A DNA stretch of 64,000 nucleotides from Hyphobacterium sp. CCMP332 (GTDB lineage: Bacteria; Bacteroidota; Bacteroidia; Cytophagales; CCMP332), in assembly GCA_014323545.1 (NCBI GenBank), contig CP058647.1, positions 2,334,001-2,398,000 on the forward strand, given 5' to 3'. Below the pieces are notes generated by a model. The model did not search any database. It was not told where the DNA came from and saw only the letters and a program-made list of their open reading frames with translations. Position numbers and translations under genes: made by a program. Of the stretch, positions 1 through 64,000 are shown piece by piece. Position 1 is the first letter of the stretch. The number at the start of each line of letters is the position of its first letter.

Positions 1-1
1 T

Positions 2-931
2 CCTGCAGCAGCTGAAGAAGTGCTGGCGCCATACATTAGAAATGAGATGAAGTTTTTTGTGGTTAAGGTGAATTTAGAAAAGCAGAAATCTTCGGGCTTT
101 ACAACTTTGAGACCTATTCAAATAGCATTTCATTCTGATAAATTTATGTTGCCTATTCGTTTGGGAATGGCCAATGCAGAAGAAGCACAGGACTTGGTAG
201 TGTATGCATTTTCCAAAAAAGGACGTATTGAAACAACCAATTACCGGACCGTTGAAATACCGAGCAATAAGAACATTCCGGAATTTATTCAATCGGAATT
301 TGGTGATTTCTATGTCGATCTTTTCAATACTGCCTATGAAAAAGAAAGAAAGCGCGCTGTATTTTTGGAATACGCCTGGGATGTGAGTTTCAGAAATCAG
401 ATTAAATGCGATCCATGCGTCGGTCCTCCGCCGGTTTACAATGACCTGAGAGAAGCAGGGGTCCATTGGTTAAAAAATAACGGTGGCACCAATGTAGAAG
501 GCGATGTCTTTTTTACGCGTTTGCATTTGCGTTATGATAGACAAAACTTTCCTCAGGATCTGTTTTTTCAGGAAACCCCTAATAAAAGCCAGTTTCAGGG
601 CCGCTACATCATGCAGCATGCGGTAAAAGGAAATCTCGAATGCGATGAAGCACAAGCCTATATTAAAGGTGTGGCCAAAAGAAGAGAAAAAGAGTTGCAC
701 CAATTGGCCAATCTGACCGGTTGGGACATATCAGACCGCTATGATTATGTAGAAGAATTTGCATCCAAAGTAAAAAAATCAGGCAATGACAATGGCTGGA
801 TTGAGCCGGATTTTAAAAAGGGAGGTTTTTTCAATGATTCGGAAAATAATATTCCAATTGGCAAAATAATTTTATTGCTGGCTGCAGTCCTGTTCAGCAG
901 TGGGCTGCGTCTTTACTGGAAACACATTTAA
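2..931 (+). CDS. DUF2330 family protein, 5'-truncated by window edge
   Basis: The reading frame is already open at the first bases (P-A-A-A-E-E before the first GTG at 20), so this is the C-terminal part of a longer protein. The segment with GFTTLRPIQIAF and the following LGMANAEEAQDLVVYAF matches the DUF2330 family as I recall it. A CDPCVGPPP stretch (about 135 codons after the GTG at 20) holds two closely spaced cysteines. The last 20 residues form a hydrophobic helix (IGKIILLLAAVLFSS) followed by a few basic residues, which suggests a C-terminal membrane anchor with the bulk outside the cytoplasm. Function of the family is unknown; enzymatic activity is not evident. It is convergent with the flippase gene and ends at a shared terminator. 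Family call is moderate confidence. Confidence 0.7.
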   Translation, partial: PAAAEEVLAPYIRNEMKFFVVKVNLEKQKSSGFTTLRPIQIAFHSDKFMLPIRLGMANAEEAQDLVVYAFSKKGRIETTNYRTVEIPSNKNIPEFIQSEFGDFYVDLFNTAYEKERKRAVFLEYAWDVSFRNQIKCDPCVGPPPVYNDLREAGVHWLKNNGGTNVEGDVFFTRLHLRYDRQNFPQDLFFQETPNKSQFQGRYIMQHAVKGNLECDEAQAYIKGVAKRREKELHQLANLTGWDISDRYDYVEEFASKVKKSGNDNGWIEPDFKKGGFFNDSENNIPIGKIILLLAAVLFSSGLRLYWKHI

Positions 932-942
932 TTCAAAAAAAA

Positions 943-976
943 ATAAAACCCTCGAAAATTCGGGGGTTTAGTTTTT
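943..976. terminator. bidirectional rho-independent terminator
   Basis: An A-rich stretch, an AACCCTCGA / TCGGGGGTT stem with a short AAAT loop and a following GTTTTTCC tract lie between two convergent genes. It can serve both the DUF2330 gene and the flippase gene. Confidence 0.7.
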
Positions 977-981
977 CCTTT

Positions 982-2466
982 CTATATCTCCACATTTCCC
1001 CTTCCGCTTTCAGGTTTGAATTCTCCAATGAAAACGATAATCAGGAAAAGGAATATTAATGCAAAATGATAGGCACTGGCTAAAATCTGAGAATTGGGGT
1101 GCCAAAAGAAATCGGCCATAACCAAAACCACTCCCAGAAGAATATAAAATAATGCATTTCCAATTTTATATGGGATGGGATAGTTTTTTTGGCCATAGAT
1201 AAAGCACATGATCATCATGCTTAAATAAGCCAAAAATGCAGAAAAAGCACTGCCCATATAACCGATAAGCGGAATCAAAACAAAATTTGCTGCGATTGTT
1301 ATACCCGCACCGATGAATGAAAAATACATTCCAAAACGGGTTTTATCAGTCAGTTTAAACCAGATGCTTAAATTATAATACACACCCAGAAAGAATTTCG
1401 CCAATAATAATACAGGCACCACCATTAGTCCTGTCCAATAGACCTCTGATCTCAACAGATATTTAAGCAAATCCAGATTCAGGGTTACCGTTATAAATAC
1501 AAACATCCCAACAATGACAAACCATTTCATAACCATGGCAAAGTCTTCTGGTGCTTTTTCTGAATTTGCTGATTTAAAGAAAAATGGTTCCGAGGCAAAC
1601 CGAAAGGATTGAATCATCAGCATCATAAATATAGCCAGCTTGGCAGCAGCACTGTATATTCCCACAGCACCGTCAGCATCGAATTGATTATAAAAATTAT
1701 CGGGCAACCATTCTTTGAGCAATATTTTATCGAGCATCTCATTGGCAATACCCGCAATTCCCATTAGCATGATTGGAAAGGAATAACCGTAAACCTGCCT
1801 GATAAATCCTTTTTCAAAATTTGGCCTCCACTGTAGTATTACCGGACTTAAAAGAAGAAGGGTAAAGGCGCTTGCCAATAAATTTGATATGAAAATAAAT
1901 GCAATGCTTCCAGAAGCAAAACCTATTCCCATTTGAATGCTTAAATTGGGATACCTGGGCAATACCAAATAAAAAAACACATTGAAACCTACATTCAGCA
2001 GAATATTGATGAGCTTGATGATGGCAAAATTCCAGGCCTTGTTTCTAAATCGCAGACGCGTAAATGGTATAGCGGCAAGTGCATCCAAACCGAGGATGAT
2101 AGAAAGGTATTTTATTTCCTTTTGGAAAGATTCGTATTCGAGTAATTGAGAAATTCCTTGTGCAGAACTAAAAATCAGTGCACTTAGAATGATGCTGCTG
2201 ATAAAAACCAAAGTGAAGATCTGATTGAATACTTTGGATTCATTTTCATCGCGACTCGAATAACGGAAATAGGCCGTTTCCATGCCAAAAGTGAAAAGAA
2301 TCTGTAGAAAAGCGGCATAGGCATAGAGCACAGAATAAACACCAAAGGCATCGGGATCAAAAATGGCGGTGTAGAGGGGTACAAGGAGGTAATTGATCAA
2401 GCGGCCAAGTATGGTGCTGAGCCCATAAATCGCTGATTCTCCTGCAAGTTTTTTAAGGATTCCCAA
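982..2466 (-). CDS. Polysaccharide/oligosaccharide flippase (MATE/Wzx-like)
   Basis: A 494-residue protein that is almost entirely transmembrane, with roughly 12-14 hydrophobic helices. The N-terminus (LAGESAIYGLSTILGRLINY) and the following VPLYTAIFDPDAFGVYSVLY are typical of Bacteroidota RfbX/Wzx-type exporters in the MVF/MATE-like superfamily. The family flips lipid-linked oligosaccharides or polysaccharide units across the inner membrane. It is not beside a glycosyltransferase cluster: downstream is a terminator and upstream is an enoyl-CoA hydratase gene 54 bp away. It is therefore an orphan flippase whose substrate cannot be inferred from neighbours. The short spacer upstream contains several AATTAC repeats. 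Family confidence is high, substrate unknown. Confidence 0.85.
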   Translation of the reverse strand: MGILKKLAGESAIYGLSTILGRLINYLLVPLYTAIFDPDAFGVYSVLYAYAAFLQILFTFGMETAYFRYSSRDENESKVFNQIFTLVFISSIILSALIFSSAQGISQLLEYESFQKEIKYLSIILGLDALAAIPFTRLRFRNKAWNFAIIKLINILLNVGFNVFFYLVLPRYPNLSIQMGIGFASGSIAFIFISNLLASAFTLLLLSPVILQWRPNFEKGFIRQVYGYSFPIMLMGIAGIANEMLDKILLKEWLPDNFYNQFDADGAVGIYSAAAKLAIFMMLMIQSFRFASEPFFFKSANSEKAPEDFAMVMKWFVIVGMFVFITVTLNLDLLKYLLRSEVYWTGLMVVPVLLLAKFFLGVYYNLSIWFKLTDKTRFGMYFSFIGAGITIAANFVLIPLIGYMGSAFSAFLAYLSMMIMCFIYGQKNYPIPYKIGNALFYILLGVVLVMADFFWHPNSQILASAYHFALIFLFLIIVFIGEFKPESGRGNVEI

Positions 2467-2520
2467 TAATCAATTACGAATTTTCAATTACCAATTACGG
2501 GATTATTGCTGAATATAAAT

Positions 2521-3306
2521 TTACTCTCCTTTGAAATTGGCTTCTCTTTTTTCGATAAAAGCTGCGGTACCTTCTTTAAAGTCCTCCGATTTACAGCAAA
2601 TGGAAAATGAATTGGCTTCAGTTTGAAATCCATTCTCATCTTTTTTGTAGTGAGCAACAACAGAATCGATGATCATGCCAATTGCTATAGGAGCTTTCTT
2701 AAGAATTTTGTTGAGAATTTCACGGCATTTTGGAATGAGTTCTTCATTGGTAGAAACTACTTGATTAACCAAGCCCAACTGTCTGGCTTCTTCCGCATTG
2801 ATCATATCCGCCGTCATGAGTAATTCCAATGCTTTGCCTTTTCCAATCAGCTGTGTAAGGCGTTGCGTTCCACCATAACCGGGTATAATCCCAAGGTTGA
2901 CTTCAGGCTGGCCAAATTTTGCATTGGCTGTAGCAATTCTAAGATGACAGGCCATGGCCAATTCACATCCTCCACCCAAAGCAAAACCATTTACAGCCGC
3001 AATGACAGGTTTTGGGCATTCCTCGATAATTTCAAATATCTCCTGCCCGTTTTCGGCAAACTTTCTCCCGTTCATTTCATTGAGTTCGGAAATTTCTTTA
3101 ATATCTGCTCCGGCGACAAAAGCCTTTGATCCAGAACCGGTCACAATACAAGCTCTGACTTCATCATCATCGTATACCCTTTCCATTGCAAGACGAATCT
3201 CTTCCATGGTTTTAATGTTCAGGGCGTTTAGTTTCGATTCGCGATCAATGGTTATGGTTAAAATGCCATTGTCTAATTCAAGTTTCAGATTATCGAATTC
3301 TGCCAT
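2521..3306 (-). CDS. Enoyl-CoA hydratase/isomerase (crotonase family)
   Basis: 261 residues, the usual length of short-chain crotonases. The oxyanion-hole segments are present (AFVAGADIKE near 62-71 and ALGGGCELAMACH at 109-121). Both catalytic acids of true hydratases are present, Glu115 and Glu135 (FGQPEVNLGIIPGYGGTQRL). This supports syn-hydration of enoyl-CoA to 3-hydroxyacyl-CoA, as in beta-oxidation or butyryl-CoA metabolism. Whether it prefers crotonyl-CoA or a branched substrate such as methylglutaconyl-CoA cannot be decided. Neighbours are functionally unrelated, and the gene may be transcribed with the rhomboid genes upstream (57 bp gap). Confidence 0.9.
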   Translation of the reverse strand: MAEFDNLKLELDNGILTITIDRESKLNALNIKTMEEIRLAMERVYDDDEVRACIVTGSGSKAFVAGADIKEISELNEMNGRKFAENGQEIFEIIEECPKPVIAAVNGFALGGGCELAMACHLRIATANAKFGQPEVNLGIIPGYGGTQRLTQLIGKGKALELLMTADMINAEEARQLGLVNQVVSTNEELIPKCREILNKILKKAPIAIGMIIDSVVAHYKKDENGFQTEANSFSICCKSEDFKEGTAAFIEKREANFKGE

Positions 3307-3363
3307 TTAGAAATAGTTTTGGTTCTCAAAGATAAGATTTGATTATGCGAGGGCAAAAAAGAC

Positions 3364-4275
3364 CTATTTCTGACTCGCATTAAAGAGTTTTTGTTTTTCT
3401 TCCTTAGTAAGGCTCTCATATCCTCTGTCCGCTATTTTATCAAGAATAGCATCAATTTCATCCTGATCGAGGTCTTCAGTACCACCGGATTTTACTTTGC
3501 CGGCTTTTCGTTTTGTTTCTTTCTGCTTGTAGGTAACTTTTATTTTGGGTTTATCGTCAAACATTCCCCTAAAGAAATCCAAAATGGATTGTATTGGTTT
3601 CCCCCAATCGTTACCGGCCTGCAATTGTCTAATGTAAACCCATCCAATCAATGCCCCCCCGAGATGGGCAATATTTCCCCCTGCATTGGCGCCGGTTGAA
3701 CCCAGAAATGACAGAAAAATATAAAAGGCCACTATCCATTTAATTTTTACCGGACCTATAAATATGAGATGAAAGGTATAGTCGGGGAGTAGGACTGCTG
3801 CAGCAACCATGATGGCATAAACTGCCGCTGAAGCGCCAACCATTCCACTTACCTGTGAAGCGCGTTCTGCAAAAACCGGTACAGCATTATAGAATAATAA
3901 GTATAACAAGCCACCGGCCAAAGCACCGAGTATATAAAGATTTACTACTTTTGGGCTACCGAGATATTCAGATATCAAACGTCCAAACCAGTATAGAACC
4001 AGCATATTGAATAAGATGTGAAAGATACCACTTAGGCTATGTGCAAAACTATAGCTAATAATGGTCCAGGGTCTTTTTATAAAATCTATTCCAATTGGAG
4101 GAATTGAAAACTGTTTATAAACAAATCCGAAAACTTCTTCAAGACCTGTGAAGAAAGAAAGCACCTTGAGGATTGCTAAAAAAACAAACACGATCACATT
4201 GATAAGAATCAATTGATTTAATGCATTGTCATTTTGCCTGAAGGCGTTTTTAATATCGTCTATGATGCCTGCCAT
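3364..4275 (-). CDS. Rhomboid intramembrane serine protease with C-terminal extension
   Basis: 303 residues. The six-helix rhomboid core has the expected catalytic dyad: Ser149 in GMVGASAAVYAI and His204 in GGNIAHLGGALIGW. His86 and Asn90 (HILFNML) sit in the L1/TM2 oxyanion region. The protein continues past the core with a cytoplasmic tail (about residues 225-303), basic at first and ending in a short acidic helical module (DLDQDEIDAILDKIADRG) that is common on Bacteroidota rhomboids. Rhomboids cleave transmembrane segments of client proteins; the client is unknown. It lies directly next to a second rhomboid gene with no spacer, so the two are certainly co-transcribed, and upstream of both is mutL. 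Confidence 0.9.
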   Translation of the reverse strand: MAGIIDDIKNAFRQNDNALNQLILINVIVFVFLAILKVLSFFTGLEEVFGFVYKQFSIPPIGIDFIKRPWTIISYSFAHSLSGIFHILFNMLVLYWFGRLISEYLGSPKVVNLYILGALAGGLLYLLFYNAVPVFAERASQVSGMVGASAAVYAIMVAAAVLLPDYTFHLIFIGPVKIKWIVAFYIFLSFLGSTGANAGGNIAHLGGALIGWVYIRQLQAGNDWGKPIQSILDFFRGMFDDKPKIKVTYKQKETKRKAGKVKSGGTEDLDQDEIDAILDKIADRGYESLTKEEKQKLFNASQK

Positions 4276-5061
4276 CTAAAAATAATTACCCGAGTTTTTC
4301 CATTTTCGAATAAAGAAGAATGCAAATAGCATGCCTCCAATATGAGCGAGATGCGCCACATTATCGGTTGGTGAGTTTTGAAAAAGGGCATATACCTCAT
4401 AAAGTCCATAAAATGTAACCAGATATTTTGCTTTAATTGGTATAGGAGGAAACAGCAAAAAGATTTGAGTGTTTGGAAAAAGCATCCCAAATCCAAGTAA
4501 AATGGCGAAAATAGCACCTGAAGCACCGACCATAGGTATATTAGCCTGGCGATTATAAATCTGATCGAGGTATGATTTGCTTTGTTCAATATATGAGCTG
4601 CTCTCCGGATTTTCAGCAAAGCCGTTGATGAAATTGTAAAGATCGCTGTATATATACGGCGCATGTTCGTTGATAAATGCTGCAAATAAGTCAGGATCGG
4701 CCGCTGCTTTGTATGCATTTATGTCAGCAAGAAGCATTTGCATTTCGAATGTTTGTACAATCCCGTACAACAATCCTGCCCCCACACCACATACCATATA
4801 AAATATAAAAAAGCGTTGGGGCCCCCAGGTTCTTTCCAACCAGGGGCCGAAAAAAAACAGTGCCAACATATTGCCAAAGAGGTGCCCAATTCCTCCGTGA
4901 AAAAACATGTAGGTGATAAACTGATAAGGTGCAAAATTGTCCGAGCCTACATAATAGAGGGCAAACCAATTGGATAGAACACCATTTAGGATATAATCGA
5001 GAAAGAGAATAGCAACATTTGCAATCAATAAATTTCTTGCAACTGGTGTCAGTTGGAACAT
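4276..5061 (-). CDS. Second rhomboid family intramembrane serine protease
   Basis: 261 residues. The catalytic serine is Ser181 (PMVGASGAIFAIL) and the histidine partner is in NVAHLAHIGGM (His240 most likely, His237 alternatively). His60 and Asn64 (HLFGN) mark the oxyanion site, followed by WLERTWGPQRFFIFY. Unlike its neighbour it carries about 65 extra residues (about 104-172) between the third helix and the catalytic serine helix. The insert is helical, rich in Asp/Ala/Tyr, and would face the periplasm. It ends flush against the next gene, so the stop and the next ATG are adjacent. Substrate unknown. Protease assignment is high confidence from the dyad. Confidence 0.9.
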   Translation of the reverse strand: MFQLTPVARNLLIANVAILFLDYILNGVLSNWFALYYVGSDNFAPYQFITYMFFHGGIGHLFGNMLALFFFGPWLERTWGPQRFFIFYMVCGVGAGLLYGIVQTFEMQMLLADINAYKAAADPDLFAAFINEHAPYIYSDLYNFINGFAENPESSSYIEQSKSYLDQIYNRQANIPMVGASGAIFAILLGFGMLFPNTQIFLLFPPIPIKAKYLVTFYGLYEVYALFQNSPTDNVAHLAHIGGMLFAFFFIRKWKNSGNYF

Positions 5062-5067
5062 AGCTTA

Positions 5068-6906
5068 TCAGGAATTTTGGAAATACGAATTAAATTCATT
5101 TAGCTCCATTTTCATAATGGTAGGATTACCATCGGGAGTATAGTTTGGCATACGGCAGGCAAATAATTGATCAATGATATTACGCATTTCGGTTTCGGTC
5201 AATTTTTTACCAATTCTAATGGCAGATCTTTTGGCCAGAGATCTTGCAAGATTTTCTTTTTTATTGATTTTAAGATTCTTTGTATTGTTTTTATACTGTT
5301 CTATCAATCCTTCAAACAACTCCTTTTCATCCTCCGCTTTTAAATTGGCAGGAAGGCCATTAATTACAATTGCATTTTCACCCATAGACTGAAAATCAAA
5401 ACCCAGGGACTTAATTTCTTTTTCGAGATCACTTACCAATTGAAAATCGGCAGCAGATAAATGCAGGGTCTTAGAAAATATAAACTGTTGGGATGATCCT
5501 TTTTGTGTATCGAGCTGATCTAAATATTTTTCATATAAAATTCTTTCATGCGCATTGGATTGCTCAATGATTACAAAACCCGATTTAATCTGGGTTATGA
5601 TATAGGCATTATGAATTTGAAATACGGCCTTTTCTTCAATTTTTTCTTCGGAAGGTAGGTTTTTAGAACTATCGCGATTTAAAGAGCTTTGTATGGTAAT
5701 GGATGTCCCATCATCCGACTCATTTTTCTCACCGAAGTCAGTGTAGAGTTTTTGCCAGTTTTCGATATTTCTATTGCCCTGAAAGCTCCCGTATTGACTT
5801 TCGCGATTTCTCCCTTCCACCATTTCACCTTTTTGAAATGCGAAACGAAAATTTTTTGCCTCATCGCTAAATTCATCGAGATTTACTTTTTTGCTAAAAT
5901 CCAGGCTTGGCGCAAAACTGTGGCTGCCCAGACTTTTTTTAGCGGCCGCCTGAATAATGCCATAAACGGTTCTTTCATCATCAAACTTAATTTCATTTTT
6001 AGTGGGATGTACGTTTACATCTATATGACTGGGGTCAATTTCAATAAAGATGACGTGAAAAGGAAAACTGTCGTCAGAAATCAAATCCTGATAGGCCATT
6101 TTAACAGCATGTTGTAAATAATTGCTTCTGACGTAGCGTTTATTGATAAAAAAATATTGCTCTCCTCTGGTTTTCTTAGCAGATTCCGGAGAACCCAGAT
6201 AACCCATTATTTCCAGAAGATCCGTTCTCTCTTCACAGGGCACAAGATTTTCTTTGTACTGTTTACCAAAAATTTGGATAATTCTTACGGCTAGTTTCGA
6301 AGGTTTGAGATTGAATACTTCTAGATCATTTTGGAAAAAATTAAAGGCTATTTCCGGATTGGCCAGGGCCACGCGTTGAAATTCATCGACAATATGCTTC
6401 ATTTCAACCGGATTGGATTTGAGGAAATTACGTCGGGCCGGGATATTGTAGAATAGATTTTTAACCAGGACCGAAGTGCCGGGATTCATGGCTATGGCCT
6501 CCTGTTTTTTAAATTCTCCGCCTTCATTTCGAATTAAAACTCCAAGTTCATCGCTTTCGCGTCTGGTTTTTAATTCCGTCTGAGAAACCGAGGCAATAGA
6601 AGCTATGGCTTCTCCCCTGAAGCCCATGGTTCTAATTTTAAACAAATCTTCAGCAGATTCAATTTTTGAAGTGGCGTGGCGCTCAAAACAGAGTCGTGCA
6701 TCCGTTTCGCTCATGCCTTGTCCGTCATCCACAACCTGAATTAGGGTCTTGCCCGCATCCTTGACAATAAGTGTGATATTTTTCGAACGTGCGTCTATGG
6801 CATTTTCAAGGAGTTCCTTAACCACTGAAGCTGGGCGTTGGACCACCTCTCCGGCTGCTATTTTATTAACTATGGCATCAGGTAATACCTTTATTATATC
6901 GTTCAT
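5068..6906 (-). CDS. mutL: DNA mismatch repair protein MutL
   Basis: 612 residues in the normal MutL length range. The N-terminal GHKL ATPase is intact: catalytic Glu34/Asn35 in ELLENAIDA, DDGQGM at 60-65, GFRGEA at 95-100, and the S5-fold segment ending NVHPTK at 298-303. The C-terminal dimerisation domain starts near residue 425. Its nuclease-type metal motif, normally DQHAxxER, reads EQSNAHER at 448-455. The usual ACR-like motif reads LAKRSAIRIG, while ACRMPNYTPDGNPTI near 583-597 retains the C-P-G-P pattern. MutL couples MutS mismatch recognition to strand incision; whether this protein nicks DNA itself is doubtful. It is followed downstream by two rhomboid genes. Confidence 0.96.
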   Translation of the reverse strand: MNDIIKVLPDAIVNKIAAGEVVQRPASVVKELLENAIDARSKNITLIVKDAGKTLIQVVDDGQGMSETDARLCFERHATSKIESAEDLFKIRTMGFRGEAIASIASVSQTELKTRRESDELGVLIRNEGGEFKKQEAIAMNPGTSVLVKNLFYNIPARRNFLKSNPVEMKHIVDEFQRVALANPEIAFNFFQNDLEVFNLKPSKLAVRIIQIFGKQYKENLVPCEERTDLLEIMGYLGSPESAKKTRGEQYFFINKRYVRSNYLQHAVKMAYQDLISDDSFPFHVIFIEIDPSHIDVNVHPTKNEIKFDDERTVYGIIQAAAKKSLGSHSFAPSLDFSKKVNLDEFSDEAKNFRFAFQKGEMVEGRNRESQYGSFQGNRNIENWQKLYTDFGEKNESDDGTSITIQSSLNRDSSKNLPSEEKIEEKAVFQIHNAYIITQIKSGFVIIEQSNAHERILYEKYLDQLDTQKGSSQQFIFSKTLHLSAADFQLVSDLEKEIKSLGFDFQSMGENAIVINGLPANLKAEDEKELFEGLIEQYKNNTKNLKINKKENLARSLAKRSAIRIGKKLTETEMRNIIDQLFACRMPNYTPDGNPTIMKMELNEFNSYFQNS

Positions 6907-6914
6907 CTACTGCC

Positions 6915-7262
6915 TTACTTGGCTTTATTAAACTGTTTGTATTTAAAAATAAGATAGCCCACAATCAATGTACCAATTATACCGTAAATACCGTTATTTC
7001 CAAAGTAGAAGTATAAAACTACTGAACTAATTAAAATTATCAGGATGATTAACTGTCTAAAACTTGCTTTTTGGGAATTTCTCTCCGTTCTTTTCCACTG
7101 TGCTGAAATTCTTTCTCTGGTAGAATCGTTAGAGTCATCAGGAATTTGTTTTTTCGCCAAACTAATTCGCCTGTCCAAATCTTCTTTAACAGGATCGTAA
7201 AATCTTGGTTCGTAATGGAATTTTTGATGGCGAGGTAATCTTATAAACGAAGGAAAACGCAT
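6915..7262 (-). CDS. Small two-helix membrane protein, unknown function
   Basis: 115 residues. The first 65 are hydrophilic and strongly charged (RFPSFIRLPRHQKFHYEPRF, then KEDLDRRISLAKKQI). Two transmembrane helices follow at about 70-87 and 91-106, ending with a basic tail. I recall similar short proteins next to mutL in Cytophagales but know no function. It ends 8 bp before mutL and is probably co-transcribed with it. Only 18 bp separates its ATG from the divergent ATG at 7281, so the two promoters must overlap the opposite coding regions. Confidence 0.7.
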   Translation of the reverse strand: MRFPSFIRLPRHQKFHYEPRFYDPVKEDLDRRISLAKKQIPDDSNDSTRERISAQWKRTERNSQKASFRQLIILIILISSVVLYFYFGNNGIYGIIGTLIVGYLIFKYKQFNKAK

Positions 7263-7280
7263 TTAAAGAATAGTGCTTGA

Positions 7281-10175
7281 ATGAAACAAAGATTTGAAAT
7301 TATATATAAATCATTTCGGAAACATATCGATTCTGAAAAAAGTTTGGTCTCATTGAGGCTAAAGCTCTTTTTAGGACTTGTTATTCTCTCTGTTTCGGCA
7401 TCATTTACCCATGCTCAAAAGCCCAATGTAAATCTGGATCAAAAAATAGCCCAGCTCTTCGCCTATGAATTAAAAAAGGAAGACTTTAAAGAAGATTTCA
7501 AATCTTTTAAAAAAGATTTTGATGAAGGTCTTGGTATGCTGATCATCTCTTTTGATTTAAGTGAGAACGAATTAATGCAAATCAATCTGGTGTTGAATCA
7601 ATTTGATTTAAAACCTGTCATAGTCTTTAAAAACAATAAAAGTGGTGAAAGATGGCCTTCCGCATTGTCAGTTGGGGCTGTATCGGAAAATCAAATTTTG
7701 AGTAATTGGTCTGAAAAAATGGGATTGGCATTGTCACAATCAGGCTATCAATTTTCTTATTCTGAATTCCCCGGTATTTCCAAAGCAAAAGAAGCAAAGG
7801 AAGCCCTTGAGTTCAGTATCAATGAAGATTGGGAGGTTGTTCAGGAAAAAGTGCAAACTATTGAATCGGGATTTAAAAAATCTGACATAAAAACCATCAT
7901 TCCGGATTTTCCGGGTTTCAGAAATCAATCCACTGATTATGCTTTTAAGGTAAATTTTGATGAAAACAGAATCAAAAGTATAGAAATGAAGCCCTATGAA
8001 GTCCTAATTAATGATGGCGCGGATGTCATTCAAATGAGTGCATCATTAGTCAAGGATAAATCGGAGACATTTACACCATTTTTTCTTTCTGCTGATTGGA
8101 CTGAAAAAACGCTTAGAAAAGAATTGGGATTTAAAGGTCTTGTGCTATCTGCAGACATAAAAAATGTGTCGAAATGGTACGATGCAAAAAATGGAGAAAT
8201 CGAGTTGATGGCATTTGAAAATGGCAATGATCTTTTGTTAAATCCTGAAAATGTCAATGCTGCCAGACGTCGCATTCGCGCATTGGTTAAAAAAAGCAAG
8301 AAATACGAGAATCAGTTAAATGATGCAGTTCAAAGAATTTTAACGCACAAAGAAAATGCAAAGGACAAAGCAGAGTTGGAAGGGATTTTATTTCCGGTTT
8401 TGGAATACGAAGAAATTCTTAGAAAAAGTATCACGGTAATGGATGAAAATGATATCATACCTCTTGCTTATCTTGATACTAAAAAAATTGCCTGTGTTCA
8501 TATTGGCATTGAATATCCAAATTTAAGTTCTGTTTATCTCGATAAATACGATAGAATTAAGCATTTCTATTTGAGGGACAGATTTAACTATTACGAAAAA
8601 TTTCAGGAATTAATAAACAATCTTGAACCCTTTGATGTGGTAATTCTGCCTTTGGGAAATATTCCATTTGATCCCTCTGAGAATTATGGCATCGGAAATC
8701 AGATAACCCGCTTTGTAACTGATATTTCGGATAAAAAGGATGTTATTGTACTGGCACATGGCAATCCGATTATAGGCGATTTATTTTCAAGCAAGGTAAG
8801 TCATATTTTATCTTACGACACCGGAGCTATTGCTCAGAAGCTTCTGCCACAGATTCTTTTTGGTGCTAAACAGGCCTATGGGAAACTGCCTTTTTCTACC
8901 GAAAAATATGCCTGGAATAGCGGTAAAATGACCAAAAGTCTTAATCGTCTGGATTATGTTTATCCTCAGGAAGTGGGAATGGATCCATCAATCTTAGCTA
9001 AAATTGAAGATGTTGTGCAAGAAGCCCTTGAGGATAGGGCGACCCCCGGTTGTCAGATTCTTATAGCCAAGGATGGCCATATTGTGCTTGAAAAAGGTTA
9101 TGGATACCTTTCTTATGACAGTGCAATTCCAGTGAGCACAGAGACAGTATACGATGTAGCCAGTATTACAAAAGTAGCAGCAACACTACAGGGAGTCATG
9201 CTATTGTCAGAGATGGATGTAATAAATGTCAATAAGACAGCCAGTCAATATCTGTACGATCTTCGGGCCAGCAATAAAGATGATTTATACATAAGTGAGA
9301 TCTTATCACATCAGGCAGGTTTAACACCATACATACCTTATTGGAAACAAACCCTCGACGGAGAAGGTCTTGACGACAGGTATTACTGTGACAATCCCGA
9401 TGATTGGTTTTGCGTAGAAGTAGTTCCGGGTATTTACACCATCCGAACAATGGAAGATTCGCTGTGGAGATGGACATTAGAGTCTGAATTAAGGGAAAAA
9501 AATAGAGATGGAAATTTTGGTTACAGATACAGCGATCTTGGATTTTACATTATGAAAAAACTGGTGGAAAGAAGAACCCGCCAACCCATAGAGGAGTTTT
9601 TAGAACAAAATTTTTACAGACCGCTTGGAATGTCAAAAATGACCTTTTTCCCTTTGGCTTATTTTGATGAGGAAGAGATTGCACCCACGGAACAGGATGA
9701 CTATTTCAGACATACCCTGGTAAGAGGAACAGTTCACGATCAAGGCGCAGCCATGTTTGGAGGTGTAGGAGGCCATGCCGGATTGTTTTCAAATAGCATT
9801 GATTTGGCAAAACTTTTACAGATGCATTTAAATAAAGGAACTTATGGGGGACAGCGCTATTTTCGGCCGGAAACAGTGGAAACATTTGCTCAGAGACATT
9901 TTAAAAACAACAGAAGAGGACTAGGATGGGATAAGCCATTGCGAAGCGGGAACGGACCGAGTTCTGATTTGTGTTCATACAATACATTTGGGCATACCGG
10001 CTTTACGGGCACGGCTATGTGGGCTGATCCGGATTATAATTTGATCTACGTATTTTTATCAAACCGGATTCATCCCGATGTAAATAATCGTAAATTGATC
10101 AAACAAAATATCCGCACGCGCATTCAGGATATTGTATACGAATCAATATTCATCAATGATATTAATTTAAAGTAA
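7281..10175 (+). CDS. GH3-like domain fused to class C beta-lactamase-type serine hydrolase
   Basis: 964 residues. A signal-type hydrophobic stretch (LKLFLGLVILSVSASFTHAQ) lies at about 27-46, after an unusually long charged lead, so a downstream start is possible. Residues about 50-360 have the glycoside hydrolase 3 fold pattern (FPG at 210-212, GFKGLVLS at 283-290, GNDLLL at 315-320). However, the KHFPGHG loop reads IPDFPGF and the nucleophile SD reads SAD, so catalysis is questionable. A GH3 C-terminal-like domain spans about 390-550. The last part, about 565-955, is a beta-lactamase/penicillin-binding fold with Ser628-x-x-Lys631, Tyr750-Ser-Asp752 and HTGFTG at 905-910, all intact. Such proteins act on cell-wall or peptide substrates outside the cytoplasm. 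bshA follows after 2 bp. Confidence 0.85.
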   Translation: MKQRFEIIYKSFRKHIDSEKSLVSLRLKLFLGLVILSVSASFTHAQKPNVNLDQKIAQLFAYELKKEDFKEDFKSFKKDFDEGLGMLIISFDLSENELMQINLVLNQFDLKPVIVFKNNKSGERWPSALSVGAVSENQILSNWSEKMGLALSQSGYQFSYSEFPGISKAKEAKEALEFSINEDWEVVQEKVQTIESGFKKSDIKTIIPDFPGFRNQSTDYAFKVNFDENRIKSIEMKPYEVLINDGADVIQMSASLVKDKSETFTPFFLSADWTEKTLRKELGFKGLVLSADIKNVSKWYDAKNGEIELMAFENGNDLLLNPENVNAARRRIRALVKKSKKYENQLNDAVQRILTHKENAKDKAELEGILFPVLEYEEILRKSITVMDENDIIPLAYLDTKKIACVHIGIEYPNLSSVYLDKYDRIKHFYLRDRFNYYEKFQELINNLEPFDVVILPLGNIPFDPSENYGIGNQITRFVTDISDKKDVIVLAHGNPIIGDLFSSKVSHILSYDTGAIAQKLLPQILFGAKQAYGKLPFSTEKYAWNSGKMTKSLNRLDYVYPQEVGMDPSILAKIEDVVQEALEDRATPGCQILIAKDGHIVLEKGYGYLSYDSAIPVSTETVYDVASITKVAATLQGVMLLSEMDVINVNKTASQYLYDLRASNKDDLYISEILSHQAGLTPYIPYWKQTLDGEGLDDRYYCDNPDDWFCVEVVPGIYTIRTMEDSLWRWTLESELREKNRDGNFGYRYSDLGFYIMKKLVERRTRQPIEEFLEQNFYRPLGMSKMTFFPLAYFDEEEIAPTEQDDYFRHTLVRGTVHDQGAAMFGGVGGHAGLFSNSIDLAKLLQMHLNKGTYGGQRYFRPETVETFAQRHFKNNRRGLGWDKPLRSGNGPSSDLCSYNTFGHTGFTGTAMWADPDYNLIYVFLSNRIHPDVNNRKLIKQNIRTRIQDIVYESIFINDINLK

Positions 10176-10177
10176 AT

Positions 10178-11323
10178 ATGAAAATTGGAATTGTTTGTTA
10201 TCCCACTTACGGTGGTTCGGGCGTAGTTGCTACGGAACTCGGTATTGCTTTGGCAAAAAGAGGGCATGAAGTGCACTTTATTACCTATTCCCAACCAACA
10301 CGTCTGGATTTTTTCAATGAAAATATTTTTTATCATGAAGTGGATGTGCAGGCCTATCCCTTGTTTCAGTACCCTCCTTATGAATTGGCACTGGCCAGTA
10401 AAATGGTAAATGTGGTTGAATATGAAAAATTGGATATTCTTCATGTTCATTATGCCATCCCCCATGCTTCAGCAGCATATATGGCGCAACAAATTTTAAA
10501 GGAACAGAATATTAACATTCCTTTTGTAACAACCCTTCACGGAACAGACATCACCCTGGTAGGCAAGGATGCAAGCTATGAACCTGTAGTTTCTTTTAGT
10601 ATCAATAAATCAAATGGTGTAACTGCTGTTTCAAAAAGTTTGAAAGAAGATACTTTTAAACATTTTCATATTAATACAGAAATAGAAGTTATTCCCAATT
10701 TCATTGATCTTTCGCGTTTTAAGAAACAAAAGAAAGATCATTTCAAATTGGCCATTTGTCCAAACGGGGAAAAACTCATTGTACATACCTCCAATTTCAG
10801 GAAAGTGAAAAGGGTTCAGGATGTTGTAAAAACCTTTGATAAAGTTCGACACATTTTGCCTTCCAAATTATTGTTGGTAGGTGATGGGCCCGAGCGTTTG
10901 CATATAGAAGAAATGTGTAGGGAATTGAATGCCTGTGAGGATATCCGATTTCTTGGAAAACTTGATGCGGTAGAAGAAGTATTGTCAGTAGCAGACTTAT
11001 TTATAATGCCATCGGAAAAGGAAAGTTTTGGACTGGCAGCTTTGGAAGCTATGGCTTGCGAAGTGCCCTTAATTTCAACCAATGCAGGGGGCCTGCCGGA
11101 GTTGAATATTCAGGGCAAAACGGGATATTTGGCTGAAGTTGGTGATATCGAGGCAATGGTTAAATATGCAGTTCATATTCTAGATGAAAAGAATTTACCC
11201 GATTTTAAAAGAAATGCCTTAAACAGGGCAAAAGAATTTGACATCCATACAATATTGCCTTTGTATGAGAATTTTTATAATGAGGTATTAGCCAAAAGCA
11301 AAAAACAGAATATTACAGTTTAA
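10178..11323 (+). CDS. bshA: N-acetyl-alpha-D-glucosaminyl L-malate synthase BshA
   Basis: 381 residues, the family length. The start KIGIVCYPTYGGSGVVATEL and the downstream HVHYAIPHA and TTLHGTDITLVGKD segments are diagnostic of BshA. The retaining GT4 E-x7-E motif is Glu282/Glu290 (KESFGLAALE). The enzyme joins UDP-GlcNAc to L-malate, the first step of bacillithiol, the low-molecular-weight thiol of many Bacteroidota. The gene starts 2 bp after the GH3/serine hydrolase gene, so translation is likely coupled. No bshB or bshC is visible nearby; the PIG-L protein at 24240-24866 belongs to the BshB superfamily but sits in a glycan operon. Confidence 0.93.
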   Translation: MKIGIVCYPTYGGSGVVATELGIALAKRGHEVHFITYSQPTRLDFFNENIFYHEVDVQAYPLFQYPPYELALASKMVNVVEYEKLDILHVHYAIPHASAAYMAQQILKEQNINIPFVTTLHGTDITLVGKDASYEPVVSFSINKSNGVTAVSKSLKEDTFKHFHINTEIEVIPNFIDLSRFKKQKKDHFKLAICPNGEKLIVHTSNFRKVKRVQDVVKTFDKVRHILPSKLLLVGDGPERLHIEEMCRELNACEDIRFLGKLDAVEEVLSVADLFIMPSEKESFGLAALEAMACEVPLISTNAGGLPELNIQGKTGYLAEVGDIEAMVKYAVHILDEKNLPDFKRNALNRAKEFDIHTILPLYENFYNEVLAKSKKQNITV

Positions 11324-11325
11324 TC

Positions 11326-11339
11326 TTGAATTAATTCAA
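11326..11339. repeat. 14-bp perfect palindrome upstream of the hydroxylase promoter
   Basis: TTGAATTAATTCAA is self-complementary and lies just after the bshA stop, 11 bp upstream of the -33 element for the fatty acid hydroxylase gene. It could be an operator or chance AT-rich symmetry. Confidence 0.35.
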
Positions 11340-11350
11340 ATCAAATCTTG

Positions 11351-11380
11351 TTTGTCAATTGTCAAATAAATTTATTTTTG
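11351..11380 (+). promoter_or_regulatory. Bacteroidota-type promoter for the fatty acid hydroxylase gene
   Basis: TTTG at 11351-11354 and TATTTTTG at 11373-11380, separated by 18 bp, match the Bacteroidota -33/-7 consensus (TTTG, TAnnTTTG). The start codon follows 19 bp after the -7 element, implying a short leader. Confidence 0.65.
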
Positions 11381-11399
11381 CATAGAATAAATAAGAGTA

Positions 11400-12035
11400 A
11401 TGGCAACAAATACTCAAAAAACCAAGAATATAAACAGGGTAAAAGTTTTTGATAATCCTGTTTTAGAGTTACTTACAAAAACTCATATTGCTTTTCCATT
11501 AACGATCTTTCCTGTACTTTCAGCATGGATGATTTATATGGCTTATACCAGGTTTTTTTTAAGTTCTGTAGAAATTTGGGCTATCTTTTTCTTCTCTTTT
11601 CTTCTCTTTACACTCGTGGAATATATCGTTCATAGAAATGTATTTCACTGGGTTCCAAATACACCTTTAAAACAATTTATTCAATATCATTTTCACGGGG
11701 TTCATCATGCGGAACCAAAGGACAAGAAAAGATTAGCAATGCCAATAGTGGTTAGTCTGGCTTTGGCTTTTTTTACATTGGGTGTTGCATATTTGTTTAT
11801 TGGAAAATACTCATTTGTTTTTACTCCCGGATTTGCGATGGGATATACAGCCTATCTAGGTGTTCACTATATGGTTCACGCATACGCACCCCCGAAGGAA
11901 GGCCCTTTTAAAGTGTTATGGGTCAATCATGCCATTCACCACTATAAAGATGATTCTGTTGCTTTTGGGGTGTCATCTCCACTTTGGGATGTTGTTTTTG
12001 GTACTTTACCTCAAAAATCAAAAAAGGCAGCCTAA
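11400..12035 (+). CDS. Fatty acid hydroxylase superfamily membrane di-iron enzyme
   Basis: 211 residues with four or more membrane helices and the full histidine set of the fatty acid hydroxylase/sterol desaturase family: HRNVFH (78-83), HFHGVHH (97-103), HYMVH (156-160) and HAIHH (177-181). These residues bind a di-iron centre. The short length and the motif YHFHGVHH resemble the catalytic part of FA2H/Scs7-type 2-hydroxylases, which hydroxylate acyl chains of sphingolipids. Bacteroidota often make sphingolipids, so acyl or sphingoid-base hydroxylation is a reasonable inference. It has its own promoter and its 3' end overlaps the convergent kinase gene by 4 bp. Confidence 0.85.
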   Translation: MATNTQKTKNINRVKVFDNPVLELLTKTHIAFPLTIFPVLSAWMIYMAYTRFFLSSVEIWAIFFFSFLLFTLVEYIVHRNVFHWVPNTPLKQFIQYHFHGVHHAEPKDKKRLAMPIVVSLALAFFTLGVAYLFIGKYSFVFTPGFAMGYTAYLGVHYMVHAYAPPKEGPFKVLWVNHAIHHYKDDSVAFGVSSPLWDVVFGTLPQKSKKAA

Positions 12036-13465
12036 TCCTGTAGATGTTTTGAAATGGTAAAGTAAAAAGTCGTGCCGGTGTTAATTGCTGAATCAACCCA
12101 AATATCTCCGCGATGAAGGGTAACAATTTTTTTACAGTTTGAAAGTCCAATTCCGCTTCCTTCAATATTTTTATTATCAGGCGATCGATAAAATATTCTA
12201 AAAATGTCTTTTTGCATTTTTTCGGGTATGCCTTTTCCATTATCAGAAACAGAAAATTCCCAATGATCGGGTTTTTCTTTTGCTGATATTCTAATCTTAG
12301 GTGGACGATTTTCAATGCTGAATTTTATGGCATTGGAAATCAGGTTTTGAAATAAAAGTCTTATTTCCAGTTCATTGCCTATAATTGACGGTAGTTTTAC
12401 AATTTTCAAATCTGCTTTAGTTTTGTCAATTTCTGATTTCAGGTCATCTTCTATTTCACTGAGAATTGCCATTATATTTAATTTCTTAAATGATTCAATT
12501 TCTCCTAGCTGAGCATATTGAAGAATTCCTGAAATCAAAGTATTCATTCTTTCAGCAGAGTCTTTTATTTTCGTTATGTATACGCTCTCTTTGGCTTTGG
12601 GGTCTTTGTTATTTTCGGCCTGAACCAAATCGACAAGTCCTGTAATGGTATTAACAGGTGCTTTTAGGTCATGCGCTACAATATGTGCAAAAGATTCCAA
12701 TTCCTTATTTTTTGTTTCCAGTTCCAATGCTCTTACATCACTCAGATCGTTAATTATTAAGGTGTATGCAGAAATAGTTTTTCCAAACTTTATAGGGTTA
12801 ACAGATATTCTTGCATAAAAACTTGTCCCATCATTTCTTTTGAGCCAAAGCTTAAATACAGTATTCTTCTTAATTTCCGAAAGTTCAGTATAAGTAGGAG
12901 AGCTATTATTTGAATCGTTGAGTAGCTGTTTAAAATTCATGGAAAGGGCCGATTTTTCGGGGTAGCCAAATATATATTGGGCACCTATATTCCATGTTTC
13001 AATAATACCCATATGATTTACGAGTATGAATGCCTGATCTTTTATTTCATTGGTCATCATGCGGATTTTACTTTCATATCGTTTAATCTCTGAGGTCCTT
13101 TTCTTTACCTCTTTCTCCAGATTTTTTTGAAATGAATCCACAAAATCAAAACCGCGATGTGCTAAATTGACCAATATTACGGCTACCCAGAGTCCTGACA
13201 TTGAAATCATAAAGTTGATACTTTGGGCCTGGTCCTTTATTTCGCTTTGGTTATAATCTATTATTATGAGCAAAGCGATAAGCAAACCAAAAACTATTGA
13301 TACATATTTCCATTGCAGAATAAACACATATAATATTATTACCACATACATACCGGAAACAGTCAAGGAAGAATCAACATTTAGATCGACAATAAATACT
13401 ATTGCGGTTATTAAAAGCGCAAATAGAGTTAAAACGCTATTTCTAAATATGAATTTTTTGTCCAC
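12032..13465 (-). CDS. Membrane PAS-domain sensor histidine kinase
   Basis: 477 residues. Four predicted transmembrane helices lie within residues 10-103, followed by a coiled-coil linker (about 110-140), a PAS domain (about 142-245), a HisKA domain with phosphoacceptor His265 (IVAHDLKAPVNT), and a HATPase domain with N box (LISNAIKF), DNGKGIPE and GSGIGLSNCKK. It autophosphorylates and passes phosphate to an unidentified regulator; no receiver gene is adjacent. The gene begins 6 bp after the stop of the ethylene-receptor-like gene, strongly suggesting translational coupling and that the two form one signalling unit. The PAS and kinase parts resemble the cytoplasmic half of bacterial phytochrome/ETR-like kinases. 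Confidence 0.9.
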   Translation of the reverse strand: MDKKFIFRNSVLTLFALLITAIVFIVDLNVDSSLTVSGMYVVIILYVFILQWKYVSIVFGLLIALLIIIDYNQSEIKDQAQSINFMISMSGLWVAVILVNLAHRGFDFVDSFQKNLEKEVKKRTSEIKRYESKIRMMTNEIKDQAFILVNHMGIIETWNIGAQYIFGYPEKSALSMNFKQLLNDSNNSSPTYTELSEIKKNTVFKLWLKRNDGTSFYARISVNPIKFGKTISAYTLIINDLSDVRALELETKNKELESFAHIVAHDLKAPVNTITGLVDLVQAENNKDPKAKESVYITKIKDSAERMNTLISGILQYAQLGEIESFKKLNIMAILSEIEDDLKSEIDKTKADLKIVKLPSIIGNELEIRLLFQNLISNAIKFSIENRPPKIRISAKEKPDHWEFSVSDNGKGIPEKMQKDIFRIFYRSPDNKNIEGSGIGLSNCKKIVTLHRGDIWVDSAINTGTTFYFTISKHLQD

Positions 13466-13471
13466 CTAAAG

Positions 13472-14053
13472 TCAATAGTTTGAATTATGTCCTGAAATTT
13501 GATCTGTCAATTTTAAAATTGATTTTTCTTTTTCACTGAGTATCTGTCGCAACATAAACAGTTCATTTTCAAGATCTGAGATTTTCTCTTCCGCATCTTC
13601 ACGTTGATCTTTTTCTTCATTCAGGGATTCAGGACTTCTGAGCGATAAAAAAGTTGGAAGGTCTTTTATCAATGCAAAAACAGTTAATACACTGACTATA
13701 GCTGTAATAAATCGAATGAGTGCACTCAATCTGTAAGCCGGCCACCAAAATATAATTGCATCCATAATATGGGTGGCTCCGCAAAAAATTATAAATGCGC
13801 TAAACAACCAATAAAAGGATAAAAAGGGTATATCCGGTCTTTTTTGAACAAACCACAATATGATTACAGGTATAATAAAATAAGCCAGCCATATTGACAC
13901 ATCGCTCATGATATAAAGCCATCCGTGAAATTCACTCCAGGTACCACAAATCCATCTTGGTGGCCAGTCTGAGGTGTTAAATAGGTTCGAAAAGAATTCT
14001 GAGATCTGGTCCATAAGAATAGTTTTTACAGGTTTGTTTGAAAGAAATTTCAA
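13472..14053 (-). CDS. Free-standing ethylene-binding-domain-like membrane protein
   Basis: 193 residues. Three transmembrane helices match the plant ETR1 ethylene-binding domain closely: MSDVSIWLAYFIIP (50-62), SAFIIFCGATHIMDA (85-99), and a third helix about 111-130 ending KDLPTFLSL. Residues that define the copper/ethylene site in ETR1 (Asp25, Tyr32, Ile35, Pro36, Cys65, His69) correspond to Asp51, Tyr58, Ile61, Pro62, Cys91 and His95. The 40-residue gap between Asp and Cys is identical. After the membrane part comes a coiled coil (about 145-188) like the ETR1 linker, and then the protein stops. There is no kinase or GAF domain; the histidine kinase gene follows 6 bp later. Ligand (ethylene, copper or other) is inferred. 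A second possible start is Met14. Confidence 0.85.
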   Translation of the reverse strand: MKFLSNKPVKTILMDQISEFFSNLFNTSDWPPRWICGTWSEFHGWLYIMSDVSIWLAYFIIPVIILWFVQKRPDIPFLSFYWLFSAFIIFCGATHIMDAIIFWWPAYRLSALIRFITAIVSVLTVFALIKDLPTFLSLRSPESLNEEKDQREDAEEKISDLENELFMLRQILSEKEKSILKLTDQISGHNSNY

Positions 14054-14148
14054 ACAGAAATTCCCATGGACTAAAGGTATTAATGTGCCTGAGCTAAATT
14101 AATTTAGAATTAATACAAATATTACATATCAAATAAAGTGTGAACTTT

Positions 14149-15219
14149 TTATAGCCATTTCTTTCGTTGAAAATAAATCAGCATGCCTACAAAAATTAAA
14201 ATCATTATACCCCATACTACAAAATAACCATAGCGAAAGCCCAATTCGGGCATATATTCAAAATTCATCCCATATATTCCTGCAACAAAAGTCAATGGAA
14301 TAAATATAGAAGCCATGATCGTAAGCACTTTCATGATCTGATTCATTTTATGGCCGAGCAAGGAAGTATGTAATTCGAGAAGAGAAGTAAGCGATTCTTT
14401 TTGAGATTCTACTGTTTCCTGTATTTGAATGACATGATCATAAACATCATTGAGATAAATAAGCGTGCTTTCTTCAAAAAATTCATTCTCATCTTTTTTT
14501 AATGTGGTCAGCATTTCTCTAAGGGGTGTAACAACCTTCCGGAAATTGATTATTTTATTTTTAAGTTTTTGTACTTCAAAAATGAATTCATTTGTTGAGT
14601 CAATTAATACTCTTTTGTCAAGAACTTCGATTTTTTCATTGATGTGTTCAATAATAAAGAAGTAATGATCAACGATGGTATCCAATAATCGATACAATAA
14701 ATAATCATTTCCTCTTTTCCGCAATGGGCGTTTGATGTCTTTTGCTCTGTGTCGAAGACCATCGAAAATATCGCCTTGCTTCTCCTGAAAGGAAATCAAC
14801 CAATTTTCACCTAAAATAAAACTAATCTGTTCTGTTATGATGTGTTTTTGATCGCCGGATATTCCCAGCATTTTTAAAGAAATGAACAAAAACTCATCGT
14901 GTTCTTCCAACTGAGGACGCAGTCTTGTGTTTAGAACATCTTCAAGCACCAATGGGTGAATGCCAAAGTGCTCTCCTAATTTTGCAATATTATCAGTTTC
15001 ATGTAAACCGTCGATATTGATCCAACTGACCGATTTTTTATCCTTGAAGGGAAAAACATCCTCGATTTTCTTGCATTCGGTCTCACTTAGTTCTTCGGGA
15101 TTATAGTCAAATACGGTAATCCTTTGTTCTTCGGTAGTTTTTTTACCAATATGTATTAATGTACCGGGAGGCAATCCGGCCTTTTTTGACATAAAATTTT
15201 CTGTATTAGTCATCGGCAT
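14149..15219 (-). CDS. corA: CorA-type Mg2+/Co2+ transporter
   Basis: 356 residues. A long cytoplasmic alpha/beta and helical funnel domain is followed by two C-terminal transmembrane helices with the signature Tyr316-Gly-Met-Asn319 between them and a basic end (QRKKWL). The segment HPLVLEDVLNTRLRPQLEEHD is typical of the CorA N-terminal domain. It imports divalent cations through a pentameric channel. The listed ATG overlaps the mscS gene by 14 bp. In-frame ATGs at 15213 and 15192 are alternatives; the last avoids overlap and precedes the conserved KAGLPPGTLIHIG. Co-transcription with mscS is likely. Confidence 0.92.
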   Translation of the reverse strand: MPMTNTENFMSKKAGLPPGTLIHIGKKTTEEQRITVFDYNPEELSETECKKIEDVFPFKDKKSVSWINIDGLHETDNIAKLGEHFGIHPLVLEDVLNTRLRPQLEEHDEFLFISLKMLGISGDQKHIITEQISFILGENWLISFQEKQGDIFDGLRHRAKDIKRPLRKRGNDYLLYRLLDTIVDHYFFIIEHINEKIEVLDKRVLIDSTNEFIFEVQKLKNKIINFRKVVTPLREMLTTLKKDENEFFEESTLIYLNDVYDHVIQIQETVESQKESLTSLLELHTSLLGHKMNQIMKVLTIMASIFIPLTFVAGIYGMNFEYMPELGFRYGYFVVWGIMILIFVGMLIYFQRKKWL

Positions 15220-16087
15220 TCAATTTTGCGTTGGGCGGTAGATCATTTTTATAGACAATGGTGTGATAAGGGAATGGTATTTCAACCCCTTCCGCATCAA
15301 ATCTTTTTTTAATAGCGATATTGATATCGGAGTGCATTTGTATTGCATTAATTGGATCATTGGTCCATACATAAGCTCTTAAATTAAGACTTGAATTTCC
15401 AAATTCCAGCAATCTTACATTGACCGGATGCCGGCCCTTTTTTATCTGCTCCTCAGTTCTGTTATCGATACAACTTGGATGCTTCATGGCTTCTTCCTGA
15501 ATAATTTTTGTGGCCAGCTCTATGTCACTGTCATAGCTTATTCCCACTTCTACCCAGCGACAGACCGTTTCCTCCTGAATACTGTCGTTGATGATGTATT
15601 CATTGCTAATAATGGCATTGGGAATAATTACTCTTTTGTTTTCAAAATTTAAAATGATGGTGTGCTGAAGTGTTATGTCCTCGACAATACCGTGATAGTC
15701 CGAAACGCGAATCATATCACCTACACGAAAGGGCTTAAAAATGACAATAAAAATTCCACTTATGATATTTGAAAACGAAGCCTGGGCGGCAAAACCAACC
15801 GCTGCAACCAAAATACCGGCACCGGCGAAAATTGTAACCGCAAATGTTTTAAGACTTGGAATTCTTGAAATAATCATTCCAAGTGCCATTAGCCAAATAA
15901 TGAAGGATACGGCATTTTTAAAAAATGAATATTTAGTAGTATCGGCCTGAAATTTTTCCTGAGCCGTATGCATTGCCCTGTTGATCAGCCAGCGGGCTAT
16001 TCTGGATACAATTATGGCTCCAAATAAAATTATACTCGTAGCTATGACATGGGTCCAAATTGGCTCCAGGCTTTTAAAGTATTCCAT
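15206..16087 (-). CDS. MscS family mechanosensitive channel
   Basis: 293 residues, similar in size to E. coli MscS. Helices lie at about 14-34 and 58-76, then the pore helix TM3 (about 83-115) with the Gly/Ala-rich packing pattern GAGILVAAVGFAAQASFSNI. The beta domain (FKPFRVGDMIRVSDYHGIVEDI) and the C-terminal alpha/beta domain ending IPFPYHTIVYKND follow. It opens under membrane tension to release solutes during hypo-osmotic shock. It precedes corA and overlaps it, forming a small ion-transport operon. Confidence 0.92.
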   Translation of the reverse strand: MEYFKSLEPIWTHVIATSIILFGAIIVSRIARWLINRAMHTAQEKFQADTTKYSFFKNAVSFIIWLMALGMIISRIPSLKTFAVTIFAGAGILVAAVGFAAQASFSNIISGIFIVIFKPFRVGDMIRVSDYHGIVEDITLQHTIILNFENKRVIIPNAIISNEYIINDSIQEETVCRWVEVGISYDSDIELATKIIQEEAMKHPSCIDNRTEEQIKKGRHPVNVRLLEFGNSSLNLRAYVWTNDPINAIQMHSDINIAIKKRFDAEGVEIPFPYHTIVYKNDLPPNAKLNADD

Positions 16088-16154
16088 ATATGTGTTATTC
16101 CTGCATTAATCTAATCATTGCGTATTAAATAGGGAAATGAAATAGCGAAACAAA

Positions 16155-16862
16155 TCAGTCCCTGCTTAGCCAAAACTGCTTCACTGATTCATTATAGGAT
16201 CTTCCTATTGGGATATTAATATTACCCAGACTTACCTCATTTGCTGAAATCGCATGTATTTTTGTAGAATTAACAATGTAGGAGCGATGGATTCTTATAA
16301 ATGATTTTACCGGAACAATGCTCAGCACCTCCTCCATTGTCATTCGAGAAATTATTTCTCTATTTCCATTCAGGTAAAATATGACCTTCTCTCTTTTGCT
16401 TTCGATATAATTGATTTCATCTGGAAAGATCTTAAAATATCTATTCTGACTTTTTATTTCTATGGAGGAATTGTTGCTGTCTTTTTGATGAAAAGAAGCT
16501 TTCTTTAATTGCAATAATAGACGTTGAACAGTGTTGGCGAAACGCACTTTTGAATAGGGTTTTAGCAAATAATCAAATACTTCAAAATCAAAGGCTTCTA
16601 TAGCATGCTCTGCGTATGCACTGCATATAACCACAAGTGGCCGATTTTTAACAATTTTCAGAAATTCCATACCCGTAATTCCCGGCAGTTGTATATCCAG
16701 AAAAATTACATCTACTTGATTTTCAATCAGAAATGATTGGGCTTTGAAAGCGTCATAAAAATGTGCTTTGCATTCTATGTTTTCGTGATCAGCAATGAAA
16801 TTTCTAAATATTTCAATAGCCGGTTCTTCATCTTCAACCAGTATACATGAAATCTTATCCAT
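16155..16862 (-). CDS. LytTR-type response regulator
   Basis: 235 residues. The receiver domain (about 4-118) has the acidic pocket (VEDEEP), phosphoacceptor Asp56 (VIFLDIQLPG) and the Lys of LLKPYSK. The LytTR DNA-binding domain covers about 132-232 (YFKIFPDEINYIESKREKV, SFIRIHRSYIVN). It binds direct repeats upstream of targets when phosphorylated. Its start overlaps the upstream kinase gene by 8 bp, so it is the cognate regulator of that LytS-like kinase. Confidence 0.93.
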   Translation of the reverse strand: MDKISCILVEDEEPAIEIFRNFIADHENIECKAHFYDAFKAQSFLIENQVDVIFLDIQLPGITGMEFLKIVKNRPLVVICSAYAEHAIEAFDFEVFDYLLKPYSKVRFANTVQRLLLQLKKASFHQKDSNNSSIEIKSQNRYFKIFPDEINYIESKREKVIFYLNGNREIISRMTMEEVLSIVPVKSFIRIHRSYIVNSTKIHAISANEVSLGNINIPIGRSYNESVKQFWLSRD

Positions 16863-17871
16863 TTAAATAGGGTATTCTTAAATAAGTTGTAAACTCATTG
16901 GCTTTGTCTTCCTGCACAAGCTCATAATCGTTTTCGTAAATCAAATTTAGCTGAGATCTGATATTGTCAAGGCCGATGCCTTTGGCATAACCGGTTTCAT
17001 CTTTTTGATATTCAAATTTGGAGTTTCGTATTTCGAAAATTAAATGTTTATCTCCTGCATTTAAATTTATAAAAACATAACTGTCTGCTTTTTGCGCGCT
17101 GACCCCATGTTTAAAACTATTTTCTACAAAGGCGAAAAGCGTTAAAGGTGAGATATTTTTTAAGGTATTTTCCGTCCCATTAATGTCAAACTTAATTTTT
17201 AAGCGCTTGCCATAACGCATTTGTTCGAGAGAGATATAATTGTCTATTAGTTCTATTTCCTTGCTCAGTGGCATAGCTCGATTTTGACATTCATAAAGCA
17301 TAAAGCGCAGAATATCGGAAACTTTTAAGAGCATTTCGGCGGCATCATCGGATTTTTTTAGTACTTCATTATAAATTCCGTTCAGCGTATTAAAGAGAAA
17401 GTGCGGATGAATCTGGGCTTTGTAAAAATTTAATTCTGCCTGTTTTTTCTCTGAGATAAGGAGTTTTTTGCGTTGATCCCAATTTCTTTTATCCAATAAA
17501 TATTGAAAAGTACCAAAAGCACCAATCCCTGTAGCAATCACGAGGTATTGACTTGCTATCCTATACCAATTAAAAAAGGTAAAAGTATAATCCTGATCAA
17601 AATAATAGGGAAAAATAAAAATTGAAAAATTCAATCTGATCAATAGGCCTGTGGCGAGAATGCAGATCACGGAAAAGAGGACTTTTTTATAAATCTCTAG
17701 CTTTTCCTTTTTCAGGATGGAATAAAAAATGATGTAGGTACAAATGGCAACTAAAGGAACCCTTAGAATATTCATTAGGAATGCCCCCTTCCAAAGGCCA
17801 TCGTACAAGGCAGAAATAATTGTCAGAATTACCAGATAGCAAAACCAAAAAATGAAATGCCACAACTTCAT
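16855..17871 (-). CDS. LytS/YpdA-type sensor histidine kinase
   Basis: 338 residues. About four transmembrane helices occupy residues 4-125. A short helical linker leads into the His_kinase (PF06580) domain with phosphoacceptor His157 in AQIHPHFLFNTLNGIYNE, and then a HATPase domain (VENSFKHGV, GIGLDNIRSQL). No extracytoplasmic sensor domain is evident, so the signal is probably membrane-related. It overlaps the LytTR regulator gene by 8 bp. The upstream spacer to the divergent VCBS gene is 192 bp, which could be a target for autoregulation. Confidence 0.92.
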   Translation of the reverse strand: MKLWHFIFWFCYLVILTIISALYDGLWKGAFLMNILRVPLVAICTYIIFYSILKKEKLEIYKKVLFSVICILATGLLIRLNFSIFIFPYYFDQDYTFTFFNWYRIASQYLVIATGIGAFGTFQYLLDKRNWDQRKKLLISEKKQAELNFYKAQIHPHFLFNTLNGIYNEVLKKSDDAAEMLLKVSDILRFMLYECQNRAMPLSKEIELIDNYISLEQMRYGKRLKIKFDINGTENTLKNISPLTLFAFVENSFKHGVSAQKADSYVFINLNAGDKHLIFEIRNSKFEYQKDETGYAKGIGLDNIRSQLNLIYENDYELVQEDKANEFTTYLRIPYLNG

Positions 17872-18063
17872 GGTTCAATATTAAAGTTTTGAATAAAGAA
17901 AATATGATTTTAATACAGATGACCTTCAGAAGCGATGAACAACTCAAATAAAAGATGAATTGCGTATGTCTCAATTGACCTATTTGTGTATAAATACTGA
18001 ACTTTCTGTATCCGACCTTTTATTTTTCGTACAGACAAGATTAGATTCAGTCAAAAAAGAATT

Positions 18064-19815
18064 ATGAGATCAATTGTACTCTTAATACTATTTAACCTTT
18101 CCAATACCGCCAACGCTCAGATTTTTGAATTGAGAAACAATGGGCCTTTATCATTGAGCAACAATGACAGCAGAAGTGCAAACTGGATTGATATTAACAA
18201 TGATGGCAATCTTGATATTTTTATTACAAATGGACCAAGTTTTGGACAAAACAATCGAGTATATCTTGGCGATGGAAACGGAAATTGGAGCCTCGATTCC
18301 TCGCTACCACTCAGTTTAGATAATCAACCTTCGGATGGCGCTACCTTTGCTGACGCATTTAACAATGCGTTTTTATCCGCTTTTGTCGCTAACTGGTACA
18401 ATAAAAAGAACTTATTTTATTATAGAGACAGTATAACATCTTATGTGGCGCTCAATGGTGTAGCACCGGTAAATACAAACAGTTATTCTGAGACAGGTTC
18501 TTTTGGCGATTATAACAGAGATGGTTATTTGGATTTGTATGTCAGTAACAGTTTTAATGTATTGAATAATTATCTGTACCACAACAATTGGGATGGGACT
18601 TTTACAGAAATAAATATAGGAATTCCTGTGACGGATCAATACAGTTCACGCTCGGTGAACTGGATAGATTATGACAACGATGGCGATCAGGATCTGTTTG
18701 TAAGCAATGAGAATAACGAAAAGAATAATCTTTATCGCAATGATTCCAATGGAGTATTTACGTCCATAAACACAGGCCCTTTAATTAATGATCAGTTTAA
18801 TTCTATGAGTTCAAGTTGGGCTGACTATGACAATGATGGAGATTTTGATGTTTTCATCTCTAATTACGGGGCAAACAATCAATTGTATAGAAATGAAGGG
18901 AATGATTCATTTTCAATTGTAATAGACACAGTTGGCAATGATGGGGGCTTATCGTTTAGCGCATCATGGGCGGATGTGGATATGGATGGAGACCTGGATC
19001 TTTTTGTAGGGAATGCCTTTTCTTCCGGCCCGAAGCTCAATGCCTATTTTTATTTAAACAATGGAGATGGAAGTTTTACTAGAAATTCAAGCGATACCAT
19101 TGCAAAACTTCAAATGTGGAATTATGGCAATGCATTTGGCGATTATGATTTGGATGGAGACCTGGATTTACTCACGGCAAATTGTCATAGTGCCTCGGAA
19201 AAAAACTATGTTTTTACTAATCTGAGTAGTCAAAATACAACGAATGCCTTTGTTGGATTTGAGTGTATTGGTACCATATCAAACCGATCTGCAATTGGAA
19301 CGAAAATTAAGGTTAAAGCCAATATAAACGGTAATGCTATTTGGCAATTGAGAGAAATTTCTGCTCAAAGTAGCTATTGTGGTCAAAACATGCTGATGAC
19401 ACATTTTGGTTTACTGGATGCTTCAAATGTGGATAGCCTCATCGTAGAATGGACCAATGGTCTCAAAGAAGTTTATACAAATATCAATCCCAATTCCTAT
19501 TATAAGATTATTGAAGGTCAGGGCATTTCGGTTATTAGTTCTTTGGCAAAACAGGAAAAAGAACAGGAACAAATAAAAGTTTATCCCAATCCGGTAAAAA
19601 ATGCAATTAGCATTCAATTGAATCCGACGTTTTTTGGATATGTTGACATACAATTAATGGACTTGAATGGAAACAATTATAGAAAATGGCACTTTAAGGA
19701 AATCTCAAACTCAGGAGTAATTTCTTTGAATGTTGATATTGACAAGCCAGGAATATACTTGCTGAAAATTAATAATAATGACAATTCAGCGGTCAAAAAG
19801 TTGATTCTGGAATAG
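18064..19815 (+). CDS. Secreted VCBS/FG-GAP repeat protein with ASPIC/UnbV domain and T9SS tail
   Basis: 583 residues. A signal peptide (RSIVLLILFNLSNTANAQ) is followed by six or so VCBS/FG-GAP units with calcium-binding loops, e.g. DINNDGNLDIF (43-53), DYDNDGDQDLF (202-212), DYDNDGDFDVF (254-264) and DVDMDGDLDLF (304-314). An ASPIC/UnbV domain lies at about 410-482 (RSAIGTKIKVKANINGNAIW). The last 80 residues form a type A type IX secretion sorting domain (VYPNPVKNAISIQLN). Such proteins are exported through the outer membrane and anchored or released; the role is probably adhesion or glycan binding. It is divergent from the LytS/LytTR pair, which may regulate it. Confidence 0.88.
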   Translation: MRSIVLLILFNLSNTANAQIFELRNNGPLSLSNNDSRSANWIDINNDGNLDIFITNGPSFGQNNRVYLGDGNGNWSLDSSLPLSLDNQPSDGATFADAFNNAFLSAFVANWYNKKNLFYYRDSITSYVALNGVAPVNTNSYSETGSFGDYNRDGYLDLYVSNSFNVLNNYLYHNNWDGTFTEINIGIPVTDQYSSRSVNWIDYDNDGDQDLFVSNENNEKNNLYRNDSNGVFTSINTGPLINDQFNSMSSSWADYDNDGDFDVFISNYGANNQLYRNEGNDSFSIVIDTVGNDGGLSFSASWADVDMDGDLDLFVGNAFSSGPKLNAYFYLNNGDGSFTRNSSDTIAKLQMWNYGNAFGDYDLDGDLDLLTANCHSASEKNYVFTNLSSQNTTNAFVGFECIGTISNRSAIGTKIKVKANINGNAIWQLREISAQSSYCGQNMLMTHFGLLDASNVDSLIVEWTNGLKEVYTNINPNSYYKIIEGQGISVISSLAKQEKEQEQIKVYPNPVKNAISIQLNPTFFGYVDIQLMDLNGNNYRKWHFKEISNSGVISLNVDIDKPGIYLLKINNNDNSAVKKLILE

Positions 19816-19944
19816 TAATTACAGTTTAACAAATAAAATTTTTGGTCAATGAAGCTTAGATAAGAAAGAAGGAAATTCTAATCAATTTAACTTTTAATTT
19901 TTGTTTGATGCGGGTTTTAATCGAGGATGCAATGATACCATTTC

Positions 19945-20919
19945 TCAGATCAACAAATCTTTAAAGCCATCAATGACTGTAATTTCAGGTTCAAAACCCA
20001 ATTCTTCTTTCATCTTCTTATTAGAAAAATATGGCCCCCCAAGAAGCAGGGAACCTGTCAATTCTTTCTTATTGTATAACTTAAATATAGGTCGTACTTC
20101 TTTGAATCTGATTGAATAAGTCAACCATCTCAATGAAAGTAAGAAGCGTATAAGAAACACGGGCAATTTTAAGATTTTGTTTCTCTTCTGTCGAATTGGG
20201 TCTAATTCTAGAGAAATTTGCTCCAGGGATATTTTATCATCAGAGGATACATTATAGATTTTATTTGAAGTTTTTTCAGATAAGCTTGCCGTATATATTC
20301 CATTTACAACATCTTTGATATGAATAAGACTTATTCCGGAATCTCTAAAAGCAGGAGTAATAATTCGGTCTTTTTTAAGCATTAAAATTACACGATTCGT
20401 AAAAGGACTTTGATCCCCCAGGCCATAAATTTGAGCAGGTCTTATTATTACAGATTCAATTTCATCGTGCAACTCAGAATTAATGATTTTTTCTCCCTCG
20501 GCTTTGGATCGACCATAATTATCTATACCACCTATTGGGTCATTTTCAGTAATTACATCTTTGAAAGGATGAGCATATGCAGCTTCAGAACTTATGAAAA
20601 CCAATCTCTTAATTTTATTTTTATTAGCTGCCTTAACTACATTCCGTGTTCCTTCAATATTGATTTGCGACATTCCTTTGGCTCTTCCAAAGTGAGGAGT
20701 GATTGCAGCACAATGAATGATGATATCTACATCTTTAGCCGCATTTGCCAGGGCGATTTTATCGAGTATGTCACCTGAAATATTTTTTATTCCGGGAATA
20801 TGGGGATTGCTTCTAGAAAACCCCAGGACCTCAAAACCTTCGGTGCAAAACTTTTGAGCAAGGGCTTTGCCAACAAAACCAGAACTACCTGTTATTAAGA
20901 TATTTTGATAGTCTTTCAG
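19945..20919 (-). CDS. NAD-dependent sugar epimerase/dehydratase with non-canonical start
   Basis: Extended SDR protein of about 324 residues. From the frame I read NILITGSSGFVGKALAQKF, the Rossmann GxxGxxG motif (11-17), then DVDIIIHCAAITPHFG, the IEGTRNVV segment, and active-site Tyr135-x-x-x-Lys139 (YGRSK). The first ATG is at 20673, about 83 codons in, inside the fold. No ATG, GTG or TTG precedes it in frame before the stop at 20941. The best start is CTG at 20919, one base after the TAA of the radical SAM gene; ATT at 20934 is an alternative. Likely role: nucleotide-sugar epimerisation or reduction for the glycan made by this operon. A lost start codon or sequencing error is possible. 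Confidence 0.75.
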   Translation of the reverse strand: MKDYQNILITGSSGFVGKALAQKFCTEGFEVLGFSRSNPHIPGIKNISGDILDKIALANAAKDVDIIIHCAAITPHFGRAKGMSQINIEGTRNVVKAANKNKIKRLVFISSEAAYAHPFKDVITENDPIGGIDNYGRSKAEGEKIINSELHDEIESVIIRPAQIYGLGDQSPFTNRVILMLKKDRIITPAFRDSGISLIHIKDVVNGIYTASLSEKTSNKIYNVSSDDKISLEQISLELDPIRQKRNKILKLPVFLIRFLLSLRWLTYSIRFKEVRPIFKLYNKKELTGSLLLGGPYFSNKKMKEELGFEPEITVIDGFKDLLI

Positions 20920-20920
20920 C

Positions 20921-22471
20921 TTAGTATCGTAAATATCCTTTCAAATCCTTTTTCTGGATTTTAATCCAATCTCCGGTTAATAAACCAAAGGCTCTTTTAG
21001 CTCTATTTATAAGTCCCTTGATTCCCTGGCTTTCTGAGGTTCTTTTTAAAAATCTAAACTGTCTAAATAGCCAGAGGGGATTGAAAAATTTTCTTCTTAA
21101 CCAGGTAGAATGAGACTTTGACATAAATGATTCAATATATTCTTTATCAAAATCATCATATCTAATAACCGTACTATTGGCACCATCAAATTCTTCCCAG
21201 GAGCTGAATTGAAGGTCTCCCTTTTGTTCAAGTTCCATGTAAAAGCTTGTTCCAGGAATAGGTGTGGCAAGACTAAACTGGATAGAGTCAATATCGACTT
21301 TACATGAATAATCAAAGGTTTTTTGAAGGCTTAACCTGGTTTCACCTTTCAATCCAAGAACAACGCTCATATGCGTTTTTATACCGAGTTTTCGGGCTCT
21401 GTTTACTATTTTCTCGAGGTTTTCCAGTTTTAGCGGTTTATTGGTTTCTTTTAATACTCTGGCATCAGCACTATCTAATCCAAACTTAATTCCAATACAT
21501 CCAGCCTCAGCCATTTTATTCAGAGTATCTTCTTTTAAAGCCATCACATCCGACATGGCAGACCAGGCAATCTTTAGACCGCGTCGGTTAATCTCTTCGC
21601 AAAGTGCATGTACATGTCTGTAATCCGAGGTAAAATTGTCATCGTCGAAATAAATTTCCTTTGCGCCATATTCATTTATTAGGAATTCCATCTCATCAAC
21701 GACATCTGAAACTTCCCTGAATCTTTGTGCGCCATTGTTAAAAAGCACCTGAATGCGATCACAAAAATTACAACGGTATGGGCAACCCCGACTGCTGTGG
21801 ACATGAAAAGATGGTTTATTTTGACAGAATCCATCATTATAAAGTGACATGTCATTGTCGAACCAGGCTGGCATTAAGTGACGGGCGGGATATGGAAGAT
21901 TTGAAAGATTTATTGCTTCTCCTTCTCCGCTAAACTGGATTTCGAAATTATCTCTATACCAAATACCTTTTACAAATGAAACATCCTCACCTTTTTTTAA
22001 TGTTTCACAGAGATTTTTCAGTTTCATTTCATATTCACCATTGACTATAATATCAACATACTCATTCTTTATTAATATTTCTTTTGCAAAATGAGTGGAA
22101 TGGGAACCTGTGAAGACAATTGTCGAATCAATTTGGCTTTTTATTCTTTTGGCAAGTATTAGCGTTTTATCAATCATTGCCGAATTTGGTTCGAAAACAA
22201 GAACATCAGGGGAGAATTCTTCTATTTTTTCCATCAATTCGTTTTCACTTAAGTTTAGAGGGACCGCATCAATTACTCTGGCGTCGAATCCTTCTTTTTC
22301 TAATAGTGCCGCTGAATAAGCCATAAAAAATGGAAACATGGCATACCTCGGTCTTTCATTCTTCTTTTTAAGTAGAGACCATGGAAAGCGCATTCCTGCT
22401 CCAAGGAAATAGCGTTCCAGATTATCATCAATGATTTTACTAAATGCAGGATTAATCAGTAAGACCTTCAT
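20921..22471 (-). CDS. B12-binding-domain radical SAM protein
   Basis: 516 residues. The N-terminal cobalamin-binding-like Rossmann domain (about 1-160) contains FPFFMAYSAALLEKEGFDARVIDAV and FTGSHSTHF. The radical SAM core has the CxxxCxxC cluster Cys230/Cys234/Cys237 (SSRGCPYRCNFCDR), then KEIYFDDDNFTSD and GIKFGLDSAD. The C-terminal 90 residues are basic and helical. Members are often methyltransferases or ring-forming enzymes acting on lipids, sugars or polyketides; substrate cannot be told here. It overlaps the wecG-like gene by 20 bp and is followed by the CTG-start epimerase, so it works in the same glycan pathway. Confidence 0.88.
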   Translation of the reverse strand: MKVLLINPAFSKIIDDNLERYFLGAGMRFPWSLLKKKNERPRYAMFPFFMAYSAALLEKEGFDARVIDAVPLNLSENELMEKIEEFSPDVLVFEPNSAMIDKTLILAKRIKSQIDSTIVFTGSHSTHFAKEILIKNEYVDIIVNGEYEMKLKNLCETLKKGEDVSFVKGIWYRDNFEIQFSGEGEAINLSNLPYPARHLMPAWFDNDMSLYNDGFCQNKPSFHVHSSRGCPYRCNFCDRIQVLFNNGAQRFREVSDVVDEMEFLINEYGAKEIYFDDDNFTSDYRHVHALCEEINRRGLKIAWSAMSDVMALKEDTLNKMAEAGCIGIKFGLDSADARVLKETNKPLKLENLEKIVNRARKLGIKTHMSVVLGLKGETRLSLQKTFDYSCKVDIDSIQFSLATPIPGTSFYMELEQKGDLQFSSWEEFDGANSTVIRYDDFDKEYIESFMSKSHSTWLRRKFFNPLWLFRQFRFLKRTSESQGIKGLINRAKRAFGLLTGDWIKIQKKDLKGYLRY

Positions 22472-23258
22472 TGATTATTATTTTGCGTTCATTCAAATTG
22501 AATTTGCGCGAGTGAAAAAAGGATGCTAACAGAAAATAAATGAATTCCAGGACTCCAATCGTATATCTTTTCCGCGTATTTGACTCAAATATGAAACGAT
22601 GCATCCATTCCAATCCTAAGCGAGATAAGTATTTTGGCGTAGCATATTTTGTTTTGGCATATACTCTTAGGGTACCTCCCCCTATATGCCATATGATGCT
22701 GGCAGGATATATTTCTCGACAAATTTTCATTATTTGATCACTTCTAGGATTGCCACATCCTAGAAGAATCATTTCCGGACTTGTATCCAGACCTTTGAAA
22801 AGAGCCGAATAATTCTCATCGCTTCTAAAACCATCCCATGCATTTTTAATTCTTACTTGGGCGTTTAATTTTTGAATATTTTTTGCTGCCTCTTTTGCTT
22901 CTTGCCTTGTATTACCGATGATAAGGGCATTAAAAACTTTGTTGTTTGACTTTAGGAATTCATCAAATAAATTATTTGCAACCACACGAGGTAATTTCTT
23001 ACCATATATTAATCTTGCAGATATCGATATCCCTATGCCGTCAATGCACACAAAATCACAATTTTCAAGGTTTTCCCTTATCTCGGAATGTTTATTACTT
23101 AAGTTGAAAACATGAGGATTTAAATAAGATATTAATAAAGATTCATTTCTCTCCAAAGCGGCATAAATCTTCTTGAGCATTCCATCTCTTTCAATATACC
23201 TGATGTTTATCCCAGCAAAATTGAGATGTTTTGTCTTTTGATTTTTATGATCAGACAT
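22452..23258 (-). CDS. WecG/TagA/CpsF family glycosyltransferase
   Basis: 268 residues, the family length. Family marks are NPHVFNLS (48-55), the catalytic-type Asp73-Gly in CIDGIGISISARL, LLGCGNPRSDQIM, and near the C-terminus the hallmark SRLGLEWMHRF. The family transfers N-acetylmannosaminuronate or N-acetylmannosamine to undecaprenyl-linked GlcNAc (GT26). The hydrophobic end (LEFIYFLLASFFHSRKF) suggests membrane association. It overlaps the epimerase gene upstream by 8 bp and the radical SAM gene downstream by 20 bp. Confidence 0.9.
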   Translation of the reverse strand: MSDHKNQKTKHLNFAGINIRYIERDGMLKKIYAALERNESLLISYLNPHVFNLSNKHSEIRENLENCDFVCIDGIGISISARLIYGKKLPRVVANNLFDEFLKSNNKVFNALIIGNTRQEAKEAAKNIQKLNAQVRIKNAWDGFRSDENYSALFKGLDTSPEMILLGCGNPRSDQIMKICREIYPASIIWHIGGGTLRVYAKTKYATPKYLSRLGLEWMHRFIFESNTRKRYTIGVLEFIYFLLASFFHSRKFNLNERKIIINEGLTD

Positions 23259-24213
23259 AATTCATGTCAATTGATTGAGGACCTTTTAAACTATGTAAAT
23301 ATTGAACCAGGGCAGATCGAAGATCTACTTTGGGCGTCCAATTGAGAGATCGGATTTTGCTGATATCCGGTATTTTTTCGAATGCCTCAAGATAGGTTTC
23401 TCCATGCAATTCCTTTGGATCTACCTTTCTGATTTCGGAATTTGACCCTGTTAGTTCGATTATTTGAATTGCCAAAGCGTTGATGTCCGTTACATTATTA
23501 TCATTGCCGACATTATAAATTTCGAATGCCTCACCATTTTCCATAATAAGGGACACAGCGGATACAATATCAGACACGTGACAAAATGATCTTTTTTGCC
23601 GACCATCGCCGTATACTGTGAGTTCATTGCCTTGCAAGGCAGCTTCAAAAAACCGTGGAATAACAAAACCTAAATCTGCACTTTGGTATTGGCCCATTAC
23701 ATTAAAAGGGCGAACGATTCGCAGGTCTATCTTTTCTTTTTTACAATGATTGATAAACATATGCTCAGCCGTAAGTTTACCTAAAGCGTATTCCATTCTT
23801 GGGCCGTGCTGGACGGGTACCATTTGATTATCCAGTTCCGAATGTGATCCATCCTGACCATAAATTTCTGAAGAAGAAATGTAGAGCAATCTACCATTAT
23901 CATTTAAGGCCAGCTTTAGCACTTTTTCGGCCAACTCAAGGATATCCAATGCAATGCGGCCTGTTTTAGAAATAATTCCTAAAGATCCCACCGGACTGGC
24001 CAAATGATAAATTCTATCATAAGAACGATCTGGATTGAACGATTTAAGATCGGTTATCTCTATTTCTATGGAATGATCGAGAAGATGATAATCAGTTTTA
24101 GTCGAACTTAGATTATCGACAATTTGAATTCTGGAGTCAGGGAAATTCTCAAAGAGGTATTTTGAAAGATGAAAACCCATGAAACCCAGTCCACCGGTGA
24201 TAAGGATATTCAT
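23251..24213 (-). CDS. NAD-dependent epimerase/dehydratase (extended SDR)
   Basis: 320 residues with Rossmann motif Gly7-x-x-Gly10-x-x-Gly13 (ILITGGLGFMG), Asp33 for the NAD ribose, the catalytic Tyr142-x-x-x-Lys146 (EYALGKL), and IYGQDGSHSE. RIVRPFNVMGQYQ and FVIPRFFEAALQG resemble UDP-glucuronate decarboxylase and dTDP-sugar epimerase relatives. It makes a nucleotide sugar for the glycan built by the neighbouring transferase. It lies 26 bp after the PIG-L gene and overlaps the next gene. Confidence 0.9.
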   Translation of the reverse strand: MNILITGGLGFMGFHLSKYLFENFPDSRIQIVDNLSSTKTDYHLLDHSIEIEITDLKSFNPDRSYDRIYHLASPVGSLGIISKTGRIALDILELAEKVLKLALNDNGRLLYISSSEIYGQDGSHSELDNQMVPVQHGPRMEYALGKLTAEHMFINHCKKEKIDLRIVRPFNVMGQYQSADLGFVIPRFFEAALQGNELTVYGDGRQKRSFCHVSDIVSAVSLIMENGEAFEIYNVGNDNNVTDINALAIQIIELTGSNSEIRKVDPKELHGETYLEAFEKIPDISKIRSLNWTPKVDLRSALVQYLHSLKGPQSIDMNYV

Positions 24214-24239
24214 CTGGAAAATATATAAAAAACTTTAGA

Positions 24240-24866
24240 CTATTTTATTTCTTCTACTAACCTTTTGATTAAAAAGCCTTCGGCGTATTTGGCATTGCAC
24301 ATAGCACCCCGAATAGCTGCCATATTCTTGATTTTTTCTATTGAACGGTGCTCTCTGACCTGAGAAGCATGTAATTGATAGGCTTTAATTTTATCGTCAA
24401 TATTTATAGACTTGAAATAATTTGGTACAAACTTTCCAACCTCCGGCCAGATAAATGAATGAATTTGTTCATAAAGCAATACTTCCGGTACAAAATGATT
24501 TATATCATGTGGTCTTAAAGCTGTTATAGCCGCATCATGAACTGCTCGATGATCCTGATTATAACTTTTTTCTGGAATTAGAATTCTTTTAGGCTCAATA
24601 GTATTGATCAGGTTTTCAATTACAGAAATCAGTTTGCTGGATTCGTAGCCATTAACTGGGTTATCAAGTATTTGATAAGAGAATCTACAAAATTTTGATA
24701 CGGCTTCAACTTCGCGTAATCGTGTATCTCTACTTATAGTTTCTCTATCCTCAATTCCAAAATAAATGACAGTGGCATAATCGTTTAGAAAAGCGTAAGA
24801 TCCCAATACTTCATCATCTGCATGGGGAGTAAGAATTAGAGTTGGGTTCTTGCTAATATTAGCCAT
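24240..24866 (-). CDS. PIG-L/LmbE family N-deacetylase
   Basis: 208 residues. The zinc-binding PHADDE motif (His15, Asp17, Asp18) and the NQDHRAVHDA motif (His106, His110) define the PIG-L superfamily, which hydrolyses N-acetylglucosamine-type amides. In this operon it most likely deacetylates an N-acetyl sugar of the glycan. The same superfamily includes BshB of bacillithiol synthesis, and bshA is 13 kb away, so a BshB role should be kept as an alternative. Confidence 0.88.
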   Translation of the reverse strand: MANISKNPTLILTPHADDEVLGSYAFLNDYATVIYFGIEDRETISRDTRLREVEAVSKFCRFSYQILDNPVNGYESSKLISVIENLINTIEPKRILIPEKSYNQDHRAVHDAAITALRPHDINHFVPEVLLYEQIHSFIWPEVGKFVPNYFKSINIDDKIKAYQLHASQVREHRSIEKIKNMAAIRGAMCNAKYAEGFLIKRLVEEIK

Positions 24867-24921
24867 TTAGATTAGAAATTGTTTGGCTAATTTACTAAAG
24901 GATTTTAGATTTTATTACATC

Positions 24922-25566
24922 TTAAAAATCCTGGATTAGTATATCTCTATTTCCAATCCAAACACCATTTTCATCTCTTTTCATATCAGTAATATGTGAA
25001 AATCCGCCATTTCTATCGGAGTTTAAATGAACACCTGTGGATCTTGGATCATCTGAAAAGATCAGGGCATCCAGCCAATATTCTTCCTGACCGGGGGCTT
25101 TAATTACATAATGAATGTGGGCAGGTTCACCACCATGGCTTTGATATGCAGCAGGTCGAATGCTTTCAAATTGATATTGCCCATCGGCATTTGTTTTCAT
25201 CCAGGCGCGTAGATAACCATGTCTTTTTCCATTGCCTTTTTCATCGCCTCTTTTGGGATAAACCCCTTCGTTATTGGTGTGATAAACGTATACAATAACA
25301 TCTTTGGCGGGCGTTTTGCCGTCCTTCATGAAAACAGTTCCGGAAATAATCATCCTTTCGCCTTCTTCATCCGGACCTGCAATTGTTGTTTTCCAGTCAA
25401 TATCCAAGGGTGCTTCATTGGCGCCACACCATTCACAGGTGGGGTCGTAAGCTGAATGAATTTGTGATTCACTTTTTTGATCCACTAGATTTTCATTATG
25501 TGATGTTTTGCTCTCGCAACCAATTAGAGGCAAATAAAAAAATAAGAGTAGGTAGCCGTATTTCAT
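24922..25566 (-). CDS. Lipoprotein intradiol ring-cleavage dioxygenase family protein
   Basis: 214 residues. The lipobox ends in Cys17 (PLIGCES). The domain from about 55 shows the intradiol dioxygenase/protocatechuate 3,4-dioxygenase fold pattern: VYVYHTNNEGVYPKRGDEKG, HGYLRAWMKTNADGQY, and IRPAAYQSHGGEPAHIHY. Candidate non-haem Fe(III) ligands are Tyr103, Tyr141, His150 and His152. Its lipoprotein nature places it outside the cytoplasm, unlike classical catabolic enzymes, so it may act on polymeric aromatics or have lost that role. It is first in the glycan operon, 55 bp before the PIG-L gene, and may or may not be functionally linked. Confidence 0.82.
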   Translation of the reverse strand: MKYGYLLLFFYLPLIGCESKTSHNENLVDQKSESQIHSAYDPTCEWCGANEAPLDIDWKTTIAGPDEEGERMIISGTVFMKDGKTPAKDVIVYVYHTNNEGVYPKRGDEKGNGKRHGYLRAWMKTNADGQYQFESIRPAAYQSHGGEPAHIHYVIKAPGQEEYWLDALIFSDDPRSTGVHLNSDRNGGFSHITDMKRDENGVWIGNRDILIQDF

Positions 25567-25730
25567 ACCTGAATATCAGCAATTTAATTTTGCACTGCAA
25601 TATAATTTCCTATTCCGAAATGTATTAATTGCTATCAAAAGTTTTTCTGCATTTAACAAAATGCAAGGTTAAAATTGGTATCAATGAAAGCCCTGAGTTT
25701 TTGAAGATTCAATTGATTTGGTAAGTAAGT

Positions 25731-25760
25731 ATTGAAATGAACATTTTCTTGTTAATTTCG
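25731..25760 (+). promoter_or_regulatory. Possible promoter for the DUF2341 giant protein
   Basis: ATTG at 25731-25734 and TAATTTCG at 25753-25760 are 18 bp apart, one mismatch each from the Bacteroidota consensus. The transcript would begin near 25767, downstream of the TTG at 25763, which favours the TTG at 25820 as the real start. Confidence 0.4.
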
Positions 25761-25762
25761 TA

Positions 25763-28700
25763 TTGATTATTAGTCAAAAACCCAAAAGCAAAAGCATTTT
25801 TTTTGTTGAGTCATTTACTTTGAGAAGGATAATTTTAACTTTTGTATTTGTCATCTCAAGTGTTGGTATAATCTTTGCCCAATTCTTAAGTGGCTATTCA
25901 TTTCGAAAAGAATTAACTCTGGATGGAAGTCTAATTTCCGGCGTAGGTGTTCTATCTGATTTCCCTGTTCTAATTGATCTAACGGATACTTCAATTCGCG
26001 ATAATGCGATGGCAAATGGGTTTGACATAGCCTTTACAGAATCTGATGGGACAACTCAACTGGATCATGAAATTCTGGATTATGATAATAGCACAGGAAA
26101 TATTCTTGCATATGTCCGAACAGATCTCACCGGAGCTACGAACAAAACCATTTACGTTTATTATGGAAACGCGACAATTGTCTCTGATCCTTCTGTAAAT
26201 ACAACATGGAACAATGATTTCCAGGCTGTATTGCATTTGGATGAAAGCGGAAATGGAAGCGATAACGAATTTCTGGATTCAAGTCCCAATGCAAGACATG
26301 GTACCGGGGGAGGTTTGGTGGGTGCAGGAAATAATGCAAATACACCTGATCAGGCAGCGGGTGTTTTTGGCCAATCTCAAAATTTTATTGAGGGTAATAA
26401 TGATAGAATTCGACTCCTGCCTACCAATGATGATTCATGGACTGCTTTTACCGTACAGGTATGGATTAATCCCGATGGAACAGGTGATGACAGAATTTTC
26501 GGAAAATGCTGGGGTACCGGTGTGGATGATGAAACATGGTTGCTTCGTCAGACCGGAGGCGTTATAGGATCGAGAACAAGGGTTGATACAGATAATAATA
26601 CGCAGGTAGATGATGATGATAATCCAATTGCTTACAATACCGGAACCTGGTATTTAGCCGCATACAGCTGGGATGCAAGCGATGATGTAATAAGAGTATA
26701 TCTGAATGGCACTCAGGTTGCCACCGGCGCTACAGCAGGCGGAAATAATCTTACTGTAACAGATGTGGATGAAACAGATAATGCTACAATTGGAAACATT
26801 CCCGGTGGAGGAAGAGCTTTTGACGGTCAATTACAGGAAGCAAGGGTATCCAATATTGCACTTAGTGCAGATTGGCTGGCTACACAATACAACATTGAAA
26901 ATAGTCCTGCTTCTTTTATCTCTGCAATAGGTGCGGAAGAGGGAAATTGTACTCCACCGGCAGTACTCAATGCTTCTGCCTTTACTTCATTCATTACTTC
27001 CGGCCAGCAGGATACTCTAACTTTTTCGGCTGCTCCCGGAGTACTTGATGGTTCAAATGCCATCCAATGGCAGCAATCCACTGACGGTGTTGCATTTACC
27101 AACAGTGCAGATGGTGTAATGGGATCATCCGGTTCAACTACAGATACTTTTATTACCAGCATGCTCACGCAAGACACCTATTTCCGAGTGAGCGTAACAA
27201 ATTTGAGTGATTGTGATATTACAGGAGTAAGTAATACTGTACTTGTTTCCGTAGTTGCACCCTACGATCCCGCTTTGGGTGATTATACCAACAGAAGAAA
27301 ATTTACAACTGACAACACACTTGTTTTTGGCGATAATGGTGATATTGACCCCCATACAGACTTCCCCATACTTATTTCGATTACTGATACCTGTTTGCGT
27401 ACCCTTGCCAATGGAGGTAATTTAAGAAGTGATAATGCCTTTGACATTTTATTCACGGATTCCGATGGATCGACTGTGCTTGATCATGAAACAGAATTAT
27501 ATGATCCGGTTACCGGAAGGCTAGTGGTTTGGGTGAAAATACCCTCACTGAACGCCACAACCGATCAGGAAATATATATGTATTATGGCAATGCAAGCGT
27601 CACTACCGATCCAAGTACTGTTAATACCTGGAGCAATGGCTTTCTTGGCGTATGGCATATGGATGAGGATCCAAATGTATTTAATATTGACGATGCCACC
27701 GCCTCTGATAACGATGCAAGGCCATTAAATATGGAGTCCAATGATTTAGTTGCAGGTAAAATTGGCAACGGTATTGACATGGATGGATATGATGGAAGCG
27801 TCGGAGAGTTTTTTGTTGTCGGAACAGACAACAATGTGCCATCAGAATTAAGAATAACAGGAGACAAAATAACACTAAGTGCATGGGTTAATCTCAGCGC
27901 AACAGACGGGAATGAATATTCTATAATTGAAAAGTCAAATAATAACCAGGATGTAGATATCAGTTATTTTCTTGGGCGAAACGGGAATGTTGTTCAAGCG
28001 CGACTTGGAACACCGGAAACAGTTAATAATGGATTAAGATTGAATGGAACCACTGGAATAGGAACTACAGATTGGGCTTATATATCCATGACCTATGATG
28101 GAGATTTGGCACCGGCAAATAGCTTTTTTGTTTATCTCAATGCTCAGGTAGAAGATCAGGACAATAGAAGCGGTAATATTTTCACAGATGCAATTGACGA
28201 ATTTTTCATTGGTGGTCGCGATGATGCTACAAACAGATTTTTTGATGGTACTGTGGATGAACTCCGTGTGGCAGACTCAGCAAGGACTCAGCCATGGCTT
28301 GAAACCGAATACACTAATCAGTGTAATCCCACTACCTTTTTGACTTCAGGTGGAGAGCAGGGTTGCCCATCACCGGTAAATGGAGGACTTGCAACTGCAA
28401 CAGATCCGGCAATCTTTATCGGTGAGAATACCAGTATTATCCTTAGTAATTTTACCAATGGCGCAAGTATTCAATGGCAAAATTCAACCGATAATATCAC
28501 GTTTACGGATATTGGGGGAGAAACAGGGAATCAATTGCAGATAGGGCCCTTAAATGAAAGCACATATTATAGGGCAGAAGTTACCAACGGAACCTGTACG
28601 GACTATTCAACGGTAGCATTTGTCAGTGCCACGGCACCTATTCTACCGGGTTATTCATTCAGAAAATGTATTCAGATTAAGGCAGATCAAGTTTCAGGAA

Positions 28701-31321
28701 CAGATACACTGGGGAATTTCCCCATTTATTTGGATATGCGAAATGATCCGGATCTAAATACAGATAATATTAGAACCTATAATTCTGACGGCCTGCCTTT
28801 GGATATTGTTTTTTCAAGGGTTGTTGGGTCTGCGCAGGTACTCATAGACCATGAAATTGAATACTTCCAAAATGATGCCACCGATGGCAGCATTAGGGTT
28901 TGGGTAAAGATTCCATCAGTTTCATCATTGAGCGACACTAAGATTTTTATGAATTATGGCAATTGTAATGTGACCGAATCAGCTTCCTCGACTGCAGCAG
29001 ATGATGGCACCAGCACAACCAATCCGAAAAATACCAATACATGGAGCAATGGCTTTTTAGCAGTTTGGCACCTCGATGATGATGTATCAAACATCGCAGT
29101 GAATGATACTGTTGAAGATGCTACAAATACACAGGCAGTTGGATTTGCACAAGGCAACATGACTACAATAACCGGGCAGTTGGGAGATGGTATGGATTTT
29201 AGCGGTGCCGGAAATGATCGTGTAATAGTTGGGACCTTAAATAATCCACCGGCAGCACTTGAAAATATCGGTGATGAATTTACGATATCCGGGTGGGTCA
29301 ATAGTAATAATGCCAACCCCGCAGACCGCTCAATGATTGAGCTTTCAGATGGCACGGCAAACCCTGATTGTAAATACTGGTTTGGTCTGGATGGCAATGG
29401 CATGCAAATGAGAGCCACGGATATTGACGGTGATTTTATAAGAGAAGAGCAGGTTGGTGGAGGTGTTTCAAGCGACATCGATGATGGCGAATGGCATTAT
29501 CTTGTGATGAGCTATGACGGCACTTCACTAGATGCATTCATTGACGGTGCTGATTTTGGTAATTTCACTTCTGCCGGATTTGCCGGCAATATAGATTCGG
29601 AAGCAGGGGATGACTTGCTTATTGGAAGTAGAAACAATGGAAATCTTATCAATGCCGAAATGGATGAACTTCGAATTGCGAATGCTGCCAGAGACATTAT
29701 ATGGGCAAGTACAGAATTCAATAATCAGTCAGATCCGGTTTATGATTATGGAGATTTAGCTAATGCTTCCAATTTCTTTGAAGTTGAGGATGAAGAGTCT
29801 TTTGTGCTCTGGACAAATGCTGATGCCGGAACAAATAATAACTGGAGCAATCAAAACAACTGGGGAATTTGTCGTTTACCTTTTGCTGATGAAACAGTTC
29901 GAATTCCTGATTCTACTGATAATATCGGTGGCAATAATCCGTTTTTTGATGTTGCAAGTGATGGCGATACCATAGGCGGACTTTTACTGGAAAACAATTC
30001 CAAACTCAACTTTGAAAATACAGGTTTCACTCTCAATATTACAGGAGATGTTACCAATAATTCCGGGAGTGATTTCACCGCTGACGGAACAATTAATTTT
30101 ACAGGAACAAGCAATCAGAGTATTCAGGGTTTGGGTAGGACCATTATTACAAATATGGAAATAAACAATTCCAGCGGTGTTAATATCGATGCACCTACAA
30201 GCATTACCACTAATCTTGATTTTGGAAGCGGTCATATTTACCTGACAGATGATACATTAACAATAGCAGCCGGAGCCACTATTACAGGAGCAAATTCAAG
30301 TAGTTTTATTGTAACACCTTTTAGCAATTGTCTCAAGCAGGAAGGTCTTGGTAATGGTGGAGTTACAAGCTCAGTATTGTATCCAATTGGAATTAATAAT
30401 AGTAGCTATACACCTGCTAGCTTGACAAATGCAGCTTCCGGAACATTGGATAATTATTGCATACATGTTTGTGAAAATGTATATGAAGAAGGGACCTGCT
30501 TCTCAGGAACACAAATTCTTACCGGTGTTGTCAATAGAACATGGTTTGTTGAAGAAGATGTGATTGGCGGATCAGATGCAACGCTTGAATTGCAGTGGAA
30601 TGGGGTGGATGAAGCTGGTGGTTTTAACAATACAAATGTTTTCTTCAGTCGACATAATGGTTCAACATGGCAAAATTTAAACACTCAGGATGCAAGTGGG
30701 GGAGGAGACCCCTATGTAGCAAATGCGAGCTCCATTATCTCTTTTTCTCCTTTTAGTATCATATCTGATCCCCTGGCATTACCAATTGTAGCGATTGAGC
30801 TTTTTGCTTCCAACAATGGAGAATTTGTCAATTTGAATTGGACGATACTTGGTTTTGATGAAATTGACCGCTTATTTATCGAAAGGTCCGTTGAATCAGG
30901 AGACTTTCAGGTTATATCAGAAAATTTTGACAACACAAATTTAAATTTACATTACAAGGATGATCCTCCGGGTGGATCCATTTTCTATTATAGAGTAAAA
31001 GCCCTAACAAATTCGGGCAAATGGGTCTACAGCAATATTGTATCACAGACGCTGTTTAAAACAGAGAAATTAGTAAATGTATATCCTAATCCAACAAATG
31101 GAATAATTACAATTGATATAGGAGATAAAGAATTCAATGAGCTCGTGGATGTTTCTTTGATAAAAATAAACGGGCAGTTAATAATTAATCAAAGCAAATT
31201 GGTTAATTCGGGTATTGTGTCGATGGAATTTAATGTTCCTTCAGGGTATTATTTTCTAAAAATCGAAAATAGTCAAATTCATGCTACAGTTCCCCTCATA
31301 ATCGCTAATAAAAATAAATAA
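25763..31321 (+). CDS. Giant secreted protein with three DUF2341-LamG modules and T9SS tail
   Basis: 1852 residues from a TTG at 25763. A second TTG at 25820 gives a cleaner signal peptide (RRIILTFVFVISSVGIIFAQ) and fits the promoter better; there is no early ATG. DUF2341 units at about 43-138, 507-612 and 962-1070 are each followed by a LamG/concanavalin-like domain (about 150-390, 622-860, 1092-1330). Ig/PKD-like linkers lie between the modules (about 398-500, 868-955). Then come a beta-rich region (1345-1660), an Ig-like segment (1675-1760) and a type A sorting domain (YPNPTNGIITID, 1774 on). Exported by type IX secretion; probably adhesion or glycan recognition. Acidic, low-Lys composition fits a cell-surface protein. 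Confidence 0.88.
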   Translation: MIISQKPKSKSIFFVESFTLRRIILTFVFVISSVGIIFAQFLSGYSFRKELTLDGSLISGVGVLSDFPVLIDLTDTSIRDNAMANGFDIAFTESDGTTQLDHEILDYDNSTGNILAYVRTDLTGATNKTIYVYYGNATIVSDPSVNTTWNNDFQAVLHLDESGNGSDNEFLDSSPNARHGTGGGLVGAGNNANTPDQAAGVFGQSQNFIEGNNDRIRLLPTNDDSWTAFTVQVWINPDGTGDDRIFGKCWGTGVDDETWLLRQTGGVIGSRTRVDTDNNTQVDDDDNPIAYNTGTWYLAAYSWDASDDVIRVYLNGTQVATGATAGGNNLTVTDVDETDNATIGNIPGGGRAFDGQLQEARVSNIALSADWLATQYNIENSPASFISAIGAEEGNCTPPAVLNASAFTSFITSGQQDTLTFSAAPGVLDGSNAIQWQQSTDGVAFTNSADGVMGSSGSTTDTFITSMLTQDTYFRVSVTNLSDCDITGVSNTVLVSVVAPYDPALGDYTNRRKFTTDNTLVFGDNGDIDPHTDFPILISITDTCLRTLANGGNLRSDNAFDILFTDSDGSTVLDHETELYDPVTGRLVVWVKIPSLNATTDQEIYMYYGNASVTTDPSTVNTWSNGFLGVWHMDEDPNVFNIDDATASDNDARPLNMESNDLVAGKIGNGIDMDGYDGSVGEFFVVGTDNNVPSELRITGDKITLSAWVNLSATDGNEYSIIEKSNNNQDVDISYFLGRNGNVVQARLGTPETVNNGLRLNGTTGIGTTDWAYISMTYDGDLAPANSFFVYLNAQVEDQDNRSGNIFTDAIDEFFIGGRDDATNRFFDGTVDELRVADSARTQPWLETEYTNQCNPTTFLTSGGEQGCPSPVNGGLATATDPAIFIGENTSIILSNFTNGASIQWQNSTDNITFTDIGGETGNQLQIGPLNESTYYRAEVTNGTCTDYSTVAFVSATAPILPGYSFRKCIQIKADQVSGTDTLGNFPIYLDMRNDPDLNTDNIRTYNSDGLPLDIVFSRVVGSAQVLIDHEIEYFQNDATDGSIRVWVKIPSVSSLSDTKIFMNYGNCNVTESASSTAADDGTSTTNPKNTNTWSNGFLAVWHLDDDVSNIAVNDTVEDATNTQAVGFAQGNMTTITGQLGDGMDFSGAGNDRVIVGTLNNPPAALENIGDEFTISGWVNSNNANPADRSMIELSDGTANPDCKYWFGLDGNGMQMRATDIDGDFIREEQVGGGVSSDIDDGEWHYLVMSYDGTSLDAFIDGADFGNFTSAGFAGNIDSEAGDDLLIGSRNNGNLINAEMDELRIANAARDIIWASTEFNNQSDPVYDYGDLANASNFFEVEDEESFVLWTNADAGTNNNWSNQNNWGICRLPFADETVRIPDSTDNIGGNNPFFDVASDGDTIGGLLLENNSKLNFENTGFTLNITGDVTNNSGSDFTADGTINFTGTSNQSIQGLGRTIITNMEINNSSGVNIDAPTSITTNLDFGSGHIYLTDDTLTIAAGATITGANSSSFIVTPFSNCLKQEGLGNGGVTSSVLYPIGINNSSYTPASLTNAASGTLDNYCIHVCENVYEEGTCFSGTQILTGVVNRTWFVEEDVIGGSDATLELQWNGVDEAGGFNNTNVFFSRHNGSTWQNLNTQDASGGGDPYVANASSIISFSPFSIISDPLALPIVAIELFASNNGEFVNLNWTILGFDEIDRLFIERSVESGDFQVISENFDNTNLNLHYKDDPPGGSIFYYRVKALTNSGKWVYSNIVSQTLFKTEKLVNVYPNPTNGIITIDIGDKEFNELVDVSLIKINGQLIINQSKLVNSGIVSMEFNVPSGYYFLKIENSQIHATVPLIIANKNK

Positions 31322-31598
31322 ACCAATCTTGTTAATTAATTGCCGAATCTGAAGGCAGACAATAACATATTTATTTAAAACAGGTGAAAATCAGAATTCA
31401 GACATCATCTGATATGTAATCAAAATAGATTAGAGAAATTCACACTTGCCTTATAAGGGTCCTATATCTTTAAAGAAAAACTGGGCTCTGTTATTACAAA
31501 ATATTTGTTTCAGGAATTTATTTTTTAGTCCATACTAAGTTCTTAATTCATTAAATTTAAATCAATCAGTGTTATGCTTTTGCTCAAAAATTGAAATT

Positions 31599-32135
31599 AT
31601 GAAACGCATATTCTACTTTGTTGTCTTCTTGATAGTATCTATATCAGGATACGCTCAGGAATTAGGGCCGGCCAATTCTTTTTCAGCCGGATTACAAATT
31701 GCCAATTATCAGAAAGATTTCGGCATTGGTTTAAACATTGCAAGCCCTTATTTCGCCGGGGATTATTTAGCCATCAGAGTGCGAAGCAATATGATGTGGT
31801 ATGAACATATTGATAATAATTCCAAATTCACCTGGACGACCTATTCCAATCACTCTCTTGGTTTGGCTAGTGTAGCAGGAAGGATCAATGATAATTTTAG
31901 ATTGTATGGAGAGGGAGGATTGATACTTATATTGCCTTCAAGTGCTTTTTCTTCTGAGGACATTGAAGTTGGGGGCTATGGATTATTTGGTTTTGAGTTT
32001 CACTTTTCTACGAATGACAATTATTATATTGAATTAGGGTCGGTAGGCACCGGTGCCATTGCTGACAAAGTTCCCGGCGAACCGATTTATTCCAATGGTT
32101 TTGCCATTAATGTGGGTTATAGGCATCATTTTTGA
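31599..32135 (+). CDS. Small outer-membrane beta-barrel-like protein
   Basis: 178 residues from the ATG at 31599. An upstream in-frame ATG at 31569 only adds MLCFCSKIEI ahead of the signal peptide. The signal sequence is KRIFYFVVFLIVSISGYAQ. The rest alternates hydrophobic and polar residues with Gly/aromatic turns (GYGLFGFEFHFSTND, YYIELGSVGTG), ending GYRHHF with a terminal Phe, as expected for an eight-strand outer-membrane barrel. Family not recognised. It follows the DUF2341 gene by 277 bp and is probably transcribed separately. Confidence 0.7.
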   Translation: MKRIFYFVVFLIVSISGYAQELGPANSFSAGLQIANYQKDFGIGLNIASPYFAGDYLAIRVRSNMMWYEHIDNNSKFTWTTYSNHSLGLASVAGRINDNFRLYGEGGLILILPSSAFSSEDIEVGGYGLFGFEFHFSTNDNYYIELGSVGTGAIADKVPGEPIYSNGFAINVGYRHHF

Positions 32136-32280
32136 AATAAAATAAGTAAGTAAAAATTAAAAAACCCATGACATCTGCTCGGATTTTTGTAACTTTTTTG
32201 TGCAAACACACACTTTACCCATTTGCTCCACAACGGATTATTATTAAATTGGATGCATATAATTATTTATTTACGTTATT

Positions 32281-33384
32281 ATGAAAGTCAAAAGTATTGT
32301 TTCATTATTTATATTGTTTTTATTTATTTTCGGTTGTGGAGAAGATAATTCTAAAAGCACCGACATTACACCTCCGCAGAATTTAATTGGATCAGAAGGT
32401 GGTGTTGTTTCTTCCACTGATAATTCTGCAATATTGACAATACCTGCAGGCGCTTTATCAGATCCAACAGAAATTACCCTGAATATTACTACAAATCATC
32501 CTTCAGGCAATATAGGACTTGTATATGATTTTGGACCTGATGGATTAGAGTTCAATTCCAGTGTCACATTAAGTCTTGAGTATATGGAATCAGATTTGGG
32601 GAATGTTGATGAATCAGATCTCAGTTTGGCAGTTGTCAATGGAAATGATTGGAGTATTTTAAATTCTAATGTTGACATGGATAATAATATTGTTTCCGCT
32701 AGTATCAATCATTTCTCCAAATTTGGAATCGTGGACAAATCTAAAAATTGTCAAGTCATACTTACAGAGTTTAGAGATATTGCCCCAGGTGATACAATTA
32801 GTTATCAATTTTTAGCTGATAATGGAGGAAAAGTGAATAAAGTAATGCTTGAAGACTCTGCTATATTTGAAATTACCTTTAATTATGATGCCTCTGGCAA
32901 AATAACTTCGGCAAATTCCGAATATGATGCATCTTTTAATTTTACATATACAAATGACCTAATTACAACAGCTATAGATGATGATCAGACAGAGTACACA
33001 ATTACTTATAATTCGTTAAAGCAAATCGAGCTGATAGAATATGAAAATGAAGAACGCGAATATGAGTATGATTCAAATGGTAACCTGATTTCGGATACTG
33101 AGAATGGGAATGAAACTGAGGTATATACTTATGACAATAAGAATAATCCGTTAAAAACATTGGGACTTCCCGACATTATTTTCTATCTATTATTGGATTT
33201 TGACCCTGCTACTGCGTATTCGACCAATAACGTTTTGACTGAAGTTGATTTCAGTGGAGAGGAAGGTACATATTCATATACGTACAATAATGATGATTTT
33301 CCGATTTCAGCCAATTTTATTGAAGAATTATCTGGAACTATTACAAGTCAATTGGACCTTCAATACGATTATGATTGTAAGTAA
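32281..33384 (+). CDS. Lipoprotein with ZU5-like N-domain and YD-type repeats
   Basis: 367 residues. The lipobox is IFGCGED (Cys19). Residues about 36-150 resemble the ZU5-like pattern (SEGGVVSSTDNSAILTIPAGALSDPTEITL) common in Bacteroidota surface lipoproteins. From about 185 the protein has repeated Tyr-Asp motifs (YNSLKQIELIEYENE, YEYDSNGNLISDTE, VYTYDNKNNPLK) like RHS/YD or DUF4595-type beta repeats. Function unknown; likely displayed on the outer membrane. It is convergent with the GIY-YIG gene. Confidence 0.75.
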   Translation: MKVKSIVSLFILFLFIFGCGEDNSKSTDITPPQNLIGSEGGVVSSTDNSAILTIPAGALSDPTEITLNITTNHPSGNIGLVYDFGPDGLEFNSSVTLSLEYMESDLGNVDESDLSLAVVNGNDWSILNSNVDMDNNIVSASINHFSKFGIVDKSKNCQVILTEFRDIAPGDTISYQFLADNGGKVNKVMLEDSAIFEITFNYDASGKITSANSEYDASFNFTYTNDLITTAIDDDQTEYTITYNSLKQIELIEYENEEREYEYDSNGNLISDTENGNETEVYTYDNKNNPLKTLGLPDIIFYLLLDFDPATAYSTNNVLTEVDFSGEEGTYSYTYNNDDFPISANFIEELSGTITSQLDLQYDYDCK

Positions 33385-33470
33385 ATGACAAAGGCCATTA
33401 GAATGGCGAGTCTTTTTTGCTACGCCCTCTAGGGATTCCAGATTCTCGCTTCGCGCCATCGGGATAAATC

Positions 33471-33486
33471 TGCCTGCCGGTAGGCA
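33471..33486. repeat. REP-like GC palindrome, copy 1
   Basis: TGCCTGCCGGTAGGCA, an 8-bp-arm palindrome with one G.T wobble, stands out in AT-rich DNA between convergent genes. Its exact reverse complement recurs at 46011-46026. Confidence 0.6.
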
Positions 33487-33513
33487 TGGCATCTCACCCA
33501 ATCGTGGTCAAAA

Positions 33514-33545
33514 AAAAACCCAAAGCAATTACCTCGGGTTTCTTG
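33514..33545. terminator. Terminator between convergent lipoprotein and GIY-YIG genes
   Basis: An A-run precedes an AAACCC / GGGTTT stem (33516-33521 with 33536-33541) around a 14-base loop, followed by TTCTTG. It best fits termination of the minus-strand GIY-YIG transcript, whose stem would be followed by the T-run. Confidence 0.5.
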
Positions 33546-33548
33546 ATT

Positions 33549-33827
33549 CTATGAATTGTCAAGAAAATTTCTCAGTATAAATTTTAGCATTCTTCTTCCC
33601 TGATTTGACTTGAGATATTTTTCTCTTCGTTTAGCATCTTTCATAGATCTGTGAAACTCACAGTAAATCAATTCAAATGGAGTTCTGTCAGCAGTACTTT
33701 TACTTTTTCCATTATTGTGCTCTTTGATTCTCTTTAGGATGCGAGTTGAATAGCCAGTGTAGTTTTCTAAGTCTTTCTGGCTTTTTAGTACATAAACACA
33801 ATATGGAAGAATCATACCATTTTCCAT
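33549..33827 (-). CDS. GIY-YIG nuclease family protein
   Basis: 92 residues, the length of the UPF0213-type stand-alone GIY-YIG family. The GIY strand reads YCVYVLKS and the YIG strand YTGYSTRI. The catalytic-type Arg (LKRIKEHNNGKSKST) and metal-binding Glu (AKRREKYLKSNQGRR) are present. Members are single-domain DNA nucleases or nuclease relatives of unclear role, often found near tRNA or repeat-rich regions in Bacteroidota. It stands alone between two terminators. Confidence 0.85.
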   Translation of the reverse strand: MENGMILPYCVYVLKSQKDLENYTGYSTRILKRIKEHNNGKSKSTADRTPFELIYCEFHRSMKDAKRREKYLKSNQGRRMLKFILRNFLDNS

Positions 33828-33902
33828 GAAATAAATCTATAAAAAGAAAAAGCGATATGATTTGAATTCACACATTGAAAATATGTATTTATAAATCGAG
33901 GG

Positions 33903-33950
33903 CCAGTAGTAGAGCCTTTTTACGCTTCGCTTCAAAAGCCACACTACTGG
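33903..33950. repeat. Long inverted repeat
   Basis: CCAGTAGT at 33903-33910 pairs with ACTACTGG at 33943-33950 around a 32-base loop that contains TACGCTTCGCTTC. It lies in the gene-free stretch 33828-34107 upstream of the GIY-YIG gene. No T-run follows, so it is not an evident terminator. Confidence 0.45.
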
Positions 33951-34003
33951 ACGCCAGACTTTTTGATAAAATTCAATCGGTAAATGCTAAAGTATAAGCA
34001 AAC

Positions 34004-34043
34004 AAAAAAAGGATACCTCATAGCGAAGTATCCTTTATCTTTT
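34004..34043. terminator. Terminator downstream of tRNA-Asn
   Basis: A perfect 9-bp stem AAAGGATAC / GTATCCTTT (34008-34016 with 34028-34036) has a T-run on the minus-strand exit side and ATCTTTTTT on the plus side. It should end the tRNA-Asn transcript. Confidence 0.75.
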
Positions 34044-34107
34044 TTCGGACTCTGCCTCAACCATTGATTGGGCCAAGCCCGGAAGCGTGCTCTGCTCTGC
34101 TTCTAGG

Positions 34108-34181
34108 CTCCCCCTCTTGGACTCGAACCAAGGACCTATTGATTAACAGTCAACCGCTCTAACCAGCTGAGCTAAGGGGGA
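34108..34181 (-). tRNA. tRNA-Asn (anticodon GTT)
   Basis: The minus strand folds as a full cloverleaf: acceptor TCCCCCT with AGGGGGA, D stem GCTC/GAGC, anticodon loop CTGTTAA giving GTT, T arm CTTGG-TTCGAGT-CCAAG, discriminator G. The 3' CCA is not encoded. A terminator follows at 34004-34043. Confidence 0.95.
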
Positions 34182-34492
34182 ATATGCTTAAATTTCCACC
34201 ATTTGTCTCGCTCGCCGAAGTTTCAACGAAGGCGAGAGCTAAGGGGGAATTTTTTAATTGAAAAATTACAATTAGTAATTATCAATTAAATGTTCAATTA
34301 CAGTGTTTATTCAACTTCAAAGTCTTCTTCTTTGAAGGACTTTTCCTGAACTTCCTTTAGGGCTTCTCTGGAAAAGGACTGCAAATATAATGCCCTTTAT
34401 AAAATTGCAAAACCTATCAGAAAAAATTATTGTTCTTTTGTACAAGAATTATTTTTTACGCGTTGCTAATTGATACTCGAAATATTTTATAA
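34182..34492. other. Gene-free stretch with a tRNA-Asn 5' fragment
   Basis: Holds a CTCGCC/GGCGAG hairpin (about 34210-34237). Adjoining it, at 34236-34250, is a 15-base exact copy of the tRNA-Asn 5' end region (GAGCTAAGGGGGAAT, also at 34169-34183). After this come AT-rich AATTAC-type repeats (34255-34300) and a mixed region before the HtrA gene. I see no start-bearing ORF. The HtrA promoter is probably in 34400-34450, but no element matches well. Confidence 0.6.
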
Positions 34493-35977
34493 ATGAATTT
34501 TTCTCGTTTTTTATTGATTTTTCTGGCTTTTCTTTCTTCTTCTGTTATTGGCGGTTGGATTGCCTATGAATTGCTCAGACAAGACTTACCCGGCCAATCT
34601 TCGGTTCAAATAATAAGGGAAAACTCAGCGCCGACTTACAATTACGATACGGTTGCTCCCAAAAGCATAAATATTCCCGAAGGCCTTGATTTCATTTTTG
34701 CTGCAGAACGCGTTACGCCTACCGTAGTGCACATCAGAACATATCAGGAAGATCTTTACAGAAGAAATAATCGCCTTGGTAATTTATTTGATCGCTGGAT
34801 GGGCAGAGAAGGTGAAGAAGGATACCGACCTCCGACGGGTTCGGGTTCCGGGGTAATTATATCTTCTGATGGATTTATAGTTACAAATTATCATGTGGTT
34901 GAATCTTCCGATGAAATCGAAGTAATTCTGGATGACAAGCGCGAATTTCCCGGAAAAATTATTGGAACAGACCCAACAACCGATCTGGCCCTGATTAAAA
35001 TCCAAAGCGAAAATCTGCCATTTGTAGAATATGGCAATTCCGATAATGTCAGGATAGGCGAATGGGTGCTTGCAGTGGGAAATCCATTTGACCTTACCTC
35101 AACGGTGACGGCTGGTATTGTAAGTGCCAAAGGAAGAAACATCAATATTTTAAGAAATAACCTGGCCATAGAATCTTTTATTCAAACTGATGCGGCGGTA
35201 AATCCTGGTAACAGTGGTGGTGCACTGGTTAATTTAAAAGGTGAATTAATTGGGGTCAATACCGCTATTGCAACGCGAACGGGTTCCTTTGCCGGTTATT
35301 CTTTTGCAGTGCCGGTTTCATTGGTCCAAAAAGTAACCGAGGATTTACTTGAATACGGCGAAGTTCAAAGAGCCCTGCTCGGTGTAATTATTCGAGATGT
35401 GGATGCCGGTCTTGCCGAAACCAAAGGGATTGATAAAATCAAAGGTGTCTATATTGAAGAGGTCAGCGCTAACAGTGCTGCCTTGGATGCCGGATTGCAA
35501 AAAGGCGATATCATTATTGCCATAGAAGGGGCAGCGGTAAATTCTCCGGCAGAACTTCAGGAGCAGGTGGCTAAATTCCGGCCCGGAGATGAAATCGCTG
35601 TAGATTATTCAAGAAACAATACAAATTTTTCTGTGGCGGTGAAATTGAAAAATACTGCCGGTAATACAGCCCTGGTACGCCGAGAAAACAATGAAATAAT
35701 AAACATTGACGATTTGGGTATTTCTATTCAAAAATTAGATGCAGGAGAACGACTGGCATATAATCTTGATTATGGTGTGAAAGTTCTGAGGCTCTTTGAG
35801 GGATTAATCCTGGATCAAACCAATATGGAGGAAAGTTTTATTATTACTGAGATAAATGGAGAAGAAATTTCGACACCCGAAGATCTTAACTCCGTTCTCG
35901 AATCCAGCACTTCGCGTCTGATAATTGAGGGCCAATATCCCAGTGGAAGACAAAAGCGCTTTCAGGTGAGAAGGTAA
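34493..35977 (+). CDS. HtrA/Do-family periplasmic serine protease
   Basis: 494 residues. An N-terminal anchor or signal helix (about 5-25) is followed by a trypsin-like domain with the catalytic triad His134 (TNYHVVE), Asp164 (TTDLALIK) and Ser241 (NPGNSGGAL). Two PDZ domains follow, about 290-390 (LGVIIRDV, GVYIEEVSANSAALDAGLQKGDII) and 405-494. A LA-loop with RRNNRLGNLFDRWMG lies at 90-103. It degrades or chaperones misfolded envelope proteins, and the length matches DegP/DegQ. It is transcribed alone. Confidence 0.95.
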   Translation: MNFSRFLLIFLAFLSSSVIGGWIAYELLRQDLPGQSSVQIIRENSAPTYNYDTVAPKSINIPEGLDFIFAAERVTPTVVHIRTYQEDLYRRNNRLGNLFDRWMGREGEEGYRPPTGSGSGVIISSDGFIVTNYHVVESSDEIEVILDDKREFPGKIIGTDPTTDLALIKIQSENLPFVEYGNSDNVRIGEWVLAVGNPFDLTSTVTAGIVSAKGRNINILRNNLAIESFIQTDAAVNPGNSGGALVNLKGELIGVNTAIATRTGSFAGYSFAVPVSLVQKVTEDLLEYGEVQRALLGVIIRDVDAGLAETKGIDKIKGVYIEEVSANSAALDAGLQKGDIIIAIEGAAVNSPAELQEQVAKFRPGDEIAVDYSRNNTNFSVAVKLKNTAGNTALVRRENNEIINIDDLGISIQKLDAGERLAYNLDYGVKVLRLFEGLILDQTNMEESFIITEINGEEISTPEDLNSVLESSTSRLIIEGQYPSGRQKRFQVRR

Positions 35978-35988
35978 ATCTACTTTTA

Positions 35989-36019
35989 CTTGCATGCTGT
36001 TGTGGAGGTGTTAAATTTG
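35989..36019 (+). promoter_or_regulatory. Promoter for the aldehyde dehydrogenase gene
   Basis: CTTG at 35989-35992 and a perfect TAAATTTG at 36012-36019, 19 bp apart, match the Bacteroidota consensus. The ATG at 36046 leaves a leader of about 20 bases. Confidence 0.65.
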
Positions 36020-36045
36020 CGGGTCCTAACTCCAAATAAAATTAT

Positions 36046-37584
36046 ATGTCTTCCGATATTAAAACAGCACTTGAACAATTAGGGATTAAATCAGAAAATT
36101 ATGGTGTTTCCACAGGAATCAATTCCTGGAATGGAAAGGCCCAAAAACTGGATTCACACTCACCGGTTGATGGCAAGCACATTGCTTCTACATCTATGGC
36201 TTCCGGGGAGGATTATGACAAGGTTATGGAAGTAGCCCTAAGGGCATTTGAAAGCTGGCGCTTGGTGCCTGCTCCAAAAAGAGGCGAAATTGTACGACAA
36301 ATTGGAGAGGCATTAAGAAAAAACAAGGAGCCTTTGGGAAAACTCGTTTCTTATGAAATGGGAAAGTCACTCCAGGAAGGTTATGGTGAAGTTCAGGAAA
36401 TGATTGATATCTGCGATTTTGCGGTAGGGCTTTCAAGACAACTTTACGGATTAACCATGCATTCCGAACGCTCTGCTCATAGAATGTATGAGCAATACCA
36501 TCCTTTAGGAGTTGTGGGGATAATTTCTGCATTTAATTTTCCGGTAGCTGTATGGGCCTGGAACTCCATGCTGGCATGGGTATGCGGGGATGTTTGCATC
36601 TGGAAACCTTCAGAAAAGGTTCCATTATGCGCCATTGCCTGTCAGAATATTGTTTCTGAAGTATTTAAAAGCAACGATCTTCCTGAAGGGCTTTCGAACA
36701 TTTTGATAGGAGATTATACCGTAGGTGAGTTTATGACCTCCGATAAACGAATGCCTTTGGTTTCCGCAACCGGAAGCATAAGAATGGGTAAAATCGTAGG
36801 GAAAGCAGTTGCGGAAAGACTCGGAAGGTCATTGCTCGAACTCGGTGGTAACAATGCAATTATTGTAAGTCCGGATGCTGATTTGAAAATGACCATAGTC
36901 GGAGCAGTATTTGGAGCCGTGGGGACTTGTGGTCAAAGATGCACCAGCACTAGACGTTTGATCGTTCATGAAACCATTCTTGAAGAAATAAGCGCGAAAC
37001 TCAAAAATGCCTATGCTCAGTTAAAAATAGGTTCGCCTTTGGATGAAAATAATCATGTAGGGCCTTTGATTGATCAAGATGCGGTTAAAATATATCAGAA
37101 TGCATTGGATGAAATACGTAAACAGGGAGGAGAATTTCTTGTAGAAGGAGAAGTACTTTCGGGCGAAGGCTATGATTCGGGTTGTTACGTAAGGCCCGCC
37201 ATCGCCATTGTCAAAAATGAATGGGAAATAGTCCAAAATGAGACTTTTGCACCAATACTTTATATTATTCCCTACAAGACAATTAATGAGGCCATATCCA
37301 TTCAAAACGGTGTTGTACAGGGATTATCCTCTGCAATTATGACTCAAAATCTAAGAGAAGCAGAATTGTTTTTATCTCACATGGGCTCCGATTGTGGCAT
37401 TGCCAATGTGAACATTGGCACTTCGGGTGCGGAAATTGGTGGCGCCTTTGGCGGCGAAAAAGAAACCGGCGGGGGAAGAGAGTCCGGTTCTGATGCCTGG
37501 AAAGCTTATATGAGAAGGCAGACCAACACAATAAATTATGGAGCTGATTTGCCTCTCGCACAGGGAATTAAATTTGACCTGTAA
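36046..37584 (+). CDS. ALDH7-family aldehyde dehydrogenase (piperideine-6-carboxylate type)
   Basis: 512 residues. Catalytic Cys299 (GTCGQRCTSTRR), general base Glu265 (LLELGGNNA) and the NAD-binding FNFPVAVWAWN and KPSEKVPL segments are present. The GQRCTSTRR and GGNNAIIV signatures are those of ALDH7A1/AmaB, which oxidises alpha-aminoadipate semialdehyde in lysine catabolism, or related betaine aldehydes. Lysine degradation is the best inference. It has its own promoter and no pathway neighbours. Confidence 0.9.
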   Translation: MSSDIKTALEQLGIKSENYGVSTGINSWNGKAQKLDSHSPVDGKHIASTSMASGEDYDKVMEVALRAFESWRLVPAPKRGEIVRQIGEALRKNKEPLGKLVSYEMGKSLQEGYGEVQEMIDICDFAVGLSRQLYGLTMHSERSAHRMYEQYHPLGVVGIISAFNFPVAVWAWNSMLAWVCGDVCIWKPSEKVPLCAIACQNIVSEVFKSNDLPEGLSNILIGDYTVGEFMTSDKRMPLVSATGSIRMGKIVGKAVAERLGRSLLELGGNNAIIVSPDADLKMTIVGAVFGAVGTCGQRCTSTRRLIVHETILEEISAKLKNAYAQLKIGSPLDENNHVGPLIDQDAVKIYQNALDEIRKQGGEFLVEGEVLSGEGYDSGCYVRPAIAIVKNEWEIVQNETFAPILYIIPYKTINEAISIQNGVVQGLSSAIMTQNLREAELFLSHMGSDCGIANVNIGTSGAEIGGAFGGEKETGGGRESGSDAWKAYMRRQTNTINYGADLPLAQGIKFDL

Positions 37585-37601
37585 TATTTAGTGTAAATTT
37601 G
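37573..37601 (+). promoter_or_regulatory. Promoter for the receiver-domain gene
   Basis: TTTG at 37573-37576 and a perfect TAAATTTG at 37594-37601, 17 bp apart. The -33 element lies within the end of the upstream gene. Confidence 0.55.
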
Positions 37602-37659
37602 AAGTTTTACAGATTGGAATTATTGTTTAATTAGGAGTCTGATTATAGAATAAAAAGCA

Positions 37660-38070
37660 ATGGCTAAAAATAAAATAAAAGCGGTAATGCTAATCGATGA
37701 TAATGAAATTGATAATCTCATTAATCAAAAGATGATTGAAGCTGCAAATATTTGTGAAAACATCTACACGCATACCGGAGCCAAAAGCGCCATTGAATTT
37801 TTAAAAAATCTTGAAAAAATGTCGGATTCGGTCAATGATTTTTTCCCTGAACTCATTTTTTTGGATATTGATATGCCTTTGATGGATGGGTTTCAATTTC
37901 TGGACGAATTCGAAAAACTATCCAACGAAACCAAGGGTAAAATTAAAATTGTAATGCTCACCTCTTCAATTAATCCACAGGATATGAGCAAAGCAAAAAA
38001 ATATTCCTACGTCAAAAAATATATCAACAAGCCTCTGACGCAGGAAAATATTGAGAAATTGGAAATTTGA
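37660..38070 (+). CDS. Single-domain response regulator
   Basis: 136 residues, receiver domain only: acidic pair Asp13/Asp14 (LIDDNEIDN), phosphoacceptor Asp69 (LIFLDIDMP), Thr/Ser of MLTSS and the conserved Lys of YINKPLT. This group of CheY-like proteins in Bacteroidota typically opens with a IDDNEIDN motif. No kinase or output gene is adjacent, so partners are unknown. Convergent with the next gene, only 1 bp apart. Confidence 0.92.
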   Translation: MAKNKIKAVMLIDDNEIDNLINQKMIEAANICENIYTHTGAKSAIEFLKNLEKMSDSVNDFFPELIFLDIDMPLMDGFQFLDEFEKLSNETKGKIKIVMLTSSINPQDMSKAKKYSYVKKYINKPLTQENIEKLEI

Positions 38071-38071
38071 T

Positions 38072-39514
38072 TTAAGATAACCTTTCTATAAAATTTTCAT
38101 CCAACTTTATAAATCTTGAAGGGCAAAATGCCGGTCCTTGAACTGCACCAATCTTTTTTATTAGCGAAGCAATCTTGGCCTGTTTCTGCTTCTTATTATC
38201 GTTGATTGAAGTTTTAAAAATTTTTGTAAAAATGAGGATGTGATGACACTGATCTTTGCCTATAATCCTCATTTGTCTTTGTATGCTATTGACAAGCTGA
38301 GTAAAGAGGTCATAATCATTCATCAGGCAATATTGAAGAGCTAAAATTATTTTTACTTCAAGCAATGCCAGGGGATATTTCTTGAGCGATACTTCATTTA
38401 AAAGATTGTTTATCCACTGCGCAGCTTCATCGTACTTCTGAACATAATAGCAACTAAGCGCTCTATATATGATGTAAGTTACATGTGTAGATATATCGTT
38501 TTTATCATATTCGAAATCTTCAAATAGCGTAATATTCTCTTCGTATAACTCATTTTCAATACCCATCCTTAAGTTTCTTTCGAGTTTAGTCAAAAGAAAC
38601 TGAGCAGGGTAGGTATACAAACCATAATTGCTGATGAGATTAGGACAATTATCATTGATGTCTTCAAAGAATTTTTCCGCTTTGCGATAGACTTTGTAAT
38701 GATTGTAGTATTCGAGTTTGAGGAATTCAAATACTTTTTTGAGGTGATAGTAAATTGAATCGAGATAATAAGATTCAAATATTTTTTCTACCCTGTCAAT
38801 AATATCTTCAATCGGTTCCTCATCAACATCAGTCTCAAATGATTCCGGTTCTACAAACAATCGATGAAAAATAGTCATGCAACTTTGATATATGAACAGC
38901 CTATGCGACTCATAGAGATTCATCACATTGTCCATTTCTTTTTTCATCAATGACAATTCCATTTTCTCACTTTCTTCTCCCGACAAAGAATAGGAACCGT
39001 ATTTTTTAAAATATTCAGTGAGCAAATCCTCAGCTTTATCCATGGCAAGCATATAGGCCACGTGCTTATTGTAAAGCTGCTTGTAATTAAAGTGCTCTTC
39101 AGAATGAATATGAAGCTTTTTTAAGGTCTTATAAACAATTGTGAGTTCATTCGATAAATCATAATCCAGGAGTGACTTCTCTAGTTTTTTAAGCGTTGCA
39201 ATTGAAATGGCTTTCTTCTTAGTGAAAATGATTTCATTGATATTGGCTACTTTTTTCAGAATATCCGTTCTGGGGCTTTCCATCTGCTGGAGCAGATATT
39301 CTTCTATTTTTTGATTCAACCTAGACCTGAGTGTATAATAGGCATTGGTATTGACATCCAGTTCCTCCATTATTTTGGCGTCGGAACTTTGACTTTCCCT
39401 GAGAAATTTTAATAAATAACCTGACTTTTCTGCGTTACTTTCAATAAGTGAGTCGTATATAGTTTTATAGTCTTGTTCTGAAAGCTGTTTAATTATATTT
39501 TTTAGCTTGGCCAT
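38072..39514 (-). CDS. Large all-helical protein of unknown family
   Basis: 480 residues, cytoplasmic (no signal or membrane segment). Predicted helices with TPR-like spacing run throughout, e.g. TYIIYRALSCYYVQKYDEAA (about 343-362) and LEYYNHYKVYRKAEKFFEDI (about 271-290). The composition is rich in Tyr, Leu, Lys and Glu. I do not recognise a named family; similar hypothetical proteins are, as far as I recall, Bacteroidota-specific. Likely a scaffold or protein-interaction regulator. It is the only gene between the receiver and the sigma factor, and reads away from the latter across a 304-bp gap. Confidence 0.75.
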   Translation of the reverse strand: MAKLKNIIKQLSEQDYKTIYDSLIESNAEKSGYLLKFLRESQSSDAKIMEELDVNTNAYYTLRSRLNQKIEEYLLQQMESPRTDILKKVANINEIIFTKKKAISIATLKKLEKSLLDYDLSNELTIVYKTLKKLHIHSEEHFNYKQLYNKHVAYMLAMDKAEDLLTEYFKKYGSYSLSGEESEKMELSLMKKEMDNVMNLYESHRLFIYQSCMTIFHRLFVEPESFETDVDEEPIEDIIDRVEKIFESYYLDSIYYHLKKVFEFLKLEYYNHYKVYRKAEKFFEDINDNCPNLISNYGLYTYPAQFLLTKLERNLRMGIENELYEENITLFEDFEYDKNDISTHVTYIIYRALSCYYVQKYDEAAQWINNLLNEVSLKKYPLALLEVKIILALQYCLMNDYDLFTQLVNSIQRQMRIIGKDQCHHILIFTKIFKTSINDNKKQKQAKIASLIKKIGAVQGPAFCPSRFIKLDENFIERLS

Positions 39515-39818
39515 TGGGCAATAATTGAATTATTTCATAAACTCACTTGAACATGTTAATCTAATCATGTTTTAAAGCGGCTTTTGGTTATTAAATGTAA
39601 AAAGACACTATATGTAAGAAAAATAGTAATTGAAAAGGGAAATATAGTCATGCGAGGCTAATAAATAATGTTTAAATGTTATGACGCTTTTATTGAGATT
39701 AAGTTTAATGTAAGATTTAATAGTAAAATAAAATTATTCATGACATTTATTCATGATACTCTTGTTCAATACGCCCATTTTTACATACAATAAATGATAA
39801 TTTTCTTTTAAAATCAAC
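39515..39818. other. 304-bp intergenic region between divergent genes
   Basis: Very AT-rich, with no credible ORF. It should contain the promoters for the helical protein (minus) and the ECF sigma gene (plus). A perfect 10-bp direct repeat is at 39734-39756. I found no clean TTTG/TAnnTTTG pair. Confidence 0.5.
39734..39756. repeat. 10-bp direct repeat upstream of the ECF sigma gene
   Basis: TTATTCATGA occurs at 39734-39743 and 39747-39756, 13 bp centre to centre, each with a TCATGA palindrome. It ends 62 bp before the sigma start and could be a regulator site. Confidence 0.45.
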
Positions 39819-40340
39819 TTGGACAATAACAATAGAAGCGGTAGTAATTTTGATAAAACAGAATTTGAGAATCTGTTCAATGAAAACTATGAATCCGTAC
39901 GAAATTTCATCTATTATAAAACCGGTGATATACAATTAGCTGAAGACATATGCCAGGATGTATTTATTAAAGTTTGGGAAAGAAGGTCTGAAATCATTCC
40001 TGAAAAAGTCAAATACCTCTGCTTTACAATTGCGAATAATCTTTCTCTTAATTATTTAAAACATTTGAAGATTGTTTATAACTTTAAAAACGCTTTTATA
40101 GAAAGACACGAATTCGAATCGCCTGAGCATTTGCTCATTCAAAAGGAATTTGATCTCAAACTTCAGGAGGTAATTTCAGAACTGCCTGAAAAACAGAGAA
40201 TTGTATTCTTAATGAATCGAATTGATAAGCTTACTTACAATGAAATAGCGGACCGTTTGGGTCTTAGTGTAAAAGCAATAGAAAAACGCATGAGTCAGGC
40301 CTTGAAGGAACTAAATACAAAACTTCAGGTTAAAGTATAG
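39819..40340 (+). CDS. ECF (FecI-type) RNA polymerase sigma factor
   Basis: 173 residues from a TTG start; no better start precedes the conserved region. Sigma region 2 spans about 15-80 (FNENYESVRNFIYYKTG, DICQDVFIKVWERR) and region 4 about 115-168 (LPEKQRIVFLMNRIDKLTYN, LGLSVKAIEKRMSQALKEL). It directs transcription of the adjoining TonB receptor cluster when released by FecR. It ends 3 bp before the FecR gene. The same gene order is typical of Bacteroidota nutrient-sensing loci. Confidence 0.93.
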   Translation: MDNNNRSGSNFDKTEFENLFNENYESVRNFIYYKTGDIQLAEDICQDVFIKVWERRSEIIPEKVKYLCFTIANNLSLNYLKHLKIVYNFKNAFIERHEFESPEHLLIQKEFDLKLQEVISELPEKQRIVFLMNRIDKLTYNEIADRLGLSVKAIEKRMSQALKELNTKLQVKV

Positions 40341-40343
40341 TAT

Positions 40344-41261
40344 ATGGCAAAGGAAAGTTTAGCATATAAGACCATTCAAAAAATGCTTGAGGAGCTTGAA
40401 TCCGGAAAGCAATTCACAAAAAGATTAAGAGGAAGATGTTTTAAGGAGGCCTCATTTGATGAACTTGAATTCTTTTTGAGCAAATCGGATGCTGAAATCC
40501 TTGAATATGAATCAAAAAAATCCGGAAGCGGCAGAGTGGTTTCTTTACCCTTTATAAGAAAATATCCGATGGCTATTGCGGCTTCTATTTCGTTGCTATT
40601 GGTGGCCTTGTACTTTTCGGTAAGATTGTTTATTCCGAATGAAGTTATAACCCAGTTGGCGCAATATAAGACAGTGGAATTACCCGATCATTCTAAAATT
40701 ACATTAAATGCCGACTCAAAAGTTGAGTATAATCCCGTTTCCTGGTATTGGGATAGACGTGTTTCATTGGAAGGTGAGGCATATTTTGAAGTGGAAAAAG
40801 GCAGTGATTTTATTGTTTCTACAAAATCGGGAAAAGTTAGAGTTTTAGGGACTTCCTTTAATGTGAAAGACCGAGCTAATCAGTTTCGTGTGGATTGTAA
40901 AACCGGTAAAGTGGAAGTAGCAGTGGATGATCAAAAAATTATTTTGGTTAAAAATGAAAGTGCAGAATTAAATGTTCTAAATAATAATTTGGCCAAAATC
41001 AACAATAAAAATAATTATGTAGCGACCTGGAAAAAAGGCTACTTCAATTTTGATTCCGAAAGTCTTGCCGGCGTTATTGAAGAATTGGAGAGACAATACA
41101 ATATAGAAATTGAATTAAAAGCTGAAAAGGATTATTTATTTACTGGATATTTCCCTATCAGCAATATCGATAGTTCATTGGAAACAGTATGCTCTGCCCT
41201 TGGCTTAAGCTATAGTTTTCAGGATAAGCAAAACAAAAAGACTGCTATAATTATTCAATAA
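40344..41261 (+). CDS. FecR-family anti-sigma factor
   Basis: 305 residues. The N-terminal cytoplasmic anti-sigma part is followed by one transmembrane helix (about 75-95). The periplasmic FecR domain (about 105-205, VELPDHSKITLNADSKVEYN, GEAYFEVEKG, VRVLGTSFNV) and the C-terminal DUF4974/STN-like domain (about 235-303) come after it. It holds the sigma factor inactive until a TonB receptor signals substrate binding. Co-transcribed with the sigma gene upstream and the receptor downstream (8 bp gap). Confidence 0.92.
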   Translation: MAKESLAYKTIQKMLEELESGKQFTKRLRGRCFKEASFDELEFFLSKSDAEILEYESKKSGSGRVVSLPFIRKYPMAIAASISLLLVALYFSVRLFIPNEVITQLAQYKTVELPDHSKITLNADSKVEYNPVSWYWDRRVSLEGEAYFEVEKGSDFIVSTKSGKVRVLGTSFNVKDRANQFRVDCKTGKVEVAVDDQKIILVKNESAELNVLNNNLAKINNKNNYVATWKKGYFNFDSESLAGVIEELERQYNIEIELKAEKDYLFTGYFPISNIDSSLETVCSALGLSYSFQDKQNKKTAIIIQ

Positions 41262-41269
41262 TCTGATTC

Positions 41270-43948
41270 GTGTGTCAACTCAGATTAATTCTATTGATCC
41301 TACTGCTGGCTTTATTTAAGCCCTTTATTTCTCATGCTCAAAATCTGGAATTAAAAATAAATGGCGATTTCAGTGGTAAAAATCTAAATGCCGTTTTAAA
41401 AGAAATACAATCCAAATATGATCTGCAATTTGCTTTTGACGAGAGAAGGCTTTCAAAGGTGAATGTGAACAAAGCGATCAATAACACACAACTCATAGAT
41501 TTTTTGATTCAATATTTAAGGCCGGTGGGCCTTTCTTTTTATATACTGGATGAAACCATTATAATAAAACCTGAAGAGGAAATACCGGAGGACCAACTTC
41601 CCGTACTCAATAAAACCTATAATTTATCGGGATTCGTATTTGATTCATTGACGGGAGAAAGATTGCCCTATGCATTGATAAAATTCACTCCCGGTGACCT
41701 GGTTTCAACCAGCAATGTCAATGGATTCTTTTCAATAAAAGATATACCGGTTTCCAAAGGGAGAATAGAAATTTTCTATTTGGGATACGGCAAGGAGAAT
41801 ATTAATATCGAATCGCTCGAAAAAACTGGGAATCTCAGGGTTTCTCTTTCATCCGACAATGCTGTGTTAAATGAAGTGCTGGTAGAAGGAAATCCAAATC
41901 AATTAGTAAGTCTTGGTGATGATGTCAGTAAAATTAGTATCAATCCGGCACAGATGGAAAATCTGCCAAATCTCGGTGAAGTAGATATTTTCAGATCCAT
42001 TCAGCTCTTGCCAGGTATTAATGGCACATTTGAAACGGCTTCAAGTATTAACATTAGAGGCAGCGCCCCCGATCACAATTTGATTCTCTTTGATGGATTT
42101 AACGTATATCACCTGGATCATTTTTTTGGCATCTTCAGTGCATTCAATAACAATTCCATTAAAAACATACAGGTTTTTAAAGGAGGCTTTGAGGCCAAAT
42201 ACGGGGGTAGAGTAGGAGGAGTATTGGATATTACTGGCAAGTCGGGGAGTAGTGAAAAACCTATTTTTGGACTGGGATTGAATTTCATTGGTTTTAACGC
42301 TTTGGCAGAAGTGCCAATTGGGAAAAAAACCAATTTCTTCTTTGCGGCGCGGCGGTCAATGACCGATTTTTTTCCAACGAGGTCTTACAAGGAATTAATC
42401 GAGAACGTATTAAACAATGATTTGAATGCTGAGCCGACCAACATTTATCGAAGTTATGATGAGCTCAATCCCATTTTTAATTTTTACGATTTAAATACAA
42501 AATTAACGCATCGCTTTTCTGAGAATGAAAAAATAGCTTTTAGTTTTTATCACGGAAGGGACATCTTAAAAATTGATAATACCTCCGATTTTCCAAACCT
42601 TACCTTTAATACTGAAAACCGAACCCGATGGGGAAACATTGGAGCGGGCTTAACTTACAGTAAACAATGGGAGAAAAATTTCTATTCTGATTTTAGCCTT
42701 GGCTATTCCAATTATTTTTCCAGAGTGACATATGGAGCTACTAAAGAATTTACAGATCAAAATGAGAATCTTGATGAACTTGTAATTTTTGAACAAAAGA
42801 ATGATGTCGATGATGTATCATTAAAAATTGACAATGGTTGGAATTATTCGAGTAATAATCAATTGGAGTTTGGAATGCTGATCACTAACAATGCTATTTC
42901 CTATTCTGTATTTAACGATAGCATTTTTACGGAAGAGTTAAGTGAAAGGGGAAATCAGACTGCCGCTTATGTTCAGAACAGGTTCAGATTGGGAAGCCGA
43001 ACCGAAATTGTGCCCGGATTGCGCATAAATTATTATGACATTACAAGGCATTTATTCTTTGAACCAAGGTTGAATGTCAATTACAAGCTTTTCAATGGAT
43101 TTACATTAAAGGGTGCTTACGGAAGATATAATCAGGTGGTTAGTCGTGTTTTAAGACGAAATATTTTCGCAAGTAACCCTGACTTTTGGGTGCTTTCAGA
43201 TGAAGAGAATATCCCGGTTTTGAGTTCGGATCATCTAATAGCAGGATTTAATTACAATTTCAATATGCATTGGACCTTTGATATGGAAATATATCAAAAA
43301 TGGGACAGAGGGGTTCTTGAGTACATTCCTCCGGAAGGTATTTTCGCTAATGATGCCCCTGAATATTCCCCGTATTTCCGTGGTACAAGTGAGTCGAAGG
43401 GTGTGGAATTCATACTTCAGAGAAAAGGAAAATATTTTAATGGTTGGATCAGTTACGCCTACAGCTTTAGCGAAAATCAGTTTGAAGAATTGAACGACAG
43501 CGAAAAGTATCCCTCAAATCAGGATCAACGACATGAGATTAAATTTGTAAACATGTTTACCTATCGGAAATTTGAAGTTTCAGCAGTTTGGATTTACGGA
43601 TCAGGACGACCCTACACAGCTCCATTAGGAAATTTCAATATAAATAATCCGGCAGATGGCGATATTGAGGTATTATATGTGAGCGATATTAATTCATTCA
43701 GACTGCCCGATTATCACAGACTCGATATTTCACTTAATTACAAACAAAAGATTGGAAAACTTGACAGTGAAATAGGCTTTTCCATATTTAATCTTTACGA
43801 CAGAAAAAATGTGAAATTCAGAAGATTCAGGCAAATTGATCAGGATATACAGGTAGTTGAAAATACCATTGGCAATACCAATTATATACAAAGTGATTTA
43901 TTTTTATTGGGTTTTACACCTAACATCAGTTTGAAAATTAGATTTTAA
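41270..43948 (+). CDS. TonB-dependent receptor with STN signalling domain
   Basis: 892 residues from a GTG. Signal peptide (LILLILLLALFKPFISHAQ). STN domain about 25-100 (FSGKNLNAVLKEIQSKYDLQ), carboxypeptidase-like regulatory domain about 112-190 (YNLSGFVFDSLTGERLPYAL), plug about 205-335 (INIRGSAPDHNLILFDGFNV), then a 22-strand-type barrel ending in a terminal Phe (ISLKIRF). The STN domain relays occupancy to FecR. The lack of an adjacent SusD gene and the presence of a DUF4249 gene argue for a non-glycan ligand, perhaps a peptide, metal chelate or similar; the substrate is unknown. Confidence 0.93.
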   Translation: MCQLRLILLILLLALFKPFISHAQNLELKINGDFSGKNLNAVLKEIQSKYDLQFAFDERRLSKVNVNKAINNTQLIDFLIQYLRPVGLSFYILDETIIIKPEEEIPEDQLPVLNKTYNLSGFVFDSLTGERLPYALIKFTPGDLVSTSNVNGFFSIKDIPVSKGRIEIFYLGYGKENINIESLEKTGNLRVSLSSDNAVLNEVLVEGNPNQLVSLGDDVSKISINPAQMENLPNLGEVDIFRSIQLLPGINGTFETASSINIRGSAPDHNLILFDGFNVYHLDHFFGIFSAFNNNSIKNIQVFKGGFEAKYGGRVGGVLDITGKSGSSEKPIFGLGLNFIGFNALAEVPIGKKTNFFFAARRSMTDFFPTRSYKELIENVLNNDLNAEPTNIYRSYDELNPIFNFYDLNTKLTHRFSENEKIAFSFYHGRDILKIDNTSDFPNLTFNTENRTRWGNIGAGLTYSKQWEKNFYSDFSLGYSNYFSRVTYGATKEFTDQNENLDELVIFEQKNDVDDVSLKIDNGWNYSSNNQLEFGMLITNNAISYSVFNDSIFTEELSERGNQTAAYVQNRFRLGSRTEIVPGLRINYYDITRHLFFEPRLNVNYKLFNGFTLKGAYGRYNQVVSRVLRRNIFASNPDFWVLSDEENIPVLSSDHLIAGFNYNFNMHWTFDMEIYQKWDRGVLEYIPPEGIFANDAPEYSPYFRGTSESKGVEFILQRKGKYFNGWISYAYSFSENQFEELNDSEKYPSNQDQRHEIKFVNMFTYRKFEVSAVWIYGSGRPYTAPLGNFNINNPADGDIEVLYVSDINSFRLPDYHRLDISLNYKQKIGKLDSEIGFSIFNLYDRKNVKFRRFRQIDQDIQVVENTIGNTNYIQSDLFLLGFTPNISLKIRF

Positions 43949-44745
43949 TGCGCGGCCATTTAATAATAGCATTGATTTTAGTCTTAATTGGATTTAATTC
44001 CTGCAGAGAAGAACTGCGCACAGATCTAAATGATAAAATTCTTATCGAGTCATTTATTATGCACGGGCAGGAGAATAATACCATCGAGATTCGACTTTTT
44101 TCGCCATTAAGCAAAAGTGACAGTTCGCCTTTAATAACCCCCCAAAACACTCAAATATCAAACCTCAGTAAAAATGTAGTTTTATTTCCCGAATTTGAAT
44201 CTACCGGAGTTTTTAAGCTGGATTCAAGAGCACTAAAACTTGGTGAGGAAGACATTCTTGAATTGAAGATCAATTACAATGGAGAACAGATTTATGCCAT
44301 TACCACAGTACCCAATAGAACTCAGGAAATAGAATTAAGCAATCCCGATTTGAAAATCAATTATATTGTAGATGCAATTCCAAATAGAATCACGATGAGC
44401 TGGACCCCGGAAAATGACCCCGATTATTATTTAATTGAAATTGATACAGCAAGTAGAAACCCTCAGAAGATAAATGATGATAGAATTAATTCCGATCCTG
44501 CAAACCCATATGTAAACCGAATTGGTTTTCCAATCAGTGGCTCGGAAATAGAAATTTCCTATCCATCTGTTGGCTACTTTGGCAGACATCGAATTGTATT
44601 ACATCATATTACAAAGGATTTTTACGACTTGTACAACAACCCGGTGCAGGGAAGTTACAATAAATTGAATCAGAGTGTTGTAAATGGTTTAGGCATATTT
44701 ACTGCAATAAATTCGGATACAGTTTACTTTAGGGTAGTTCCATAG
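43948..44745 (+). CDS. DUF4249-like lipoprotein partner of the TonB receptor
   Basis: 265 residues. The lipobox is GFNSCRE (Cys19). The start codon shares one base with the stop of the receptor gene (TAATG), so the proteins are produced together. The body is beta-rich (LNDKILIESFIMHGQENNTI near the start, then TMSWTPENDPDYYLIEID). This layout, a lipoprotein just after a STN-type TonB receptor, is that of DUF4249 proteins, which probably act as surface-exposed ligand-binding lids. The family call rests mainly on context and the N-terminal region. Confidence 0.8.
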   Translation: MRGHLIIALILVLIGFNSCREELRTDLNDKILIESFIMHGQENNTIEIRLFSPLSKSDSSPLITPQNTQISNLSKNVVLFPEFESTGVFKLDSRALKLGEEDILELKINYNGEQIYAITTVPNRTQEIELSNPDLKINYIVDAIPNRITMSWTPENDPDYYLIEIDTASRNPQKINDDRINSDPANPYVNRIGFPISGSEIEISYPSVGYFGRHRIVLHHITKDFYDLYNNPVQGSYNKLNQSVVNGLGIFTAINSDTVYFRVVP

Positions 44746-44791
44746 TAGGGTAAGAAAGGAAAAGATTGTAATCCTATTGAAAGATTAAATA

Positions 44792-45619
44792 GTGGAAAAG
44801 CAAGATTTAGATAAGAAAATACTTGAAAGCAGCTCGCATTTTGAAGTTGAAGAAAATTTGACCAAAAAGCAGGCATGGGAAAGACTGCGGTCAGAAATAG
44901 ATTTTAAACCAAAAACAGTAGTAATTAAAATGCCTTTATTAAAATGGGCAGCTTCAATTATTGTCATTCTTGGTATATCATTTTTTGTATTAAAGAGCGC
45001 CGGTACACAAACCCATATTGCCGGAACGGATATTATTGAAATAGAATTGCCGGATGGTTCTGAAATAGTTTTGGATCAGAACTCCGAGGTTTCATTCAAT
45101 AAATATTTCTGGAATCTAGATAGAAATGTACTTTTAAAAGGCCATGCTTATTTTGATGTTGAGTCTGGAAATACCTTTGAAGTCATGACCCGAAATGGAA
45201 GTGTTGAAGTATTGGGTACTGAATTTAATATTGAAGAAGACGAAGAAAAATTTAAAGTCTTTTGTTTTGAAGGCAGGGTTTCGGTTAAATCTAATGATCA
45301 GAACGAAATTTTACTCAGCGAGGGGATGGCTACTTCCTTGGTAAATAATAATTTAGTTGATCCTTTTGCGTTTAATAAAGAAAAGATTGCCGCCTGGAAA
45401 AACGGTTTATTTTATTTTGAGCAAGAATCATTGTCCGATGTGTTTGAGAGTTTGAGCCAATATTATAATGTTGATATTAGCGTAGAGGTGCCCATTGAAG
45501 GCAAAAACTTCTCAGGCGTATTTAAAAAGGCCAAGATTCAAACTTCAATGGAAATCGTTTGTTCATCGATGGGATTGAGTTACGAGCTGAAGGAAAATAC
45601 GGTTACAATTACTGAATAG
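44792..45619 (+). CDS. Second FecR-family anti-sigma factor
   Basis: 275 residues from a GTG; no ATG lies before the membrane helix (about 50-68). The FecR domain (about 80-180, IIEIELPDGSEIVLDQNSEV, GHAYFDVESG, VEVLGTEFNI) and DUF4974 (about 210-273) are intact and parallel the FecR at 40344. It lies 46 bp after the DUF4249 gene with no sigma gene of its own. It may be a paralogue that arose by local duplication, and it could gate the same sigma factor or one encoded elsewhere. Confidence 0.9.
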   Translation: MEKQDLDKKILESSSHFEVEENLTKKQAWERLRSEIDFKPKTVVIKMPLLKWAASIIVILGISFFVLKSAGTQTHIAGTDIIEIELPDGSEIVLDQNSEVSFNKYFWNLDRNVLLKGHAYFDVESGNTFEVMTRNGSVEVLGTEFNIEEDEEKFKVFCFEGRVSVKSNDQNEILLSEGMATSLVNNNLVDPFAFNKEKIAAWKNGLFYFEQESLSDVFESLSQYYNVDISVEVPIEGKNFSGVFKKAKIQTSMEIVCSSMGLSYELKENTVTITE

Positions 45620-45639
45620 CTTAAGAAAATACCTTTGAC

Positions 45640-45780
45640 ATGCATATAAGAACAAAATCAAAAGAATCTTTGAAATCGCTTTACGCCGCCTTTGAAAACC
45701 TGGCCAAAAAAATGGGCAGGGAGTTTCGTGAGCAGATTTCTTCTAAGGATTCCGGTACAAGAAAACCTGCAAAAGGCTGA
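45640..45780 (+). CDS. Possible 46-residue basic protein after the second FecR
   Basis: An ATG opens 18 bp after the FecR stop and runs 46 codons (starts MHIRTKSKESLKSLYAAFEN, ends RKPAKG). The product is strongly basic and could form one amphipathic helix. Too short for family evidence; it could be chance. Only its position in an operon and correct spacing argue for it. Confidence 0.3.
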   Translation: MHIRTKSKESLKSLYAAFENLAKKMGREFREQISSKDSGTRKPAKG

Positions 45781-45985
45781 ACAGCCCAGTTCACCTAAGT
45801 TTAATTTAAATTAATTAAGCCCTCGGAAGCTATAGTTTTTCCTTTACAAGGAGTTTATTGCTTTTAGTGGAGGATTCTAATATTGGAATGTGCCGCTTGT
45901 TTCAAATTTGGATAAATGTCAGATTCCCCGAAATGCGTATCACTTATTCGGGGTAAACTTCTCATGGAAGCTTTATGAATAAATT

Positions 45986-46010
45986 GTGGAGAATATCGGA
46001 TTCGAACCCC
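45986..46010 (-). pseudogene. tRNA-Ala 3'-end remnant
   Basis: GTGGAGAATATC followed by GGATTCGAACCCC mirrors the plus-strand sequence of the intact tRNA-Ala (GTGGAGAATGTG then AGATTCGAACTCA), i.e. acceptor 3' strand and T arm. There is no body of a tRNA after it; a REP-like palindrome takes its place. Confidence 0.55.
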
Positions 46011-46026
46011 TGCCTACCGGCAGGCA
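46011..46026. repeat. REP-like GC palindrome, copy 2
   Basis: TGCCTACCGGCAGGCA is the exact reverse complement of the copy at 33471-33486, 12.5 kb away. Here it sits immediately next to the tRNA remnant. Confidence 0.6.
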
Positions 46027-46098
46027 GGGATGACCAAGTTCGTGAGTTTAAGCAATGATATTTAGATTCTCAACAAACGAAATTGTTAATGAACTAAG

Positions 46099-46172
46099 TG
46101 GAGAATGTGAGATTCGAACTCACGACCTCTACGCTGCCAGCGTAGCGCTCTAGCCAACTGAGCTAATCCCCC
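46099..46172 (-). tRNA. tRNA-Ala (anticodon GGC)
   Basis: Full cloverleaf on the minus strand: acceptor GGGGGAT with ATTCTCC (two G.U pairs), D stem GCTC/GAGC, anticodon stem CTACG/CGTAG around CTGGCAG giving GGC, T arm GTGAG-TTCGAAT-CTCAC, discriminator A. CCA is not encoded. Confidence 0.95.
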
Positions 46173-46260
46173 ATATTAAGTGTTGAGTACAGCGTACGAG
46201 AATTAAATTCGCAAGCTGATCTCTTTTCCCATTGACTTTTTCAATGCAATTGTGAAGCAG

Positions 46261-46352
46261 AGTCCTGAATTATTTGTGGAGCAAATTATTTCAGGGCTAA
46301 TCCCCCTACTTCTTGCCGTCGCGAAGCCGCTTTGGCGAAGCACGGCGCTGAA
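46261..46352. repeat. 92-bp direct repeat, copy A
   Basis: About 95% identical (5 differences in 92) to copy B at 46428-46519, in the gene-free stretch 46173-46589. It includes GGGCTAATCCCCCTA, which repeats the tRNA-Ala 5' end, and the hairpin-forming segment GCCGT...ACGGC. Confidence 0.85.
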
Positions 46353-46427
46353 ACTACGTCGGGTAAACCCAAATAACTTCAACAAAAAATGTTTTCTTCA
46401 TAGACTTATTCTATGAAAACTGAGCGA

Positions 46428-46519
46428 AGTCCTGAATTATTTGCGAAGCAAATTACTTCAGGGCTAATCCCCCTATTTCTTGCCGTCGCTAAGCCGCTTT
46501 GGCGAAGCACGGCGCTGAA
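46428..46519. repeat. 92-bp direct repeat, copy B
   Basis: Second copy, offset 167 bp from copy A in the same orientation. It lies about 70 bp downstream of the NlpC/P60 stop codon. The stretch contains no ORF that can be trusted. Confidence 0.85.
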
Positions 46520-46589
46520 GCTTAGTAGGGTGCCGCCCTAAAAGTCCAGACTTATTGTTATTCAAAATTGTGGTGCAAATATAGTCCAA

Positions 46590-47123
46590 CTATCTAAACG
46601 GCCTTATGGCTTTGATATATTTTTTACGCCAATAATCAGAAAATAATTGACTTTCTGTGACACCCAATGAAGTGCTGGCATGAATAAACTTCACATCTTC
46701 ATGGCCTCTGATATCTGTAACCAAGCCTACATGCGTAATTTTGCGTCTTTTTTTACCCGTTGCAAAAAATACCCAATCGCCTTCTCTCAAACTGTGAATG
46801 CCTACTTTTTTACCAAAATTTGCCTGTGCGGCAGAGCTTCTTGGAATGGATATATTGTTCAATTGATAAGAAGTATACAACAGGCCCGAACAATCCATTC
46901 CGGCTCTGGTGGTACCTCCCCACTTATAAGGTGTGCCAATAAATTTTTTTGAAGTCAGGATAACGGATTGGTTTAACCTTTTTTTCTTTTTTCGAGATAA
47001 TTTAATCGCTGAATTGCTTTTTACTGAATTTCTTTTTTTGGAACTTTTACAGGAGTCCAATAGAGTAACTGTACAAATTGCCAGAAGTACTATAATGAAA
47101 GTTCGCAGATATGATTTATCCAT
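46590..47123 (-). CDS. NlpC/P60 family lipoprotein endopeptidase
   Basis: 177 residues from the ATG at 47123. An earlier ATG at 47141 would overlap hpt. Lipobox LLDSC (Cys25), then a basic linker (SRKKKKRLN). The C40 domain has Cys78 (GMDCSGLLYTSY), His131 (KITHVGLVTD) and His148 (FIHAST), the Cys-His-His triad of peptidoglycan endopeptidases that cut D-iGlu-DAP bonds. The KWGGTTRAGMDCSG motif is classic. It starts 1 bp after hpt ends, so it is co-translated with it. Confidence 0.92.
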   Translation of the reverse strand: MDKSYLRTFIIVLLAICTVTLLDSCKSSKKRNSVKSNSAIKLSRKKKKRLNQSVILTSKKFIGTPYKWGGTTRAGMDCSGLLYTSYQLNNISIPRSSAAQANFGKKVGIHSLREGDWVFFATGKKRRKITHVGLVTDIRGHEDVKFIHASTSLGVTESQLFSDYWRKKYIKAIRPFR

Positions 47124-47124
47124 A

Positions 47125-47655
47125 TTACTCGGCAAGCGCATAGATATCTTTTAAATTTCTGCCTATTTCATCGTAATCAAGTCCATATCCTACCACAAAT
47201 CTATTGTCAATTTCAAATCCTATATAGTCAATTTGAAAGTTTTCCGTGAAGGATTCTTTTTTAAATAGGAGACAGCAAGTCTTTATTGATCTTGGTTGAC
47301 TTTTTTTCAATAGCTCAATCAGGTAATTAAAGGTATGGCCGGTATCGATAATGTCATCAATTATAATAACATCTTTATCCCTGATGTCGATTCCCAAACC
47401 GATCATTGTTTTGGCATTTCCACTCGACTGAGTTCCGTGATAGCTTTTCACTTTTACAAAGCTTAATTCTACCTCAGCCTGAATCTCGCGAACAAGGTCA
47501 GCGGTAAAAATAAAGGCACCGTTTAGAATAGAAATGAAAAGAGGAGTCGAACTACTATAATCCTTTTGAATCAGCTCTGAGAGGCTCTTAAGCCTTTCCT
47601 TGATTTCTTCTTCAGAAATATACAATTCAAATTTTTTACCGTGAATTTCGGGCAT
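47125..47655 (-). CDS. hpt: Hypoxanthine phosphoribosyltransferase
   Basis: 176 residues. PRPP-binding motif VIIIDDIIDTGHT (96-108) with Asp100, Asp101 and Asp104. The flexible-loop region SYHGTQSSGN lies at 71-80, and ILNGAFIFTADLVREI at 43-58. It salvages hypoxanthine (and probably guanine) to IMP/GMP. Its ATG touches a terminator-like hairpin and T-run from the hppA side, so expression may depend on read-through or on a promoter at the hppA 3' end. The NlpC/P60 gene follows. Confidence 0.93.
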   Translation of the reverse strand: MPEIHGKKFELYISEEEIKERLKSLSELIQKDYSSSTPLFISILNGAFIFTADLVREIQAEVELSFVKVKSYHGTQSSGNAKTMIGLGIDIRDKDVIIIDDIIDTGHTFNYLIELLKKSQPRSIKTCCLLFKKESFTENFQIDYIGFEIDNRFVVGYGLDYDEIGRNLKDIYALAE

Positions 47656-47685
47656 AAAAAAAGGCCTTTTTTAAAAAAGGCCAAT
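47656..47685 (-). terminator. Terminator-like palindrome between hppA and hpt
   Basis: GGCCTTTTTTAAAAAAGGCC at 47663-47682 is a perfect 20-bp palindrome. On the minus strand it is followed by seven T residues that end exactly at the hpt ATG. It probably terminates hppA, or attenuates or occludes hpt translation. Confidence 0.7.
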
Positions 47686-47711
47686 TTTACAATTTTATAA
47701 ATATAAAATGA

Positions 47712-50063
47712 TTATAAATCCGAATTTTCGATTGCGACAAGAGATTTAGCTGTAGATGCTTCGATGCTTTTTTCTTCGATCATCGTTAATTCTTCTTTGC
47801 TATCTTCAACCGCGCTTACCTCTTCTTCCTGAATTGTCATTTCAATTGAGTTCTCAGGGATCAATTGACTTTCAGCTGAATCGACAAGTGGAATTGCAAT
47901 AGAAGGTGCAATTACCAAAGCCACAACAGACATCAATTTTAAAAGAATATTTAGGGAAGGTCCTGAAGTATCTTTAAACGGATCTCCAACGGTATCTCCA
48001 ACAACAGCTGCTTTATGAGGGTCAGAACCCTTTCCATATTTTGTTCCATTGATTTCAACGCCACCTTCGATCATTTTCTTTGCATTGTCCCATGCGCCGC
48101 CTGCGTTTGATTGGAAAATTGCCATTAATACACCTGCGGAGGTCACACCTGCTAATAATCCGCCAAGCATTTGAGGACCACCACCGGGAACAAAACCAAC
48201 AAAAACTGGTACCACAATGGCCAGAAGACCAGGGAATACCATTTCCTTTATCGAAGCTTTTGTCGAAATTTCAACACATTTATCGTATTCTGCCACTCCA
48301 TCAGCTGCTTCAAAAGTATCTTTATCTGCCTGCGACCAGTCAGCCTGATCTTTACCCTCATTTCTTTTCATCACATCTAGCGCAGCGCCTAAAGCCGGGA
48401 TTTCTTTGAATTGTCGTCTTACTTCTTCGATCATTGACATCGCTGCTCTTCCTACGGCATTCATACTTAGTGCTGAAAAGACAAACGGAAGCATGGCACC
48501 AATAAGCAGACCAGCCATTACTTTTGGTTCGGCTATGTTAATAATGCTTAGATTAGCTTGTTGCATAAATGCTGCAAATAATGCCAAAGCAGTTAATGCA
48601 GCAGATCCAATCGCGAATCCTTTACCGATTGCAGCTGTAGTATTTCCAACAGCATCAAGATTGTCTGTTCTTTCTCTAACTTCTTTTGGAAGCTCAGCCA
48701 TTTCAGCGATTCCCCCTGCATTATCAGAAATTGGTCCGTATGCATCGACAGCCAATTGAATTCCGGTATTGGCAAGCATTCCTACTGCGGCAATAGCAAT
48801 ACCATAAAGTCCAGCAAATGTGTAGGAAATCAAAATTGCAGCTGCGATGAGCATTACTGGGATGGCAGTACTCATCATACCAACTCCAAGTCCAGCAATA
48901 ATATTTGTGGCAGATCCCGTAACCGATTGTCTTACAATTGAGGTGACAGGTTTTGTTCCTGTTCCGGTATAAAATTCTGTGATTTTACCGATACCTAATC
49001 CGGCAATCAAGCCTGCAAGTGTAGCGAAGAAAACACCATTCGCTGTATATTCTGTTTCTCCTAAAGTCCATGAAGCCGGAAGGAAATGGTGTATTATGAA
49101 ATAAGAGGCAATCACCATAACAATGGCAGAACCAAACTCTCCTGTATTCAAAGCCGCGTGAGGACTTCCACCTTCTTTAACCTTAACAAAGAATGTTCCC
49201 AGAATTGACATTAATATTCCTACAGCTGCAAGAGCAAGTGGTAAAACGACCGCACCAAGCCCATCCAATGGGAAATCAGTTACTGTGACAAAAGCAGCAC
49301 CAAGAACCATTGTACCGATGATTGAACCGACATAGGATTCAAAAAGGTCGGCTCCCATTCCTGCAACATCACCAACATTGTCTCCAACATTATCGGCAAT
49401 TGTAGCCGGATTTAAAGGGTGATCTTCCGGAATTCCCGCTTCAACTTTTCCTACTAGGTCAGCACCAACGTCGGCCGCCTTCGTATAAATACCTCCCCCA
49501 ACTCTAGCAAAAAGTGCAATAGAGGAAGCTCCAAGTGAGAATCCAGCTAGTACATTAAGCACTGTGGAAACACTATCTTTATCGCCAAGTCCGAATATAT
49601 TTGAATAAACAATGAAAAGGACACTAAGGCCTAAGACACCAAGGCCTACAACACCCATACCCATCACTGATCCTCCACCAAATGCAACTTCCAGAGCTTT
49701 ACCCAAAGAAGTTCTTGCAGCATTAGTTGTTCTGACATTGGCTTTAGTAGCCACACGCATTCCCATAAAACCTGCTAAGGCAGAACAGATTGCGCCAACA
49801 ATAAATGATAGAGACACTAAAGCACTTGAATTGGCTTCATTTGCTCCTTTAAAGGCAAGAAGAACAGCGACTGCGACAACAAATATTGCCAGAACCCTAT
49901 ATTCCGCTTTAAGGAATGCCATTGCTCCAACAGAAATATGATCAGCAATTTTGCTCATCTTCTCAGTTCCAACTTCCTGTTTTGAAACCCAGGAAGATTT
50001 CCACAATACAAATAACAAGGCTAAAACACCGAATGCCGGTATAACGTAAACTAGGTTTTCCAT
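47712..50063 (-). CDS. hppA: K+-dependent membrane pyrophosphatase (proton/sodium pump)
   Basis: 783 residues with about 16 membrane helices. Diagnostic segments: [20 protein letters not shown] (189-208), [20 protein letters not shown] (224-243) and [16 protein letters not shown]. Ala477 and Gly480 in [10 protein letters not shown] mark the K+-dependent subclass (Lys/Thr in the K+-independent form). It couples cytoplasmic pyrophosphate hydrolysis to ion export, Na+ or H+. The core ends near 728; a further 55 residues form an acidic tail ([20 protein letters not shown]), unusual for the family. Convergent terminator follows. Confidence 0.93.
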
Positions 50064-50107
50064 AGATAAGTCTTTATAAACTATTAGGATCGATTTTAAA
50101 TAGAGCG

Positions 50108-50115
50108 CAAAAGTA
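50108..50115 (-). promoter_or_regulatory. -7 element of the hppA promoter
   Basis: TACTTTTG on the minus strand matches TAnnTTTG, 45 bp before the hppA ATG. A good -33 TTTG is not evident, so confidence is moderate. Confidence 0.4.
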
Positions 50116-50233
50116 AAATTTTTATTAAGAATGGAATATTAATTGCTTTATTAATTATCAAGCCAAAAAATCATTACATTTTTGCGGGATAATTTTTAAT
50201 CAATTTTGAATGTTCTGCGTTTAAGCAATAACA

Positions 50234-51427
50234 ATGAAAATCAGGATACTATTTTTTACATTAATCACGCTATTAACAGTATTAGAGACGAATTCTCAGA
50301 ATCCGGATCAGGAAATTCTATTAAACAACCCTGCCGTTAGAATAAGGGCAACAGAAGCTGTTAACCTGATGTACGATTTTAAGTTTGAAGAAGCAAGAAA
50401 ACGTTTCAAATGGCTCAAACAGGATTATCCGGAGCATCCACTATCCTATTTTCTCATGGGACTTTTGTATTGGTGGAAAATTATGCCAAATGTAGACAAC
50501 ACAGAATACGATGAAATTTTCCTTACTTATATGGATACGGCTATCGCAAAAGCCGAGCAAATGGGTGGGAAAAGAGCTGCATATGCTGAAAAAGCTTTTT
50601 TTCTCGCGGGTAGTCATGCTTTCGTAGCAAGATTGCATTCTGAAAGAGCTGCATGGAGAAAAGCTTCCTTATCAAGTAAAAAAGCACTTAATTATCTCGA
50701 GGAAAGCAGGGAATACACCGACTGGAGTCCTGAATTTTTATTTGGTGAAGGTCTGTACAACTATTATGCTGAATGGGTAAAAGAAAACTACAAATTTCTC
50801 AGACCCATATTATTGTTTTTCCCGAAAGGCGATAAGCAATTGGGAATGAAGCAATTGGAAGATAATGCCCATACTTCATTTTATACTAGAACAGAAGGGC
50901 AGTACTGGCTAATGCGGATGTATTATTATGAAGATGAAGATGAAAAAGCCATAGAACTTGGAAAGTATTTGCATGAAACCTTCCCGGATAATGCCTATTT
51001 CCACCGTTATTATGCCCGATTGTGTTTTACGCAAAGCAATTTGTCAAAGGCTAAGGAAGAATCCATTGAGATTCTGGAAAAGTTAAATAACAAAATGCCC
51101 GGATACGAAGCCGTTAGTGGCAGATATGCCAGCTTTTTTCTTGGATTTATTTACTATAAAAGAGACAATAATTTGGAAAAGGCTAAGGCTTATTTTGAAC
51201 AATGCATAGATTTCTCAGAAAAAGCCAATGATGAAGATGCAGGTTATTACCTTTATAGCTTTTCAAATTTGGCCGAGATTGCGGATAAACAGAATGATAC
51301 CGAAAAGGCGATTACTTTATATAGGAAATTATTGCAACTCACTGAGAAAAAAGATAAACTGCACAAGGATGCTGTGGCATATCTTAAAAAGAAGGATGCC
51401 TACGAAGACGGTTGGTGGCCTTTCTAA
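50234..51427 (+). CDS. Periplasmic TPR-repeat protein
   Basis: 397 residues. A signal peptide (KIRILFFTLITLLTVLETNSQ) is followed by helix-turn-helix repeats: YDFKFEEARKRFKWLKQDYP, YYEDEDEKAIELGKYLHETF, NLEKAKAYFEQCIDFSEKAN and NDTEKAITLYRKLLQL resemble TPR units. It ends DGWWPF, a C-terminal Phe unusual for a non-barrel. Probably an envelope scaffold protein. The next gene begins 17 bp later, so both are likely co-expressed, but no specific function can be assigned. Confidence 0.75.
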   Translation: MKIRILFFTLITLLTVLETNSQNPDQEILLNNPAVRIRATEAVNLMYDFKFEEARKRFKWLKQDYPEHPLSYFLMGLLYWWKIMPNVDNTEYDEIFLTYMDTAIAKAEQMGGKRAAYAEKAFFLAGSHAFVARLHSERAAWRKASLSSKKALNYLEESREYTDWSPEFLFGEGLYNYYAEWVKENYKFLRPILLFFPKGDKQLGMKQLEDNAHTSFYTRTEGQYWLMRMYYYEDEDEKAIELGKYLHETFPDNAYFHRYYARLCFTQSNLSKAKEESIEILEKLNNKMPGYEAVSGRYASFFLGFIYYKRDNNLEKAKAYFEQCIDFSEKANDEDAGYYLYSFSNLAEIADKQNDTEKAITLYRKLLQLTEKKDKLHKDAVAYLKKKDAYEDGWWPF

Positions 51428-51444
51428 TCATTTAATAATAATTT

Positions 51445-52755
51445 ATGGGTTTTAAAGACCTACTCATTTTCCCAATCATGGTATTGATTGTATTTGCCAT
51501 TTTTCATATTTGGCAGTTAAAATCGGGAAATACCGGCAAGCGATGGAAATTGGCCTTGTTTTTTAAAATCTTTTCCACCCTTTTTATCGGACTGCTGTAT
51601 GAGTACTATTACAAGGGAGGCGACACTTTTAATTTCTTTCATCACAGCAAACAAATTTGGCTGGCTACGCTGGATCATCCAATTTCAGGCATTAAAATGC
51701 TCTTTAATCACGGAGTCTTCTATCCCGAATTGAGCGATTATATCGTCCAAATGTGGTGGTTCAAAGATGAGTCCAGTATGATGGTTGCCAGGATTTCAGC
51801 TTTTTTTGGATTCTTTTGTGGCCACAGTTATTTAGGAATAAGTATTTTCTTCGCCCTATTATCATTTCTTGCATCCATGTCCATCTACCGGGTATTCAAG
51901 CATATTAAACCCAATCTGGATCTTGAAATATTTATTATTTGCTTTTTTATCCCTTCCGTTGGGGTATGGGGCTCAGGCCTTTTTAAAGATACCATCTCAT
52001 TTGCAGCGGCTTGCTTTATCATTTATGGCTTCTATTTTGGAATCATCAGACGAAATAAGATAGTGTCAAACATAATTTTGATTATTGTGAGTTCGTATTT
52101 TCTATACATCATAAAAATTTACATTCTGATTTCGCTCTTACCGGCACTTTTGATTTGGGTGTTTATTGTAAATCTTTCACATATTAAATCGCTGGCCATA
52201 AAAGCAATTATGGCGCCCTTATTTGTTGCAATTGCAGGTTTAGCGGGATTCACAATTATTAGCCAGATCACAAGTGAGAATGAAAGATACGCCCTTAGCA
52301 ATATTTCAAATACAGCTAAAATAACAGCCATGGATATTTATGCCGGTTGGGGTGCTGGTTCCGGGTCGGCGTATTTTTTAGGAGCCCAGGACGGGTCTAT
52401 CGGAAATTTTGTAAGCCTAATGCCGAGTGCCATTGTTGTGACGTTATTTCGGCCCTGGCCATGGGAGATAAATAATGTTATCATGGTGTTGTCTGCATTG
52501 GAAAGTTTTTTCTTTCTGGTTTTTACCCTTTTTATATTGTTTAAAACAAAGCTTAGAAATTTTATTGGATCAATCCTGTCCAATCCCGAAATTATATTTT
52601 GCCTGACTTTTAGTATTGTGCTGGCCATTGGTGTTGGTATTGCCAGTTATAATTTTGGCACGCTTTCAAGGTATAAAATACCCCTGATGCCATTTTACCT
52701 CCTTGCTTTGCTTTTTATATATGCGGATTATCAAAGAATTAGGAAAAGAGCTTAA
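51445..52755 (+). CDS. Multi-pass membrane protein, EpsG/Wzy-like
   Basis: 436 residues with about ten hydrophobic helices and a basic C-terminal tail (YQRIRKRA). The large loop near 60-120 carries YYKGGDTFNFFHHSK and the other loops WGAGSGSAYFLGAQDG and RPWPWEINN. The pattern (short cytosolic ends, aromatic-rich periplasmic loops, conserved Arg/Trp) resembles polysaccharide polymerases or oligosaccharyl-type enzymes, and a surface-glycan cluster starts at its 3' end on the other strand. Assignment to that pathway is inference. Its end overlaps the first glycosyltransferase by 17 bp. Confidence 0.65.
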   Translation: MGFKDLLIFPIMVLIVFAIFHIWQLKSGNTGKRWKLALFFKIFSTLFIGLLYEYYYKGGDTFNFFHHSKQIWLATLDHPISGIKMLFNHGVFYPELSDYIVQMWWFKDESSMMVARISAFFGFFCGHSYLGISIFFALLSFLASMSIYRVFKHIKPNLDLEIFIICFFIPSVGVWGSGLFKDTISFAAACFIIYGFYFGIIRRNKIVSNIILIIVSSYFLYIIKIYILISLLPALLIWVFIVNLSHIKSLAIKAIMAPLFVAIAGLAGFTIISQITSENERYALSNISNTAKITAMDIYAGWGAGSGSAYFLGAQDGSIGNFVSLMPSAIVVTLFRPWPWEINNVIMVLSALESFFFLVFTLFILFKTKLRNFIGSILSNPEIIFCLTFSIVLAIGVGIASYNFGTLSRYKIPLMPFYLLALLFIYADYQRIRKRA

Positions 52756-53803
52756 AAAAGGTGTCTGAATAAGCTCCGATGGAATAATTTTTTATTATCT
52801 GTTTTCTTCCTGATTTTCCGAACTTGTCTCTTAAGTCTTTGTTGTTGAGAAGTTTTTCAAGAGCTTGAAGCCACTCTTCATCACCATTACATAAAAATCC
52901 AGAAGAATTTTGAATAACAATTTTGTCATTAGGTGCGAGATTTGTCGAAACTGCCGGAATTTCAAGCGCCTGATATTGTATGAGTTTAAAACCACATTTG
53001 CCTTTTGTCCATTCATTGACCGGCAATGGCATGATACCTATGTCAATTTCATTCAGGTCACGGATTTCATTTTCTTTATTCCATTTTCTGTATTCCATAA
53101 AAGGAAGTGAAAATTCAGGTGGCTGATTTGAAATAAATAAAAAACGAAAGGGAGAGTTATCATGCAGCTTTGTAAGAACCGGTAAAATTGGATTCACATA
53201 GGATGAAGTGGAATGAGAACCCGTCCAGCCAATTGTTATTTGATTTGAACTTTGCTTTTGAGGGATATATGATTTATCTGTGTTTACAACCGTAGGCAAT
53301 AAAATCACATGATTATTAAATTCTCTGGCTTTTTGAGCCAGATAGGCATTTCCAGCAGCAATTTTATATGACCATTTGCAGATTGAAATAAATTTTTGAC
53401 TCCATTTTAAGCCCGCTGAAATTTTGTTTTGATCAGAAGTATTTTTTAACCAAATGGCATCATCAAAATCAAAAATGATTTTCTTTCTCAATACTTTGGC
53501 AAGAACCCATTCAAATACAGGCGGGCCCAAAGGGCTGGCTTCCCTGTGAATCAGAATGAAATCTGATGAAAGGCATTCAATCAAATCTCCGAATCTTTTT
53601 ACAAAGCCCATAAGTACATAAAAGAACTTGCTAATGGTATATCCGGGAAGATATAATCTTTGATAGGCACTTTCTGATAAAAAAGGCTTGATCGAAAATT
53701 CAACATCCTCTTGATTGGAATTTAGTACAAAAGCCTCAATTCTAAATCTTTGCGAAGGGGCAAGACCTATTGGATATGGACATAAGACACTAATCTTTTT
53801 CAA
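52739..53803 (-). CDS. Glycosyltransferase (GT4-like)
   Basis: 354 residues. The N-terminal SVLCPYPIGLAPSQRFRIEA is typical of a family of Bacteroidota glycosyltransferases that precede GT4-fold domains. The acceptor side holds KIIFDFDDAIWLKNTSDQNK, and ITIGWTGSHSTSSYVNP then DIGIMPLPVNEWTKGKCGFK in the donor domain match the GT4 nucleotide-sugar region. It is the last gene of the surface-polysaccharide operon. It overlaps the next gene upstream by 14 bp and a convergent membrane gene by 17 bp. Confidence 0.85.
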   Translation of the reverse strand: MKKISVLCPYPIGLAPSQRFRIEAFVLNSNQEDVEFSIKPFLSESAYQRLYLPGYTISKFFYVLMGFVKRFGDLIECLSSDFILIHREASPLGPPVFEWVLAKVLRKKIIFDFDDAIWLKNTSDQNKISAGLKWSQKFISICKWSYKIAAGNAYLAQKAREFNNHVILLPTVVNTDKSYIPQKQSSNQITIGWTGSHSTSSYVNPILPVLTKLHDNSPFRFLFISNQPPEFSLPFMEYRKWNKENEIRDLNEIDIGIMPLPVNEWTKGKCGFKLIQYQALEIPAVSTNLAPNDKIVIQNSSGFLCNGDEEWLQALEKLLNNKDLRDKFGKSGRKQIIKNYSIGAYSDTFFKLFS

Positions 53804-54983
53804 TTTTCTGTATTATATTTTGATAGGCCTTTATTGTGAAATCAAATCCTCGAAAGGTTTTTGCCAAAGGCATTATCTGCTCAGCCCATTTGTATCTATT
53901 TTTACTGTTAAAAATTCCCATAAATTTTTCCACCGAATGCTTTAAATCATTCAGATCAATAATAGAGCCTACATTTTTTTCTGTAATTATTCTTGAATCG
54001 TCACCGATGTCTTCCGTGATTAAAACAGGCAATCCATTCGCCCAGTATTCACCGGTTTTTATCGGTGAACAATACTTCCTATGGGGACTTGGTCTCACCG
54101 TCACAAGGCCGTAATCTGCGGCAGATAGATAATTCGGGACCTCATGGTGATCTACTTTTAAAATGGCAATATTTTGAAAGTTAATTTTGTGCCTTTTCAA
54201 CAAATCCATTATTTCACTTTTATCCATGGGCGATAAGATGATAAAATAGAATTGATCTTTCAGATGATTTTTTAATTCTTTTATGAGCTCAAAAAATTCT
54301 TCTTTTAAATAGATATCGCCAAATTTACCCACGTAGATACCAACCTTTTTATCTTTGTCAATCTTTAGATTTAATCTGGTTTTATCTCTCATTTCAGAAT
54401 TAAATTCAAATTCAGAATGGTCGACCGCACAGGGCGCCAGATAAACATCCCTTTTAATGCCCTCTTCGATTAACTTTTTTTGATAATTGATGGATACCGG
54501 CAATAGGGCCAATGCCTGATTTTTTATTCTCTGTTCCCATCTTTTTTCCAGAATATAACTCAGCGAATATTTTGACCAAACTTTTGATTCCAGCATGTAT
54601 TCTGCATGTGGTTCAAAGGATTCTACAATAAATGGCACATTGCTATTTTTGCTTATACTAAGTGCCAATGCACCTGCAGGAGCACCACGACAAATTAATA
54701 CATCAATCCCATTGTCTTGAATTCGTCTATTTATCAGCAGAGGGAATTTTAAAAAGTCTGATAGCTTGTTCAGAAATCTTATTTTTCTGAATGTTGAAAC
54801 AAGTGGAACATGTATAATTTTCTGATTCTTAAATTGTTCTATTTCAAATTCTGATCGCTCAATGGTAAATAAGAATATTTCGGATACTTCATGGAATGAA
54901 GCTAATATTTCAATATTTGGAAAAACACTTGCTTTGGTCAGTCCATCTTCTATACCCCAATATGACAGGTATGCAATTTTCAT
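53790..54983 (-). CDS. GT4-family glycosyltransferase
   Basis: 397 residues. A GT-B fold is implied by AYLSYWGIEDGLTKASVFPN, the C-terminal VGIYVGKFGDIYLKEEFF and the donor-binding region SAADYGLVTVRPSPHRKY. GALALSISKNSNVPF lies between. GEYWANGLPVLITEDIGDDS is the typical end of the donor domain. Donor and acceptor are unknown. Operon member; overlaps both neighbours. Confidence 0.85.
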   Translation of the reverse strand: MKIAYLSYWGIEDGLTKASVFPNIEILASFHEVSEIFLFTIERSEFEIEQFKNQKIIHVPLVSTFRKIRFLNKLSDFLKFPLLINRRIQDNGIDVLICRGAPAGALALSISKNSNVPFIVESFEPHAEYMLESKVWSKYSLSYILEKRWEQRIKNQALALLPVSINYQKKLIEEGIKRDVYLAPCAVDHSEFEFNSEMRDKTRLNLKIDKDKKVGIYVGKFGDIYLKEEFFELIKELKNHLKDQFYFIILSPMDKSEIMDLLKRHKINFQNIAILKVDHHEVPNYLSAADYGLVTVRPSPHRKYCSPIKTGEYWANGLPVLITEDIGDDSRIITEKNVGSIIDLNDLKHSVEKFMGIFNSKNRYKWAEQIMPLAKTFRGFDFTIKAYQNIIQKIEKD

Positions 54984-55795
54984 TTATTTAGATAAACTGA
55001 AATTGCCGAAAAAATGTCAAAATCCCTCAAATAAGCCTTTACCATCATGTATTTTATTTTTTTCTTAATAGTTATGAGTTGAGAAGCAGATATTTCTTCC
55101 ATTCGGGACAATTCCGATATTAAGATCTCATAGCCTTTTTCAAGTCCTTTGAGATTTTTCATTGCAGATTCATTGCCACTTCTGTATTTTAATATTACCT
55201 CTTCTGTATAATCGTATTTGCCACCATTTCTGGCTGCCTCAATATAATACAGCAAATCTTCAGCATGCGACATCGATTCATTTAGTTGAATTCCCTTAAT
55301 ACCTGATTTGCGAATCATCCAGGTGGGCCCGAAAAATGTTTTTCCGTTTAAATTAACAAGATCATTAAAAGGCTCCCCGCGAAATGAGGGTTTCCAGGAT
55401 TTTTGCAAATTATTTAATTGACTGTCATAAACTTCAACCGAACCGTCTACAAACATAATTTCTTCAGACCTTTTAAAAATTTCTATTCTGGATTCTAAAC
55501 TGTCTATGGTAAATACATCATCGGCATCCAAGAAACAGATATAGTTTCCTTCGGATAGCTTCACGCCTTTATTTCTGGCAGAAGATACGCCTTCATTAAT
55601 TTGATTTACCCTTTTGATACGTTCATCTGTAAAACTGTCGATGATACTTTGACTTTGATCATTGCTTCCGTCGTTGATGATGATCAATTCCCAATCCTGC
55701 CAACTCTGATTAAGAACAGATTTTATGCTCTCCCCAACAAATTGTTCAGCATTAAAAACCGGCATTATGACAGATATTTTCCCTTTCGAATTCAT
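54980..55795 (-). CDS. GT2-family glycosyltransferase
   Basis: 271 residues. GT-A fold with SVIMPVFNAEQFVGESIKSV (8-27), the metal-binding Asp90-Ala-Asp92-Asp93 (FLDADDVF) and a catalytic-type acid near GMSHAED (ESMSHAEDLLYYIE). Inverting transfer of a sugar from a nucleotide donor is expected. It lies 5 bp from the sulfotransferase gene and overlaps the GT4 gene downstream by 4 bp. Confidence 0.9.
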   Translation of the reverse strand: MNSKGKISVIMPVFNAEQFVGESIKSVLNQSWQDWELIIINDGSNDQSQSIIDSFTDERIKRVNQINEGVSSARNKGVKLSEGNYICFLDADDVFTIDSLESRIEIFKRSEEIMFVDGSVEVYDSQLNNLQKSWKPSFRGEPFNDLVNLNGKTFFGPTWMIRKSGIKGIQLNESMSHAEDLLYYIEAARNGGKYDYTEEVILKYRSGNESAMKNLKGLEKGYEILISELSRMEEISASQLITIKKKIKYMMVKAYLRDFDIFSAISVYLNK

Positions 55796-55800
55796 ACTAT

Positions 55801-56592
55801 CTAATCGGATAATTTTTGTAGTTCTGTATAGATTAATTGTGAATTTTCATCGGGGGTGAAATTAAAACCTTCACTCTTTTTACTGATATATTTTTCTTCG
55901 TAGAAATCTTCGAAAGGGATTAATTTTAAATCCATACCGAGCAATTCATTCACCTTCTTTTCAAAAATTTCAGGATTAGAAATTAATACGTCAATATCAA
56001 ATAACAGAACCTCATCGGGCGTAACATTCTTAATATTCAGAAGTTTTTCATTGTACAGGGCGTAGGTTTTGGAAAATATCTTAACCCATTTTGATTTGTT
56101 CAGGTCTATATCCAGATACCATTCCAATTTTTTTATGGGGTTTCTGGTGTAATACCATTTATTTTTTTTCAACCTTTTATACAAGGAATCTATAACCAAT
56201 TCTGGTTTTCTGTAAATTCCAATGATCTTTAAATTAGGAATGAGTTGTTTATATGTGTCAAGAAATAAACTGGTTCGTGGTTCTTTCCATGACCAAAGTT
56301 CCATGTTCATCCTGTCTTGAATAATTGCCTTGGCAATTTCAATTTCTTTGTCCTTAAATTCGAAATTGTTTCGATCGATGGTAAGCCCTGAACGATGAAA
56401 ACCCTCCCTTTCAAGAACTTTTGAATGAAATTCCAAAAACTCCTCATCTTCAAAATGCCCTTTGGGATTAGAACTCGCCGCTTTGAGAAGCGAATGGCCA
56501 AAGAAAATCCCGGAACTGTGCATCCAGCCTGCAATCAGCGAAGTTCCCGATCGGTGCATTCCTGCAATACAGAATGGTGTGGATGTCTTCAT
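55801..56592 (-). CDS. Sulfotransferase family protein
   Basis: 263 residues. The N-terminal PAPS-binding loop is GMHRSGTSLIAGWMHSSG (11-28), the standard 5'-phosphosulfate-binding pattern. The 3'-phosphate-binding region is approximated by YRKPELVIDSL. Such enzymes move sulfate from PAPS to carbohydrate hydroxyls. Between two GT2 genes and in the same operon as a second sulfotransferase, it is likely to decorate the surface glycan. The acceptor is unknown. Confidence 0.85.
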   Translation of the reverse strand: MKTSTPFCIAGMHRSGTSLIAGWMHSSGIFFGHSLLKAASSNPKGHFEDEEFLEFHSKVLEREGFHRSGLTIDRNNFEFKDKEIEIAKAIIQDRMNMELWSWKEPRTSLFLDTYKQLIPNLKIIGIYRKPELVIDSLYKRLKKNKWYYTRNPIKKLEWYLDIDLNKSKWVKIFSKTYALYNEKLLNIKNVTPDEVLLFDIDVLISNPEIFEKKVNELLGMDLKLIPFEDFYEEKYISKKSEGFNFTPDENSQLIYTELQKLSD

Positions 56593-57569
56593 TTTTGTCT
56601 AAAATACTTGATTCTCAATTGTTTTTTGTTTGAACCCCATTTACGGTTCATTGCCGGAATTTTGACAAAGAAATAGTCCAGTAGCACAAAATTACCCTTA
56701 ATCCTCATCAACTCGTATTTATTTTTGCGAAGCATGAAATAAGGATATAAAAGTGGAGAGCTTAGAATATTGATGAATAAAGCTAAGATAAAGACCAGGT
56801 AAGAAGCGATGCTCGTTTTGTATAATGAAAATGCAAAAGACAGAAAGTTTTGCTGATAGGCTTTTTCAGGATTACTGCTTTTCCCCATGAAGTGAATGAC
56901 ACAGGCACCGGTCCAGTAATAAATATTAAAATGCTTGCCTACGCGATTCCGGCATAGTTCAGTTTCTTCGGAGTACATAAAAATATCGGGATCAAAAGGT
57001 TTTACCTTATCAAATACACCCGCTCGAAAAAACATAAATGCCCCGCTGACGCCACTTACAAAATGATCTGTTTTAATTAATTGAGTTTTCTTTCCGGACA
57101 GGGCATTCAAAAATGGATTACTTCTAATCAGAAGCTGGAGTTTTGAATTTTTGTAAAAAACCGAATTTTGATGATCTCCATTTTCATAAATCAATTTACA
57201 GCCCATCAGCCCGATGTTATGGCTTTGCGCAAAATCGGAATTCATAAATTCCACACATTTATCAAGAGCCTGATCTTTAATAATGGTATCTGAGTTTAAT
57301 AACAATATGTATTTGCCGCTGGCCTTTTCTATTCCAAGATTATTTGCCGCTCCAAATCCGATGTTCTCTTTATTATTAATGAGTTTAACTTCAGGAAATC
57401 GCTTAGAAATCTGCTGTGGATTTTCTTTGCTTGCATTATCGATTACTATTATTTCAAATTGATGGGTATTGGTTTCCTTATAAATGGATTCAATACAATT
57501 TATTGTCAAAGCCATTGTATTGTAATTGATGATGACTATGGATAAATCCATTTTTTGAAATTCAGACAT
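56589..57569 (-). CDS. GT2 glycosyltransferase (rhamnosyltransferase-like)
   Basis: 326 residues. SIVIINYNTMALTINCIESI, the DXD-like Asn92-Ser-Asp94 (LLNSDTI), VSGVSGAFMFFRAGVF and MYSEETELC (about 215-225) are typical of WbbL/GT2 rhamnosyltransferases. A hydrophobic helix pair near 260-285 suggests membrane contact. Probable role is transfer of a deoxysugar to a lipid-linked chain. A second possible start is Met7. Overlaps both neighbours by a few bases. Confidence 0.88.
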   Translation of the reverse strand: MSEFQKMDLSIVIINYNTMALTINCIESIYKETNTHQFEIIVIDNASKENPQQISKRFPEVKLINNKENIGFGAANNLGIEKASGKYILLLNSDTIIKDQALDKCVEFMNSDFAQSHNIGLMGCKLIYENGDHQNSVFYKNSKLQLLIRSNPFLNALSGKKTQLIKTDHFVSGVSGAFMFFRAGVFDKVKPFDPDIFMYSEETELCRNRVGKHFNIYYWTGACVIHFMGKSSNPEKAYQQNFLSFAFSLYKTSIASYLVFILALFINILSSPLLYPYFMLRKNKYELMRIKGNFVLLDYFFVKIPAMNRKWGSNKKQLRIKYFRQK

Positions 57570-58620
57570 TAATGTTCTCCAAAATTTGCTCTATCTCTTC
57601 TATTCTTTTATTGTAAGTGTTTTTTGAAGCGTATTCAATGCGCCTTTGCTTCAATGCGACGTCTTCCGACTTAGTGATTGTATTCTGAATAGCATTTTTA
57701 TAGTCTTCTAAATTGTGACATTGAATTAGCAATTCAGATTTTTTATAATCTGAAAATGGATTGCAAATCACCGGCTTCCCCGAAGATAAAAACTCGAGAA
57801 TTTTATGCGAATTGGTCAATTGCTCCGGATACTTTTCATCATCGTAAAATATGAATAAAAAATCAGCCGAACTCATAAGAACGGCCAAGTCTTTTTTATC
57901 TTTAAATCCCGCAAAATAGATATTTTCAGCAATGGGGGCTTTATCCGGCTTGGGGCCAAAATGAATAAAATCTATGCAATCAAAGTGATTATAAATTTTT
58001 TCAGCCAGTTTCCAATTGATATAGGGACTGTTCATGTTCCCAAATGTCAGGGCCTTGATTTTATTTTTTCCCGGCAAATCTGAATTGGAATCCTTAATAA
58101 TTTCTTTCAGAAATAATTCGTCAATTGCATGTGGAATCAGGTATGATTGTTGATTGTATTTTTTTTGTCTATTGAAAATATTTTCACTGACCGCAAAATT
58201 AATGTCTGCTGTACTTGCGGCCCTTGCAAACAAGAAATCCTGACTTTTATCTACGATGTGTGAAATATTTAATCTCATTCTTTCATTATCAAAATCGGCA
58301 AAAACGGAATTGTCAAAGGACCATAAAATATCCAATGTGCATCCTGTTATTTTTTCAATTTTTTCTAACAATGATCGTTGAATTTTTTTTCTAATGGCTT
58401 TAGGATAAAATCTAAACCCTTTTGGAAATCCCTTGTATGTGACTTTAAACAAATTATTTATTGATGTTGTGTTTATCGCGTATTCATTTTCGGGTGGACC
58501 GAGAAAGTAAACCCGATTGTTCCTTTTTGCCAATTCGATGGCATAATGATGTTTTGAAATTTGAATATGCTCCCATGCCTCAGGGGAAATAATTAATATG
58601 TTTCTATCAGTCAGATTCAT
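57562..58620 (-). CDS. Glycosyltransferase (GT4-like)
   Basis: 352 residues from the ATG at 58620; an upstream TTG at 58644 would add eight residues but overlap the next gene more. Segments ILIISPEAWEHIQISKHHYA, ILWSFDNSVFADFDNERM and the donor domain IKALTFGNMNSPYINWKLAE, with ILEFLSSGKPVICNPFSDYK, indicate a GT-B fold. No E-x7-E motif is visible in the usual place, so the donor class is less sure. Operon member with an 8-bp overlap downstream. Confidence 0.8.
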   Translation of the reverse strand: MNLTDRNILIISPEAWEHIQISKHHYAIELAKRNNRVYFLGPPENEYAINTTSINNLFKVTYKGFPKGFRFYPKAIRKKIQRSLLEKIEKITGCTLDILWSFDNSVFADFDNERMRLNISHIVDKSQDFLFARAASTADINFAVSENIFNRQKKYNQQSYLIPHAIDELFLKEIIKDSNSDLPGKNKIKALTFGNMNSPYINWKLAEKIYNHFDCIDFIHFGPKPDKAPIAENIYFAGFKDKKDLAVLMSSADFLFIFYDDEKYPEQLTNSHKILEFLSSGKPVICNPFSDYKKSELLIQCHNLEDYKNAIQNTITKSEDVALKQRRIEYASKNTYNKRIEEIEQILENINV

Positions 58621-59710
58621 TGATGACTGATTTAAGCGTGTCAAAATATTTTTTACCTATGGTCTTTTTATCATAAGGATTTGACCTTGTAGCAGAATCC
58701 TTGAATTTGCCTTCTAAAAAGGTTTTTATCGCATTGTACCAGCTTTCTTCATTATTTTCTACAAGTAAACCCTTATCTGAAACTACTTCGGGCAATGCAC
58801 CGACATTTGATGCAATAACGGGTAGACCGCAGGCCAAAGCTTCAGCACAAACGACTGAAAAGGTTTCATAGGCACTGGGGTGAAGGAATGCCTCACTAGA
58901 TCGCATAATCTCGCCAATCTCCTCACTATTTTTTGCTCCCAAAAGGGTAATATTATTTTGAACTTGATTTTCAATGATCCATTTCTCAATACTTTTTATC
59001 AATGGCCCGGATCCAATTATTGACAATTGAATATCCCGATTTGATTCTAGATGTTTTTTGAATGCTTTTAGAACCAGAAAAGGTCTTTTTGGAGACTTCC
59101 AAAAACTGCACATCAGAAAATTGTTGCTGCTTTTTTCATTCAATTTCGAGGGGTAAAACACTTTTGAATCTACAATATTCGGAATGACAAAAGATTTGAA
59201 TTGACAGTTTGAAAATGAGCGAATATCCTTAATTAGTGTTTCAGATACCGCAGCCAATGGCAGATTCTGACAAAAGATGTTTTTTATCTGCGGCAATTCT
59301 TTCTTGATGCCAAAATTATTTTTGTAAGCACTCCAATGTTCAGAGATTAAAACCGGTTTTTGAACTTTCTTTTTTAAATATTTCCAATATACCAACATGG
59401 GATAGGCGATATGGAAATTGATGACATCAAATTTTTCAGAATACCTGTTTATCACAAGTTTTCGGAACAACCAGATGAAATGGATCAATTCAACAATTGA
59501 CCAAAAATAAAAGGGTGTATATAGAATTGTTTGATCCAAAATTTCAGATCTGGATCGCTCTATTTTAAATTTAGACGATTTAACAACTTCGAAATGAAGA
59601 ATTTTATTTTCTGCAAATAAGCCTAATGCTTCAATTTGTTTTTTTATAAATACAGCCCGAGTTGTATTTTTTTTAATTGGATACCAACATGTTATATGAA
59701 GGACTTTCAA
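58607..59710 (-). CDS. GT4-family glycosyltransferase
   Basis: 367 residues. Acceptor domain begins VLHITCWYPIKKNTTRAVFI; the donor domain carries the retaining E-x7-E motif Glu282/Glu290 (YETFSVVCAEALACGLPVI). LISEHWSAYKNN and SIIGSGPLIKSIEKW support a GT-B fold. It works in the same operon as the sulfotransferase upstream (5 bp gap). Sugar specificity is not deducible. Confidence 0.92.
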   Translation of the reverse strand: MKVLHITCWYPIKKNTTRAVFIKKQIEALGLFAENKILHFEVVKSSKFKIERSRSEILDQTILYTPFYFWSIVELIHFIWLFRKLVINRYSEKFDVINFHIAYPMLVYWKYLKKKVQKPVLISEHWSAYKNNFGIKKELPQIKNIFCQNLPLAAVSETLIKDIRSFSNCQFKSFVIPNIVDSKVFYPSKLNEKSSNNFLMCSFWKSPKRPFLVLKAFKKHLESNRDIQLSIIGSGPLIKSIEKWIIENQVQNNITLLGAKNSEEIGEIMRSSEAFLHPSAYETFSVVCAEALACGLPVIASNVGALPEVVSDKGLLVENNEESWYNAIKTFLEGKFKDSATRSNPYDKKTIGKKYFDTLKSVINESD

Positions 59711-59715
59711 TAGGA

Positions 59716-60669
59716 TTATAAATATAAGTACAATCTGTTGCGAAGATAAGTCTTAATCGTTTCTCCTTTTGCTTTATTGTAAGCAGATTGCTTTAATTGA
59801 AAGGATTCATAATCCCATTTTTTTATATGTTCCGACAATTTAGAATTAACAAGTGCGGCTTCAATGGGAAATATTTCCTTTTTCCATCGGTTCATATTTT
59901 GATTTGAAATATTCTTCATTTCATTGGAATACATACTGTTACCTGCCCATTCATCTCCCATAGAACTCGGTTTTAAAAGTATTGGATCAAAAGGGATATT
60001 AATTTTTTGCATCAGTTCCTGCATGGTATTTTCAGCTTCTAAAATCAGGGCTTCATATTTTATAATAAAATAATCCGAAATGATGTTTACATTATTTAAA
60101 GCATAGGAAAATGAGAGATTTATACTTTCCACCAATTCCGGAAGAGAAGGAAAATTTGCTCTTGTTTTGAATTTTCTCAAAGAGACAAGATTGGCATAGG
60201 GGTTTCTTAAAATATGAATAAATATGCTATTGGGGTAAAGCATTTTGAGATAAGAGGCATATTGAAAATTTTCGACAGATTTTTCAACTATGCTATGTCC
60301 TTCCTTAAAATTCAATTCCAGAGCTTCAAAAATGCTTTTACACATGTATTCAAAAGCTTTTGGCATGTCTTTGTTATTCAGTTTATTTTTATGTGCTTCT
60401 AAAATCTCAAAATTGATTTTACCAGCTACATTAATATCTGAATAGGTAGATTTGGATTCATTGTATTCTTTAAGAAGCTTAAAAAGGGAATCGTAAAAAT
60501 TTAAATTATGATTGTCATTTTTCCGCAATGGGTATATTCCCGATATCCCTAAATGTTCTATAAAATGGGACTCAATTGGGACCACATTTAAATCAGGATG
60601 GCCATCAAAAAGACTACGCAATAATGAAGTTCCGGATTTATGACAACCCAGAATAAAAATATACCTCAT
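59716..60669 (-). CDS. Sulfotransferase family protein
   Basis: 317 residues from the ATG at 60669; an upstream GTG at 60702 overlaps the next gene. The PAPS loop GCHKSGTSLLRSLFDGHP is at 8-25, and IHILRNPYANLVSLRKFKTR resembles the 3'-phosphate-binding strand. VEKSVENFQYASYL is also typical. It sulfates an unknown acceptor, most likely a sugar or lipid of the surface polysaccharide. Two bases separate it from the GT2 gene upstream. Confidence 0.88.
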   Translation of the reverse strand: MRYIFILGCHKSGTSLLRSLFDGHPDLNVVPIESHFIEHLGISGIYPLRKNDNHNLNFYDSLFKLLKEYNESKSTYSDINVAGKINFEILEAHKNKLNNKDMPKAFEYMCKSIFEALELNFKEGHSIVEKSVENFQYASYLKMLYPNSIFIHILRNPYANLVSLRKFKTRANFPSLPELVESINLSFSYALNNVNIISDYFIIKYEALILEAENTMQELMQKINIPFDPILLKPSSMGDEWAGNSMYSNEMKNISNQNMNRWKKEIFPIEAALVNSKLSEHIKKWDYESFQLKQSAYNKAKGETIKTYLRNRLYLYL

Positions 60670-60671
60670 AA

Positions 60672-61628
60672 TTAAATTTTGAATACCGATTTTCGGACAC
60701 AATATAGAAAAGTACGGTAATTAATAATGCGAAAAGGATCAATCGCAATGGCTTTGAAAGATTGTGAAATGGCTGCCCGGAAAAAATTGAAATACATATT
60801 ATGCGCCGCAGATTTACGATAGATTAATCCCTTATCGATGCGATACGGTTTTTCCAATTGTTTTAAAAACTGTTCAAAAGCGCTTCTATCCGACTTCATC
60901 AAAGAATCAGAATAATCCTCCGAATGCATTCTTTCATTGTGAAGAAATTCAATGGCCTTCATTCCTTCAAATTTTAAAAAATCATAACCTTGTTTTGAAA
61001 GAGATGCTGGGTGGTTTCTGTAATAATATAAGGCTTCGTTCAAATTGTCGACAGGAAAGCGTTCAGTAATACGCACTGCCAGATCAACATCTTCCTTGTT
61101 TCTAAAAAAGCGATAAAGCCCTCCCACTTGTTCCACGACATCTTTTTGAATCATCATTGTCGGGCCGTGAAACTGACTGACTTTTAAAAAATTTTGTTTA
61201 ATCACTTCAATATCATTGGGCATTTTAATGGTCTGAAGGATTTTCCCGCTTTCTGTAAGATTTACAAAATCGGTACCGCACATAGCCAGTGACTTACTTT
61301 TTATAAATTGTAACTGTTTCGCAAAGCGATCCTTATGGGAATAGTCATCAGCATCATGAATGCTTACAAAGTCTCCTTTGGCAAGTGTAAAAAGGCGATT
61401 ACAAGTATTGATTTTTCCTTTGTTAGAAGAATTATGACTTCGAATGATCCGATGGTCGGAAAAACTGTCAATAATAGACTTTGTATTATCTGAGGATCCA
61501 TCGTCTGCTATTAATAATTCAAAGTCTTCAAAACTTTGATTTAAAATACTTTCGATTGCCTGCTGTATGAATTTTTCAGAATTATAAGCAGAAAGTAAGA
61601 CCGATAAACCGGGTTTATTTGAAGGCAT
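60672..61628 (-). CDS. GT2-family glycosyltransferase
   Basis: 318 residues. GT-A signature SVLLSAYNSEKFIQQAIESI (9-28), ADDGSSDNT (41-49) and metal motif Asp92-Ala-Asp94-Asp95. RNKEDVDLAVRITERFPVDN and LYYYRNHPASLS are typical of GT2 enzymes of capsule and O-antigen loci. Overlaps the FkbM gene by 14 bp. Confidence 0.9.
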   Translation of the reverse strand: MPSNKPGLSVLLSAYNSEKFIQQAIESILNQSFEDFELLIADDGSSDNTKSIIDSFSDHRIIRSHNSSNKGKINTCNRLFTLAKGDFVSIHDADDYSHKDRFAKQLQFIKSKSLAMCGTDFVNLTESGKILQTIKMPNDIEVIKQNFLKVSQFHGPTMMIQKDVVEQVGGLYRFFRNKEDVDLAVRITERFPVDNLNEALYYYRNHPASLSKQGYDFLKFEGMKAIEFLHNERMHSEDYSDSLMKSDRSAFEQFLKQLEKPYRIDKGLIYRKSAAHNMYFNFFRAAISQSFKAIAIDPFRIINYRTFLYCVRKSVFKI

Positions 61629-62553
61629 AGATCATTCCGACTTTTTTGCTTTTTGAATTAAAGCTCAGTAAGCTAAAGCCATTGGATTTTAGTTTTTTAA
61701 CAATCTCATCCGGTCCTCTTTTATGCCATTCCATCAATATGCACTTAACCGGTTTCAAAAGAGCTTCATTCAATGATCTAAAAATATCATATTCAGAACC
61801 TTCACAATCGATTTTCAACACTAAAGGAGAATCGGGGTTTTCTTCAATAATTCTTTCAAGTTCTGTATTAAAATCCCGAAGCTCAAGTTTTTCTTTCTTT
61901 GAAGACTCAATTTGATCCAAAACTAAATCCGTTCCCCAGATTCCCGTTCTTCCGCGATGATCAGAAGAATATTCAACTTCTATTTCTTCGTTTTTCGAAG
62001 ACATTCCATAGTTATAAAATTCGATTTTGTTTTGGAGATTTTTATTGAGTCCAATATTCAATTTTGCAATTTCAAATGTTGGCTTAAACGGCTCGTAGGC
62101 ATATATTTTCCTGACAAATTCTTTTGTAGAAAAGAAGAGTGAAGCCATTCCAACGTTCATTCCCACATCCATTACAACACATTCATTTAATTGGAGGCTA
62201 TCGAGATTATAAGTGCCGTCTATCCAAATTTCCTTTATTATAAATATTTCTTCGGCCGTGTAAACGTCAATTTTGAGTTCATCTATCAGGCAATAGATAT
62301 GCCCTTCAGACACCAGGATTTTTATATTATCCTGTTCTGACAGTTTTTGAAATATATTTATATTTTGAAGGAGGAAAGCATGCTTATTGATATCAAATTT
62401 ATTTGAATCGCCTTTGATTGAGAATGTTTCCTTGTCTAATAAAATTATTTCTTCATATCGATTTATGTCAGCGATTCGCTTTTCAATTTCATCGGATGAA
62501 AAGTGATATTTTAATTTTTGTTTAATTCGATATTTAATACCCGATTTGCTCAA
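61615..62553 (-). CDS. FkbM-family SAM-dependent methyltransferase
   Basis: 312 residues from a TTG; its codon overlaps the TGA of wzt (TTGA) and no ATG lies upstream of the conserved part. The SAM-binding motif VVMDVGMNVGMASLF is at 126-140, followed by YAYEPFKPTFEIAKLNIGLN and LKIDCEGSEYDIFRSL, all FkbM hallmarks. It O-methylates a sugar hydroxyl, possibly capping the polysaccharide chain that Wzt recognises for export. Only the family is certain. Confidence 0.88.
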   Translation of the reverse strand: MSKSGIKYRIKQKLKYHFSSDEIEKRIADINRYEEIILLDKETFSIKGDSNKFDINKHAFLLQNINIFQKLSEQDNIKILVSEGHIYCLIDELKIDVYTAEEIFIIKEIWIDGTYNLDSLQLNECVVMDVGMNVGMASLFFSTKEFVRKIYAYEPFKPTFEIAKLNIGLNKNLQNKIEFYNYGMSSKNEEIEVEYSSDHRGRTGIWGTDLVLDQIESSKKEKLELRDFNTELERIIEENPDSPLVLKIDCEGSEYDIFRSLNEALLKPVKCILMEWHKRGPDEIVKKLKSNGFSLLSFNSKSKKVGMIYAFK

Positions 62554-63785
62554 TTGGAAGAAATTTGATGTTCTGTATATATAAAGGTTTGAGTTTTGGG
62601 AATGATTTTTCCGGTACCAAAAAAATCACCTTCCTCTACTTCAAAAGCAAAACCCTGATGGATATAATCGGCGAGTGCGCCATTCAATGTAGCGTAAAAA
62701 GTTAAATAATAAGTACCTCTTCCAAACTGGAACTTTGGTATTTTAAGATAAATTCTATCAAATTCGGAATTAATAGAATTATTGATAGCTTGAGAACTAA
62801 ACCAGGCTATACGCATATCCTGTTCTGTATCAATTGCAAAATCTATACGAAATGCCCCTTCGTTTTTATTGAGTTTGCGATTTAAAAACACCTCAAATAT
62901 CACTTCTTCACCCGTTTTAACAATCTGAGCGTATTCCTTATCCTTATTCAGAATTTTAATTTGCTCAACTATAAAATGTCCTTCTCCCTTTCTATGATCC
63001 AGGTTAATTAGTTTGTCCTTATCAGTATTTGATCGATTGCGCGAAACATAGGTTCGAATAACATCGTTCACCTCGGCATCTTCGATTAACCTACCTTTTT
63101 CAAGCAACATACCCCTACTGCAAAGTGTGCTTACGGCTGCCAGATTATGACTTACAAAAAACACGGTTCTTCCGCCTTCTTTACTGACTTCATCCATTTT
63201 CCCAAGGCATTTCTTTTGAAATTCAGCATCACCAACTGCAAGAACTTCATCGACAATGAGTATTTCCGGTTCCAGGTGTGCGGCCACAGAAAAAGCCAGT
63301 CGCACTTTCATTCCACTGCTATAGTGTTTCACCGGTGTTTCAATAAATTTTTCAACCCCGCTGAAATCGATGATTTCATCAAATTTTGATTTAATTTCCG
63401 CCCTGGTCATTCCCAAAATCGTTCCGTTGAGAAAAATATTTTCTCTACCGCTTAGTTCCGGGTGAAATCCGGTACCCACTTCGAGCAATGAAGAAACTCT
63501 GCCATTAATTTCAAAACGACCCGTGCTCGGATCAGTAATCCGCGAGAGTAATTTTAATAAGGTACTTTTTCCTGCTCCGTTTCTTCCAACAATGCCAACA
63601 GCTTCACCTTGTTTTATATCAAATGAAATTTCTTTTAAGGCCCAGAATTCCTCTTTGCTGGAAGCATCCGGTTTTATCAAAGACCGCAGTTTATTTCCGA
63701 TACTATGGCGCAGTTCTCCGCTGCGACTGCTTCCAATAGAATAAGCTTTTCCAAGATTTTGTGCTTTAATTGCCAATTCTCCCAT
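62550..63785 (-). CDS. wzt: ABC transporter ATP-binding subunit with Wzt-type C-domain
   Basis: 411 residues from the ATG at 63785; a TTG at 63794 would overlap the permease. Walker A GRNGAGKST (67-75), signature HYSSGMKVR (154-162), Walker B ILIVDEVLAVGD (175-186). The C-terminal 150 residues (about 260-408, beta-sandwich with GTYYLTFYATLNGALADY) correspond to the glycan-binding domain of Wzt proteins, which recognises a capped O-polysaccharide end. With the permease it exports the finished polysaccharide across the inner membrane. It starts 1 bp after the permease stop. Confidence 0.92.
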   Translation of the reverse strand: MGELAIKAQNLGKAYSIGSSRSGELRHSIGNKLRSLIKPDASSKEEFWALKEISFDIKQGEAVGIVGRNGAGKSTLLKLLSRITDPSTGRFEINGRVSSLLEVGTGFHPELSGRENIFLNGTILGMTRAEIKSKFDEIIDFSGVEKFIETPVKHYSSGMKVRLAFSVAAHLEPEILIVDEVLAVGDAEFQKKCLGKMDEVSKEGGRTVFFVSHNLAAVSTLCSRGMLLEKGRLIEDAEVNDVIRTYVSRNRSNTDKDKLINLDHRKGEGHFIVEQIKILNKDKEYAQIVKTGEEVIFEVFLNRKLNKNEGAFRIDFAIDTEQDMRIAWFSSQAINNSINSEFDRIYLKIPKFQFGRGTYYLTFYATLNGALADYIHQGFAFEVEEGDFFGTGKIIPKTQTFIYTEHQISSN

Positions 63786-63786
63786 A

Positions 63787-64000
63787 TCAAACAATATCTG
63801 CCATTACTTTTTCTACTGATTTGAAATAGTAGAGCCCGCTTATAAACATTACAATAACTACCGCAAATGATAAATACATAAAATCAGAAGGGGGATCACC
63901 GCCTAATAGCGCCCACCGAAAACCTTCAACTGCCCCTGCCATCGGGTTTAAAAAGAATATAAATGTGCCCCATTTTGGTAGGTTATCAATAATAAGTTCT
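63787..64000 (-). CDS. wzm: ABC-2 type polysaccharide export permease, N-terminus cut by window edge
   Basis: Only the last 70 codons are inside the window. NPMAGAVEGFRWALLGG, a final hydrophobic helix (YLSFAVVIVMFISGLYYF) and SVEKVMADIV at the end match the Wzm C-terminus. It is the membrane half of the exporter and precedes the ATPase gene. The rest of the gene lies beyond 64000. Confidence 0.9.
   Translation of the reverse strand, partial: ELIIDNLPKWGTFIFFLNPMAGAVEGFRWALLGGDPPSDFMYLSFAVVIVMFISGLYYFKSVEKVMADIV

Follow-up and report, generated by a model that had tools for sequence, protein, structure and literature searches.

The question raised by this locus is whether a stand-alone membrane domain of the ETR1 type and the histidine kinase encoded next to it make up one receptor of two proteins, as the initial annotation had suggested for ethylene or copper. 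The locus was analysed within a 64,000-nucleotide stretch of the Hyphobacterium sp. CCMP332 genome (the window; contig CP058647.1, positions 2,334,001 to 2,398,000), and all coordinates given below are those of the window. Both genes were found on the minus strand where they had been placed, the small one at 13472-14053 and the kinase at 12032-13465, separated by 6 bp (13466-13471, minus; junction TGA-CTT-TAG-GTG).

The small protein and its putative ligand-site residues

Read from the TTG at 14053, the open frame of the small gene gives the 193 aa originally assigned to it. That frame is present, but in a 13-row alignment the position of Met14 is the start in 10 of 12 homologues, and a Met is also found there in the other two, so that the real start is probably the ATG at 14014 and the protein 180 aa long (13472-14014, minus). 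By profile and residues the protein is assigned to the ETR1_N family. The Pfam profile PF25487 (ETR1_N) matched residues 43-138 of the 193-aa reading with an E-value of 2.9e-33 (114.4 bits, the cut-off being 27), a strong result for the family search that had been proposed as a check, and the sole other Pfam family listed, TPD52, stayed below its cut-off. In a profile search of the 3.33-Mb host genome, this was the only ETR1_N match.

The matched region (13640-13927, minus) carries the residues D-Y-I-P-I-C-H over three membrane helices, which were predicted by a structural model (pLDDT 72) and by hydropathy. Helices were modelled at residues 28-58, 64-89, 92-123 and 128-177 of the 180-aa protein, the last being a long C-terminal helix (13484-13633, minus) after which the protein ends. 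The earlier description of a coiled coil followed by the end of the protein holds for the long helix and the ending, and this helix is read as a probable coiled coil. A fold search with the small protein was uninformative (44 matches, none with E <= 0.001, best E 1.6).

Ethylene binding in Arabidopsis ETR1 depends on Asp25, Tyr32, Ile35, Pro36, Ile62, Cys65 and His69, and the same columns hold in the database sequence of AzoEtr1. All seven residues were present in the window protein at a constant offset to ETR1 in the alignment. Six had been reported with this spacing (Asp51, Tyr58, Ile61, Pro62, Cys91 and His95 in the 193-aa reading), and Ile88, which corresponds to ETR1 Ile62, is kept too; in the 180-aa reading they become D38, Y45, I48, P49, I75, C78 and H82. 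The count of seven residues required for ethylene binding by ETR1 is confirmed in the accessible part of PMC11819568, and Asp25, Cys65 and His69 are given as the copper site in that of PMC12643061.

Conservation was assessed over the 19 split proteins described below. Asp, Tyr, Pro, Cys, His and the second Ile were found in 19/19, which includes the Cys and His whose retention in orthologues had been put forward as a check, and the first Ile in 18/19 (Leu in one). A further Cys just ahead of helix 1 was present in all 18 split proteins that reach this position, the protein of locus L102 being cut short. In the 49 rows that are not split proteins, Cys and His were kept in 49/49 and Asp in 45/49.

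The partner kinase and the recurrence of the pair

The second gene (12032-13465, minus) begins with GTG and encodes a sensor histidine kinase of 477 aa. Profile matches were obtained for a PAS domain (12737-13036, minus; PAS_9, E 3.9e-9), a HisKA dimerisation and phospho-acceptor domain (12503-12697, minus; PF00512, E 1.7e-10) and a HATPase_c catalytic domain (12050-12376, minus; PF02518, E 3.2e-27). His265 and the N, G1 and G2 motifs are intact, and the combination of HisKA, HATPase_c and phospho-acceptor His is that of an orthodox two-component sensor kinase. Ahead of the PAS domain, hydropathy identified hydrophobic stretches that fit four membrane helices (13163-13438, minus), in agreement with low-confidence model helices (pLDDT 52.7, three sequences; the model was used for helix positions only). 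The four helices and the PAS domain first read from the letters were thereby recovered. No Pfam family was found above cut-off for this four-helix domain among 13 members scanned; MASE8 appeared for one of them, the window's, at an E-value of 0.022, which is below cut-off. No PDB match was found at E <= 1, and no occurrence of the kinase in viral contigs was confirmed.

The distribution of ETR1_N was examined in four overlapping draws of genomes. The domain was detected in 11/59 genomes of the relatives draw (10 above cut-off), 21/395 of the phylum draw, 21/395 of the class draw (15 above cut-off) and 85/390 of the order draw (84 above cut-off). Among the genes above cut-off in the phylum draw and the class draw, the window gene alone was short, all others having at least 304 aa. 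The order draw yielded 16 short-frame genes (<260 aa), of which the 15 besides the window's were all inspected: 11 encode a stand-alone ETR1_N protein of 154-184 aa and are directly followed by a kinase gene, one is cut by the contig end (L074) and one is broken (L079). The remaining two, L065 and L078, are stand-alone ETR1_N genes with no kinase core anywhere within their 14-kb loci. The same pair was also found in the Crocinitomicaceae McLGI.31 MAG (L017), where the kinase frame is interrupted.

To follow the kinase independently of its neighbour, a profile (A2) was built from its first 122 residues, using 13 rows, 12 of them from order-draw genomes. It matched 12/390 order genomes, once each, and these were exactly the genomes with split proteins; presence in the 12 follows from their use as training rows, the absence from the other 378 does not, and the sensitivity of this search was limited by the scoring of at most 11 candidates per genome. 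As an independent test, A2 was run on 216 genomes of one family (around genome G757) and matched 20. In 14 of these the match reached at least 114 bits, eight belonging to the training set and six being new, and all six new strong matches have a stand-alone ETR1_N gene directly upstream (that of L102 is cut by the contig end). The other six genomes gave eight weak matches (30-41 bits) to other proteins with no ETR1_N in the locus, which indicates that four-helix domains of this kind are more widespread and that the one in the kinase is a divergent form.

In all, 19 split pairs were recovered, the window's and those of 18 further genomes, and in 19/19 the membrane domain of the kinase could be recognised. 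The split form was initially judged unusual. It is indeed the minority form among ETR1_N genes, but it recurs and is not peculiar to this genome. The neighbouring kinase, the conservation of which had been left to be tabulated, accompanies the small protein in all 18 other genomes, and among the 390 order genomes its type was found beside a split protein only. Since the pair recurs and the kinase type was found only within it in these 390 genomes, a two-protein unit is well supported genetically, and the initial proposal is supported in part.

A start-stop overlap (TAATG, TGATG or ATGA, read by eye) was observed at 14/19 junctions, and those of L100 and L101 would overlap given GTG or TTG starts; none was seen in L066, L102 or the window. 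As most junctions overlap, translational coupling is suggested. A receiver-only response regulator is the next gene after the kinase in 15/19 pairs (10/11 order-draw pairs and 5/6 new family-draw pairs). Two adjacent regulators were scanned and both matched Response_reg, and those of L100 and L101, cut by the locus edge, are complete in their genomes, at 172 and 144 aa. No regulator adjoins the pair in the window or in L071, nor was one seen at L102 or L017, whose loci end 390 and ~350 nt past the kinase. The L071 genome has a regulator ~100 kb from the pair (184 bits), and the assembly carrying L102 (G1108) gave no regulator match above 99.5 bits anywhere.

The host genome's best match to the operon-regulator profile is an orphan receiver-only regulator within the window (37660-38070, plus; Response_reg; E 3.0e-30, 106 bits; next match 8.8e-7). 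As a same-family genome that has no ETR1_N matches equally well (108 bits), this gene was downgraded to a weak candidate for the missing third partner. A CopA-like copper pump, bearing CxxC and CPC motifs, is also encoded by the host.

A search for the stand-alone form outside Bacteroidota gave matches in 18 plasmid records, and the regions of four were inspected. The annotation of one (H1) shows a gene in pieces, another (H8) matches AzoEtr1, H7 is adjoined by a transposase and H2 is without annotation. A match in a planctomycete MAG (L018) runs past the contig edge.

Origin of the split form

In a tree of ETR1_N domains with 62 rows, 13 split proteins formed a single clade (99/92), and the split state required one change against 12.1 in shuffles; two of 64 rows had been removed, L005 for its internal stop and L079 for being broken, and the six later pairs are absent from this tree. 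L065 and L078 fall outside the split clade. In a kinase-core tree, also of 62 rows, the 18 split kinases included (L017 was omitted) lay within a group of 26 with a support of 94/97, just below the program's mark of 95. This group also holds seven cores of fused ETR1_N kinases (L016, L043, L005, L008, L009, L036 and L055) and one kinase on a long branch that lacks ETR1_N (L105). A branch that sets the split kinases apart was obtained only at 74/78, with rows of no group omitted. Another closest kinase relative is possible, because few kinases without ETR1_N are in the tree.

Pairwise distances of the small protein correlated with those of the kinase membrane domain (r 0.90) and of the kinase core (r 0.94), each over 17 pairs and with 0/5000 permutations. 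Such values are expected for a unit inherited together, and an r of 0.90 would also be expected under simple co-inheritance.

In the simplest history, a fused receptor would have been split by gene fission and its kinase would have gained a new membrane domain. A fused ETR1_N kinase in a Flavobacteriales MAG (L016, JANQJC010000025.1) perhaps shows what the ancestor looked like before the split: its binding domain is 57% identical, its kinase core falls in the same group (94/97) and a receiver-only regulator overlaps its kinase gene, the difference being that binding domain and kinase are in one protein.

Comparison with known receptors and possible function

Membrane sensors that are separate subunits and control a membrane-bound transducer or kinase in trans are known from sensory rhodopsin II-HtrII and UhpC-UhpB, which are work-alikes of the split system with unrelated proteins and ligands. 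Among homologues, the closest comparison is with AzoEtr1, for which a 525-aa protein of Azospirillum brasilense 2020WEIHUA_K was used that matches the description of the strain Sp7 protein in the accessible part of PMC11819568. The window protein is 42% identical to AzoEtr1 over 130 aa and shares with it the seven residues and the Cys ahead of helix 1. PAS and kinase output are common to AzoEtr1 and the split systems, and a 135-aa receiver-only regulator overlaps the AzoEtr1 kinase gene, like the regulators at 15/19 split systems. AzoEtr1 differs in that binding domain and kinase form one protein, and the extra four-helix membrane domain is absent from its description, as far as the accessible part of PMC11819568 goes.

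Residues 1-130 of AzoEtr1 and of SynEtr1, produced as GST fusions in yeast, bind ethylene according to the accessible parts of PMC11819568 and PMC6682694, respectively, from which it follows that a kinase-free domain suffices for binding. SynEtr1 of Synechocystis and GeiEtr1/2 of Geitlerinema, compared without alignment, have an ETR1_N-type domain as in the window but are fused to the kinase with GAF, PAS or other domains between (accessible part of PMC6682694). The plant receptors ETR1/ERS1 have a three-helix binding domain with a Cu(I) site at Asp25/Cys65/His69, to which residues in the window match, and differ in being fused to GAF and kinase (accessible part of PMC12643061). The accessible literature also describes them as N-terminal disulfide-linked dimers, and a Cys ahead of helix 1 that could form such a link is present in the window protein; they differ further in residing in the ER membrane and signalling via CTR1/EIN2. 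In the ethylene receptors of the literature consulted the binding domain is fused to a histidine kinase, and here the two are encoded by separate genes. Because this fusion is missing, we do not speak of an ethylene receptor proper but of an ethylene-receptor-like two-protein system. Neither a split ethylene receptor nor a pump-receptor fusion was found to be reported in the literature searched, subscription journals being mostly outside its coverage, and priority is not claimed.

On balance, we hold it probable that the pair is a two-subunit ethylene receptor, probably loaded with Cu(I), in which a separate binding subunit controls the kinase in trans. This reading is based on homology, residue conservation, intact kinase motifs, conserved pairing with junctions that overlap in most cases, and the single split clade; from these we infer that a complex forms, that it involves Cu(I), ethylene and a contact between coiled coils, and in which direction the signal runs. 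The small protein would be the ligand-binding subunit, holding Cu(I) within its three membrane helices through Cys78 and His82 with Asp38, and in its Cu(I)-loaded form would bind ethylene. Two copies could be joined, as plant receptors are, through the conserved Cys just ahead of membrane helix 1. The cytoplasmic coiled-coil tail would dock on the kinase, where a coiled coil comes after membrane helix four, and the ligand state would set autophosphorylation at His265. Phosphate might then pass to the receiver-only regulator, which is adjacent in most relatives and not in the window. Points that speak against this reading are the missing neighbour regulator of the window, the lack of a regulator match above 99.5 bits in G1108, the kinase's own membrane domain and the kinase-free loci L065 and L078.

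A subunit that binds Cu(I) could instead report copper, or silver, CO or another Cu(I) ligand, to the kinase. Three of the seven binding residues double as the copper site (accessible part of PMC12643061), and beyond the seven no ethylene-specific feature is readable from the sequence. We nevertheless regard copper reporting as rather unlikely, as the four non-copper residues (Tyr, two Ile and Pro) are kept in 19/19 save for the one Ile-to-Leu exchange, and the bacterial relatives AzoEtr1 and SynEtr1 bind ethylene. The kinase may also sense something else, because it has a membrane domain of its own. It would then respond to its own signal through the four helices with the ETR1_N protein as an auxiliary modulator, the pair being a coincidence detector and not one receptor, in keeping with the presence of the domain in all 19 kinases and of a related one in the weakly matching proteins without ETR1_N. 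This is unlikely in our view, since the close form of the domain was not found without an adjoining ETR1_N protein in the 390 order and 216 family genomes.

That the two are co-transcribed but independent, the ETR1_N protein scavenging or buffering copper or ethylene and never touching the kinase, would agree with L065 and L078, where no kinase was found in the loci. The overlapping junctions and strict pairing point to a fixed stoichiometry, and the grouping of split with fused ETR1_N kinase cores also argues against independence, which makes it very improbable. An artefact, in which a single fused receptor gene was broken by sequencing error or recent mutation, would fit the fact that the window genes happen to be in one frame, and is refuted: two in-frame stops intervene, the kinase is in another frame in 18/19 pairs (relative to the small gene +2 in 17/19, +1 in L066 and 0 in the window), it has its own extra membrane domain and the pair recurs in 19 genomes.

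The two-subunit receptor acting in trans may also have two inputs, a reading that we put forward tentatively. Fission would have separated off the ethylene-binding domain. The kinase would have retained the core of an ethylene receptor and acquired a new four-helix membrane sensor, and a heteromeric membrane complex would then integrate ethylene, sensed via Cu(I), with a second signal at the membrane.

The ethylene receptors described in the literature consulted are single chains, in which binding is hard to separate from signalling. No solved structure of the ethylene-binding domain was found, and full-length ETR1 with its membrane domain has never been crystallised despite decades of effort, as stated in 2025 in the accessible part of PMC12643061. 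With a naturally separate subunit of ~155-180 aa and its partner kinase, binding, copper loading, dimerisation and kinase control could each be tested singly in a bacterium. If the two-input reading is true, the split system would represent a receptor type not found in the literature search and would provide a natural minimal ethylene-binding subunit.

Fusion of a copper pump to an ETR1_N kinase

A protein of 1532 aa, encoded at positions 3940-8538 of locus L080 (genome G237), was found to carry a heavy-metal-associated domain, an E1-E2 ATPase and the ethylene-receptor N-terminal domain ETR1_N (PF25487; E 2.4e-30), along with PAS domains and the modules of a histidine kinase. The ATPase is of the Cu P1B-type, with the CPC motif present, and from its sequence the protein is predicted to be an ethylene-receptor-like kinase joined to a copper pump in one chain. 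Frame length and motif order were the same in a second locus (L081, genome G423), where the kinase core was also present, and in a third (L126, genome G1329) a single frame held the pump motifs and ETR1_N, with the kinase end truncated. Such fusion-like architecture accounted for three of the six ETR1_N genes in the 80 genomes of that family, counting the contig-cut L126; all three came from one genus. At the position of Asp25 (Arabidopsis ETR1 numbering), one of the three Cu(I)-site residues, Asp is replaced by Asn in L080 and L081.

In plants, copper is supplied to ETR1 by the pump RAN1, a separate protein, and the mechanism of the handover is posed as an open question (PMC12744750).

Stand-alone ETR1_N proteins and the neighbourhood of the window pair

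Two stand-alone ETR1_N proteins, each with a long polar tail, were detected in L065 (genome G457) and L078 (genome G753), and no kinase core was found across these 14-kb loci. Both were placed outside the split clade (the single group of stand-alone proteins with a partner kinase) in the ETR1_N domain tree, and are read as independent orphan forms.

Upstream of the window split pair, and in the same direction, are genes for CorA and for a channel of the MscS type, together with those of a LytTR regulator and the His_kinase paired with it (14149-17871, minus strand); by informal reading, this set was not noticed upstream of the split pair in the other neighbourhoods inspected.

Broken and interrupted ETR1_N genes

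In L079 (genome G571) a broken ETR1_N gene is spread over two short open frames. On the Acaryochloris plasmid pMB03 (L113), an IS1-family transposase lies between an ETR1_N coding stretch and, after it, a gene for an ATP-binding protein; a receptor gene may have been interrupted here by an insertion. A frame-broken ETR1_N remnant was located at about 5992-6358 of L019 (MAG Owenweeksia sp., JANQHO010000169.1), with 82% identity to the small ETR1_N protein of the window over the best segment (query residues 14-68). No kinase core was found in this 12-kb locus; the split system seems to be decaying in some relatives.
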